From NCBI GenBank assembly GCA_017553545.1, contig JAFZKT010000075.1, positions 1 through 43,199 on the forward strand: DNA of 43,199 bases. Reading direction: 5' to 3'. Positions 1 to 43,199 of the stretch are shown in pieces. Both the position numbers and the translations under genes were made by a program. How positions within the stretch are numbered: the first letter of the stretch is position 1; every line of letters starts with the position of its first letter. The notes beneath the pieces were generated by a model. The model was not told the origin of the DNA, searched no databases, and was given only the letters and a program-made list of their open reading frames with translations. This DNA is from Bacteroidales bacterium. GTDB lineage: Bacteria; Bacteroidota; Bacteroidia; Bacteroidales; UBA932.

Positions 1-1038
1 CTGTCCACGGACAGCATCCAGAGCATCGACACGGATATCCTCTTCGGCCAGCTGCGTCTTGTCATCGCCACCATGGACATCGAGGAAATCAACTCCGACC
101 GCGATAAATTCCTCGCCAGCGTCTCCGCCAACGTGGAGGCCGAGCTCCGCAAGATCGGCCTGAAGCTCATCAACGTGAACGTCACCGATATCCGCGACGA
201 ATCCGGCTACATCGAGGCTCTGGGTAAGGAAGCCGCCGCGAAGGCCATCAACGACGCCAAGAAGAGCGTGGCCGAACAGAACCGTTTCGGTGAAACCGGT
301 AAGGCGATGGCCGACAAAGACACCCGTGTCAACGTGGCCGCCGCAGACGCAGACGCCGTGAAGGGTGAGAACAATGCCAAGATTGAAATCGCCAACTCCG
401 ATGCCCTCCGCCGTCAGAAAACCGCTGAAGCGGACCGTCTGGCCGTGGCTGCGGAAAAGGTGCAGGCCGCAAAAGCCCTCGAAGAGGCCTACCAGAGTGA
501 GCGTGACGCCGAACTGGCCCGCGCCGAACGTGAGCAGGCCACCCAGAAGGCCAACATCGTGGTCGCCGCTGAAATCGACAAGCAGAAGAAGATCATCGAG
601 GCCGAGGCCGAAGCCGAGCAGATCCGCCGCAAGGCAAAGGGTGAAGCGGACGCTATCTTCGCCAAGATGGACGCCCAGGCCCGCGGTGTGCTGGAAATCC
701 TCACCAAGCAGGCCGACGGTTTCAAGTCCATGGTGAACGCTGCGGAAGGCGACGCCCAGAAGGCCGTCCTGATGATGATCGCCGACAAACTGCCGGATCT
801 GGTGAAGACCCAGGTGGAGGCCGTCAAGGGCATCAACATCGACAAGGTCACCGTGTGGGACACCGGCAACGGCGCCGACGGCAAGACCGCCACTTCCAAC
901 TTCATCTCCGGGATGATGAAGAGCGTTCCTCCGCTGGACGAACTCTTCAAGATGGCCGGTCTGGAACTGCCCTCTTATCTGAAGGGTCAGCCCAAGGCCG
1001 ACGAACAGCCCCAGCCGGAGGTCAAGCCCGAAAAGTAA
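1..1038 (+). CDS. Flotillin-like SPFH-domain protein (5' end missing)
   Basis: The frame is open from the first base of the window, so the true start lies upstream; an internal ATG at 73 should not be taken as the start. The visible protein has the end of an SPFH/band-7 domain (roughly the first 80 residues, with a VNVTDIRD-type strand). A long Ala/Glu/Lys-rich heptad region follows, typical of the flotillin coiled coil, and then a C-terminal domain ending in a Pro/Lys/Glu-rich tail. Flotillins are membrane-associated scaffolds that oligomerise through the coiled coil and mark membrane microdomains. The N-terminal membrane anchor is outside the window. The assignment to the flotillin rather than the stomatin branch rests on the long EAEAEAEQ-type coiled coil. 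A small HTH gene follows after 6 bases, probably co-transcribed. Confidence 0.88.
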   Translation: MSTDSIQSIDTDILFGQLRLVIATMDIEEINSDRDKFLASVSANVEAELRKIGLKLINVNVTDIRDESGYIEALGKEAAAKAINDAKKSVAEQNRFGETGKAMADKDTRVNVAAADADAVKGENNAKIEIANSDALRRQKTAEADRLAVAAEKVQAAKALEEAYQSERDAELARAEREQATQKANIVVAAEIDKQKKIIEAEAEAEQIRRKAKGEADAIFAKMDAQARGVLEILTKQADGFKSMVNAAEGDAQKAVLMMIADKLPDLVKTQVEAVKGINIDKVTVWDTGNGADGKTATSNFISGMMKSVPPLDELFKMAGLELPSYLKGQPKADEQPQPEVKPEK

Positions 1039-1044
1039 GCGCTT

Positions 1045-1248
1045 ATGCCGATCATCACCAATATCGATGTAATGCTGGCACGCCGGAAAATGTCTTCCGG
1101 CGAGCTGGCACAGAAAGTCGGCATCACTCCCGCCAACCTTTCCATCCTCAAAACCGGGAAAGCCAAGGCAATGCGTCTTACCACCCTGGAAAGCCTTTGC
1201 AAGGCCCTGGACTGCCAGCCCGGCGATTTGCTGGAGTATAACCCCTGA
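1045..1248 (+). CDS. Small XRE/Cro-type HTH regulator (YozG-like)
   Basis: This 67-residue protein is almost entirely one helix-turn-helix domain. It has an N-terminal helix (NIDVMLARRKMSSGELA), the turn VGITPANLS, a recognition helix followed by the basic stretch KTGKAKAMR, and then LTTLESLCKALDCQPGDLL, which is characteristic of the single-domain YozG/Cro family. It is predicted to bind DNA as a dimer; its target is unknown. It starts 6 bases after the flotillin-like gene and is followed by a strong terminator, so the two probably form one transcript. There is no sensory domain and no adjacent toxin, so nothing suggests an antitoxin role. Confidence 0.88.
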   Translation: MPIITNIDVMLARRKMSSGELAQKVGITPANLSILKTGKAKAMRLTTLESLCKALDCQPGDLLEYNP

Positions 1249-1266
1249 TCAATCAATAACTTACAG

Positions 1267-1301
1267 AAAATAGGGTGCACCATGAGGTGCACCCTATTTT
1301 T
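1267..1301 (+). terminator. Rho-independent terminator after the HTH gene
   Basis: A perfect 13-bp inverted repeat (1269-1281 with 1286-1298, core GGGTGCACC/GGTGCACCC), a 4-base loop ATGA and a following T run. It ends the flotillin/HTH unit and isolates it from the AddA-like gene. Confidence 0.9.
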
Positions 1302-1338
1302 AGCAACTCGCTGACAGAAAGCACTTTACGCGCCACCA

Positions 1339-1369
1339 TTGATTTTCTCCCACGGATTCCGTACCTTTG
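1339..1369 (+). promoter_or_regulatory. Bacteroidota promoter of the AddA-like gene
   Basis: TTG at 1339-1341, a 20-base spacer, then TACCTTTG at 1362-1369, matching the -33/-7 architecture. The ATG at 1376 begins only 6 bases after the -7 box, so the transcript should have almost no leader. Confidence 0.8.
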
Positions 1370-1375
1370 TAAAGT

Positions 1376-4360
1376 ATGATAAAGGTACTGAAGGCGTCGG
1401 CGGGATCCGGCAAGACATACGCCCTGGCAGGGGAATATATCCGGCTCATTCTGGCAAGCGATCTGCCGGACGCGTACCGTCACGTATTGGCCGTCACCTT
1501 CACCAATAAGGCTACGGACGAAATGAAGCGGCGTATCCTGAAGGAACTCAACGTCCTGGCTACGGATACGTCCCGTTCGAATTACCTTGACTATTTAAAG
1601 GACGTCTTGAAGAAGGATGAACGGCAGATTCAGGAACGGGCCAGGCAGCAGCTGAGTGCCATCCTGAACGACTATTCGTCCTTCGCCGTTTCCACCATAG
1701 ACCGTTTCTTCCAACAGGCCCTCCGCGCCTTTTCCCGTGAAATCGGCCAGTTCGCATCCTATCAGGTTCAGCTGGACAGGAAAGCGTTGGAGGCGGAGAG
1801 CGTGGATCGTGTACTGGACGGCCTCACGGAGGAAAACCGGGAACTCCTGGATTGGATGCAGGACAGTGTCCAGGACCAATTGGAGCGGAACGGTTCCTTT
1901 TCGTTGGAGAAAGAGCTGAATGAAATGGCGGCGGGGCTTCGGGACATCCCGGCGGGGGAGGGACTCCCGCGTGCGTCCATCGCCGATATCCGGGCGTGCT
2001 GCCGGGCGGTGCGGAAATCCTTCGAGGAACGTGTCCGGACCGCGGCCGCATCCTGCCTCCAGGTGCTGGAAGGGAAGGGGATTGACCCTTGCGAGGACAC
2101 CAGCAACCATTTCATGAAGTACCTGTCGGCCTATAGGGATGCAAAGGGGGAGATAGGTTTCCCTACACCCGGCTTCATGACCAAGGCCGCGGATAAGGAC
2201 AAGTGGTTCGCCAGTAAGAAAGCCCATCTGAAAGATGTGCTGGGAAACGCTCTGGACGGCCCCATGCAGGCCTTCCTGGATTGTTTCGGCCAGCCCTTCA
2301 AGGAATACACCACGGCAGGCATCATCCTGGGACAGGTCTACGGCCTGGGCGTCGCCGCGGAACTGAGGGATGCATTCCTGGCTGTCCAGAAAGAGAACAA
2401 CCTCCTTTCGCTGGACGACAGCAACGCCATCCTGAAAGGCATCATCGACAACACGGACGCTCCTTTCATCTATGAGAAACTGGGCGTGCGCTTCGAAGAC
2501 TTCCTGCTGGACGAATTCCAGGATACATCCCAGGTTCAATGGGATAACTTCCTTCCGCTGCTTGAAAACGCCGTGGCTTCCGGGAAGGACTCCCTGGTAG
2601 TGGGAGACGTCAAGCAGAGCATTTACCGCTTCCGCGGAAGCGACTGGAAACTGCTGCATGAGGGGGTGGGAAACAACTTTTCGCAAAGGGAAGAGGTTCC
2701 CCTTCGCGGCAACTGGCGCACCTGCCGGGCCATCGTGGACTTCAACAACCGGTTTTTCTCCTATGCGGCCGGTGTTCTGGACAGGATGCTGGAAACCGAT
2801 GTGATCGGTACCATTTACCAGGATGTGGAGCAGGAGGTCCGTCTGAAGGAAACGGCCGATGGCTCCGTGGATGTCTGTTATGTGGAAGACCAGCAGGCGG
2901 AGCTTCTCCGGACCTTGTGGGACGTGCACGGCCGGGGGGGGCTGTGGTCGGATATCGCCATCCTGGTCCGGGACAACAAGAGCGGAGAAAAAGTAGCCGC
3001 CCAACTGCTGCAAAATGATATTCCCGTGGTGTCGGACGATTCACTTTCCGTCAAATCCTCCGTTACCGTGCGGCGGCTGGTTTCCCAACTCTCGCTGGTG
3101 GAAGCCTCCCCGGATGAGGACGGAAAGGCCGTCGCCGGCTATCTGGCGCGGAAACTGGACTTGCACTTCCCGGACGGGTACCATTCCCTGCCGGATTTGG
3201 CGGAAGCCCTGCTGAGGGAACTCAGGAAGGCGGATCCCGGCCACTTTGAGTCGGAAATCCCCTATATCCAGTCTTTCATGGATTATCTCCAGGATTGGAC
3301 GGCCACCGGCGGAAACAATCCGGAGGCTTTCCTGCGCGACTGGCAGGCGGCGGATCCCCAGATTGCCTCCCCCCGTCTTGGGAATGCCGTCCGCGTGATG
3401 ACCATCCACAAGGCTAAAGGGTTGGAGTTCCCCTTCGTCATCGTCCCCTTCGCGGAGAAAGTGACCCTCTTCAAGGAAAACATGTGCTGGCGGAAGCCCG
3501 TCCTCAAGGGCAGCAGCCTGGAGGGAAAGGCCGATGGAACCTATCGCGTAAACCTGAGCGGAAAGAGTACGGAAACGCTGTTCGAAGCCGCCTATCGGCA
3601 GGAGCGCCTGTCGCAGGCCGTCGACAACCTGAATATCTTCTACGTCGCCCTCACCCGTGCCCAATACGGGCTGAAGGTCATCGCCAGCCCTGTCGCAAAG
3701 GGAAGGCAGGGGTCGTCCAACCTGTCGCAGATTCTTTATGATTTCGTGGGAAACGACGTCTATTCCAGCGGAACGCCCTATGACTTTTCGAAAATGAAGC
3801 GTCCCGTTGAGGATGCGGCGCCGCTGGAAGCGGGATTCGCGTCTTTCCCGGCGGACAGCGGCCAGCGCCTGCGTTTCAGCCCGGAGGCGGCGGATTATTT
3901 CGGGGCCGATGGCAGCGTGGGCCTGCAGGCCAGCCGCCGGATTCGCGGAACCGTCTTGCACGCCATCCTCGCCTCCGTTCAGGTGCAGGGGGATGTGGAC
4001 GGGGCCGTTTCGGCAGCCGTCGCGGCCGGTGAATTGCCGGAGACCGAACGGGATGCCACCGTCGCCTTCCTGGAAGAACGCATCGGCCAGGTGGAGGACA
4101 AAGGCTGGTTCAACCCTGCGGTGAAGGTGCTCAGCGAGGCCGCTCTCATCGGCCCGGACGGACGGGAATACCGCCCGGACCGCGTTGTCCTGCATCCGGA
4201 CGGCCGCGTGAGCGTGATAGACTACAAATTCGGGGAACACAATCCGGCCTACATGCGGCAGGTGCGGCGGTATATGGATCTGTACAAAAAACGGGGCCAT
4301 GTAAAAGTTGACGGCTGGCTCTGGTATTTGGAAGATAATTTCATTACCTTTGTAAACTAA
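1376..4360 (+). CDS. AddA/RecB-like helicase-nuclease
   Basis: A 994-residue UvrD/Rep superfamily 1 helicase fused to a PD-(D/E)XK nuclease, like AddA. Visible motifs: Walker A ASAGSGKT (residues 7-14), motif II DEFQDT (379-384), motif III GDVKQSIYRFRG (from about 410), motif V TIHKAKGLEF (676-685), motif VI YVALTRAQ (from 756), and a C-terminal nuclease core RPDRVV followed by VIDYK (D949, K951). Such proteins resect double-strand breaks for RecA. The likely partner, an AddB-like nuclease, is encoded at 23362-26193 on the opposite strand rather than next door. The start is set by the ATG directly after a promoter; no upstream in-frame alternative fits. Recognition of a Chi-like site cannot be judged from sequence. 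Confidence 0.92.
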   Translation: MIKVLKASAGSGKTYALAGEYIRLILASDLPDAYRHVLAVTFTNKATDEMKRRILKELNVLATDTSRSNYLDYLKDVLKKDERQIQERARQQLSAILNDYSSFAVSTIDRFFQQALRAFSREIGQFASYQVQLDRKALEAESVDRVLDGLTEENRELLDWMQDSVQDQLERNGSFSLEKELNEMAAGLRDIPAGEGLPRASIADIRACCRAVRKSFEERVRTAAASCLQVLEGKGIDPCEDTSNHFMKYLSAYRDAKGEIGFPTPGFMTKAADKDKWFASKKAHLKDVLGNALDGPMQAFLDCFGQPFKEYTTAGIILGQVYGLGVAAELRDAFLAVQKENNLLSLDDSNAILKGIIDNTDAPFIYEKLGVRFEDFLLDEFQDTSQVQWDNFLPLLENAVASGKDSLVVGDVKQSIYRFRGSDWKLLHEGVGNNFSQREEVPLRGNWRTCRAIVDFNNRFFSYAAGVLDRMLETDVIGTIYQDVEQEVRLKETADGSVDVCYVEDQQAELLRTLWDVHGRGGLWSDIAILVRDNKSGEKVAAQLLQNDIPVVSDDSLSVKSSVTVRRLVSQLSLVEASPDEDGKAVAGYLARKLDLHFPDGYHSLPDLAEALLRELRKADPGHFESEIPYIQSFMDYLQDWTATGGNNPEAFLRDWQAADPQIASPRLGNAVRVMTIHKAKGLEFPFVIVPFAEKVTLFKENMCWRKPVLKGSSLEGKADGTYRVNLSGKSTETLFEAAYRQERLSQAVDNLNIFYVALTRAQYGLKVIASPVAKGRQGSSNLSQILYDFVGNDVYSSGTPYDFSKMKRPVEDAAPLEAGFASFPADSGQRLRFSPEAADYFGADGSVGLQASRRIRGTVLHAILASVQVQGDVDGAVSAAVAAGELPETERDATVAFLEERIGQVEDKGWFNPAVKVLSEAALIGPDGREYRPDRVVLHPDGRVSVIDYKFGEHNPAYMRQVRRYMDLYKKRGHVKVDGWLWYLEDNFITFVN
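4345..4352 (+). promoter_or_regulatory. Internal promoter (-7 box) before the DUF4290 gene
   Basis: TACCTTTG lies inside the last codons of the AddA-like gene, 19 bases before the ATG at 4372. No well-spaced TTG is visible, so this is supported by the -7 box only. It would let DUF4290-ftsK-lolA be expressed independently of the nuclease gene. Confidence 0.5.
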
Positions 4361-4371
4361 TTCTTGTTGCG

Positions 4372-5034
4372 ATGGAAGCAAGCGAAAACAGCATCAAACT
4401 ATACTACAATACGGAAGTGGAAAGGCTGGAGATGCCGGAATACGGGCGTCTGGTCCTGCAGATGGTGGAGCAGATCAAAACCATCCCGGACCGGGCCAAA
4501 CGCACCCGGCAGGCCCAGGCCGTTGTGAAGGTGATGGAAATCCTCAATCCCCAGGTGCATCAGCAGGAAAACTATGCGCAGAAGCTCTGGGACCATCTGT
4601 TCATCATCGCGGGATATGACCTGGATGTGGATTCCCCATATCCCAAGCCCGTTCCGGAGGTGGTGAACAGCCGTCCGGATCCCATCCCCCTGAATACGAA
4701 GCCCATCCGGGCCCGCCATTACGGCCGCAACATCGAAAGCATCCTGGACCTCATTGCCACGGAACCCGACGGTGAAATGAAAACGGGGATGATCCGCGCG
4801 CTGGCCATCTACATGCGTCAGCAGTACCTCATCTGGAACAAGGACACCGTGTCGGACGAAACCATTTTCCAGGACATCGAGCGTCTTTCGGCAGGCCGTG
4901 TGAAGGTGCCCGAGGGACTGGAGCTGTCCAAGCTTTCGGCGGATGCTTCCTTCTCCCGGCCGGGAATGAATCTGGGCGGCAAGAACAACAAGGGCGGAAA
5001 GTTCAAATACCGCGGTAAAAAAGGCAAGAAATGA
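4372..5034 (+). CDS. DUF4290 family protein
   Basis: This 220-residue protein opens with YYNTEVERLEMPEYGR, the signature start of the Bacteroidota-specific DUF4290 family. Conserved blocks such as QENYAQKLWDHLFIIAGYDL, H-Y-G-R near residue 118 and MRQQYLIWNKDTVSDE follow. The C-terminus is a low-complexity Gly/Lys/Asn tail (GGKNNKGGKFKYRGKKGKK) that could contact nucleic acid; that is inference. There is no signal peptide or membrane segment. Its function is not established. It overlaps ftsK by 4 bases (ATGA), implying translational coupling and a possible role connected with chromosome segregation or division. Confidence 0.88.
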   Translation: MEASENSIKLYYNTEVERLEMPEYGRLVLQMVEQIKTIPDRAKRTRQAQAVVKVMEILNPQVHQQENYAQKLWDHLFIIAGYDLDVDSPYPKPVPEVVNSRPDPIPLNTKPIRARHYGRNIESILDLIATEPDGEMKTGMIRALAIYMRQQYLIWNKDTVSDETIFQDIERLSAGRVKVPEGLELSKLSADASFSRPGMNLGGKNNKGGKFKYRGKKGKK

Positions 5035-7442
5035 ATCCGTTGAAGAAATACTGGGATGGCCTGAGTGACAGAAAACGGGCTGGTATCCGCTATGCGGGGA
5101 ATATTACCGTCATTATCTTCACCGTTTGGGTGTTGGTGGCGGTGGTGTCCTACGTTTTTACCTGGTGGAAGGACCAGAGCGAACTCGCGCTGGACGGCGC
5201 CGTTGAAAACGCCGCTGCGTCCAGCGGTCTCTCCCTCGGCCATTTCCTGGTAACGGATTCCTTCGGTCTTGCCGCGTTCTGCGTGGCCGCATTCCTGCTG
5301 GTCTGGTGTGTCAAACGGCTCTGGCGGGAATGTCCGCTGAGTCTGCGCAAGTGGTTCTACGGCAGCATTACCCTCGCTTTCCTGCTGTCCTGGACCCTGG
5401 CTTTTGTGGGCCGTTTCGCCGGTGTTGAATTCGCCTTTGGCGGTGGCCTGGGCGGCCGCGCCGGTGCCGCGCTGGTGAACTGGACGGTGCACAGACTGGG
5501 AGAAGTCACAAGCATTGCCATCCTCCTGGCGCTCTACGCTCTGTGGCTGTACTGCCTCAGCGCCCGTTTTGCGGACTTGCTGATGGGACGGAAGCCGGTT
5601 GCCGCTCCGGACGGTGAAGAAGAGGACGGGGAGGAGGAAGAGGAACCCGAGGAAGAAAAGCCCGCCCCGGCGCCCGCCCGGGTAACGCGCGTCCGGGTTG
5701 AACCGGTGGCGCCTCCGGTCATCACCACCTCAACCACCACGGTCACGCCCACGGATGCGGAACCGGAAAAGGAGCCGGAAGAGGCACCCGCGGAAGAAGG
5801 GGCGGACGAGGGCCTTACCGTTATCACGGACAATACCCTGGAGCAGGAGGTGAAAGAGCCGCTCAAGCCCATCGACAACCGCTTGGATCCGCCGGACGGT
5901 CTGCCGAAGTACAAGATTCCCAGTCTGGATTTGCTGGGGGATTATGCCAAAGACCGCCACGAAGTCCTTCAGGACGAGCTTGTGCGCAACAATACCCTCA
6001 TCCGCAACACCCTGGCCAGTTACAAGATCCAGGTGCGGGACGTTACGGCCATCGTCGGCCCCACCGTTACCCTCTATAAGGTGTATCCCGCCCCCGGCGT
6101 GAAGATATCGGCCATCCGGCAACTCCAGGAGGATATCGGCATCAACCTGCAGGCTCGCGGCGTGCGTATCGTGACGCTGGCGGACTCCGTGGGCATCGAG
6201 GTGGCCAACGACAAGGCGTCCATCGTGCCGCTGAAGAATCTTCTGAATGACCCTTCGTTCCGGGAAAGCAAGGCCGAACTTCCGGTTGCCATCGGCTATA
6301 CCATCTCCCAGCATGTTAAGGTGTTCGACCTGGCGGATGCCCCGCATCTGCTGGTGGCCGGCGCTACCAAACAGGGTAAATCCGTGGGCTTGAACGTGAT
6401 TGTGGCCTCGTTGCTGTATTCCAAGCATCCTTCGGAGCTGAAGTTCGTGTTCATAGACCCCAAGATGGTGGAATTCAGCGCCTATGGCCGTCTGCTGCAT
6501 CATTTCCTTGCGGTACTGCCCAATGCCGGCAGTGAGCAGGAGGAGCGGGATCGCGCCATCGTCAAGAACGCCAAGGACGCCGCCGCTGTGCTGAAGAGCC
6601 TCTGCGTGGAGATGGACGCCCGCTACGAACTTCTCTCCAAGGCGATGGTGAACAACATCAAACTCTACAACGAAAAGTGGAAAGAGCATCATCTGCGTGG
6701 AGACCAGGGGCATCATTTCCTTCCTTACCTCGTTGTGGTGATCGATGAATACGCGGACCTGACCATGTCCGTGGGCGCCGGTCCGGAGAATAAGGCCATC
6801 GCCCGGGATATTACCACCAGCGTTATCCGTCTGGCCCAGAAGGGCCGCGCCGCCGGTTTGCACGTCATCCTGGCCACCCAGCGTCCTACGGTGGACGTGA
6901 TCACCGGCCTCATCAAGGCCAACTTCCCCATGCGCATCGCTTTCCGCGTCACTTCCCACACGGATTCTTCCACCATTCTGGACAAACCCGGTGCAGATAA
7001 ACTCATCGGCCGCGGCGATATGCTGCTTTACAGCGGCGTGGAGATGGAGCGCGTGCAGTGCGCCTTCATCGACAACAACGAAATCGCCGAACTTACCAAG
7101 GCGGTCGGGGAACAGATTGGCTATCAAAAGAGTTACAACACGCCGTATTATCTGCCGGAACCTCCCAAGGAAGAGTCGGACGGCGGCAACGGTCCGGTGG
7201 ACATGCGGGCCCTGGACGACCGTTTCGAAGAAGCCGCCCGCACCGTGGTCCTCAACCAGCGTGGATCCACATCGGATCTGCAGCGCAAGCTTGGCATGGG
7301 ATATGCAAAGGCGGGGAGGGTAATGGACCAGTTGGAAGCCGCCGGCATCGTCGGGCCGCAGGACGGATCAAAGCCGCGTGAGGTCCTGGTGAAGGACATG
7401 GCTCAGCTGGACGAAATCCTGGAACGCTTACAGCAGGAATAA
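5031..7442 (+). CDS. ftsK: DNA translocase FtsK/SpoIIIE
   Basis: An 803-residue FtsK. The N-terminal ~190 residues contain about four hydrophobic membrane segments. An acidic, Pro/Glu-rich linker (about 195-275) is followed by the alpha/beta motor and the gamma domain. Walker A is GATKQGKS (444-451) and Walker B is VVIDE (D572, E573). LATQRPTVDVITGLIKANFP is the conserved FtsK block downstream. The last ~60 residues form a winged helix (STSDLQRKLGMGYAKAGRVMD) that in other FtsK proteins reads polar DNA motifs and activates XerCD. The protein pumps chromosomal DNA through the septum. The start overlaps DUF4290, and the stop shares one base with the next start (TAATG). A XerD-type recombinase lies at 15873-16745. 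Confidence 0.96.
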   Translation: MNPLKKYWDGLSDRKRAGIRYAGNITVIIFTVWVLVAVVSYVFTWWKDQSELALDGAVENAAASSGLSLGHFLVTDSFGLAAFCVAAFLLVWCVKRLWRECPLSLRKWFYGSITLAFLLSWTLAFVGRFAGVEFAFGGGLGGRAGAALVNWTVHRLGEVTSIAILLALYALWLYCLSARFADLLMGRKPVAAPDGEEEDGEEEEEPEEEKPAPAPARVTRVRVEPVAPPVITTSTTTVTPTDAEPEKEPEEAPAEEGADEGLTVITDNTLEQEVKEPLKPIDNRLDPPDGLPKYKIPSLDLLGDYAKDRHEVLQDELVRNNTLIRNTLASYKIQVRDVTAIVGPTVTLYKVYPAPGVKISAIRQLQEDIGINLQARGVRIVTLADSVGIEVANDKASIVPLKNLLNDPSFRESKAELPVAIGYTISQHVKVFDLADAPHLLVAGATKQGKSVGLNVIVASLLYSKHPSELKFVFIDPKMVEFSAYGRLLHHFLAVLPNAGSEQEERDRAIVKNAKDAAAVLKSLCVEMDARYELLSKAMVNNIKLYNEKWKEHHLRGDQGHHFLPYLVVVIDEYADLTMSVGAGPENKAIARDITTSVIRLAQKGRAAGLHVILATQRPTVDVITGLIKANFPMRIAFRVTSHTDSSTILDKPGADKLIGRGDMLLYSGVEMERVQCAFIDNNEIAELTKAVGEQIGYQKSYNTPYYLPEPPKEESDGGNGPVDMRALDDRFEEAARTVVLNQRGSTSDLQRKLGMGYAKAGRVMDQLEAAGIVGPQDGSKPREVLVKDMAQLDEILERLQQE

Positions 7443-7969
7443 TGAAAAGAGTATTCTTCATCCTTTCTTTCATTCTTCTGACCTTTTCGGCAGGGGCGCA
7501 GCAGTCTATCGCCCTGCTGGACAAGGTGGAAGGCCACCGCGTCACCTTTCATTATACTTACAACCTTTCCCAGAACGGGGATCCCTTCAAGCCCGTTACG
7601 GACGGTGACGTGACCCTGGAGGGCAACAACTATGTGATGGAGGGGCTGGGACTTAAAGTGATCAGCGACGGGACCACGCGCTGGACGCTGGATGAGTCGG
7701 CCGGGGAAGCCGTTGTGGAAAACGTGGAGAAGGAAGACATTTTCACCAACCCCGCCCTTTTCATCTCCTCCTACAGGAATTACATGGACAGAATCAAGGT
7801 GAACAGCCAGGGGCGCGATGAACTGGACGTGACGCTCACCCTGGATGAAAACACCTTGGCCCGTTTTGTCCTGAAGAACATTTCCTTCCGCTTCCTGCAA
7901 GGAAAAAGCGATTTCTCCGTGGATGAGAAATCGCTTGGCGAAAAGTATCTTGTAACGGATCTCCGTTAA
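7442..7969 (+). CDS. lolA: LolA-like periplasmic lipoprotein carrier
   Basis: A 175-residue exported protein with an N-terminal signal peptide (hydrophobic FFILSFILLTFSAGA, probable cleavage before QQS). The rest is beta-rich, as in the LolA/LolB fold: repeated short strands such as VTFHYTYNL, GDVTLEGNNYVMEGLGLKVISDGTTRWTLD and ARFVLKNISFRF. LolA collects lipoproteins released from the inner membrane and carries them to the outer membrane. Placement directly after ftsK (TAATG overlap) is common in this phylum and supports the call. Sequence similarity to proteobacterial LolA is low, so this is a fold-level assignment. Its stop interlocks with that of the convergent lipoprotein gene: the two stop codons share bases 7967-7968. 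Confidence 0.75.
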   Translation: MKRVFFILSFILLTFSAGAQQSIALLDKVEGHRVTFHYTYNLSQNGDPFKPVTDGDVTLEGNNYVMEGLGLKVISDGTTRWTLDESAGEAVVENVEKEDIFTNPALFISSYRNYMDRIKVNSQGRDELDVTLTLDENTLARFVLKNISFRFLQGKSDFSVDEKSLGEKYLVTDLR

Positions 7970-8982
7970 TCTTCCACGCAGCGCACGCTCATGTAAAGCG
8001 TGTTTTTGTCGCCGTGTGCCTTCCGCACCAGCGGCTCTTTTTCGTAGAGGTACAGGTAGGTGCCCAGGTCTGCATTTTGGTCGGCCGTCCAGAAGAAGGC
8101 GTAGTGGCCGTAGTGGTCCCAGGTGTTGAAGGGGTCGTTCGTGTCCACGTAACCGGCGGGCAGCGCTGCGAAACCGGTGGCGTTGGTGAACTGGACATCC
8201 GCGTTATAGGTCCACATCTCGCGTTTCTGGAAAAGGGCGTCCACAATGAGGTCTCCGGCGGGGATGTCGCCGTTCGCGTCTCCGAAAGCCGTCTGGAACT
8301 CCGCCACGGTGGGGAGGTGCCAGCCTGCGGGGCACAGCGACTGGGCTTCCGTCCAATTATACAGGCGGCCCATGCCGCGGTCCAGCACTTCACACTGACG
8401 GAAACTGAGGCCGGCAGAAGGGTCGTACAGATTATTCGCCGTCCATTTCTTCCCATTGCGGGTTACGGTCCAGTAGCTCTGTTCCCCGAACTGCACCGGA
8501 TTCAGGCCCATGGCACCCGTGACAACGGTTTCGGGTGTCACGGCGTTCACATAGATGTAGTCCGAGGTGCCGTAATAACCGCTTGCATAAGCGTAGCAAT
8601 AGAGGGTATACTCCCCGTCTTCAGACAGGCTCAGTGTCCTTTTCAGTTTTTCTTTGTACTGGCTTTCCCACTTGGCCTCCAGATTCTTGTCCGACAGGTC
8701 TATGTAGAGGATGCTGCCGTCGTCCGTCTTTACGGTGTCCTTCGCTTCGCTGTTCAGCTGCCAGCAGACGTAGACGGTGGGCTTTTCGCCGTCCGGGCCC
8801 ACGACGTTCCGTACATCGGCCTGGAGCTCCAGATTTGTGCCGGTGGCCAGGTACGCGGCGAAATCGTTGAGTTCCATCCCGCTCAGCGAGGGGAGGGTGG
8901 AATCAGCGTCATCTTTCTTGCAGGCTGCGAGGGTAACCAGGGAAAACAGGGCGGCACCCGCGGCTATTGTGCTAAATCTCAT
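7966..8982 (-). CDS. FISUMP-domain lipoprotein
   Basis: A 338-residue lipoprotein: signal peptide with lipobox LAAC (Cys21) followed by KKDDADS. The middle region (about 30-150) looks like an Ig-like or beta-sandwich domain. The C-terminal ~190 residues form a Fibrobacter succinogenes major paralogous (FISUMP) domain, recognised by GKKWTANNLYDP, GRLYNWTEAQSLCPAGWHLPT and the terminal YMSVRCVED. These domains occur on surface or outer-membrane lipoproteins of Bacteroidota and Fibrobacteres; their ligand is not known. It is transcribed toward lolA and is divergent from apbE across a 67-base AT-rich gap. Ser/Ala/Asp-rich linkers fit an exported protein. Confidence 0.85.
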   Translation of the reverse strand: MRFSTIAAGAALFSLVTLAACKKDDADSTLPSLSGMELNDFAAYLATGTNLELQADVRNVVGPDGEKPTVYVCWQLNSEAKDTVKTDDGSILYIDLSDKNLEAKWESQYKEKLKRTLSLSEDGEYTLYCYAYASGYYGTSDYIYVNAVTPETVVTGAMGLNPVQFGEQSYWTVTRNGKKWTANNLYDPSAGLSFRQCEVLDRGMGRLYNWTEAQSLCPAGWHLPTVAEFQTAFGDANGDIPAGDLIVDALFQKREMWTYNADVQFTNATGFAALPAGYVDTNDPFNTWDHYGHYAFFWTADQNADLGTYLYLYEKEPLVRKAHGDKNTLYMSVRCVED

Positions 8983-9049
8983 TGCTTTTCGATATAATGG
9001 GCAAATATCGGTAAAATTTCGTAAATTAGCACAAATTTCTTGCCAAGAT

Positions 9050-10057
9050 ATGCGGAAAATCCTGCCGGTATTGCTCCTGCTCCTGCTGCTAGCCTGCAGC
9101 CCTAAAGCGCGCTATGTGGAATTCAAGGGCTACGCCCAGGGCGGCACCTACACCGTGAAGGCGAACCTCGCGGGTGTTTCCGTGCCCGTGGAGACCGTGC
9201 GGGACAGCATAGAGGCGCTCCTGAAGCAGATAGATACCACGCTTTCCGGGTATAACAAGGCTTCGCTGTTAAGCCGTTTCAATGCCGGGGAAAAGATTCC
9301 CGCCAGTCCCATGTTCCTGGAAATGTATGCCCTCTCGTATGGATATTGGATGCGTTCGGAAGGGGCCTTGGACTGCGCCGCGGCGCCGCTCTACGACGCC
9401 TGGGGCTTCGGGTTCAAGCATCAGTCTTTCCCTTCTGAAGCCGATGTAGACGCGTTGAGGGCATCCTGCGGCTTCGGCCTGCTGCCGGCTGAACTGCCCG
9501 TCAGGGACGGATTCATTGACCCGGCGGAAATCGGCTCGCCAAAGCTTAATTACAACGCAGTTGCGCAGGGGTACAGCTGCGACGTCATCGCACGCTATCT
9601 GTATTCGCTGGGCGTGAAGGATATGCTGGTGGACATCGGCGAAATCTGGTGCGACGGCGTGAATCCCGCCGGAGAGCCCTGGTCCGTGGGTGTCCAGCGT
9701 CCGGAGGAAGGGACCGACGGCCAGTTGGACGGCGTCTGGCAATCCGGAGGCCGGCCCGCGGGCGTGGTCACTTCCGGCAATTACCGCAAGTTCTATGTCA
9801 AGGACGGCCATAAATATGCGCACACCGTGGATCCCCGTAGCGGTTATCCCGTGGAGCACAGCCTGCTCAGCGCCACGGTCGTTTCTTCCAACTCCGCCGC
9901 GGAGGCCGACGCAGTGGCTACCTGGTGCATGGTCATCGGCCTGCAGGAGGCCCAGCAGGTCCTTCTGGCGGATCCCGCCCTGGAAGGCTATCTTATCTAC
10001 GAAGAGGAGGGGCAGATGCGCCAGTGGGCTTCTCCTGGCTTTACATTGAGGCAATAA
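9050..10057 (+). CDS. apbE: FAD:protein FMN transferase ApbE (lipoprotein)
   Basis: A 335-residue ApbE family protein. The reading frame is open further upstream, but the ATG at 9050 gives a proper lipoprotein signal (MRKILPVLLLLLLLACSPK, Cys16), so that start is chosen. ApbE attaches FMN to Thr/Ser of proteins such as Rnf and Nqr subunits, using FAD and Mg2+. Conserved blocks are visible: GGTYTVKA, the NYNAVAQGYSCDVIA helix, VTSGNYRKFY, YAHTVDPRSGYPV and the ADAVATWCMVIG tail. The usual DIGGE motif reads DIGEI here, with one Gly missing, which may alter flavin binding. Its 3' end overlaps the convergent comEC-like gene by 17 bases. No flavinylated partner gene is present in the window. Confidence 0.9.
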   Translation: MRKILPVLLLLLLLACSPKARYVEFKGYAQGGTYTVKANLAGVSVPVETVRDSIEALLKQIDTTLSGYNKASLLSRFNAGEKIPASPMFLEMYALSYGYWMRSEGALDCAAAPLYDAWGFGFKHQSFPSEADVDALRASCGFGLLPAELPVRDGFIDPAEIGSPKLNYNAVAQGYSCDVIARYLYSLGVKDMLVDIGEIWCDGVNPAGEPWSVGVQRPEEGTDGQLDGVWQSGGRPAGVVTSGNYRKFYVKDGHKYAHTVDPRSGYPVEHSLLSATVVSSNSAAEADAVATWCMVIGLQEAQQVLLADPALEGYLIYEEEGQMRQWASPGFTLRQ

Positions 10058-11123
10058 TCTCCAACGTCCCCGTGAGCAGACGGCAGAGGGCGTCGGTGGC
10101 GTCCAGTAGCAGTTGCGGGCACAGGCCCGTGGCGGCGAGTGCCAGCACGATGACGGCCGACCAGACCGTGAGCGTGGTGAGCGGAATGGCAAGCAGGTTT
10201 GTCAGCAGAAACCATTTCGGAAAGGTGTGGAAACGCCACCACACCAGCGGGGCAGTGAATACCTGGCAGCTGATGCTCATGGCCGCGGCCTTCCACATCC
10301 AGCGGAGAGGATTGTAGGAGTTCCCTTCCGGATAGAACTTTTCCAGCAGGGGATACAGCAGGAAGATGCCTGCCATGGCCAGGTAGGACAGCTGGAAGCC
10401 CAGACTGCTGATTACGGATGGATCCAGCACCAGTTGGATTAAAAGTGCCACGCAGAACACCCGCGTGGCCTTTCTGGGCCGATTCAGCAGCCGCAGCGTC
10501 TCATTCAGGCCGATGAAAAGGAAGGCGCGGACGATGGAAGGTCCGGCCCCCGTCATCAGGGTGAAAAAGCCGGCGCCGCCGAGGACCAGCGCGAAGCGGA
10601 TGATCTGAGCCGGCCGGCTGCGCCCCAGCGGTTTTGTGAGGCTGTCGAAGATGATGTAAAGCATCCCCATATGAAGCCCCGACAGTGCCAGGATGTGCGA
10701 GGCGCCGCTGGCCCGGAAGGCGGCCACGGTCTCCGGCGCCAAACCGCTCCGGTCTCCTGTCAGAAGCGCCTGTAGCAGGGGAGCGGTCCCGTCAGAAGGG
10801 AAGGGGAGCGAGCCGATGAACGAGCGGAGGCTTTCCGCGGCGCCGGCGGCGAGGGCTGTGAGGCGGCCGGAACCATCGGCCCCGGGAAGGGCGGCGTTGA
10901 GGGCGCAGAAAACGCCCAGCAGCAAAAAGATGCCGAGGATGATTCCTACGGCCGGTTTTTCGCCCAGACGGAGCAGCTTTTCCCTAAATAGAACGGGCAG
11001 GGTTAGCAGGGGCAGCAGTAGCGCCGAAGCGGCCGTTCCCACCAGCGGAATCGCCGCCGTTCCGGCTGCCACGCCCGCTGTAAAACACAGCGAAAGAGTC
11101 TCTATGTTTTTCGCCCGTTCCAT
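10041..11123 (-). CDS. ComEC/Rec2-like membrane protein (short form)
   Basis: A 360-residue polytopic membrane protein with about nine to ten hydrophobic segments. The ComEC competence core is recognised by TGDRSGLAPETVAAFRASGASHILALSGLHMG, a conserved stretch of the DNA-uptake channel family, followed by GPSIVRAFLF and SLGFQLSYLAMAGI. It covers only the N-terminal helices and the competence domain. The OB-fold-like insert and the metallo-beta-lactamase domain of full-length ComEC are absent, and the frame ends cleanly in a stop. It may act in DNA uptake with a separate hydrolase, or be a reduced paralogue. It overlaps the 3' end of apbE by 17 bases and is divergent from ackA. Confidence 0.85.
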   Translation of the reverse strand: MERAKNIETLSLCFTAGVAAGTAAIPLVGTAASALLLPLLTLPVLFREKLLRLGEKPAVGIILGIFLLLGVFCALNAALPGADGSGRLTALAAGAAESLRSFIGSLPFPSDGTAPLLQALLTGDRSGLAPETVAAFRASGASHILALSGLHMGMLYIIFDSLTKPLGRSRPAQIIRFALVLGGAGFFTLMTGAGPSIVRAFLFIGLNETLRLLNRPRKATRVFCVALLIQLVLDPSVISSLGFQLSYLAMAGIFLLYPLLEKFYPEGNSYNPLRWMWKAAAMSISCQVFTAPLVWWRFHTFPKWFLLTNLLAIPLTTLTVWSAVIVLALAATGLCPQLLLDATDALCRLLTGTLEIIASM

Positions 11124-11148
11124 CCGTGCGAAATTACTAATAATTTCG

Positions 11149-11156
11149 TATCTTTG
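11149..11156 (+). promoter_or_regulatory. Promoter -7 box of ackA
   Basis: TATCTTTG, an exact TAnnTTTG match, 31 bases before the ackA ATG. GTG at 11126-11128 occupies the -33 position in place of TTG. It drives the ackA-ptb-tpiA unit. Confidence 0.7.
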
Positions 11157-11187
11157 CAGAGATATACTGCCAAAAACTTAACGCTAT

Positions 11188-12402
11188 ATGATTATTCTAG
11201 TTATCAACTGCGGCTCCTCCAGCATCAAGTATCAGCTGCTGGACATGAAGAGCGACGACGTTTTCGACGTAATCGCCAAAGGTATCGCAGAAAAAATCGG
11301 CCTCCCCGCCGGCATTCTCCAATACGCCCCCGCCGGCAAGGAGAAGATGGAGATCGACGTCCCCATTCCGGACCACAAGGTGGGTATGCAGCTCATCCTG
11401 AAGGCGCTCACGGATCCCAAGACCGGCGTACTGAAATCCCTCGAAGATATTGAGGCGGTGGGTCACCGCATCGTGCAGGGCGGAGATTTCTTCTCCGGTT
11501 CCGTGCTGGTCAACGACGACGTTCTGGACAAGATCGCCTTCTGCGCGGACTTTGCCCCGCTGCACAACCCGGCCCACCTGCTGGGCATCCGTGCCATGCA
11601 GGAAGTGCTTCCCAGCGTACCGCAGGTTGTCACCTTCGACACAGCCTTCCACCAGACCATGCCGTCTTACGCCTATATGTACGGCCTTCCGTACGAATAC
11701 TATGAGAAATACCGCGTGCGCCGCTACGGTGCCCACGGCACTTCCCATCAGTTCGTGGCCGGTGTGGGCGCCAAACTCGCCGGACTGGACATTGAGAACT
11801 CCAAGATCATCACCTGCCACCTGGGCGCCGGCAGCAGCATCTGCGCCATCCAGAACGGCAAGTGCGTGGACACCTCCATGGGCTTCACCCCGCTGGAGGG
11901 TATGATCATGGGTACGCGCGTGGGTAACATCGACGCCAACGCCGTCCTCTATCTGGAGAAGAAACTGGGCGTGGATCCGGACGAGATGACCAACATCCTC
12001 AACCGCAAATCCGGCTTCCTGGGCATTTCCACCAAGACGTCGGACGCCCGCGAACTGGACGAACTGGCCAACGGCGGAGACCCCAAGGCCAAACTCGTGT
12101 TCAAGAAGTACACCTACGACATCATCAAGAACATAGGCTCTTACATCGCCGCCATGAACGGGGTGGACCTCATCATCTTTACGGGTGGAATCGGCGAGCA
12201 TAACAGCCGCCTGCGCCGCCGCGTGCTTGAGAACTTCTCCTTCCTGGGCCTGAAGGTGGACTACGAAGCCAACGTCGCCTGGGGCGAAGACGCCATCATC
12301 TCCACGGAGGACTCCAAGGTGAAAGCCGCGCTCATCTGCACCAACGAAGAACTGGTGATAGCGCGCGACACAATGCATATTGTCTTAGAAAATCAGGAAT
12401 AA
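11188..12402 (+). CDS. ackA: Acetate kinase
   Basis: A 404-residue acetate kinase of normal length for the ASKHA acetate kinase family. Butyrate kinases are about 50 residues shorter. Motifs: NCGSSSIKY (Asn7), GHRIVQGGD (Arg94; the commoner VVHGG has Gln for His here), FDTAFHQTMP (Asp151), RRYGAHGTSH, HLGAGSS, and the adenosine loop FTGGIGEHN. It interconverts acetyl phosphate plus ADP with acetate plus ATP. The last base of its TAA is the first base of the next ATG (TAATG), so it is coupled to a phosphate acyltransferase. Together they convert acyl-CoA to the acid with ATP yield. Confidence 0.96.
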   Translation: MIILVINCGSSSIKYQLLDMKSDDVFDVIAKGIAEKIGLPAGILQYAPAGKEKMEIDVPIPDHKVGMQLILKALTDPKTGVLKSLEDIEAVGHRIVQGGDFFSGSVLVNDDVLDKIAFCADFAPLHNPAHLLGIRAMQEVLPSVPQVVTFDTAFHQTMPSYAYMYGLPYEYYEKYRVRRYGAHGTSHQFVAGVGAKLAGLDIENSKIITCHLGAGSSICAIQNGKCVDTSMGFTPLEGMIMGTRVGNIDANAVLYLEKKLGVDPDEMTNILNRKSGFLGISTKTSDARELDELANGGDPKAKLVFKKYTYDIIKNIGSYIAAMNGVDLIIFTGGIGEHNSRLRRRVLENFSFLGLKVDYEANVAWGEDAIISTEDSKVKAALICTNEELVIARDTMHIVLENQE

Positions 12403-13307
12403 TGATTACCAATTTCAATGAACTGTTTGCCGAACTGAAGGCAAAGGGCGTCTGCAAACGGATGATTGCGGCCTGGGGCGTGGACTCCCACACCATCGAG
12501 GCGGCCTCCAAGGCTTCGGACCTGGGTTTTGTGAAAGTGACGCTGGTGGGCGACGCAGACCTCATCGCCAAGGTGTGTGAGGAATGTAAGATCGACGCCG
12601 CCAAGTTCACGGTGGTGGACATCAAGGATGAGCTGAAGGCTGTGGCCGAAGCCGTGCGGATGGTCCATGACGGAGAAGGGGACGTGCTGATGAAGGGCCT
12701 TTGCTCCACGGACAAGTTCCTGCGCGCTATCCTGAACAAGGAAGTGGGCCTGCTGCCCCCGAAGGGGCTGCTGAGCCATGTGGGCGTGATTGAGAATCCC
12801 AATTACCACAAACTCCTCTTCATCACCGATATGGCCGTGATTCCGGCCCCGGACTTCAAACAGAAGGTGAAGATGGCCGGCTTTGTCACCGGCGTGGCCC
12901 GTTCCTTCGGCATCGCCAAACCCAAGATCGCGTTCATCGCCGCCTCGGAGCAGATGCTGGACAGCATGCCCGCCTGCATTGAGGGCGCCATGCTGGCCAA
13001 GATGTGCGACCGCGGCCAGATCAAGGCCATCGGCGACGGTCCGCTGGCCCTGGACGTAGCCATCGACAAAGAATCCGTGGAAATCAAGAAACTGGTTTCT
13101 CCCGTTGCGGGAGACGCAGACTGCCTGCTCTTCCCCAACATCGAAAGCGCCAACGTGTTCTGGAAGACCAATTCCAAGCTGGCCGTGGGCGTGCGACAGG
13201 CCGGTTTCCTGGTGGGAACCCAGGTGCCCTGCATCCTGGCCTCCCGCGCGGACTCCGTGGACGTAAAACTCAATTCCATCGCTTCTGCAGTAATTTCAGT
13301 TAAATAG
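12402..13307 (+). CDS. ptb: Phosphate butyryltransferase-type acyltransferase
   Basis: A 301-residue member of the PTA/PTB family, with the length and N-terminal style of Ptb (NFNELFAELKAKGVCKRMIAAWGVDSHTIEAA) rather than the ~330-residue Pta. Conserved blocks: LVGDADLIAKV, LMKGLCSTDKFLRAILNKE, KGLLSHVGVIENPNYHKLLFITDMAV, IGDGPLALDVAI and FPNIESANVFWK. It should catalyse acyl-CoA plus phosphate to acyl phosphate plus CoA. Substrate choice is not readable: coupling to ackA suggests acetyl-CoA, whereas the family suggests butyryl- or branched-chain acyl-CoA. It sits between ackA (1-base overlap) and tpiA (2-base gap). Confidence 0.85.
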   Translation: MITNFNELFAELKAKGVCKRMIAAWGVDSHTIEAASKASDLGFVKVTLVGDADLIAKVCEECKIDAAKFTVVDIKDELKAVAEAVRMVHDGEGDVLMKGLCSTDKFLRAILNKEVGLLPPKGLLSHVGVIENPNYHKLLFITDMAVIPAPDFKQKVKMAGFVTGVARSFGIAKPKIAFIAASEQMLDSMPACIEGAMLAKMCDRGQIKAIGDGPLALDVAIDKESVEIKKLVSPVAGDADCLLFPNIESANVFWKTNSKLAVGVRQAGFLVGTQVPCILASRADSVDVKLNSIASAVISVK

Positions 13308-13309
13308 AT

Positions 13310-14065
13310 ATGAGAAAATTCATTGTTGCCGGGAACTGGAAAATGAATACCACCGTTCCCGAAGGTGTTCAACTCGCCAAAGATGTTGTGGCTGCGGCCA
13401 AGGATGTACCCGCTAACGTAGAGCTTGTTGTGGCTCCGCCGTTCACCCACCTGGCCCCTGTGGCCGAAGCCCTGAAGGGCTCGAAGGTGGCCCTGAGCGC
13501 GCAGAACTGCGCAGACCACGAAAAAGGCGCCTACACCGGTGAAGTGGCTGTCTCCATGCTCACTTCCATCGGCTGCAAGTATACCATCCTGGGTCACAGC
13601 GAGCGCCGTCAGTATTATGGAGAGACGGACGAAAAATTGGTTGTGAAGACCCGGCTGGCCCTCGCCGCCGGCCTGAAGGTGATTCTGTGCGTGGGTGAGA
13701 ACAAGGACGAGCGTGTGGCCGGCAAGCACTTCGAGGTGGTTACCGCCCAGACCAAGGCCGTTCTCTACAACTTCTCCGCGGAGGACATGAAAAACATCGT
13801 GATTGCCTATGAACCCGTCTGGGCCATCGGCACCGGTCTCACCGCCACCGCCCAGCAGGCGGAGGAAATCCATGCCTGCATCCGCAGTGTCATCGCCGAA
13901 AAATTCGGCGCCCGGGTGGCCGACGACATGACCATCCTCTACGGCGGCTCCTGCAAGCCCTCCAACGCGAAGGAACTCTTCGCCGAAAAGGACATCGACG
14001 GCGGCCTCATCGGCGGCGCCGCCCTGAAGGCGGAAGACTTCATCGGAATCGCGACGAGTTTCTAA
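13310..14065 (+). CDS. tpiA: Triosephosphate isomerase
   Basis: A 251-residue TIM barrel of standard length. Active-site residues are all visible: Asn9 and Lys11 in GNWKMN, His96 in ILGHSERR, and catalytic Glu168 in AYEPVWAIGTG, with the phosphate-binding YGGS near the end. It interconverts dihydroxyacetone phosphate and glyceraldehyde-3-phosphate in glycolysis. It is the last gene of the ackA-ptb-tpiA unit, 2 bases after ptb, and is followed by a clear terminator. Confidence 0.97.
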   Translation: MRKFIVAGNWKMNTTVPEGVQLAKDVVAAAKDVPANVELVVAPPFTHLAPVAEALKGSKVALSAQNCADHEKGAYTGEVAVSMLTSIGCKYTILGHSERRQYYGETDEKLVVKTRLALAAGLKVILCVGENKDERVAGKHFEVVTAQTKAVLYNFSAEDMKNIVIAYEPVWAIGTGLTATAQQAEEIHACIRSVIAEKFGARVADDMTILYGGSCKPSNAKELFAEKDIDGGLIGGAALKAEDFIGIATSF

Positions 14066-14114
14066 CGCACCGGCAAACGCACAAAATTGCCTCTTACGTT
14101 ACCCCTTCCCTAAA

Positions 14115-14143
14115 TCCCTCCCCTCGGGGGAGGGACTTTTTTT
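14115..14143 (+). terminator. Terminator after tpiA
   Basis: A 9-bp stem (14115-14123 with 14127-14135, TCCCTCCCC/GGGGAGGGA), a 3-base loop TCG, then C and seven T. It ends the ackA-ptb-tpiA transcript. Confidence 0.85.
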
Positions 14144-14163
14144 CGCTTCGCTCAAAAGTTCTA

Positions 14164-14193
14164 TTGCAGTTCGAAAAAATATTCGTAAATTTG
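14164..14193 (+). promoter_or_regulatory. Promoter of rplY-pth
   Basis: TTG at 14164-14166, a 19-base spacer and TAAATTTG at 14186-14193. Unlike its neighbours it has a long leader, about 85 bases to the ATG at 14281. Confidence 0.8.
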
Positions 14194-14201
14194 CGGGCTT
14201 T

Positions 14202-14255
14202 AAAAAACCGGCAAAGGTTTTTTGGTGCAATGGGGTGCTTGAGAAAGAGCACTGA
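14202..14255 (+). promoter_or_regulatory. Structured 5' leader of rplY
   Basis: Two small hairpins lie in the leader. AAAAAACC (14202-14209) pairs with GGTTTTTT (14216-14223), and GTGCT pairs with AGCAC around 14236-14254. The first ends in a T run and could pause transcription. An L25-binding or attenuation role is only a suggestion. Confidence 0.35.
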
Positions 14256-14280
14256 GTAACACATTTTTATTCATAAAACA

Positions 14281-14895
14281 ATGAAGCATTTTACGCTTAA
14301 AGGCGAAATCCGCCAGAAGGGCAACAAGGCCGTCCTCAAGGCCTTCCGCGCACAGGGTCTGGTTCCCTGCAACCTCTATGGAGAGGGCATCAAGGAAAAC
14401 ATCCTTTTCACCGTCAATGAGAAAGAGCTGAAGGGTATCACCCATACCCCCGCCTCCTACATCGTGGACCTGGAACTGGGTGGCAAGACCTACACCGCTG
14501 TGGCTCACGAGTACCAGTGGCATCCCGTGGATGACAACTGCCTGCACGTGGATTTCCTCGCCGTCAATGAAAAGAAGCCCATCGTCATCAGCGTTCCGCT
14601 GAACATCACCGGTCACCCGGTGGGTGTGCAGGCCGGTGGTAAGTTCACCCAGAGCGCCCGCAGCCTCAAGGTCTGCGCCCTGATGAACAACCTCCCGGAT
14701 CAGCTGGACATCGATGTCACTCCGCTGGGGCTGGACAAGAGAATGGTGGCCGGCGACCTCAAGTTTGAAGGTCTCCAGATTGTCTCCGACAAGAACACCA
14801 TCATCTGCCAGGTGAAGACCACCCGCGCCATGCAGCAGGCCGCTGTGGACGCCGCCAAGAGTGGTGAGCCTGAAGCACCCGCAGCCGCCGAGTAG
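14281..14895 (+). CDS. rplY: 50S ribosomal protein L25 (Ctc/TL5 form)
   Basis: A 204-residue L25 of the long, two-domain type. The N-terminal ~95 residues form the 5S-rRNA-binding L25 domain (KAFRAQGLVPCNLYGEG, with EYQWHPVDDNCLHVDFLAV as the family signature). The C-terminal beta domain (about 100-185) is as in Ctc/TL5, and the end is an Ala/Pro/Glu tail. It binds 5S rRNA in the large subunit. It starts 2 bases upstream of a shared unit with pth, a pairing common in bacteria. Confidence 0.95.
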   Translation: MKHFTLKGEIRQKGNKAVLKAFRAQGLVPCNLYGEGIKENILFTVNEKELKGITHTPASYIVDLELGGKTYTAVAHEYQWHPVDDNCLHVDFLAVNEKKPIVISVPLNITGHPVGVQAGGKFTQSARSLKVCALMNNLPDQLDIDVTPLGLDKRMVAGDLKFEGLQIVSDKNTIICQVKTTRAMQQAAVDAAKSGEPEAPAAAE

Positions 14896-14897
14896 CG

Positions 14898-15530
14898 ATG
14901 GACTACCTAGTTGTAGGACTGGGCAACATCGGGCCGGAATATGCCCGTACCAGGCACAACATGGGGTTTATGGTATTGGATGCCTGGGCTCAGGCATCCA
15001 ATGCCCTTTTCAAGACGGACCGTTATGGGGATGTGGCGGAGGTTTCCTTCAAGGGCCGATGGTTCGTGCTCCTGAAGCCTTCCACCTATATGAACCTGAG
15101 CGGCAATGCCGTCCGTTACTGGATGCAGAAGCTGCATCTCCCCCTGGAAAACCTCATCGTCATTTCGGACGACATCAATCTTCCCTTCGGTTCCATCCGT
15201 ATGCGCGGAGGCGGATCTTCAGGCGGTCACAACGGCCTGGAGGATATTGCCGCCAAGCTGGAGAGCGAAGCCTGGACGCGCATCCGTCTGGGGGTTGGCA
15301 ATGAGTTTTCACCGGGCTCGCAGATAGATTATGTTTTGGGAGATCTTTCTCCGGAAGAACTGGAACAGATCCCGTCGCTTTCGGCCCGCGTGGCGCAGGG
15401 AATCCGGGACTATTCCACCATTGGACTGCAAAGGGCGATGAGTGCTTTGAATGTAAGGCCAAAAGTGCAAAAAGAGGCCGAAAAACCCCAAAATGCAGAA
15501 AAAAGTGGCTCTGATGTGCCTGAAGTGTAA
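14898..15530 (+). CDS. pth: Peptidyl-tRNA hydrolase
   Basis: A 210-residue Pth. Motifs: LVVGLGNIGPEYARTRHNMGF with Asn10 and catalytic His20, STYMNLSGNAV, SDDINLPFGSIRMR and GGSSGGHNGL. It releases peptides from prematurely dropped peptidyl-tRNA. The last ~20 residues (KVQKEAEKPQNAEKSGSD) extend past the usual end and look disordered. It is co-transcribed with rplY (2-base gap). Confidence 0.96.
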   Translation: MDYLVVGLGNIGPEYARTRHNMGFMVLDAWAQASNALFKTDRYGDVAEVSFKGRWFVLLKPSTYMNLSGNAVRYWMQKLHLPLENLIVISDDINLPFGSIRMRGGGSSGGHNGLEDIAAKLESEAWTRIRLGVGNEFSPGSQIDYVLGDLSPEELEQIPSLSARVAQGIRDYSTIGLQRAMSALNVRPKVQKEAEKPQNAEKSGSDVPEV

Positions 15531-15558
15531 AAAAATCGCAAAAAAACCGTAAAAAATT

Positions 15559-15588
15559 TTGGAGGTTCAATTTTTTTCTCTATCTTGC
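15559..15588 (+). promoter_or_regulatory. Promoter of the histone H1-like gene
   Basis: TTG at 15559-15561, a 19-base spacer and TATCTTGC at 15581-15588, which deviates from TAnnTTTG only in its last two bases. An AT-rich leader of about 50 bases precedes the ATG. Confidence 0.6.
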
Positions 15589-15639
15589 GCAAAAGTTTGA
15601 CACTTAACGTTTAACAACCAATAAAACAATCTTTAAGTT

Positions 15640-15813
15640 ATGAAAAAGCTCGTTGACGCTATCAATGCTGCTTATGCAGATTTCGCCAAGAACGCTGAAG
15701 CTCAGCTCGTAAAGGGTAACAAGGCCGCTGGTGCCCGCGCCCGTAAGGCCGCCCTGGCCCTCATGAAGGACCTCAAGGAGTTCCGCAAGGCCTCCGTGGA
15801 AGCTGCCAAGTAA
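15640..15813 (+). CDS. Histone H1-like protein (Hc1-type, 57 aa)
   Basis: A small gene encoding 57 residues, starting MKKLVDAINAAYADFAKNAE and ending KEFRKASVEAAK. It is Lys/Ala-rich and lacks Cys, Trp and His, with the KGNKAAGARARKAALALMKDLKEFRK pattern of the Bacteroidota histone H1/Hc1-like family. Such proteins are abundant, basic, helical DNA-binding nucleoid proteins. It stands alone between its own promoter and terminator, consistent with strong monocistronic expression. The codons are the common ones of highly expressed genes (AAG, GCT/GCC, CGC/CGT). Confidence 0.88.
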   Translation: MKKLVDAINAAYADFAKNAEAQLVKGNKAAGARARKAALALMKDLKEFRKASVEAAK

Positions 15814-15830
15814 GCATAGCATCCAACAAT

Positions 15831-15867
15831 AAATAAGGACAGCCGAAAGGCCGTCCTTATTTTTTTG
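15831..15867 (+). terminator. Terminator after the histone H1-like gene
   Basis: AATAAGGAC (15832-15840) pairs with GTCCTTATT (15853-15861). An inner GCC-GAAA-GGC cap is separated by one A/C mismatch, and a T run follows. It may also slow minus-strand transcription leaving xerD. Confidence 0.85.
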
Positions 15868-15872
15868 CCCCC

Positions 15873-16745
15873 TCAGTTCTTTTTGGCACGGGGATGATTC
15901 GCCAGAATCATCCTGTGCCAGGTACTCGTGTCGATGTGCGTATAGATTTCCGTGGTGAGGATGCTCTCATGACCCAGCATTTCCTGGACAATTCTTAAAT
16001 CGGCCCCGTTCTCAATCAGGTGCGTGGCGAAGGAATGGCGCAGGCTGTGGGGAGAGATTTCCTTCCGGATGCCGGCGGCCATCGCCCGGTCTTTCACCAG
16101 TTTGAACAGGGACACGCGGCTGAGAGGCTTCCCGAAGCGGTTCAGGAACAGATAATCCTCATAGGCGCGGGCGGCGGGGTCCGGGCGCTCCGGCAGATAC
16201 GCGCGGATGGCATCGGCCGCCATTTCGCCCAACGGGACCAGGCGTTGTTTGTCGCCTTTGCCGATGATATCTACAAAGCCGTCGTCCAGATGGACGTGTG
16301 AGATTCGCAGCGTGGCTGCTTCGCTCACACGCAGGCCGCAGCCGTAGAGCACCTCCAGGATGGCGCGGTCCCGTTTGCCAAAAGGCTTTTTGAGGTCCAC
16401 GGACTCCAGCAGGGCTTCCACTTCCTCCACGCTCAGCACTTCCGGCAGGTATTTTCCCAGTTTGGGCGCGTCCACCCGGTCGCAGGGATTCTCCGTCACG
16501 TCGCCTTCCTGCACGCACCAGTCGAAGAAACTGCGCAGGGAACTCACCAGCCGCGCGGCGCTTCGCTTCGAAAGCCCCTTTGACGTTACTTCTCCCAGAT
16601 ACTTCTGGATGTCGGCCGGCGTAACCGCACGGGGCGCCAGGTCGCACGCGTTCAGGAAGCCTTCTACGTCGTGGCAATAAGATGCCACCGTATTGGGTGA
16701 CATCCTGCGCTCGATGCGAAGGTAGTTCCTGTAGTCACTTATCAC
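15873..16745 (-). CDS. xerD: Tyrosine recombinase XerD
   Basis: A 290-residue tyrosine recombinase with an N-terminal SAM-like core-binding domain (about 1-85) and a C-terminal catalytic domain. The active site is complete: Arg139 in GLRVSE, Lys in GKGDKQR, HSLRH, GHESI and nucleophile Tyr268 in EIYTHI. It resembles XerD, which resolves chromosome dimers at dif under FtsK control. The start is GTG, overlapping the stop of the M49 peptidase gene by 4 bases (GTGA), so it is translationally coupled. XerC versus XerD cannot be settled with certainty; no integron or phage genes are nearby. Confidence 0.9.
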   Translation of the reverse strand: MISDYRNYLRIERRMSPNTVASYCHDVEGFLNACDLAPRAVTPADIQKYLGEVTSKGLSKRSAARLVSSLRSFFDWCVQEGDVTENPCDRVDAPKLGKYLPEVLSVEEVEALLESVDLKKPFGKRDRAILEVLYGCGLRVSEAATLRISHVHLDDGFVDIIGKGDKQRLVPLGEMAADAIRAYLPERPDPAARAYEDYLFLNRFGKPLSRVSLFKLVKDRAMAAGIRKEISPHSLRHSFATHLIENGADLRIVQEMLGHESILTTEIYTHIDTSTWHRMILANHPRAKKN

Positions 16746-18736
16746 AGTACACCGTACTTCTTACCGTATTCCAACATCTGTCCCAGATAGTCGTCCGTGT
16801 AGACCACTTCGTAGTCTTTGACGCTGCCGTCATCGGCCAGGACGGGACGGATTTCCGGGTTGACGAAACCGCCGTAGGGTTTGAGGTTCAGGGCTTCGTA
16901 GCGGGCTTTCACCTCCTTGTGAAGCTCAGGATCGATATGCACGGCATAGGTCTCCACGAGGGCCTTTCCGGCCTCATAGTCGCCTTCGCTCTTGATGCGC
17001 TGGATTTCGGCCAGAAGCTCTGCAAACAGGCCGCGCAGTTTCTCATAGTCGTTCACCACGAAATAGGTCTTGCCGTCGCGCACTTTCTTCTCGATGACAT
17101 TGTCCGCTGCACCCTTCTCATAGCACCATTCGGCGATGAGTTTGCGGTTCTGCATATGGGCCTCCGTGTTCGGCCGGCCCAGTTCCACGCGGGTGAACTG
17201 CACCATGAGGCCGTTGCGGATGAATCCGGCATATTCGGCTTTATAGGCCTCCGGATCCGGCATGATGCCCAGTTCCACCAGCTTCGGATCCGCCGCGAAA
17301 TACAGACCGAAGAGGTCTGCCCGGGCTTCTTCCAGGGCCGATGCATACTCGCCCATGGCCGTGGAGCTTACGCCGGGCAGGAGCTGCCCGCTGCCGTGTC
17401 CCAGGCACTCGTGGAGGTCCGTGTGGATGTTGCCGGCGATGCTGCTCCATTTCTCGGACAGGGCCACTTCTTCCTCGCTGTAGGCGAATTCCTTGAGGGT
17501 GCTGGTGGGCATTTCTTTGGCCGAGAAGTCATAGGTGTCGTGGATGTTGGCGATGGTCACGCTCTTCGAGCCGTGTTCCTTGCGGATCCAGTCTGCGTTG
17601 GGAAGATTGATGCCGATGGGCGTAGAGGGATAGCTGTCGCCGGCGAGGCATACCGCATTGATGACCTTGGCGCTCACGCCCTTCACCTTCGCTTTCTTGA
17701 AGCGCGGGTCCACGGGGGAATGATCTTCAAACCACTGGGCGTTGGCGGAAAGGATTTCCGTGCGCTTGGAGGCTTCGAAGTCCTTGATGTTGACGTAGCC
17801 TTCCCAGGAAGCCTTGCGGCCCAGCGGGTCATTATAGTCCTCGATGAAGCCGTTGATGAAGTCCACCGTGCCGACGGTGTCCTTCACCCACTCGATGTTG
17901 AATTCGTCCCATTTGCGGAGGTCGCCGGTCTGATAATACTCGATCAGCAGCCCCAGCGCGCGCTTCTGGATGTCGTTTTCCGCCACCTCGCGGGCCTTGG
18001 AGAGCTGCTCGCAGATCTTCTCGATGGCGGGGGAGTAGATGCCGCCCACCTTCCAGGGGAGTTCCTGCACTTTTCCATCGGCCCCCTTCACCACCTTGGT
18101 ATTGAGGCCGTAGGAGATGGGATGCGGGTCACTCGGGTCCACGATACCGGCGTAATACTTTTCCACCTCTCCGCGTGTGACGCCTTCGTAGAAGTTCACG
18201 GCCGATGCCGCCACGATGTCCCCGGAAGTTTCCGTGGAACGCCGCTGCGGGTAGATGGCGGGGTTGTAGATGACCTCCAGCAGCCCGTCATCGGCCACAC
18301 CGGCCTGCGCCAGCAGGGAAGCGAAATACTCCCGAGGGCAGGCGGGGAAAAACTTGTCCTCCGCGTAATGATGGTGGATGCCGTTGGAGAAGAACACGCG
18401 CTTGGCATAGACCAGGAAATCCTGATAATCCGGCGTGTCCGCTGCAGGTACTTTTTCCAGAATGGCCTCCAGGGCATGGCGCACGCGCAGGTTATCCTTG
18501 CAGTTCTGGTCCCAGAGGATGTCCCGCCCGTATTTGGCGGCTTCCGCCAGATAATAGGCGTATTCCTTCTGCTGGAGCGTAAGATTCTCCCAGCCGGGAA
18601 TCTGATAGCGCATTACTTTCAAATCGGCAAAAGTGTCGATAGTATACTTGAAATCCGCCTCTTTGGCCGGATTGTTGCAACTGCTCAGCAGCGCGGCGAG
18701 ACTGGCCGTAATCATTATTGCAAAGAGTTTTCTCAT
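16742..18736 (-). CDS. M49-family dipeptidyl-peptidase (DPP III-like) lipoprotein
   Basis: A 664-residue metallopeptidase with a lipoprotein signal (LLSSC, Cys20). The zinc signature is HECLGH (His442, Glu443, His447), the HEXXGH form unique to family M49. The third ligand helix is EEARADL (469-475). DPP III enzymes remove dipeptides from peptide N-termini. Bacteroidota versions are periplasmic or surface-anchored, as the signal here implies. It is upstream of and coupled to xerD, with no obvious functional link, and divergent from a C11 peptidase gene across a 52-base gap with two back-to-back promoters. Confidence 0.93.
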   Translation of the reverse strand: MRKLFAIMITASLAALLSSCNNPAKEADFKYTIDTFADLKVMRYQIPGWENLTLQQKEYAYYLAEAAKYGRDILWDQNCKDNLRVRHALEAILEKVPAADTPDYQDFLVYAKRVFFSNGIHHHYAEDKFFPACPREYFASLLAQAGVADDGLLEVIYNPAIYPQRRSTETSGDIVAASAVNFYEGVTRGEVEKYYAGIVDPSDPHPISYGLNTKVVKGADGKVQELPWKVGGIYSPAIEKICEQLSKAREVAENDIQKRALGLLIEYYQTGDLRKWDEFNIEWVKDTVGTVDFINGFIEDYNDPLGRKASWEGYVNIKDFEASKRTEILSANAQWFEDHSPVDPRFKKAKVKGVSAKVINAVCLAGDSYPSTPIGINLPNADWIRKEHGSKSVTIANIHDTYDFSAKEMPTSTLKEFAYSEEEVALSEKWSSIAGNIHTDLHECLGHGSGQLLPGVSSTAMGEYASALEEARADLFGLYFAADPKLVELGIMPDPEAYKAEYAGFIRNGLMVQFTRVELGRPNTEAHMQNRKLIAEWCYEKGAADNVIEKKVRDGKTYFVVNDYEKLRGLFAELLAEIQRIKSEGDYEAGKALVETYAVHIDPELHKEVKARYEALNLKPYGGFVNPEIRPVLADDGSVKDYEVVYTDDYLGQMLEYGKKYGVL

Positions 18737-18749
18737 AGTCTATTTTTTA

Positions 18750-18777
18750 CAAAGTTAACAAATAATCTCTATCTTTG
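18750..18777. promoter_or_regulatory. Back-to-back divergent promoters
   Basis: Minus strand: TAACTTTG (18757 to 18750) for the M49 gene. Plus strand: TATCTTTG (18770-18777) for the C11 gene, ATG 11 bases later. The -7 boxes are only 12 bases apart, so RNA polymerase probably cannot occupy both at once. No clear -33 TTG is seen for either. Confidence 0.65.
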
Positions 18778-18788
18778 TAATCTATAGT

Positions 18789-20093
18789 ATGCGCGCAAGA
18801 CGAATCATATTCTTCTTTGTCCTGGCCTTTGGCGTGGCCGTATCCTGCACCAGGGATGACGACTTCTCCTTCGGTCCGGGGCGGGGAAGTACGTCTCCAG
18901 CGGCGCCCAGGGAGCCCATTCCGGAAGAAAGCTTTGACAAAGTGTTCCTGATGGTTTCCGGCGGACACAACAACATTTCCCACTATATTACGGCAGACCA
19001 GCGGGATATGGAGCGGAACTGGCTGCCCGGCGGCACGCCGGAAGACAAAGACGTGCTGGTGTTCCTTTCCCGTGTGAACCGGACCGCCGGTTTTGCCAAT
19101 ACGGAGGTTCCCGTGCTGTACCGGATGTACCGTTGTGCCGATGGTTCTGTTCGCCGGGATACGCTGCATCGCTGGGGGGAGGAAGACCGTCTGTTCAAGG
19201 ACGGCAGCGTCCTGCATGATGCCCTGGCAATGATCCGCAGGCGTTTCCCGGCCAAGAGTTACGGGATGGTGGTCTCTTCCCACGGCACCGGCTGGCTGCC
19301 GCCGCGCTATTATTGGAATCCGTACAAGTTTGAGAAGGGAACGCTTTCCGCTCCCGGTAAAAGGAGCATCGGGGACGACACAGACGGAGACGTCACCAAT
19401 GAGATGCCGCTGATGGATTTCATCGCAGCCATTCCCTATAAATTGGACTATATACTCATAGACTGCTGCCTCTGCGGCGGCGTGGAAGTGGCCTGGGGCC
19501 TTCGCGGAAAAGCGGATTACGTGGGCTTTTCCCAGACGGAGATTCTGGCCGACGGCTTCGACTACAAGAAGATCGTGCGGCGGCTGATTGGCGGCGCGGT
19601 GCCGGATGCGGAAGCCGTCTGCCGTGACTATTTCGCCCAGTATGGGGAGAACGGCAGTGCCACCATTTCGCTGGTGGATACGCGTGAAATGGATGATCTG
19701 GCTTCCGTTTGCGCTACACTTTTCGAAAAATACCGCGCGCAACTCTCCGTTCTGGACGGCGGCGTGGACGACGATTGGGAAAGCACCAACTACGGCAATT
19801 ACAAAGTGCAGGGCTATTTCCGCTATGACCGCCACTATTTCTATGATTTGGAAGACATCCTCCTGAAGGTTGGGATTACGGAAGACGAACACGCGCAGCT
19901 CACTGCGGCGCTGAACCGCTGTGTCCTGTACAAGGCTCATTCGAACTCTTTCATGGCCGGCACCTGGGATGGTTTCCCCATCAGAATCCACAGCGGCTTT
20001 TCGATGTATCTTCCCTCCATGGGAACTGACTTACTGAACAACTATTACGTTAATAATATCGCCTGGAACCAGGCAACGCATCTAATACAATGA
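18789..20093 (+). CDS. Clostripain-family (C11) cysteine peptidase, lipoprotein
   Basis: A 434-residue lipoprotein with signal peptide and Cys20 (AVSC). It has the C11/clostripain catalytic pair: His165 in SSHGTGW and Cys227 in DCCLCGGVEVAWGLR, matching the family D-x-C-x3-(V)E-x-A pattern. FSQTEILADGFDYKKIVRRL follows as in the family. These enzymes cleave after basic residues and are calcium- or self-activated. It overlaps sppA by 4 bases (ATGA). No propeptide cleavage site can be assigned with confidence. Confidence 0.85.
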   Translation: MRARRIIFFFVLAFGVAVSCTRDDDFSFGPGRGSTSPAAPREPIPEESFDKVFLMVSGGHNNISHYITADQRDMERNWLPGGTPEDKDVLVFLSRVNRTAGFANTEVPVLYRMYRCADGSVRRDTLHRWGEEDRLFKDGSVLHDALAMIRRRFPAKSYGMVVSSHGTGWLPPRYYWNPYKFEKGTLSAPGKRSIGDDTDGDVTNEMPLMDFIAAIPYKLDYILIDCCLCGGVEVAWGLRGKADYVGFSQTEILADGFDYKKIVRRLIGGAVPDAEAVCRDYFAQYGENGSATISLVDTREMDDLASVCATLFEKYRAQLSVLDGGVDDDWESTNYGNYKVQGYFRYDRHYFYDLEDILLKVGITEDEHAQLTAALNRCVLYKAHSNSFMAGTWDGFPIRIHSGFSMYLPSMGTDLLNNYYVNNIAWNQATHLIQ

Positions 20094-21871
20094 AGGATTT
20101 TGTAAAAACCATGCTGGCCGTGATCTGCGGCTACATCGTGCTGAAACTCATCGGCCTCATCATTTTTATCATCTTCCTGGTCTGCGCCTTCTCGTCCGGC
20201 TCTTCCTCCATTCCCAAAAACGGAGTGCTGGATCTGGACCTGTCCAACTTCAACATTGCCGAGCAGACGGAAGAGAGCCCCATGCCCAGTTCCACATCTT
20301 TCCTTGGCGGCGATATGTCCATGGTCCCTTCCATCGGCATTCGTGACGCGGTGGAGGCCCTGAGAGCGGCGGCCGATGACCCCGGCATCCCCTGTGTGCT
20401 GCTTCGCGCCGACGGCTTTTCCGGCGGGGTGGCCGACGTAGTGGAACTCCGCGCGGCCCTGACGGAATTCCGTCGCAGCGGCAAACCCGTCATCGCCTAC
20501 ACGGAGAATCCCGGTAACGCTTCCTACTTCCTTTCCACCGTGGCCGACAAGATTTACATGGGCAAGCAGCACGGGGGAAACAATATGCTCATCGGCGTTT
20601 CCAGCCAGATGATCTACCTCAAGGATATCCTGGATAAACTGGGCGTGCATGTGCAGCTGATCCGTCATGGGAAATACAAGAGTGCGGGTGAGATGTTCAT
20701 CCGGAGCAGCTCTTCCCCCGAAAACCGTGAGCAGAACCAGCAGATGGTGAACTCCCTGTGGAAGTGCTACGGGGGTGTCGCGGCAGCCGCCCGTGAGATT
20801 CCGGAGGAGGACTTCAACGCTCTCATCGACAACCTGTCCCTCAATCTCCCGGAGGATTTCCTCGCCCATGGCCTGGTGGATGCGCTGGTCTCGCACGAGG
20901 AACTGGTGCAGAAACTCTGCATCATGGCCCGGGTGGAAGACGCCGATCATCTGGCCCTGATTCCCTTTGTGGATTATACGCTGGCTAAAAAGGAGGAGCA
21001 GCCGGGCCGCATTCAGGTGGCTGTTCTGCATATGGACGGTGAAATAGTGGAGGGGAAGGACGACTATGACAACATTGCGGCGGACCGCTTCGTGCAGGAG
21101 ATAGACAGGCTCCGCAAGAATCAGGACGTGAAGGCCGTGGTCCTTCGCGTGAATTCTCCCGGCGGCAGCGTGAGCGCTTCGGAGAAGATCCGCGCCGCCC
21201 TGGACCTGCTCCAGAAAGAAAAACCGCTGGTGGCCTCCTTCGGCAACTATGCGGCTTCCGGCGGATACTGGATTTCAAACGGTTGCCAGAAGATTTATGC
21301 CAATCCTACATCCATTACCGGTTCCATCGGCGTTTTCTCCATGATTCCCGAATTCTCGGACGTCACCAAGAAGGTGGGTGTGGGCATTGAGACCGTGGGC
21401 TCCAACAAGCACAGTGACATGTTCTCTCTGGTCCGTCCCTTCGATACGCAGGAACTGGCTTTTATGCAGGCTTCCGTGGAAGACATTTATGAGCGTTTCG
21501 TGAATCTGGTGGCCGAAGGCCGCGGGATGGAACCCGACGCCGTGGACGCTATTGCCCAGGGCCGTGTGTGGACCGGGGCCGATGCTCTGGAGATTGGCCT
21601 GGTGGATGAGCTGGGCACCCTGCAGGATGCCATCGCCTATGCCGCTGCCCTTGCGGACTTCACCTCCAGCGACCAGTACAGCGTGGCGGACTATCCCGAA
21701 CCGCTTACTTTCCTCCAGCAGTTGATGCTTTCCTTCGGTGAAAGCCCGCAGGAGCCCACCATCCTGGAAGATACGCCCTTCGAAGGTCTCTCCAAGGCCG
21801 TTCGCGCCCTGAAAGCCCGCGAGCCCGGCGTGGTCTACGCCCGCCTGCCGTATGCGATGGAGATTCGCTAG
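20090..21871 (+). CDS. sppA: Signal peptide peptidase SppA (67K type)
   Basis: A 593-residue SppA with tandem S49 domains and one N-terminal membrane segment (about 15-35). The catalytic dyad is split between domains as in E. coli SppA: Lys197 in GKYKSAGE (first half) and Ser390 in NYAASGGYW (second half). VVLRVNSPGGSVSASEKIR is the conserved oxyanion region. It degrades remnant signal peptides at the membrane. It is translationally coupled to the C11 peptidase gene and is the last gene before the RAYT locus. Confidence 0.95.
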   Translation: MKDFVKTMLAVICGYIVLKLIGLIIFIIFLVCAFSSGSSSIPKNGVLDLDLSNFNIAEQTEESPMPSSTSFLGGDMSMVPSIGIRDAVEALRAAADDPGIPCVLLRADGFSGGVADVVELRAALTEFRRSGKPVIAYTENPGNASYFLSTVADKIYMGKQHGGNNMLIGVSSQMIYLKDILDKLGVHVQLIRHGKYKSAGEMFIRSSSSPENREQNQQMVNSLWKCYGGVAAAAREIPEEDFNALIDNLSLNLPEDFLAHGLVDALVSHEELVQKLCIMARVEDADHLALIPFVDYTLAKKEEQPGRIQVAVLHMDGEIVEGKDDYDNIAADRFVQEIDRLRKNQDVKAVVLRVNSPGGSVSASEKIRAALDLLQKEKPLVASFGNYAASGGYWISNGCQKIYANPTSITGSIGVFSMIPEFSDVTKKVGVGIETVGSNKHSDMFSLVRPFDTQELAFMQASVEDIYERFVNLVAEGRGMEPDAVDAIAQGRVWTGADALEIGLVDELGTLQDAIAYAAALADFTSSDQYSVADYPEPLTFLQQLMLSFGESPQEPTILEDTPFEGLSKAVRALKAREPGVVYARLPYAMEIR

Positions 21872-21974
21872 GGCGTCTCTGCTAACCCTACCGACTGCCA
21901 GCTCTCTGCCGATACGGCTCTGCCGCCCCGCCAGCCTCGCTCTGCTATCCCACTGGCCCCGCCATGCCGACTGC
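21872..21974. other. Non-coding spacer after sppA
   Basis: C-rich, pyrimidine-biased sequence without a plausible gene. A 12-base direct repeat CCGACTGCCAGC occurs at 21890-21901 and 21967-21978, the second running into the palindromic repeat. No T-run terminator is visible for sppA. Confidence 0.5.
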
Positions 21975-22076
21975 CAGCACGGCTGAACCCAACTATTTGC
22001 CATTTTTTCACGCTCCGGTGTGCTCCAGCATGGCGGAACCTCAGTATTCGGCAAATATTCACGCTCCCGCGTGCTG
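21975..22076 (+). repeat. REP-like dimeric palindrome, copy A
   Basis: Two tandem 51-base half-units (21975-22025, 22026-22076). Each begins with a CAGCA-type arm and ends with an inverted GCTCC-n-GTGCT arm around an AT-rich centre (AACCCAACTATTTGCC...TTTTTTCACGCTCC in the first). It ends 4 bases before the RAYT stop codon. Same orientation as copy B, opposite to copy C. Confidence 0.85.
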
Positions 22077-22080
22077 GGAG

Positions 22081-23001
22081 CTATTTGTAACGATAGTCTT
22101 TCGCATTTAGAAACTGTTTGACAAGATGTTCTGACAGCTTGATTGCGGGGGCAATAACGGTTTCAGTCAAACCATAGCGTTTATTGAGGGTGACTGCCAA
22201 TAGCCCCTTTTCATTTGGCGTCAGTTCACGCAGCCATTTTCGCGGATACAAACTTCTCATTGTTGTATTAACCATATCGTCCACTTCTTCAGTAGACCAG
22301 TCTACCGCTTCTCCCAGTTCTGTTGCTACGTGGACGAAGGATTCATAGTCTTTTACCAGGCGGGTCATATACTTTTTTGCTTTTATAAACAGACCACGGA
22401 CCTTTTCTATTTGGACAAAGTTTCGCGGAAGAACTCCCAGTTCCGAATGGATTTCCCAATCATCCGGCATTTTAATGTCTGAGCCAATCAGTTCTTTTAT
22501 ATGGGTATCCGGCAATTCTTTAACTCTTTTTCCGCGAATCGCATCTCCCAATTCGTTAAATAAGAGATAATCCGATCCCCAGCGATAACCCCCAGGGACA
22601 CAGATGTCCTTTTCGTAAGCATTGCGGGCCACATAAATCACATGATCTTCCAGTGATTTTACATCTTCGATGGGAGTCAGTTTGAACCAATAGTCCTTTG
22701 GGAGAGGACCGTTACCATCCTTGATTAACCGAGCATTTATTCTGCGCTTCAAGAAATAGAACACCATAAGGCATTGCTCGCCCGTTGCGCTCATCACTGC
22801 ATGCAGATGGTTTGGCATCAGTTCAAAAACATAAATCTTCACCGGAAAGAGAAGGCTGGCCAATGCCATCGACGACATCCCGAACTTATACTGGTCGTCG
22901 CCGTGAAACAGTAAACCGTCCCGCCATCCGTCGGTGGACAGGTGATAATACCCCTTGGGAAGTGAGCGAATCTCCAGCCGCTCTTTTTGTCTTTTATCCA
23001 T
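22081..23001 (-). CDS. REP-associated tyrosine transposase (Y1/IS200-like, RAYT)
   Basis: A 306-residue protein when started at ATG 23001. A TTG 18 bases further upstream would overlap the promoter. HUH motif: MPNHLHAVM with His65 and His67. The probable nucleophile is Tyr123 in VIYVARNAY, matching the Y-x-x-x-N-P block of Y1 transposases. About 170 further residues follow, including a possible C-terminal HTH (TPNEKGLLAVTLNKRYGLTETVIAPAIKLSEHLVKQFL), longer than IS200 TnpA. RAYTs nick and join single-stranded REP hairpins and are usually not self-mobile. Base composition is more AT-rich than its neighbours, suggesting acquisition. A probable promoter is TTG-N20-CAACTTTG on the minus strand (23036 to 23006), leaving almost no leader. 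Confidence 0.85.
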   Translation of the reverse strand: MDKRQKERLEIRSLPKGYYHLSTDGWRDGLLFHGDDQYKFGMSSMALASLLFPVKIYVFELMPNHLHAVMSATGEQCLMVFYFLKRRINARLIKDGNGPLPKDYWFKLTPIEDVKSLEDHVIYVARNAYEKDICVPGGYRWGSDYLLFNELGDAIRGKRVKELPDTHIKELIGSDIKMPDDWEIHSELGVLPRNFVQIEKVRGLFIKAKKYMTRLVKDYESFVHVATELGEAVDWSTEEVDDMVNTTMRSLYPRKWLRELTPNEKGLLAVTLNKRYGLTETVIAPAIKLSEHLVKQFLNAKDYRYK

Positions 23002-23185
23002 AGGGCAAAGTTGCGCCAAGTTAGCCGTTTCAGCAAAAATGAAACGGCTAATTGAAAAAAACGGCCCCGGGATGCGCCGAGTGACCGATCCCAGCTAAAA
23101 GACAGACCTATTTTAGCGGGTAAAAAACGGCTGGAATGAAAGCGTTTTCTTGCAGATGCTGTACAATCCCCTCCCGGCAAAAGGT
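23002..23185. other. Non-coding region upstream of the RAYT gene with inverted repeats
   Basis: Contains a perfect 12-bp inverted repeat TTAGCCGTTTCA/TGAAACGGCTAA (23021-23032 with 23040-23051, loop GCAAAAA) overlapping the RAYT promoter. A 7-bp repeat GCTAAAA/TTTTAGC lies at 23094-23100 with 23111-23117. Three A-run plus ACGG blocks recur (around 23043, 23057 and 23124). TGCTGTACAA near 23158 also occurs inverted beside copy C. No gene is visible. Confidence 0.55.
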
Positions 23186-23288
23186 CAGCACGCCGGAACC
23201 CAACTATTCGCCATTTTTTTTACGCTCCGGGGTGCTCCAGCACTGGGGAACCCGTAAAATCGCCAAATATTCACGCTCCCGTGTGCTG
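23186..23288 (+). repeat. REP-like dimeric palindrome, copy B
   Basis: Half-units at 23186-23237 and 23238-23288, aligning along their whole length with copy A (shared GGAACCCAACTATT, CATTTTTT, ACGCTCCGG, GTGCTCCAGCA, CAAATATTCACGCTCCCG). It lies 184 bases upstream of the RAYT start. Confidence 0.85.
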
Positions 23289-23361
23289 AGGCGAGGGAGA
23301 CGAGGACGGATTCACATGCAGTGTGGTATACACAGCAATCTGTGTGAGTCAGTGCCAGCCG
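23289..23361. other. Spacer between repeat copy B and the AddB-like gene
   Basis: 73 bases with short self-complementary stretches (GTGTGGTATACAC and neighbours) but no recognisable gene or terminator. Confidence 0.4.
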
Positions 23362-26193
23362 CTACCGCCCGCAAAGACTCTTGAACGGACACCAGGAGCA
23401 AGTCTTATTATCACCTTTCCGCTCCCATGGGACGGAAGGGTCCGTTATTTCTGCCAGCAAGTTCTGCAACCCCTCGGTGGCCAGGCGGCCGAATTCCGCA
23501 CTTTCCGGACTTTCCGGCGCAGCCTCGCCATAGAGCCGTCCGGTGCTATAAATGGCATTGACCAGCGGCTCCCGGATGCCCAGGTCCCTGCGGGCCAGTT
23601 CATCGTAAATAAATAGCTGGAGGGCGATTTTTGGTCGTTTGTCGTTTTCCGGGCCAAAGAGTTTTTCGGCCACCTTTGCCGCGCTTTCGTCCGTAATGAG
23701 TATCTCGCTGTCCTCTACCCGTCCGGTCTTGTAGTCCACGATACGCACCTGCCCGGGCCGATAGCTGTCTATGCGGTCAATGAATCCTTTGAACCGATAG
23801 CCGTTCCACTCCATCCTGCAAGGCTTTTCAAGGCCGATGATACGAAATCCCTCAGACCCGGACGCTTCCAGCAGGCGGGCGTCGTGATTGAGCGTCCGGA
23901 GCACATAGTCCAGGATAACTCCTTCCAGTACCAGGTTCCGTCCTGTTACTTCGAAGCTGTGCATCTGGGCAAGTACTTCCTCTCGGACCATTTTCTTCAG
24001 ACGGGTTCTGTCCTTCCGCCAGGCTTCTATGTCGGCGCGCGTCACCATGGCGAGTCCATCATAAAGATGTTGCATCACCTTATGGAAAGCGTTTCCAAAC
24101 ATGCCGGAATCCATGGCTTCGGCCACCTCTTCTTCTTCCTCCAGCCCCTCCACCGCCTGGTAGTAGAATTTGGCCGGGCAATCCAGATAATTCTTCAGGA
24201 TGGAGGCCGATAACTCCTTATTCCGCACCACCGCCACATGCTCTTCCGTCTTGACGATGGGTTCGGGGGGCGATACCGGCTGGAGGAAGGTGACCGCCAC
24301 CCGGCGAGACAGATTCACCTGAGCGGAAAACAGATATTCCAATTGCTTGACATATCGGCTTTCTTCTCCGCTTTTGAGGCCTTCCGTGCGGCTGTCGTAG
24401 AGAATCCATACCTTTTCCGGACGCTGGATCATCCGATAGAAATAATAGGCCCAGACGGCGTCCTGGTATTCATAAGTGGGCAGGCCGAAAGCCTTCCGCA
24501 GTTCCGGCGGGATGAACGAAGCATTGGCGCTCCGCCGCGGGAACATCCCCTCATTGGCACTAAGGATAATGAGGTTGCGAAAATCCAGGGCGCGGGTTTC
24601 CAGCGGCCCCATCACCTGCAGTCCTTCCAGCGGTTCGCCGCGGAAAGGGACGGAAATGCTTTCCAGCAGGCGTTCCAACAGGCGCAGGTGCGTGGCGGGC
24701 AGCACCTCCAGATCCGTATCCTGCAGCAGCGTCAGCTGGGTATGGCAGCGTTTGGCGAAATCCAGTTCCAGGAGCATGTCTCCCCCGGCAGAGAGATGGG
24801 CGCCTATATAGGAGAGCAGGTCCAGCAGATACTGCTCCATCCGGTGGTTGGCGGCGGCCGATGCTTCCGCAGGCGACGTGCAGACAACGCGGAAGATCAG
24901 TTTCAGGAGCGGACCGCCCTGCAGGTCTTGCAGGGGTATGTAGTATTTGGCATCGGCCTTTATCTTGCGGATGCAGGCAGCATCTTCCTCCGTGGAAAGC
25001 TTCTTTACGAGTCCAGACGAGAGCACTTCCCGCACAGTCCGGTGATAGAAGAACCAGTCATCGCCTTTTTTGCGTATTCTGAGTTGCAACGCTCCGACTG
25101 CTTTCAGCAGGCAGAAAACGGCACTGCCGCTCATGGGAAGGCCCATTGTCACGTTTACGCTTTCCTGCTCCGGAGGGAGGGAGTTCAGCAGCGGCAACAG
25201 GAGACTTTCGTCGGGCAGGACGAAGGCCGTTTCTTCGGGGTTTCCCGGGGTTGCATCGGCGAGAATCTGCGGGGCCAGTTTGGCCTGACCCACGGACGAA
25301 GGGACACTGATGACCGTGATTTCCGGCTTCCCGGAGCCTCCGCTGACGGGAAAGGCCTGCGGGAACTCCTCCAAGTTTTGCTTCATGAAGAAGGACGACT
25401 TATTCTTCCCGTCCCGGATGGCATCGCTCACGTAATCCCAAACGAAATCCGCCAACTGCGCATCGCGCATGCGCTTTAGCAGCAGATGCTCGCATGCGTT
25501 TAACGCATTAAGTCCGACGAAGACGAACTTTTCCGTCTCAGGAAAAACCGGCCTTAATACATCGGCCACAGATGTCCCGGCCTTCAGTTTGTCGGCGAGA
25601 AGCCTGTACATCCGGCCTTCGTAGGCCATTCCCTTTTCGCTCAGGGCGGCGTTGAAGTCACGATATACCGGATACAGGATATTCCACAGCCCCAGGAAGC
25701 GGTATTTCACCGGGTCTGTCTTTCCGTCCCTGAAATGCCCCAGGAATTGATTGATGGCCTCCTGCTGGTTTGTTGTCAGGTAGCTCATGTTGTCCTGGAT
25801 GGCCTTGAGTTCCTGCACGTTCCGCATCAGGGATCCGGCATCTGCCAGGAATTTGTCTACGTCATCGAAATCTGCCAGCATGGCATCTCCCCAGAAGATA
25901 AAATCGTCCAGCGGTTCCGCCTGCGGGTTCAGGCTTTTATACACCTTGTAGAGTTCCAGCAGCAGGGGCAGTTTGTCCGTTACCGTGACGCCGGAAAGAC
26001 GGGCGAAAAAGTCGTTGATGGTATACAGCGGAGGAAGCAGGATGGGATGGCCACTTCCGTTTTCCCGCACCAGATCTCCCAGGTACTTCTTGAAAAAGAC
26101 CAGGGACCTGCGGTTGGGAAAGACGAAACAGGTTTTTTCTATGTCGGGGCCTTGGAAATAGTGGGCGGCCACCTGCCTCAGGAACGGTACCAT
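23362..26193 (-). CDS. AddB-like PD-(D/E)XK nuclease
   Basis: A 943-residue protein with AddB architecture: an N-terminal helicase-like region lacking a good Walker A ([16 protein letters not shown] is the usual AddB opening), then a C-terminal nuclease. The nuclease core includes FIDRID and IVDYKTG (Asp820, Lys822). The iron-sulfur staple is complete: Cys672 in YLDCPAKF and Cys932, Cys935, Cys941 in [10 protein letters not shown]. With the AddA-like protein at 1376-4360 it would form an AddAB-type break-resection enzyme. The two genes are unlinked by 19 kb. The gene sits beside the RAYT locus but is intact. A weak minus-strand -7 box TATCTTTA (26210 to 26203) precedes the start. Confidence 0.9.
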
Positions 26194-26233
26194 AATTTGT
26201 GATAAAGATAGTGAAATTCCCCGAAATATTCCC

Positions 26234-26241
26234 TATATTTG
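26234..26241 (+). promoter_or_regulatory. Promoter -7 box of the rubrerythrin gene
   Basis: TATATTTG, 25 bases before the ATG at 26267, in the short gap divergent from the AddB-like gene. No TTG is found at the expected spacing. Confidence 0.6.
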
Positions 26242-26266
26242 TCAAAACACTAAAAGACAACACCCT

Positions 26267-26821
26267 ATGAAAAAGAAATTCAGATGCCTCGTTTGCGGCT
26301 ACGTCTACGAAGGCGAAAATCCCCCCGCAGAATGTCCCGTCTGCCACGTCAAAGCAGATAAATTCGTGGAAGTGAAAGAATCGGCCGACGGCCCCCAGTG
26401 GGCCTGTGAGCATGAACTGGGCGTTGCCAAGGGCTGCGACCCTGAAGTCTGGGCCGGCCTGAAGGAACACTTCGCCGGCGAATGCTCAGAGGTGGGCATG
26501 TACCTCGCGATGAGCCGCCAGGCAGAGCGTGAAGGCTATCCGGAAGTGGCCGATGCCTTCAAGCGCTACGCCTACGAAGAAGCGGATCACGCCGCCCGCA
26601 TCGCCGAACTACTGGGCGAAGTCGTGTGGGACACCAAGACCAACCTGAAGAAGCGCTACGAAGCCGAAGCCGGTGCCTGCGAAGGCAAACTGGCCATCGC
26701 CAAACGCGCCAAGGAACTGGGCTACGACGCCATCCACGACACCATCCATGAAATGGCCAAGGACGAAGCCCGCCACGGCGCCGGTTTCCTGGGGCTTTAC
26801 AAGCGGCTGTTCGGGAAATAG
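26267..26821 (+). CDS. Reverse rubrerythrin
   Basis: A 184-residue non-haem iron protein with a rubredoxin domain at the N-terminus (Cys7, Cys10, Cys23, Cys26 in [10 protein letters not shown] and ECPVC). A four-helix rubrerythrin di-iron domain follows, with ligand helices [30 protein letters not shown] and [19 protein letters not shown]. This order is the reverse of classical rubrerythrin and matches the oxygen- and peroxide-induced reverse rubrerythrins of anaerobes. It should reduce H2O2 using electrons from NAD(P)H via a separate reductase. It is monocistronic, with a palindromic repeat directly downstream. Confidence 0.93.
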
Positions 26822-26840
26822 CCTCTTTCAAATTGTTGTA

Positions 26841-26943
26841 CAGCACGGCTCGGCGTGAAAAACCGGGCCGTTTTTTGGGTTCCGCTGTGCTGCAGCACAC
26901 GGGAGCGTGAAATAACGGCGAAAAGTTGGGCTCCGCCGTGCTG
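26841..26943 (-). repeat. REP-like dimeric palindrome, copy C (inverted)
   Basis: Half-units at 26841-26892 and 26893-26943. Its reverse complement aligns end to end with copies A and B. The central junction GTGCTGCAGCAC is a perfect palindrome here. It lies between the rubrerythrin and isomerase-like genes and may act as an mRNA 3' structure for the former. Confidence 0.82.
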
Positions 26944-27031
26944 TGGCACGGGGGCCGGGCCAATGGGGCTGCAGAGACGGGCCGGGGCGGGGGCGAGCGG
27001 GGAGCAATCGCGCAGACTGAAAGTTTTTTTG

Positions 27032-27039
27032 TACATTTG
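27032..27039 (+). promoter_or_regulatory. Promoter -7 box of the isomerase-like gene
   Basis: TACATTTG, ending 8 bases before the ATG at 27048, which implies a very short leader. The expected -33 TTG is not evident. Confidence 0.6.
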
Positions 27040-27047
27040 TCCCTGCA

Positions 27048-28040
27048 ATGGAAAACGAAAACAAGAAACTGACGCCCCTGAAATTCCTGCCGGATGCGGT
27101 GGAGATGCCCTGGGGCAGCGTGGAGTATAAGCTGGCGGATTTGGGTTTTGTAGATTCGACGGCATGCGAAGGCTGGCTGAAGGGAAACACCCTCAGCGAC
27201 ATCATGCAGACCTATCTGGAACGCGTGGTGGGGGAGACGTCCTTCGAGTGGTACGGGACGCAGTTCCCGGTGCTGGTGAAGCGCCTGAACGTAAAAGGAC
27301 GCACGTCGCTGCATGTGACGGCCGATGACGAAGCGGCCGAGCAGCGCTACGATGCCTTCGGCAAAACCGCCCTCTGGTATGTGGAGAAGGCGGGGGCCGA
27401 TGCAACCCTGTACCTTGGCTTCAAGAAACCCGTCACAGCGGAGCAGTTTTTCAAGGCCTGCCAGGACGGCAGCGTGGAGAAACTCCTGCATGGCGTGAAA
27501 CCGAAGGCAGGGGAGTGGTACCTCATCACCCCGGGCCTGGTGCACGCCGCCAAGGACGTGACGCTGCTGGAAGTGGCGGAGGCGTCGGAACTCTGGTTCC
27601 GGCTGTATGACTGGGGAATCCAGGATCGGGAGTTGCATCTGGAGGAGGCGTTTGACCTCATTGATTTCGGGGGATGCCCGGTCGGGGCCGGGCATGACGG
27701 AACGGTCGGAGCCGGGCATGACGGCAAAATGGCCGGGAAGAACGAGGTTGTCACCCCGCAGTTCACGGTGCATAAGATTGCCCTTACGCAGGCACTGAAG
27801 AGCACCCGCGACGAAGACGACACCTTCCTTATTTATATCTGCACGAAAGGCGCGGCCGTAGTCCAGGCGGACAAAGTGAACTATGCGCTCAAAGAGGGAG
27901 AACTGGTGCTGGTCCCCGCGGAGGTCAATGAGTTTTTCCTGCTGCCGGACGCCCCGGGAACGGAGCTCCTGGAAGTGCGGATGGATCCCCGTCAGGACGA
28001 CGACATTGTAAGCGAAGAAGTGGATGGAGGTGAGGATTGA
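27048..28040 (+). CDS. Mannose-6-phosphate isomerase-like cupin protein (divergent)
   Basis: A 330-residue protein with the layout of class I phosphomannose isomerase: LKFLPDAVEMPWGS at the start, FPVLVKRLNVKG, a helical cap, YLITPGLVHAAKD, and a second cupin with LIYICTKGAAVVQ and LVLVPAEV. Compared with the usual zinc site (Q-V-H-P-D-D, G-K-T-E-M-W-Y, P-G-x-V-H-A), this protein reads LHVTADD (88-94) and GKTALWY (105-111). Only His166 is kept, so three of four metal ligands appear changed and normal isomerase activity is doubtful. Residues 212-227 are a tandem VGAGHDG(T/K) repeat encoded by a palindromic insert. It overlaps the next gene by 17 bases. Confidence 0.75.
   Translation: MENENKKLTPLKFLPDAVEMPWGSVEYKLADLGFVDSTACEGWLKGNTLSDIMQTYLERVVGETSFEWYGTQFPVLVKRLNVKGRTSLHVTADDEAAEQRYDAFGKTALWYVEKAGADATLYLGFKKPVTAEQFFKACQDGSVEKLLHGVKPKAGEWYLITPGLVHAAKDVTLLEVAEASELWFRLYDWGIQDRELHLEEAFDLIDFGGCPVGAGHDGTVGAGHDGKMAGKNEVVTPQFTVHKIALTQALKSTRDEDDTFLIYICTKGAAVVQADKVNYALKEGELVLVPAEVNEFFLLPDAPGTELLEVRMDPRQDDDIVSEEVDGGED
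27674..27728 (+). repeat. In-frame palindrome plus 24-base tandem repeat inside the isomerase-like gene
   Basis: ATGCCCGG (27674-27681) pairs with CCGGGCAT (27688-27695) around TCGGGG. A 24-base unit starting GTCGGGGCCGGGCATGACGG is repeated at 27681-27704 and 27705-27728 with four differences. Each unit is exactly eight codons (VGAGHDGT, VGAGHDGK), so the frame is preserved. Confidence 0.8.
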
Positions 28041-28401
28041 CAAATACCTCTGGGCCATCCGCGCGTTCAAGACGCGTACGGAAGCGGCCGATGCCTGCAA
28101 GGGCGGCAAGGTGAAAGTGGGCGAAAACAACGCCAAACCTTCCCGGGCCGTGGAGGCGGGGGATGTCCTCACCGTCCGGAAAGGCGTCGTTACCTATACC
28201 TATAAAGTAATCCAGCCCACCGAACATCGCGTGGGCGCCGCCCTGGTGCCGCAGTTCGCGGAGAACTTAACCCCGCAGGAGGAACTGGATAAGCTGAAAG
28301 CGCCCGTGGAGAGCTTCTTTGTCACGCGCGACCGCGGAACCGGCCGTCCCACCAAGAAGGAACGCCGGGAAATTGAGCGGCTCTGGGACGCCCTGGATTA
28401 G
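28024..28401 (+). CDS. hslR: S4-domain RNA-binding protein, Hsp15 (HslR) family
   Basis: A 125-residue protein starting MEVRIDKYLWAIRAFKTRTEA, the S4 RNA-binding domain of the HslR/Hsp15 family. GGKVKVGENNAKPSRAVEAGDVL (S4 loop) follows, then a basic C-terminal helix RPTKKERREIERLWD. Hsp15 binds free 50S subunits carrying stalled peptidyl-tRNA. The ATG at 28024 lies inside the previous gene (17-base overlap), and the stop interlocks with that of the convergent S9 peptidase. Confidence 0.9.
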   Translation: MEVRIDKYLWAIRAFKTRTEAADACKGGKVKVGENNAKPSRAVEAGDVLTVRKGVVTYTYKVIQPTEHRVGAALVPQFAENLTPQEELDKLKAPVESFFVTRDRGTGRPTKKERREIERLWDALD

Positions 28402-31103
28402 TATTCGTAACCGAAATAGTAGCCTTTCTTGGCCGTGGGCACGCCGTCGCGCATCCAGGCCGGCTGGGGTTCACCCTTCAGATAATAGTCAAAGAACTGC
28501 TGCAGCCGGATGCTTAAATCCTTCCGGTTGCGGCGCTGGCGTAGGTTGTGGGCTTCGTCGTTGTATTCCAGCAGCCAGGCGGGTTTGCCCAGCCGGCGAA
28601 GGCCCATAAAGAGCTCGATGCCCTGGTACCACGGCACGGCACCGTCGGCGTCGTTGTGCATGATGAGCACCGGCGTTGTCACATTGGGCAGCTTGAACAG
28701 CGGGGAATTCTCCATATAGAGCTCGATGCCGTTCCAGAGGTCCCGGCCGATGCGGCTCTGCGTCTGCTCGTACTGGAACTGCCTGCTCATTCCGCTTTCC
28801 CAGCGGATGCCGCCATAGGCCGATGTCATATTGGCTACCGGAGCACCGGCCCCGGCCGCCTTGAACATTCCCGTGCGGGTGATGAGGTACGCCACCTGAT
28901 ACCCACCCCAACTCTGTCCCTGGATGGCCATGTTGTCTCTGTCGATCCACGGGAACTGCCACAGGGACTGTGCGCCGCTCACGATGCAGTTATAGGCGCA
29001 TTCGCCGGGGATGCCGCCCTTATAGACGATGTCCGGCACAAATACCACGTACCCGCGCGAAACGAAGAACGGGATGTTGATGATGCTCCACATCGGCTGC
29101 ACCGTATAGTGGGTGTAGAGGTTCTCGGAGTTCTTTTCGTAGAAATAGCAGATGACGGGATACTTCTTCTCCGGGGAGAAATCCTCCGGCTTATAGAGGA
29201 GGCCGTCCAGCGGCGTGCCGTCGAAGGCCGTCCAGTGATAGAGTTCCGCCGTGCCCCAGTTGTAGTCCGCAATCTGGGGATTGATGGCGGTGAGTTTCCG
29301 GTCCTTCCTGCCAATCGCCGAAGAGGCATACAGGTCCATCGGGTCCCGGAAGTTGCCTTTCTGGAAGAGGTAGACATCGGCTTTGTCGGCCTTCTTGAAT
29401 CCGGACCAGGAATAGGGGCCGAAAGCAAGGGTGCGGAAACTCTTCGAAGGATTTGCCAGCTGCAGGGTGGCCACGCCGTTTTCCTTGGTGGCGTTGTCGA
29501 AGACGCTCAGGAGGAGGTTTTCCTTGAGGCCCAGATGACGGTTCTCGTCGTCGTCCTTTTTTCGGAGATTGATCACCCTGTAGGTGATGCCTTTTTCCCG
29601 GCCGAAGGTGAGACGCTGGGGGGCGCTTCCGTCGGCGGGCGCTTCCCAGATGTCATAGCGGTCATAAACCAGCACGGCACTGTCGTCTTCCACCCACTGC
29701 GGCGCCATTCCGTAGGCGTCCGGATACATCGGCCTGTCGTTTTCTTCATCCCAGAAGATGACGCCGCCCTCGATGAGCGGCCTATATGAGCGGGCCGCCA
29801 CGTCGTAGATGAACCACTGTTTCCGTTCATAGTCCCACCAGGTGACGTATTTGCCAAGAGGAGAAAGGCGGATTTCGTCGAACGCCCCCTTGACGGGCTC
29901 CGTGCGGACATCCCCCACCACAAGGTGGAACGCCTGTTCATCCTGGATGTTCCACTGGGTCTCCAGCGGATTGGTGTGGGATGTCACCAGAGTGACAGAT
30001 GCGTCACCGCGGTCTCCCAGGGATACCTGGCTGAATTTGTCCAGGCTGAAGGGGGCCAGTTTGCCGCCCACCAGTTCTGCGGGATAGGTGCGCTTGGCAT
30101 CTTTGTCCAGATTGGCTTTCTGGTACGGGGGGATTTCATCGGCGTCCCAGTTCCAGATATCCAGTCCGGGCGTTTCGAAGGAGACGAGCGAGGTGTCCTT
30201 GGGTGGAGCAAACTCCTGCACGCCCACAAAGATGCGCTTGCCGTTATGACTGAAGACGGGATTGCCATTTTCCGTGATGCCCCAGCCTTGAGGAAGGGCG
30301 GAAAGGGCTTCAGGACCTGCCATAAGACTGGCCTGTCCGCCGTCCCAGAGATAAAGGGAGGCGTGTTTGCTGCCGCTGGCTGTGGTGTCCGTGGCCGACA
30401 GGAACAATGCCCTTTCGCCGGCCCGGTCAAAGACCGGAAGACTTTTCCAGGCCGATGTATCCGGGAGGAAGGTGGCCTGACGGGCGGCGACATCGAAGAA
30501 ACCGACGTTCATCCGGTCCGTCCCCTTTTTCTTGTCCAGCTTCCGCAACAGGGACATCCGTTCCCCATTCTCGGAGAAGCCATATTCCGTCACCTGCTTG
30601 AGACTGTCCAGGCCGCCGTCGGCGAAATAGTGCACCAGAACGGTGTCCGCTACGGCGAACGCGAAGGCCTGCAGGGCGTGTCTCCCTACCTTATAGGATT
30701 TGACGTTGGGATACTTGACGATGGCCCCGTTGGAGAGGTTGATCACCGCCAGCGAGTCCTGGGGGAGTTTGTCGCCCTTCTTTCCGTCAATCTTAGCCTT
30801 ACGGGTATCCTTGAAAGGGGCCTTGATGAGGCAAACGGCGTATGAATCGTCATCCAGCAGGGTGGTCCTGTAGCCGCGCGGGATCTCCACGGTCCGTTCG
30901 CCTTTCTTGGCGGCGATGCGGATGGTGAGGGTGCCGTCGCCCTCCTGCGGGTTCACTTCATAGGAAACGACTTTGCCGGAGGCCGATACGGATGTATTGG
31001 CCACGGCCTGCCAACTGTCGAAAACGCTGTGGTCCAGGGGTTTTTTCTGGGCCTGCAGGGCCAGGGTCAACAGCAGGCAGGGGAGGAAGATGAGTTTCTT
31101 CAT
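28398..31103 (-). CDS. S9-family (prolyl oligopeptidase-type) peptidase, secreted
   Basis: A 901-residue exported serine peptidase with an N-terminal signal peptide (LIFLPCLLLTLALQA). The first ~600 residues look like a beta-propeller, with repeated W/D/G-rich blades. The C-terminal alpha/beta hydrolase domain has Ser731 in GQSWGGYQ, Asp820 in HNDADGAVP and His852 in NDEAHNLRQ. The family hydrolyses short peptides, usually with access controlled by the propeller. It is longer than typical DPP IV-like proteins (about 700), with insertions in the propeller. The start overlaps the pssA stop by 4 bases, so the two are coupled. Confidence 0.93.
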   Translation of the reverse strand: MKKLIFLPCLLLTLALQAQKKPLDHSVFDSWQAVANTSVSASGKVVSYEVNPQEGDGTLTIRIAAKKGERTVEIPRGYRTTLLDDDSYAVCLIKAPFKDTRKAKIDGKKGDKLPQDSLAVINLSNGAIVKYPNVKSYKVGRHALQAFAFAVADTVLVHYFADGGLDSLKQVTEYGFSENGERMSLLRKLDKKKGTDRMNVGFFDVAARQATFLPDTSAWKSLPVFDRAGERALFLSATDTTASGSKHASLYLWDGGQASLMAGPEALSALPQGWGITENGNPVFSHNGKRIFVGVQEFAPPKDTSLVSFETPGLDIWNWDADEIPPYQKANLDKDAKRTYPAELVGGKLAPFSLDKFSQVSLGDRGDASVTLVTSHTNPLETQWNIQDEQAFHLVVGDVRTEPVKGAFDEIRLSPLGKYVTWWDYERKQWFIYDVAARSYRPLIEGGVIFWDEENDRPMYPDAYGMAPQWVEDDSAVLVYDRYDIWEAPADGSAPQRLTFGREKGITYRVINLRKKDDDENRHLGLKENLLLSVFDNATKENGVATLQLANPSKSFRTLAFGPYSWSGFKKADKADVYLFQKGNFRDPMDLYASSAIGRKDRKLTAINPQIADYNWGTAELYHWTAFDGTPLDGLLYKPEDFSPEKKYPVICYFYEKNSENLYTHYTVQPMWSIINIPFFVSRGYVVFVPDIVYKGGIPGECAYNCIVSGAQSLWQFPWIDRDNMAIQGQSWGGYQVAYLITRTGMFKAAGAGAPVANMTSAYGGIRWESGMSRQFQYEQTQSRIGRDLWNGIELYMENSPLFKLPNVTTPVLIMHNDADGAVPWYQGIELFMGLRRLGKPAWLLEYNDEAHNLRQRRNRKDLSIRLQQFFDYYLKGEPQPAWMRDGVPTAKKGYYFGYEY

Positions 31104-31819
31104 TTCTTGGCTGGGAGCAGGGAAACGATGAGGTTTTCGAAGAGGTAGATGCTAAAAATCAGCAGGATGGCAAGGATCCAGCTCTTCCAGATGACTAGCG
31201 CACAGACAGCGGAGGTAACGGCAAGAATCAGGAATACGATGCGTTTTGTATCCAGCAGTTTGTGCCCGGGGGCCACCTTCATGCCGAACATGGGGATCTC
31301 ACTTACCAGCAGAAGGCCAAGAATGAGCGACAGGCCCGGAATGAATGCAAGGGAACCAGCCCAGTCCGCCAGGAAAAACTGGGGCTTTTCGGCGACGAAA
31401 GCGGCTAACGATGCGCAGAGGAGGGCGTTCGCCGGGGTGGGAAGCCCCAGGAAGTTCGTGGTCTGGCGCGTGTCAATATTGAATTTCGCCAGCCTCACGG
31501 CGCTCATTACGGCGATGAACAGCGGCGCAAAGCACAGCCAGGAAACGGCGTCATGCGACTGCATACAGTTCATCAGCATCAGGGCCGGCAGTACGCCGAA
31601 ACTCACCATGTCCGCCAGGGAGTCCAGCTGGGCTCCGATGGGGGAGTAGGCTTTCAGCAGGCGCGCGGCCAGTCCGTCGCAGAAATCGAAGACGGCTGCG
31701 GCCAGCATGAAAAGGAGCGCGCATTCCGGCTTGCCGCTTACTGCGCAAATCACTCCCAAGACCCCCGAGAGGAGATTCAAGGAAGTGATTGTATTGGGAA
31801 TGTGTCTTACGGGTGACAT
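31100..31819 (-). CDS. pssA: CDP-diacylglycerol-serine O-phosphatidyltransferase
   Basis: A 239-residue integral membrane enzyme with about seven hydrophobic segments. The CDP-alcohol phosphotransferase signature DG-x2-AR-x8-G-x3-D-x3-D is present as DGLAARL followed by SPIGAQLDSLAD. N-terminal PNTITSLNLLSGVLGV is typical of type II PssA. It makes phosphatidylserine, the precursor of phosphatidylethanolamine. Its stop codon is immediately followed by the S9 peptidase start (4-base overlap), and it follows the C1 peptidase gene with no gap, so the three genes appear to be one minus-strand operon. Confidence 0.94.
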   Translation of the reverse strand: MSPVRHIPNTITSLNLLSGVLGVICAVSGKPECALLFMLAAAVFDFCDGLAARLLKAYSPIGAQLDSLADMVSFGVLPALMLMNCMQSHDAVSWLCFAPLFIAVMSAVRLAKFNIDTRQTTNFLGLPTPANALLCASLAAFVAEKPQFFLADWAGSLAFIPGLSLILGLLLVSEIPMFGMKVAPGHKLLDTKRIVFLILAVTSAVCALVIWKSWILAILLIFSIYLFENLIVSLLPAKK

Positions 31820-32995
31820 TTACTTGATGCCGATTTTCTTGAGGATCTCCTTGGGTACGGCTTTCTTGTGCACCAGGATGTTGAGGGTCTTACCCTTTAC
31901 GAAGTTCTCCGACATGTACCAGATGCCATCGTAATTGCCGGTGACTCCCCATGAGTTCTTGATGAGGTAATACTTCTGGCCGTTCTGGTCCTTGGCAATG
32001 CCGTAGAGGTGCATGCCATGGTCGTCCGTGGAGGTTTTTTCGTCGTACATTTCCTGGCGGAGTTCCTGCGTTACCTGGATTTCCTTCACGGTGGGTTTCT
32101 CCGCGGGTTTTTCATCGGCCTTTCCTACCCAGCGCTCCTGGTCACTGCCGGGGGCGGATAATGCTTCCATGTCTACCAGGATGGCCAGGCCGTCGCGGGT
32201 GAAGCCGGGTTCCGACACGTCGCCGCCCCACGCTACGGTGTAGCCGTTGTTGACGGCGTTGTCGATGATGGCCATGAATTCGTCCAGCGGAACGTTCCAG
32301 GACGGGGTCCAGCGCCAGTTGTCTTCCACTTCCATCGCGAAGGCGGTGTAGAAGGGATGATGCGTATAGGAGGTGAAGCCGATGTAGTCGTCCAGGTTGA
32401 TGCCCAGCTGGTCCGCCTTGATCACTTTGTCCTGCGGGATTTCGCCCATGTAGGCGTCCAGGATGCCTTCCACGCCCTTGGGCCACACCTTGGTGAGCTT
32501 GCGGTTGGGGTTCTTTACAACGGCTTCCACATACCCTTTCAGAACGGCGTCCAGTTCTCCCTGAACCGGGAGGTCATAACCGTACTGGAGACCGCTGTAG
32601 TCCGCCTGATTGATAAACCCGTAGGTCTTGCCGACTTCGATAACATCGCCGAAGTCGCTGCCGGCGGCGAAGTTCAGTTTTCCGTCCAGGCGTACGTATT
32701 TGATGGCGCGGTCATAGTAGGCCTTGCGAATCACGAACATCTCCGAAAAGTCCGGATACTGGGCGGGATCCTTGAGACCCTTTGCCCGAATCACTTCCGA
32801 CTCCAGGAAGGACAGCGTGGAGAAGCACCAGCAGGTGCCGCTGCGGAACTGGTTCTTGATGGAGGTGATGGGGAGTTCCTTTACGGTGGTGAACTGATAG
32901 TCGTCGGAGTGGACGGGGGCAACCTGACGGGGCTGGGCCTGGGTGGCTGTCATTACAAGGCAGCAGAGCACGGCGCTTACTACAATCTTTTTCAT
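31820..32995 (-). CDS. Secreted C1-family cysteine peptidase (PepC/bleomycin hydrolase-like)
   Basis: A 391-residue papain-like enzyme starting at ATG 32995 (MKKIVVSAVLCCLVMTATQA, signal peptide). A longer frame to 33058 would pass through the promoter and is rejected. Catalytic features: Gln49 and Cys55 in NQFRSGTCWCFS, the His in DDHGMHLYGIA and the Asn in LIKNSWG. The spacing resembles C1B aminopeptidases, but the protein is exported, as in many Bacteroidota. It begins an operon with pssA and the S9 peptidase. Confidence 0.9.
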   Translation of the reverse strand: MKKIVVSAVLCCLVMTATQAQPRQVAPVHSDDYQFTTVKELPITSIKNQFRSGTCWCFSTLSFLESEVIRAKGLKDPAQYPDFSEMFVIRKAYYDRAIKYVRLDGKLNFAAGSDFGDVIEVGKTYGFINQADYSGLQYGYDLPVQGELDAVLKGYVEAVVKNPNRKLTKVWPKGVEGILDAYMGEIPQDKVIKADQLGINLDDYIGFTSYTHHPFYTAFAMEVEDNWRWTPSWNVPLDEFMAIIDNAVNNGYTVAWGGDVSEPGFTRDGLAILVDMEALSAPGSDQERWVGKADEKPAEKPTVKEIQVTQELRQEMYDEKTSTDDHGMHLYGIAKDQNGQKYYLIKNSWGVTGNYDGIWYMSENFVKGKTLNILVHKKAVPKEILKKIGIK

Positions 32996-33018
32996 GCGTT
33001 CGAGTTTTATGATACTCA

Positions 33019-33049
33019 CAAATGTAGGCAGAAATTCGTAAATTTGCAA
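33019..33049 (-). promoter_or_regulatory. Promoter of the C1 peptidase-pssA-S9 operon
   Basis: On the minus strand: TTG (33049 to 33047), a 20-base spacer, TACATTTG (33026 to 33019), then 23 bases to the ATG at 32995. The -33 element abuts the -7 box of the opposite promoter. Confidence 0.8.
33039..33046 (+). promoter_or_regulatory. Promoter -7 box of the alpha/beta hydrolase gene
   Basis: TAAATTTG ends 5 bases before the ATG at 33052, so transcription should begin at or next to the start codon. The -33 position lacks TTG. Confidence 0.6.
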
Positions 33050-33051
33050 CC

Positions 33052-33687
33052 ATGGCAAGGACCATTCTTTACGTGCATGGGATGGGCGGGGGCGCAGACA
33101 GCCGCATCCCGGCCCTGCTAAATACCCTGCTGGACCCCTCGGAAGCCCGGGTGGTGGTGCGCACCTATGACTTCGACCCTCCCATCGGCCACGAGCAGTT
33201 GCGGCAGTGGGTGGAGGAGCTCAGGCCCGCCCTTGTCATCGGCGAATCCCTCGGGGCCGCCCAGGCCATTCGCTTGAAAGGGATTCCGCACCTTTTTGTG
33301 TCGCCGTCACTGGGCGCGCCGAAAAAACTCTTCCGCTATGCGCCGGTGGCTCTCTTCGCCCCGGGCCGATGGATCCTCCATCACCGCTACCCCGTTCGGG
33401 AAGGCGATCGGCAGGCGTTGAAGTTCCGCTACAAGGTGCTCCGCCGCTACGGGGAACACTGGCGGGCGGCGCTCGATGCCATCGGCCCGGAAGAATATTA
33501 CTATGCCTTTTTCGGGAAACAGGACCACTACATGCGCTCCGGCATTGTTTCCATCGGCCTTTGGGAGAAACTCTTCGGCCACACGTATACCCTTTACGAC
33601 GGTACGCACTTCATGGAAGAGGAATACGTGGAGTCGCTGCTGCTTCCCAAGGTCCGGGAAGTGCTTTCTTCCGGGAAAAATGTGTAA
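33052..33687 (+). CDS. Alpha/beta hydrolase (YqiA/esterase-like)
   Basis: A 211-residue small alpha/beta hydrolase. It has ILYVHGMGGG as the oxyanion loop, nucleophile Ser66 in the elbow GESLG, a likely acid in GKQDHYM and His in YDGTHFMEEEY. No signal peptide or lid domain is visible. It is compact, like the YqiA or UPF0227 esterases of cytoplasm; the substrate is unknown. It precedes the exonuclease gene by 10 bases, but that gene has its own promoter overlapping this stop codon. Confidence 0.85.
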   Translation: MARTILYVHGMGGGADSRIPALLNTLLDPSEARVVVRTYDFDPPIGHEQLRQWVEELRPALVIGESLGAAQAIRLKGIPHLFVSPSLGAPKKLFRYAPVALFAPGRWILHHRYPVREGDRQALKFRYKVLRRYGEHWRAALDAIGPEEYYYAFFGKQDHYMRSGIVSIGLWEKLFGHTYTLYDGTHFMEEEYVESLLLPKVREVLSSGKNV

Positions 33688-33692
33688 CTTTG
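33685..33692 (+). promoter_or_regulatory. Promoter -7 box overlapping a stop codon
   Basis: TAACTTTG: its first three bases are the TAA stop of the alpha/beta hydrolase gene. The exonuclease ATG follows 5 bases after the box. Confidence 0.65.
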
Positions 33693-33697
33693 TACTT

Positions 33698-34336
33698 ATG
33701 TTCCAGATATCGATTAGTCCGGAAGAAATTGCGGCCCTGGATTTGGCCTCTTTTCCTGGGGAGATTGTTGTTATCGACCAGGACGGGGAGGCTCTGGAAC
33801 AGGCTGTGCGCTATCTGAAGCGGCAGAAGGTGCTGGGCTTCGACACGGAAACCCGTCCCACTTTTTCTCCGGACCAGCGGCCTTATGGGACGGCCCTGCT
33901 GCAACTCTCCGGTCCCGGAAAGGCGTTTCTTTTCCGTGTGAAGAGATGCGGCCTGCCCCGTTCGCTGGCCTCGGTGCTGTCGGCTCCCTATATTAAAAAG
34001 GTGGGCGCTGCTACGCTGGACGACGTCCGCGGTCTGCAGAAGATCGCGCGTTTCCAGGCCCGCGGCTTTGTGGATTTGCAGAACCTGGTGTGGGAATACG
34101 GCATCCGTGATAAGAGCGTGAAGAAAATGGCCGCCATCATCCTGGGCGTGAAGATCTCCAAGGCGCAGCAGCTCTCCAACTGGGAGGCCGCGCAGCTTTC
34201 CGAAGGGCAGCAGCGCTATGCCGCCACGGACGCCTGGGTGTGCCGGGAGATGTATCTGAAACTGCTTTCCTCCGAGAAAAATCCGCTTACGCCGGAACAA
34301 CTCTACCCCGAACGCTATGGACAAAATAATCCTTAA
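33698..34336 (+). CDS. 3'-5' exonuclease (DEDDy, RNase D-like)
   Basis: A 212-residue single-domain exonuclease starting MFQISISPEEIAALD. An in-frame extension further upstream overlaps the hydrolase gene and has no family match. Exo I motif GFDTETRP (two acidic ligands), Exo II around AATLDDVRGL and DLQNLVWEYG, and Exo III YAATDAW with Tyr mark the DEDDy type. There is no HRDC domain, so it is closer to the Werner-exonuclease-like small proteins than to full RNase D. The substrate (DNA or RNA) cannot be told. It overlaps the methyltransferase gene by 20 bases. Confidence 0.9.
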   Translation: MFQISISPEEIAALDLASFPGEIVVIDQDGEALEQAVRYLKRQKVLGFDTETRPTFSPDQRPYGTALLQLSGPGKAFLFRVKRCGLPRSLASVLSAPYIKKVGAATLDDVRGLQKIARFQARGFVDLQNLVWEYGIRDKSVKKMAAIILGVKISKAQQLSNWEAAQLSEGQQRYAATDAWVCREMYLKLLSSEKNPLTPEQLYPERYGQNNP

Positions 34337-35510
34337 ACCCCGGCGGGAGGAATCGCTCCTGCGTTATCATCCCTGGGTTTTCTCCGGAGCCATCGCCCAG
34401 ATCGTGGGCCATCCGGCGGAAGGGGACCTGGTGAGCGTTTGCTCGGCCGATGGCCAACTTCTGGCCTGCGGGCACTATCAGATTGGTTCCATCGCGGTGC
34501 GGGTTTTAAGCTTTGACGAAGACCCCACGAAGCCGGATTTTTACCTCCGGATGCTCACGCGGGCTTATAAGCTGCGCGAGGCCTGCGGACTCACCTCATC
34601 GGCCGATACCACCTGCTATCGCCTGGTGCACGGGGAAGGGGATTCGCTCCCGGGGCTGATTATCGACTATTACGACGGCGTGTGCGTACTCCAGGCTCAT
34701 TCGGTTGGGATGTTCCGCGCAAAAAGCGTCATTGCCGCGGCCTTGCAGGAGTTATATGGTTCTTCGTTGAAGGCCGTTTATGACAAGAGTTCCGGCACCG
34801 CGCCCTTCAAGGCCGGACTGGATTTGGTGGATGGGTATTTATATCGGGCGCCGGGCTTTAAGGCCGATGAACTCACGGTCCTGGAAAACGGCAACAAGTT
34901 CCTGGTGAACTGGGTGGAAGGCCAGAAGACTGGCTTCTTCCTGGATCAGCGGGACAACCGTTTTAGGGTTGGTGCTTTGGCCGCCGGCCGCCGCGTGCTG
35001 AACCTTTTCTGCTACACGGGCGGCTTCTCCATCTACGCCCTGGCGGGCGGTGCGGCGCACGTGGATTCCGTGGACAGCTCCCGGCGGGCGATGGATATGG
35101 TGGACAGAAATGTCGCTTTGAACGGCTTCCCGGCCGGTTTACACACGTCTTATTGCACGGATGCCATCGACTTTGTGAAGGCCGCCCCGGAAGGCGCCTA
35201 TGATCTGATTATCGTAGATCCGCCGGCATTCGCCAAGCACCGCGGCGCGCTGAAAAACGCCCTGCGCGCCTACCAGCGCCTGAACGCCGCCGCCATCGCC
35301 AAGGTGGCTCCCGGCGGCTTCGTGTTTACTTTCAGCTGCTCGCAGGTGGTGGACAAGGAGGCCTTCGCCCTGGCCGTCTTCTCGGCCGCCGCCGAAACCG
35401 GCCGCAGCGTTCGTATCCTGGACCGCCTGAACCAGGGCGCGGACCATTCGGTAAACATCTACCACCCCGAAGGCGAATACCTCAAGGGTTTGCTGCTGTA
35501 CGTGGAGTAG
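34317..35510 (+). CDS. rlmI: RlmI-like 23S rRNA (cytosine-C5) methyltransferase
   Basis: A 397-residue class I SAM methyltransferase with an N-terminal PUA domain (about 1-75, RRYHPWVFSGAI-like opening). A central EEHAD-type domain is followed by the Rossmann core: VLNLFCYTGGFSIYALAGGA (SAM motif I), DLIIVDPPAFAKHR (motif IV, D-P-P) and FTFSCSQVVD carrying the catalytic Cys. This is the RlmI/RlmK-type rRNA m5C enzyme. It overlaps the exonuclease gene by 20 bases and is probably translationally coupled. Confidence 0.92.
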   Translation: MDKIILKPRREESLLRYHPWVFSGAIAQIVGHPAEGDLVSVCSADGQLLACGHYQIGSIAVRVLSFDEDPTKPDFYLRMLTRAYKLREACGLTSSADTTCYRLVHGEGDSLPGLIIDYYDGVCVLQAHSVGMFRAKSVIAAALQELYGSSLKAVYDKSSGTAPFKAGLDLVDGYLYRAPGFKADELTVLENGNKFLVNWVEGQKTGFFLDQRDNRFRVGALAAGRRVLNLFCYTGGFSIYALAGGAAHVDSVDSSRRAMDMVDRNVALNGFPAGLHTSYCTDAIDFVKAAPEGAYDLIIVDPPAFAKHRGALKNALRAYQRLNAAAIAKVAPGGFVFTFSCSQVVDKEAFALAVFSAAAETGRSVRILDRLNQGADHSVNIYHPEGEYLKGLLLYVE

Positions 35511-35541
35511 GGGCCTTTATATTGCCAGCACGATAGCCGGG

Positions 35542-35718
35542 TCAATCTTTAACCGGGCGGAGATGTTCCTGCTCATATTCCTCTACTAAGGCCGAAAGCA
35601 AATCCAGTTCCTGCAAACGGCAATCATCCGCAGGGGTATTCTCGTCCGTCTCAAAAAACAACTGGTCAATGCGTTCCATCATTGCCTTATATTGCTTTTC
35701 ATCCTTAATCTTTGCCAT
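35542..35718 (-). CDS. HigA-like antitoxin N-terminal fragment
   Basis: A 58-residue acidic protein from ATG 35718 (a 63-residue form from ATG 35733 is possible). The sequence MAKIKDEKQYKAMMERIDQL followed by ELDLLSALVEEYEQEH resembles the N-terminal domain of Bacteroidota HigA-type antitoxins. The HTH domain expected after the E-Y-E-x-x-H block is missing: the frame stops at RPVKD, and only 31 bases separate it from the neighbouring gene. No toxin gene lies upstream. It may be a decayed toxin-antitoxin remnant or a free-standing domain. A good promoter lies just upstream. Confidence 0.55.
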   Translation of the reverse strand: MAKIKDEKQYKAMMERIDQLFFETDENTPADDCRLQELDLLSALVEEYEQEHLRPVKD

Positions 35719-35748
35719 AGCTAGAGAATGCATTCATTTTGTGTCCTA

Positions 35749-35756
35749 CAAAGATA
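35749..35756 (-). promoter_or_regulatory. Promoter -7 box before the HigA-like fragment
   Basis: TATCTTTG on the minus strand (35756 to 35749), 15 bases before ATG 35733 and 30 before ATG 35718. Confidence 0.6.
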
Positions 35757-35876
35757 TAAAAAAGACGTGGATTTCTACGACGATGCCGGCGGGGGTTAAA
35801 AGAACGCCGGCATCGGGCAAACAGGGGGTCCGGCGGCGAGTGATCAGCTACTCTGCAGGACAGGTTTTGCCTGGGA

Positions 35877-35908
35877 CAAAGGTACGGCTGTAAACGGGTG
35901 CGCTCCAA
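35877..35908 (-). promoter_or_regulatory. Orphan minus-strand promoter
   Basis: TTG (35908 to 35906), a 21-base spacer and TACCTTTG (35884 to 35877). The predicted transcript runs through the 11-bp hairpin with no credible start codon before the HigA-like fragment, so it may produce a small RNA or a long leader. Confidence 0.5.
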
Positions 35909-36031
35909 CTTTTTACCCTGGAAAAAGTTGTCACGATAATCCGCTGAAAATCAGATACTTAAGATAATTTTGCTGCCGGCGCAAAGGCAAAACCCCTTTC
36001 CCATACGCGCGTGGGGCTGTTTTGCTTGAAA

Positions 36032-36047
36032 TATTTTTGTATTTTTG
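36032..36047 (+). promoter_or_regulatory. Tandem -7 boxes before ygiQ
   Basis: TATTTTTG occurs twice in immediate succession (36032-36039, 36040-36047), the second ending 8 bases before the ATG at 36056. Confidence 0.6.
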
Positions 36048-36055
36048 CTTTCGCA

Positions 36056-37978
36056 ATGCAGCCGGACAGCGCATATATGTTCCCCACGTCGGTGAAGGAG
36101 GTGGAAGCCCTGGGATGGGATTACATTGACATCATCCTTTTCAGCGGCGACGCCTTCGTGGATCACCCCTCGTTCGGGACGGCGGTCATCGCCCGCTGGC
36201 TTCAGAAATGGGGCTACCGCGTGGCGGTGGTTCCGCAGCCCAACTGGCGGGACGACCTTCGGGACTTCCGCAAGCTGGGTCGGCCCAGACTGTACTTCGG
36301 CCTCAACGCCGGCGCCATGGATTCGATGGTGAACCACTACACCGCCTCCAAGCGCCTTCGCCACGACGACGCCTACACCCCCGACGGCAAAGCCGGCGCC
36401 CGTCCGGACTATGCAGTCACGGTCTACACGCAAATCCTGAAAAAACTCTTTCCGGACGTCCCGGTGGTCATCGGCGGCATTGAAGCATCGCTCAGACGCC
36501 TGACGCATTACGATTACTGGAAGGACTGCCTGATGCCCTCCGTGCTGGTCTCCTCCGGGGCGGATTATCTCTGCTACGGCATGGGCGAACGCCCGATGCT
36601 GGAACTCACCAAGGGCATCGAAAAAGGCTGGCCCCGCCACCGGATGCAGCAGATCCCGCAGATCGCATTCTTCGTGAAGGGTGGGTTACCGGGGCGGACA
36701 CACGCACCGGAATCCGTGGCCACCCTCGGCCGCGTAAGAGGGAGGGGCCCACTCCAGTCGGGCTCGCCCGACGAAACTTGGGAGGGGTCGCGAAGCGACG
36801 ATTCGGGTGCGTGTGTGCGGCCCGGAACCCTGGTATTACATTCTTTCGAAGAATGCTGCAAGGACAAGCGGGCGTTCGCGGAGAACTTCCACTGGATAGA
36901 GACGCACGCGAATATGATGCACCCGGACACCATCCTGGAGCCGGTGGCCGATGGCTATGTGCAGATCAATCCGCCTTATCCGCCGGCAACCACGGAGGAA
37001 ATGGACTCGTTCTGGGATTTGCCGTTCACCAAGCTGCCGCATCCGCGCTACAAGGGCAAACGCATCCCGGCCTACGATATGATCAAATTCAGCGTGAACA
37101 CGCACCGGGGCTGCTTCGGGGGCTGTAATTTCTGCACCATCGCCGCCCATCAGGGCAAGTTCATCCAGAGCCGGAGCGAAAAGTCCATCCTGAAGGAAGT
37201 GAAGGAGCTGAACAACCTTCCGGACTTCGCCGGCAACATCTCCGACGTGGGCGCGCCCACTGCGAATATGTACTGGATGAGCGGGAAGAATCCGGACCTG
37301 TGCGACAAATGCAAGCGCCGCAGCTGCCTTTTCCCAAAACGCTGCCCCAACCTGGACTGCGACCATACCCGCCTGATGGAACTCTACAAAAAGATCGACG
37401 ACACAAAGGGCATCCGCCACAGTTACATCGGCAGCGGCATCCGCTATGACCTCTTCCTTACGGAGGACGGGTTCGTGGACGGGAGCAGCAAACCCTACCT
37501 GGAAACGCTTGTCCTGAACCACACATCGGGCCGATTGAAAGTGGCCCCTGAGCACACGGAAGACCATGTCCTCCAAAAGATGGCCAAGCCCAGTTTTCGC
37601 CTGTTCGAGCGGCTGCGCAAGGAATTTGACGCGGTGAACCGCAAGGCTGGAACGCATGTGGGCCTGGTGCCGTATTTCATCTCTTCCCACCCCGGCTGCA
37701 CGATGAAAGATATGGAACGCCTCGCCAACCATCCTGCCCTGAAGGGCATCTGGATGGACCAGGTACAGGATTTTACACCCACACCCATGACCACTTCTTC
37801 GGTGATGTTCTACAGCGGGCTGGATCCAAGGGATATGACGCCTGTTTTCACCGAGCGGGACCCGGAAAAAAAGCAGCGGCAAAAATCCTATTTCTTTAAA
37901 AATTCCACCAAAAAAAGCGGGAAGGGCTTGCAAGGTTCAAAACAAAAGCCTAATATTGCACCGCGAAAGAAAAGATAA
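36056..37978 (+). CDS. ygiQ: YgiQ-family radical SAM protein with an in-frame repeat insert
   Basis: A 640-residue protein from ATG 36056; an upstream in-frame ATG at 36011 lies before the promoter and is rejected. The N-terminal B12-binding-like domain starts FPTSVKEVEALGWDYIDIILFSGDAFVDHPSFG. The radical SAM cluster motif is CFGGCNFC (Cys353, Cys357, Cys360). A second Cys-rich block CDKCKRRSCLFPKRCPNLDCDH and a basic tail follow, as usual for the family. The molecular reaction is not established. Residues about 210-258 (36683-36830) are a palindromic insert placed between FVKGG and VLHSFEECCKDKRAFAENF, where relatives have a short linker. The frame continues cleanly, so the gene is probably functional. 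Confidence 0.93.
   Translation: MQPDSAYMFPTSVKEVEALGWDYIDIILFSGDAFVDHPSFGTAVIARWLQKWGYRVAVVPQPNWRDDLRDFRKLGRPRLYFGLNAGAMDSMVNHYTASKRLRHDDAYTPDGKAGARPDYAVTVYTQILKKLFPDVPVVIGGIEASLRRLTHYDYWKDCLMPSVLVSSGADYLCYGMGERPMLELTKGIEKGWPRHRMQQIPQIAFFVKGGLPGRTHAPESVATLGRVRGRGPLQSGSPDETWEGSRSDDSGACVRPGTLVLHSFEECCKDKRAFAENFHWIETHANMMHPDTILEPVADGYVQINPPYPPATTEEMDSFWDLPFTKLPHPRYKGKRIPAYDMIKFSVNTHRGCFGGCNFCTIAAHQGKFIQSRSEKSILKEVKELNNLPDFAGNISDVGAPTANMYWMSGKNPDLCDKCKRRSCLFPKRCPNLDCDHTRLMELYKKIDDTKGIRHSYIGSGIRYDLFLTEDGFVDGSSKPYLETLVLNHTSGRLKVAPEHTEDHVLQKMAKPSFRLFERLRKEFDAVNRKAGTHVGLVPYFISSHPGCTMKDMERLANHPALKGIWMDQVQDFTPTPMTTSSVMFYSGLDPRDMTPVFTERDPEKKQRQKSYFFKNSTKKSGKGLQGSKQKPNIAPRKKR
36683..36830 (+). repeat. 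Palindromic element inserted in frame in ygiQ
   Basis: Imperfect terminal inverted arms of about 31 bases at 36683-36714 and 36800-36830, sharing CCGGG and ACACACGCACC. Two inner hairpins are GTCGGGC/GCCCGAC (36757-36772) and GTCGC/GCGAC (36787-36799). Bases 36691-36734 match 42838-42795 (minus strand) at 37 of 44 positions. On the plus strand it encodes THAPESVATLGR (residues 215-226). The minus strand of the other arm would also read GRTHAPES. Confidence 0.85.
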
Positions 37979-37980
37979 CT

Positions 37981-38349
37981 ATGGCAGACAGCAAGAAAAG
38001 ACATGTAGTGAGTTTCGAGAAAATGTCCGTCCACCCGGACCTGGTGGCCGCTTTTTCGGAAAAATACCCCAAGGGGTTCAGTGATTACCTCACGGACCTG
38101 GTGAAGTATCCCAAGCCGGACGGCACTTCTTTCTATGCTGTCACCGTAGAAACCCAGGAAGCCATCTATCTGGTGAAAATAAATGTCAAGACCGACGATA
38201 TGGAAGATGTAGCCCGTTGGCTCGAAGGCGAAGAAGATGCGGAGAACGAGGCAGTGGCCGGCGGCAGCGCAGATGCTTCGGACGAAGCCGGGGAAACGCT
38301 TCCGGACGACAATATCTCGCAGTACTCCAACGGCTCAGACGACGAATAG
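37981..38349 (+). CDS. Conserved acidic hypothetical protein
   Basis: A 122-residue protein 2 bases after ygiQ. Residues 1-80 form a small conserved domain (KKRHVVSFEKMSVHPDLVAAF, KYPKGFSDYL, FYAVTVETQEAIYLVKINVK), similar to short uncharacterised Bacteroidota proteins. The last 40 residues are Glu/Asp/Ser/Gly-rich and probably disordered. No signal peptide, membrane segment or metal motif is seen. Its position between ygiQ and the CLC channel gene (4-base gap) suggests one operon, but no function can be assigned. Confidence 0.75.
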   Translation: MADSKKRHVVSFEKMSVHPDLVAAFSEKYPKGFSDYLTDLVKYPKPDGTSFYAVTVETQEAIYLVKINVKTDDMEDVARWLEGEEDAENEAVAGGSADASDEAGETLPDDNISQYSNGSDDE

Positions 38350-38353
38350 TCCA

Positions 38354-40093
38354 ATGGCTGGCAATCATAGCATAAAGCATCTGTGGGGCCCTGTGAGGGC
38401 CCTTTTGCGTAGGGTCCCGGAACGGACAGCCCTGCTGGGGCTTTCCGTAGTGACCGGAGCCCTTTGCGGCGCCGCCGCCGTGCTGCTCAAATGCTCCATC
38501 CACTGGATTCAGCTGGGACTGGGCCATTTGACAGTTCCCCTGCCATGGACCCGGATGATCCTTCCAGGCGTGGGTATGCTCCTGAGCCTGCTCATCGTAC
38601 GATATATAATAAAGGATAAGATCGGCCATGGCGTGACAAAGGTCCTTCAGGCCGTTTCCAAGAACGAATCCAAGATTAAACGGCACAACTGCTGGAGTTC
38701 GCTCCTTACCAGCGCCCTCACCATCGGCTTCGGAGGTTCGGTGGGCGCGGAGGCTCCCATCGTCTATACGGGCGCTGCCATCGGCTCCAATCTGGGCCGA
38801 TACAGCGGAATGTCCTACCGCGGGATGACGCTTCTGCTGGGATGCGGCGCCGCCGGTGCCGTGGCAGGCTTTTTCAACGCGCCGCTGGCCGGCGTGCTTT
38901 TTACGCTGGAGGTTTTGCTTTTCAACCTGTCCATGTCGGGCATCCTTCCGCTGCTGCTGAGCAGCGTATCGGCCACGCTGGTCAGTTACCTCCTTCTGGG
39001 CCGGGAGAGCGTTTTCGCCGCGTCGCTGGTGGACTTCCGGATGGCGAATTTGCCCTTCTATCTGGTTCTGGGCCTGTTCTGCGGACTCTGCTCGCTCTAC
39101 TTTACGCGCACCACGCTCTCGATGGAAGACCGGCTGGGCCGTATCAGGAACCCGTATCTGCGCTGGGGGATATCGGCCGTGGCCCTTGGCGTGCTCATCC
39201 TCGCATTTCCGCCTCTGCTGGGAGAAGGTTATGATGCCCTGAGACCGCTTCTGAGCGGACAAGCTGAAGCCAAATGGAGCATTGTGCTCCTGTTCCTGGG
39301 CGTGCTGGTATTCAAGGTATTCTCCATGACCTTTACCAACGCCGGCGGCGGCGTGGGCGGTACTTTCGGCCCTACGCTGTTTATGGGCGCCATCGCGGGC
39401 TTCGTTCTGGCAACTAGTGTAAACCTGCTGGGTGTGGGGACTGTCCCCGTGGCCAATTTTGTGCTGGTGGGTATGGCTGGCCTCATGGCCGGCGTGATGC
39501 AGGCGCCCCTCACCGCCATCTTCCTCATCGCGGAAATCACCGGCGGATATACGCTGCTCTTGCCGCTTATCCTGACATCGGCCATCGCCTACGGCTTCAC
39601 GCGCATATTTGAGAAGTATTCCATCTATACCAAACGCCTCGCGGATAGCGGCGAACTGCTCACGCATGAGGCCGATCAAGCCGTGCTCACCCTCCTGAAG
39701 ACGGATTCCCTGCTGGAGACGGATTTCGTTCCGGTACGTGTGGATGCCAAACTGGGAGACCTGGTGGAGGCCGTGTCCCATTCCAAGCGTAACATCTTCC
39801 CGGTGCTGGACGCCAAGGGCCGCTTCCAGGGCTATGTTTCCCTGGCCGATATCCGCGAGGACATGTTCCGGACGGAGCTGTACGGAGAGCGCCGGGTGGT
39901 GAACTACATGCAGCCCGCCCCGGACTATCTGGCTCCGGACGAGCCCATGGATTCCGTGATGCGCAAATTCGAAAAGACCGGTGCCTGGAACCTGCCCGTA
40001 GTGGGGCCGGAACGCCAGTATCTGGGCTTCCTTTCCAAATCCAAGATTTTCAGCGCCTACCGCAGTGAACTGCGGGATTTCTCGCAGGATTAA
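38354..40093 (+). CDS. CLC-family chloride channel with CBS domains
   Basis: A 579-residue CLC protein from ATG 38354; a longer frame reading through the previous gene is rejected. About ten or more membrane segments occupy residues 20-440. Selectivity motifs: GAEAP with the gating Glu133, GGTFGPTLFMGA near the second filter, and NAPLAGVLFTLEV. The position of the internal proton glutamate of E. coli ClcA is Val187 here (E186-V187), as in vertebrate CLC channels, which points to channel rather than H+/Cl- exchange. The C-terminal ~120 residues are two CBS domains (NIFPVLDAKGRFQGYVSLADI and WNLPVVGPERQYLGFLSKS) that probably bind adenine nucleotides. Confidence 0.92.
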   Translation: MAGNHSIKHLWGPVRALLRRVPERTALLGLSVVTGALCGAAAVLLKCSIHWIQLGLGHLTVPLPWTRMILPGVGMLLSLLIVRYIIKDKIGHGVTKVLQAVSKNESKIKRHNCWSSLLTSALTIGFGGSVGAEAPIVYTGAAIGSNLGRYSGMSYRGMTLLLGCGAAGAVAGFFNAPLAGVLFTLEVLLFNLSMSGILPLLLSSVSATLVSYLLLGRESVFAASLVDFRMANLPFYLVLGLFCGLCSLYFTRTTLSMEDRLGRIRNPYLRWGISAVALGVLILAFPPLLGEGYDALRPLLSGQAEAKWSIVLLFLGVLVFKVFSMTFTNAGGGVGGTFGPTLFMGAIAGFVLATSVNLLGVGTVPVANFVLVGMAGLMAGVMQAPLTAIFLIAEITGGYTLLLPLILTSAIAYGFTRIFEKYSIYTKRLADSGELLTHEADQAVLTLLKTDSLLETDFVPVRVDAKLGDLVEAVSHSKRNIFPVLDAKGRFQGYVSLADIREDMFRTELYGERRVVNYMQPAPDYLAPDEPMDSVMRKFEKTGAWNLPVVGPERQYLGFLSKSKIFSAYRSELRDFSQD

Positions 40094-40095
40094 TG

Positions 40096-40103
40096 TATCT
40101 TTG
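40096..40103 (+). promoter_or_regulatory. Promoter -7 box of tex
   Basis: TATCTTTG begins 2 bases after the CLC stop and ends 7 bases before ATG 40111. This supports 40111 over the ATG at 40093, which lies upstream of the box. Confidence 0.65.
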
Positions 40104-40110
40104 CAGGGAA

Positions 40111-42246
40111 ATGAAGGTACTTTACATCAAACATATCGCGCAGCTGCTGGGCATACAGGCGTGGCAGGTGGAAAACTGCGCGGAACTGCTCGCGGACGGC
40201 TGCACGGTGCCGTTCATCAGCCGCTACCGCAAGGAGCGGACGGGCGGCCTGAGTGACATTGAAGTGGCGGAGGTGAAGCACTGGGCCGATGTCTTCGCGG
40301 AGATGGAAAAGCGCAAAGCCGCCATCCTCAAGAGCATCGGCGAACAGGAGAAACTCACGCCCCAGCTGCAGAAGCAGATTGAGGCCTGCGTGAACGCCAG
40401 CGAGCTCGAAGACCTGTATCTTCCGTACCGGCCCAAGCGGAAAACCCGCGCGACGGAAGCCGTCCGGAAGGGCCTCCAGCCCCTGGCGGACATCCTTTGG
40501 AGCGGCAAAACCGCCCGGCCGGAACAGGATGCGCAAAAATACGTGAAAGGGGAGGTGCAATCTGTAGAAGAAGCTCTTCAGGGCGCGCGCGACATCATAG
40601 CGGAAAAGATCAGCGAAACCGCCGCCCACAGGGAAACCTTAAGGCAGATCTACCGCACCCGCCGCGTATGTTCCAAGGCCACCAAAGCCGCAGACAGTCC
40701 GGAAGGTGCCAAATACCGCAGCTACTTCAATTTCTCCCAGCCCATCGCCAAAATCCCTTCCCACAACCTGCTCGCGATGCTGCGCGCCCAGGAGGAAGGC
40801 TTCGTGAAGGTGGAGATAGACGCGGACGGGGAAAAGTGCGGCAACAAACTCTACTATGATTATTGCCAGGCCCAGGGCTATCCCTCCCGCGAATGCGGCG
40901 TGCAGGTAAGGGAAGCCGTGGACGACGCCTGGAAACGTCTTCTGGACCCTTCCATCACCGGCGAAGTGCTGCGGGAGGCCAAGGAAAAGGCCGATGTTGA
41001 ATCCATCCAGGTCTTCGGGGAAAACCTGCGCCAGTTGCTGTTGGCTCCGCCTGTGGGGCAGAAGCGCGTGATGGCCATCGACCCCGGTTTCCGCACCGGT
41101 TGCAAGGTGGTTTGCCTGGATGCGAACGGCAATCTGCTGGAGCACGACGTGATTTTCCCGCATCCGCCCGTGGCAAAGAAGATCGATGCCATCACCAAGG
41201 TGGCGGATCTGGTGGAGAAATATAGCATAGAGGTAATCGCCATCGGCAGCGGCACCGCCGGCCGTGAGACGGAGGATTTCGTCCGCAAGGTGGGCCTGCC
41301 GGAAGAGGTGAAAATCTTCTCCGTGAGCGAAGACGGGGCTTCCGTCTATTCCGCCTCCGAGGTGGGCCGGGAGGAGTTCCCGCAGTACGACGTGACGGTG
41401 CGCGGGGCGGTTTCCATCGGCCGACGCCTGATGGATCCCCTGGCGGAACTGGTGAAGATAGATCCCAAGTCGCTGGGCGTGGGGCAGTATCAGCACGATG
41501 TGGACCAGGGCCTGCTGAAGGAGAAGCTGGACAATACGGTGGAAAGCTGCGTGAACAGCGTGGGCGTGGCCCTGAACACCGCCAGCCCTTATCTGCTGCA
41601 GTATGTGAGCGGCATCGGCCCGGCGCTGTCGAAGGCCATCGTGGACTATAGAACCGCGAACGGGGACTTCACCGCCCGCGAGCAGCTGAAGAAGGTGCCC
41701 CGACTGGGCGCCAAGGCCTACGAGCAGTGTGCGGGCTTCCTGCGCATTCCCGGCGCTGCCAATCCGCTGGACAATTCGGCGGTGCATCCGGAGGCCTACC
41801 ACATCGTGGACCGGATGGCGCGGGACCTCAAGGTCTCCACGAAGGAACTTGTGGGGAACGCCGAACTCTGCGCGAAGATCAAGGCCGATGACTACGTGGA
41901 GGGCGATTTCGGCCTTCCTACCATCAATGATATTATAAAGGAACTGCAGAAGCCGGGGCGGGATCCTCGCGAGCAGGCCCGGGAGTTCTCCTTCGCGGAC
42001 GACATCCGCGACATCGAGGACCTGCACGTGGGGATGGAACTGCCGGGGCTGGTGACCAATCTCACCGCTTTCGGGGCTTTCGTTGACATCGGCCTGCACG
42101 ACAACGGACTCATCCACGCGTCCCAGATGGGCGTACGCGGGATGGCCGTCCCGTCCAAGGTCCTTAAACTGCGCCAGGAAGTGACGGTGCAGGTGATATC
42201 CGTCGATGTGGAGAGAAACCGCATCGGCCTGAAACTCGTAAAATAA
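40111..42246 (+). CDS. tex: RNA-binding transcription accessory protein Tex
   Basis: 711 residues from ATG 40111 (MKVLYIKHIAQLLGIQAWQV). The order is as in Tex: an N-terminal helical domain with VPFISRYRKERTGGL and LEDLYLPYRPKRKTRATEA, a YqgF/RNase H-like domain (MAIDPGFRTGCKVVCLD), a helix-hairpin-helix pair (SPYLLQYVSGIGPALSKAIVDYR, VPRLGAKAYEQCAGFLRI), and a C-terminal S1 domain (GMELPGLVTNLTAFGAFVDIGLHDNGLIHASQM). Tex binds RNA and influences transcription and gene expression under stress. It is convergent with the glycosyltransferase gene, 3 bases apart, without a visible terminator. Confidence 0.95.
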   Translation: MKVLYIKHIAQLLGIQAWQVENCAELLADGCTVPFISRYRKERTGGLSDIEVAEVKHWADVFAEMEKRKAAILKSIGEQEKLTPQLQKQIEACVNASELEDLYLPYRPKRKTRATEAVRKGLQPLADILWSGKTARPEQDAQKYVKGEVQSVEEALQGARDIIAEKISETAAHRETLRQIYRTRRVCSKATKAADSPEGAKYRSYFNFSQPIAKIPSHNLLAMLRAQEEGFVKVEIDADGEKCGNKLYYDYCQAQGYPSRECGVQVREAVDDAWKRLLDPSITGEVLREAKEKADVESIQVFGENLRQLLLAPPVGQKRVMAIDPGFRTGCKVVCLDANGNLLEHDVIFPHPPVAKKIDAITKVADLVEKYSIEVIAIGSGTAGRETEDFVRKVGLPEEVKIFSVSEDGASVYSASEVGREEFPQYDVTVRGAVSIGRRLMDPLAELVKIDPKSLGVGQYQHDVDQGLLKEKLDNTVESCVNSVGVALNTASPYLLQYVSGIGPALSKAIVDYRTANGDFTAREQLKKVPRLGAKAYEQCAGFLRIPGAANPLDNSAVHPEAYHIVDRMARDLKVSTKELVGNAELCAKIKADDYVEGDFGLPTINDIIKELQKPGRDPREQAREFSFADDIRDIEDLHVGMELPGLVTNLTAFGAFVDIGLHDNGLIHASQMGVRGMAVPSKVLKLRQEVTVQVISVDVERNRIGLKLVK

Positions 42247-42249
42247 GGA

Positions 42250-42993
42250 TTAGAACCTCCGGAACCGAAGGCCGATGACCCCCCAAAGGGCCTCGCTGAA
42301 GATACCTCCGCTCATCTTGGAGGTGCCTTTCTGGCGGTTGGTGAAGATGATGGGGACCTCCTGCAGCTTGAATCCCTTTTTCCAGGCGGTGTACTTCATT
42401 TCAATCTGGAAGCCGTATCCCTTCATCCTGATGCGGTCCATGTCGATGGCCTCCAATACCTCCCGGCGGTAGCAGACGAAGCCGGCGGTGGTGTCATAAA
42501 TGCGCATCCTCAGGATGGTGCGCACGTAGGCCGATGCGAAATAGGACATGATGATGCGGCTCATGGGCCAGTCCACCACGGAAACGCCGTTGCAGTAGCG
42601 GGAGCCCACCGCCAGGCCCGCGCCGTCCTTTTCGCAGGCTTTGTACAACCGCAGCAGGTCCTTCGGATTATGCGAAAAGTCCGCATCCATCTCGAAGATG
42701 TAGTCGAACCCGTTCTCCAGGGCCCATTTGAACCCTGTGATATACGCCGTTCCCAGTCCCTGCTTGCCTTCGCGCTCAATTAGGTGAATGCGATCGCGGC
42801 CGAGGGTGGCAACGGATTCGGGAGCATGTGTGCCCACCGAGAGGCCTTTCACGATATCGGCGGTGCCGTCGGGGGAGCTGTCGTCGATGACAAGCACGTG
42901 GAAATCCCCCTTGAGGGCGAGCACGGCGGCGATGATGTCCGCGATGTTCTCCTTTTCATTATAGGTGGGGATGATGACCAGTTTCTTGTCCAT
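42250..42993 (-). CDS. GT2 glycosyltransferase (polyprenol monophosphomannose synthase-like)
   Basis: 247 residues from ATG 42993; an earlier ATG at 43017 falls inside the promoter. IIPTYNEKENI at the start, VIDDSSPDGTADIV for nucleotide binding, and EMDADFSHNPKDL with the metal-binding D-x-D are the DPM1-like GT2 pattern. GSRYCNGV, DTTAGFVCYRREVLE and KGYGFQIEMKY follow. The enzyme should transfer a sugar from a nucleotide donor to polyprenyl phosphate on the cytoplasmic face. Unusually, residues about 52-66 (SVGTHAPESVATLGR) replace the short linker usually found between the KGL helix and DRIHLIERE. This stretch matches the palindromic element in ygiQ at DNA and peptide level. Confidence 0.9.
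   Translation of the reverse strand: MDKKLVIIPTYNEKENIADIIAAVLALKGDFHVLVIDDSSPDGTADIVKGLSVGTHAPESVATLGRDRIHLIEREGKQGLGTAYITGFKWALENGFDYIFEMDADFSHNPKDLLRLYKACEKDGAGLAVGSRYCNGVSVVDWPMSRIIMSYFASAYVRTILRMRIYDTTAGFVCYRREVLEAIDMDRIRMKGYGFQIEMKYTAWKKGFKLQEVPIIFTNRQKGTSKMSGGIFSEALWGVIGLRFRRF
42795..42838 (-). repeat. Half-copy of the ygiQ palindromic element, in frame in the GT2 gene
   Basis: 44 bases, 37 identical to 36691-36734. Only one arm is present. On the coding strand it reads THAPESVATLGR (residues 55-66), the same frame as in ygiQ. Confidence 0.85.
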
Positions 42994-43014
42994 AAGGCGC
43001 CCAGTTTCAGGTTT

Positions 43015-43022
43015 CAAAGGTA
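43015..43022 (-). promoter_or_regulatory. Promoter -7 box of the GT2 gene
   Basis: TACCTTTG on the minus strand (43022 to 43015), 21 bases before ATG 42993. Confidence 0.65.
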
Positions 43023-43044
43023 AGAAATATTTTTCAAAAAAATT

Positions 43045-43074
43045 TTGGCGGATTGAAAATTGTTCGTATCTTTG
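43045..43074 (+). promoter_or_regulatory. Strong promoter, probably of an rRNA operon
   Basis: TTG at 43045-43047, a 19-base spacer and TATCTTTG at 43067-43074, preceded by an A/T-rich stretch (A and T runs at 43032-43046) that could be an UP element. No coding frame follows to the window end. Confidence 0.75.
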
Positions 43075-43078
43075 CAGT

Positions 43079-43106
43079 CCCGCTCTGAGAAAGAGTGGGC
43101 TTTTTT
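43079..43106 (+). terminator. Terminator-like hairpin at the start of the leader
   Basis: CCCGCTCT (43079-43086) pairs with AGAGTGGG (43092-43099), with one G-T wobble and a GAGAA loop, then C and six T. It begins only a few bases after the predicted transcription start, so it may be an attenuator or a leader structure rather than a gene end. Confidence 0.6.
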
Positions 43107-43199
43107 AGCGAAAAGATCTTTGACAAGACTGAAAGGAAAGTACAAGAAAGCAAGTACAAACGAGCGTCAGTTTCTTTATTGAAACTAAGCGTCAGGACA
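43107..43199 (+). other. Probable rRNA operon leader, truncated by the window end
   Basis: No open frame. GATCTTTGACA followed by an A/G-rich tract (GAAAGGAAAGTACAAGAAAG) resembles the leader before 16S rRNA in Bacteroidota. AGCGTCAG is directly repeated (43163-43170, 43188-43195) around a small AGTTTC/GAAACT hairpin. The 16S gene itself is not in the window, so this is inference. Confidence 0.5.

Follow-up and report, generated by a model that had tools for sequence, protein, structure and literature searches.

A palindromic insert within ygiQ

The window, that is, the whole stretch of 43,199 nucleotides that we analyzed, belongs to a draft genome of a Bacteroidales bacterium (89 contigs totaling 1.76 Mb, with a completeness of 80.5%). 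It carries a gene for the radical SAM protein YgiQ, whose start we placed at the ATG at position 36056, and within this gene lies a palindromic insert that consists of two arms and a core (Table 1). The initial annotation had claimed such an insert, in frame, at 36683-36830, and the arms, the fold and the reading frame all agree with it: the arms are separated by 85 nt; the region 36670-36845 folds with -96.5 kcal/mol (z -4.85), a stability that none of 200 shuffled sequences equaled; and the frame remains open through the insert and on to 37978. The Pfam match to Radical_SAM_N runs across the insert, with 338 residues against 300 profile positions. Among the 25 longest of the window's 30 inverted repeats, only the arms of the element are both long and near-perfect.

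Table 1. Features of the ygiQ insert and of a second fragment in the window.
Feature	Position	Strand	Basis or remark
ygiQ CDS (radical SAM protein YgiQ), with the insert in frame	36056..37978	+	ORF; Pfam PF08497, PF04055, PF11842
Whole palindromic insert, arms and core, 148 bp	36683..36830	+	Fold, inverted repeat and comparison with relatives
Left arm, copy-specific, complementary to the right arm	36684..36714	+	31 nt, 84%
Right arm, inverted counterpart of the left arm	36800..36830	+	31 nt, 84%
Conserved core, match to covariance model R1	36716..36800	+	83.2 bits, E 6.0e-15; R1 was built from 12 cores, this one among them
Hairpin 1, loop ACCCTC, covarying stem	36716..36733	+	Covariation
Pseudoknot, loop 36723-36727 (CCCTC) with linker 36738-36742 (GAGGG)	36723..36742	+	Covariation
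Hairpin 2, base CCCA/TGGG, variable tip	36748..36782	+	Covariation
Hairpin 3, GTCGC-GAA-GCGAC	36787..36799	+	Weakest part of the fold
Partial second copy, comprising hairpin 1 and one arm, within a glycosyltransferase-like ORF and in frame (name is our reading)	42795..42839	-	

We compared 80 YgiQ relatives out of at least 596 matches; the nearest among the matches listed are from uncultured Bacteroidales, with one Candidatus Cryptobacteroides at 72%. The distance between the conserved IPQ and CKD motifs is 71 residues in the YgiQ of the window, 27-37 residues in 69 of the 80 relatives fetched, and 41-115 residues in ten; the remaining sequence (L050) is cut by a contig end. The inserted residues, which the initial annotation had expected to be absent from other YgiQ proteins, are indeed not conserved in distant ones. 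A related insert occupies the same site in L022, L023, L024, L059 and the contig-cut L050, and in L023, L024 and L059 its core is inverted. By eye, the site holds a type II relative in L029 and a short hairpin without a core in L027; L030, L036, L089, L090 and L098 have longer loops there as well. A 21-nt tandem repeat adjoins the insert in frame at the contig end of L050 (positions 1-64).

Copies of the element and their distribution

The interior of the ygiQ insert has about 12 other BLAST matches in the source genome, and the covariance model R1 matches this genome at 27 places with E <= 1, of which 25 have E <= 1.1e-4. Four of these 25 touch contig ends, and two are perhaps the halves of one copy. 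The initial annotation's interpretation, a repeat element inside ygiQ, is thus supported by many further copies, in frame in conserved genes as well as outside them.

Across 81 genomes, R1 finds the element in 44 at E <= 0.01: in 43 of 49 genomes of the genus (source genome included, and some of the 43 counted on a single weak match) and in one of 32 elsewhere. The highest count in a single genome is 49. In a survey of the order, five of 295 genomes have matches at E <= 0.001, namely the source genome, one from another genus of the family, and three from other families; a further genome of the genus in this survey has none at that threshold. A plasmid collection gave just one weak match to the element. 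Contigs C6, C59 and C63 of the source genome and C88, C107 and C179 of G048 end at the core or within about 12 nt of it, and copies in draft genomes are therefore probably under-counted.

Some copies lie between genes; others are in frame within conserved enzymes, in loops whose length varies. Placement in a conserved gene is established from ORFs and Pfam matches for ten of the 25 matches in the source genome, nine of them whole copies and one a half copy, and Pfam families were found in all ten proteins. The whole copies reside in YgiQ, a DHH protein (NrnA-like), an Ala_racemase_N protein (YggS-like), MetG, TruB, an M20 peptidase, prephenate dehydrogenase, dihydropteroate synthase and RibF, and the half copy in a PP-loop protein (TilS-like); names beyond those of the Pfam families are our reading. 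Another fragment lies in frame in an ORF that by eye resembles a methylthiotransferase. In 81 copies, the core with its arms leaves 3.28 of the six frames open on average, versus 1.96 in shuffles of the same composition. The in-frame copies are probably translated as part of their host enzymes.

A pseudoknotted core

Of the inner hairpins that the initial annotation had noted, the presence holds up but the number does not: it counted two, and we find three together with a pseudoknot. In 94 distinct cores, aligned by fitting to the model for the hairpins, 94.7% of the cells pair, and changes on both sides of a pair occur in 204 cells versus 52 in shuffles, none of 500 of which scored as high. 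The pseudoknot lies outside the search model, and 99.6% of the cells in its five pairs are paired; its variable pair is UA in 73 of the 94 rows, CG in 13, AU in four and GC in two, with one other combination and one gap. The outer three pairs of hairpin 3 are paired in 82.6% of the cells. This covariation shows a single-strand fold of the core's + strand, about 60-160 nt in length, with three hairpins and a pseudoknot. A search of ten loci against Rfam returned four sub-threshold matches, none on the element and none above the gathering score.

Arms matched within a copy and different between copies

The sequence of the arms is specific to each copy. In 85 of the 91 copies that could be compared (98 in total, seven without enough flank), the best partner of an arm is its cognate arm, with a median score of 24; against non-cognate arms from that genome the median is 8. 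Three of the six exceptions have low scores (7-9), and in the other three the arm recurs in a sister copy. The aligned arm has a median length of 30 nt and is 91% complementary in 82 distinct copies, the others having been dropped for too little flank, a score under 15 or a repeated arm.

The contrast with the core is clearest in G014, where nine copies have cores with an identity of 0.96, the tip of hairpin 2 included, whereas arms of different copies are 0.50 identical, close to the 0.46 of shuffled arms, and the two arms of one copy 0.92. The corresponding values for cores, between-copy arms and shuffled arms are 0.86, 0.48 and 0.38 in G019; 0.88, 0.48 and 0.41 in G048; 0.94, 0.60 and 0.42 in G005; and 0.99, 0.62 and 0.40 in G016 (three copies). 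In most genomes, between-copy identity exceeds the shuffled level, and the difference is clear in G005 and G016. These identities were taken at a fixed offset, and for type II copies this puts the right arm in the wrong place (own genome 0.43, G016 0.74); local alignment handles these arms properly. Left arms have a weak G-rich consensus in common, and a few copies within a genome share arms: a left-to-left score of at least 18 was reached by 13 of 210 pairs in the source genome, 3 of 36 in G014, 1 of 55 in G019 and 0 of 21 in G048. The arms of the element thus are not a fixed terminal repeat: their sequence varies from copy to copy and is matched by the partner.

The 82 copies contain 165 mismatches between partner arms, 87 of which are transitions. 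In 62 cases the mismatch leaves a wobble pair on the + strand of the core, compared with 25 cases for the - strand (p 9e-5), a bias that fits folding of the + strand but also C-to-T change on one strand.

Alleles at orthologous sites

We prepared 20 sites and searched 13 of them in 12 genomes of the genus. The loop of a glycosyltransferase contains the core in + orientation in G005 and in - orientation in G038, with the same arms in both, so that the core is flipped between these species; the loop is short in G037 and empty in G028. At the intergenic site L270, G037 has the outer arms without the core. In truB, the left arm is identical in G005, G037 and G038. In the loops of FolP, TyrA, NrnA, YggS and the M20 peptidase the filler varies among species and can be type I, type II, a shorter type III core or a CGTC/TGTC-like repeat, although not every kind occurs in each loop. 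The third, shorter core has matched arms of its own and was seen in L171, L160, L382 and L392, in frame in loops of FolP, TyrA and NrnA. The CGTC/TGTC-like repeats, recognized by eye in L158, L159, L165, L330 and L383 and encoding peptides such as SERSEESP, are inserted in frame in those enzymes, either in these loops or in others; by eye, one is also present in the TruB ORF of the source genome (L110). One site shows, again by eye, an imperfect 8-nt candidate for a direct target-site duplication. The copy-specific arms, the covarying pseudoknotted core and this refilling of the same loops elsewhere go beyond what the initial annotation had seen.

Filled and empty alleles allow the inserted length to be accounted for. 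At six coding sites, 20 filled alleles exceed the empty allele, beyond the core itself, by 0.82-1.48 arm lengths (median 0.97), a result that depends on our choice of empty alleles (14 for ygiQ, two for nrnA, six for folP, five for tyrA, one for the glycosyltransferase and four for yggS), some of which may be later deletions. Alleles of one site are not independent, and the sample is therefore six sites. At the glycosyltransferase site we excluded G037, where a deletion is likely, and including it would place three alleles there at about 1.6-1.9 arms; also left out were five more distant alleles of that site, G028 at yggS, longer or unread tyrA alleles, and the longer nrnA loops of distant genomes, which would lower the nrnA value. 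With one arm length of extra DNA, one arm seems native and the other extra. Judged by eye from length and residues, the native-looking arm is on the 5' side of the gene in TyrA, NrnA, FolP and YgiQ and on the 3' side in YggS. At three intergenic sites (L234, L235 and L270) both arms seem new, with about two arms of extra DNA.

Origin of the arms

We suggest, as a tentative reading that falls somewhat short of even chances, that one arm arises as an inverted copy of the other. During insertion the + strand would act as a folded single strand, of DNA or RNA, whose short complementary ends (about AAACC...GGTTT) could snap back at the target and prime the copying, in inverted orientation, of the host sequence next to it over about 25 nt. 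The outcome would be one native arm and a partner that is its inverted copy. Template switching between the arms may later keep them alike and flip the core; flipped cores are observed, and this process would account for them. As a chemistry, this amounts to an inverted target duplication in which a folded single-stranded DNA or RNA core primes a copy of about 25 nt and each insertion builds its own palindrome, with at least three core families (types I, II and III) alternating in the same enzyme loops; we regard this proposal as possible, below even chances. The explanation as a whole, in which the element is a non-autonomous mobile palindrome of about 120-220 bp, with most of its occurrences in one genus of Bacteroidales, and its arms form by this mechanism, comes close to even chances in our estimation.

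The main alternative is an arrangement like that of an ordinary MITE, in which the arms are terminal inverted repeats that the element carries along and that have diverged between copies, while template switching keeps the pairs matched and selection or gene conversion keeps the core alike. We lean against this explanation but consider it a serious one. In G235, a member of another family, the seven copies, of which six have both arms in view, have one arm sequence in common, and the arms therefore seem to be carried there; the related core of this genome (L426-L428, L431-L433 and L437) provides a natural contrast to the genus under study. In G265, the arms of the three copies differ from one another in their middle part. 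Within the source genome, the type II copies L115, L121 and L125 have one arm of about 27 nt in common, and carried arms would also fit the between-copy resemblance slightly above the shuffled level and the two arms of new DNA at intergenic sites. However, filled sites such as truB keep their arms between species, so the arms seem not to diverge fast, and in G014 the arms are nearly random around cores of 96% identity. Carried arms would also require that, at the six coding sites, about one arm length of native sequence disappeared each time.

Insertion of the core into the tip of pre-existing hairpins, as reported for some REP dimers, is improbable. The arms without a core at L270 in G037 and the short hairpin of L027 could be such targets, and the passages cited place REPs inside palindromes (PMC3733652), but coreless alleles fit deletion equally well, empty coding alleles have by eye no obvious palindrome, and the window holds no long, near-perfect inverted repeat among its 25 longest other than the arms of the element. 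We consider it very improbable that the element is a functional RNA maintained by selection, be it a hairpin with a regulatory role or an element for splicing or bypass, as the strong covariation and strand-biased wobble might suggest, because presence, type and orientation differ between close species at one site, the frame is open in ten genes of the source genome, which splicing or bypass would not need, and the ten loci have no Rfam match above the cutoff.

A candidate mobilizer

The best candidate for mobilizing the element, though unproven, is a Y1-type transposase. Among 49 genomes of the genus, the number of Y1_Tnp matches correlates with copy number (Spearman 0.53, p 8e-5, kinship ignored), and at least five copies are present in 32 of 37 genomes with Y1 and in one of 12 without. 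Against this candidate, G014 has 15 copies and no Y1, and G010 has three Y1 matches and no copy. We selected 22 genes from the Y1 matches and searched 23 loci that surround them, and R1 found no core there at E <= 0.1. Several of nine Y1 flanks inspected by eye bear hairpins of their own; L202, L208 and L216, for example, contain transposase genes of about 290-315 aa that have REP-like hairpins in their flanks. Reverse transcriptase (PF00078) was rejected as a mobilizer, being absent from the source genome and from the high-copy genomes G004, G016, G023, G027, G047 and G048. By hand count, at least five copies occur in 11 of 14 genomes of the genus with RVT_1 and in 22 of 35 without.

Comparison with known elements

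Palindromic elements inserted in frame are best known from Rickettsia. The initial annotation likened the ygiQ insert to these elements, and the two are alike in outcome: conserved enzymes, truB included, have taken up the insert in frame. As described in the passages cited, Rickettsia palindromic elements are palindromic stem-loops of 105-150 bp in several families, inserted in frame in conserved genes including truB and also found between genes (PMC2229807, PMC10969869, PMC3733652). The ygiQ insert, a palindrome of 148 bp with a stem-loop fold, falls within the size range of about 105-150 bp given there, and ten of the 25 matches in the source genome are in frame in conserved protein genes. 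The insert does not, however, have one end tagged with unpaired CGTC, a feature taken from PMC3733652 for the comparison with the Rickettsia elements. The two differ in phylum, and, compared by description, the passages on the Rickettsia elements speak of neither a pseudoknotted core nor copy-specific arms.

In REPINs, according to the part of the source cited, a spacer separates two conserved REPs that face each other in inverted orientation (PMC3116915). Like REPs and REPINs with their RAYT (Y1) transposases, the element is a short foldable palindrome in genomes that also contain Y1 transposases, whose number correlates with that of the copies; in contrast to REPINs, its middle is conserved and its ends vary, and, unlike REPs with RAYTs, its copies do not flank the 22 Y1 genes examined. 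REPs tagged with CGTC/TGTC are said, in the passages cited, to lack a dedicated transposase, to occur inside ORFs and to be known from Bacteroidetes (PMC3733652). Similar-looking repeats are present, by eye, in the same loops of relatives, but the element is much larger, and it lacks the unpaired CGTC end tag as described there (PMC3733652), the complement of CGTC being mostly inside the stem of hairpin 3 (36797-36800).

MITEs such as Correia, ERIC and RUP are described in the part of the source cited as small, non-autonomous elements with inverted repeats that can be fused in frame (PMC2229807), and the element resembles them in all of these respects. Whereas terminal repeats are common to the copies of a MITE, in the genus under study they mostly are not, with some sharing, and they are shared in G235. 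Template switching in inverted repeats is said, in the passages cited, to homogenize arms and to invert spacers (PMC8604942); alike arms and inverted cores are seen in the element too, but the former is a mutation process and the latter a dispersed element. Nothing in the literature, as judged by title and abstract and with subscription journals little covered, was recognized as this element.

Among the classes of small bacterial mobile elements considered in this comparison, none combines a conserved pseudoknot with matched arms that are specific to each copy. The combination points to a single-strand mechanism, and such arms around a common folded core suggest an unusual way of inserting DNA. 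The element provides a large set of filled, flipped, arms-only, remnant and empty alleles at orthologous sites in gut and rumen Bacteroidales, and with so many alleles, insertion, persistence and the origin of new enzyme peptides can be tested by comparison. By analogy, the element would work like the Rickettsia palindromic elements in outcome, and copy-specific arms around a conserved pseudoknot appear to be what is new.
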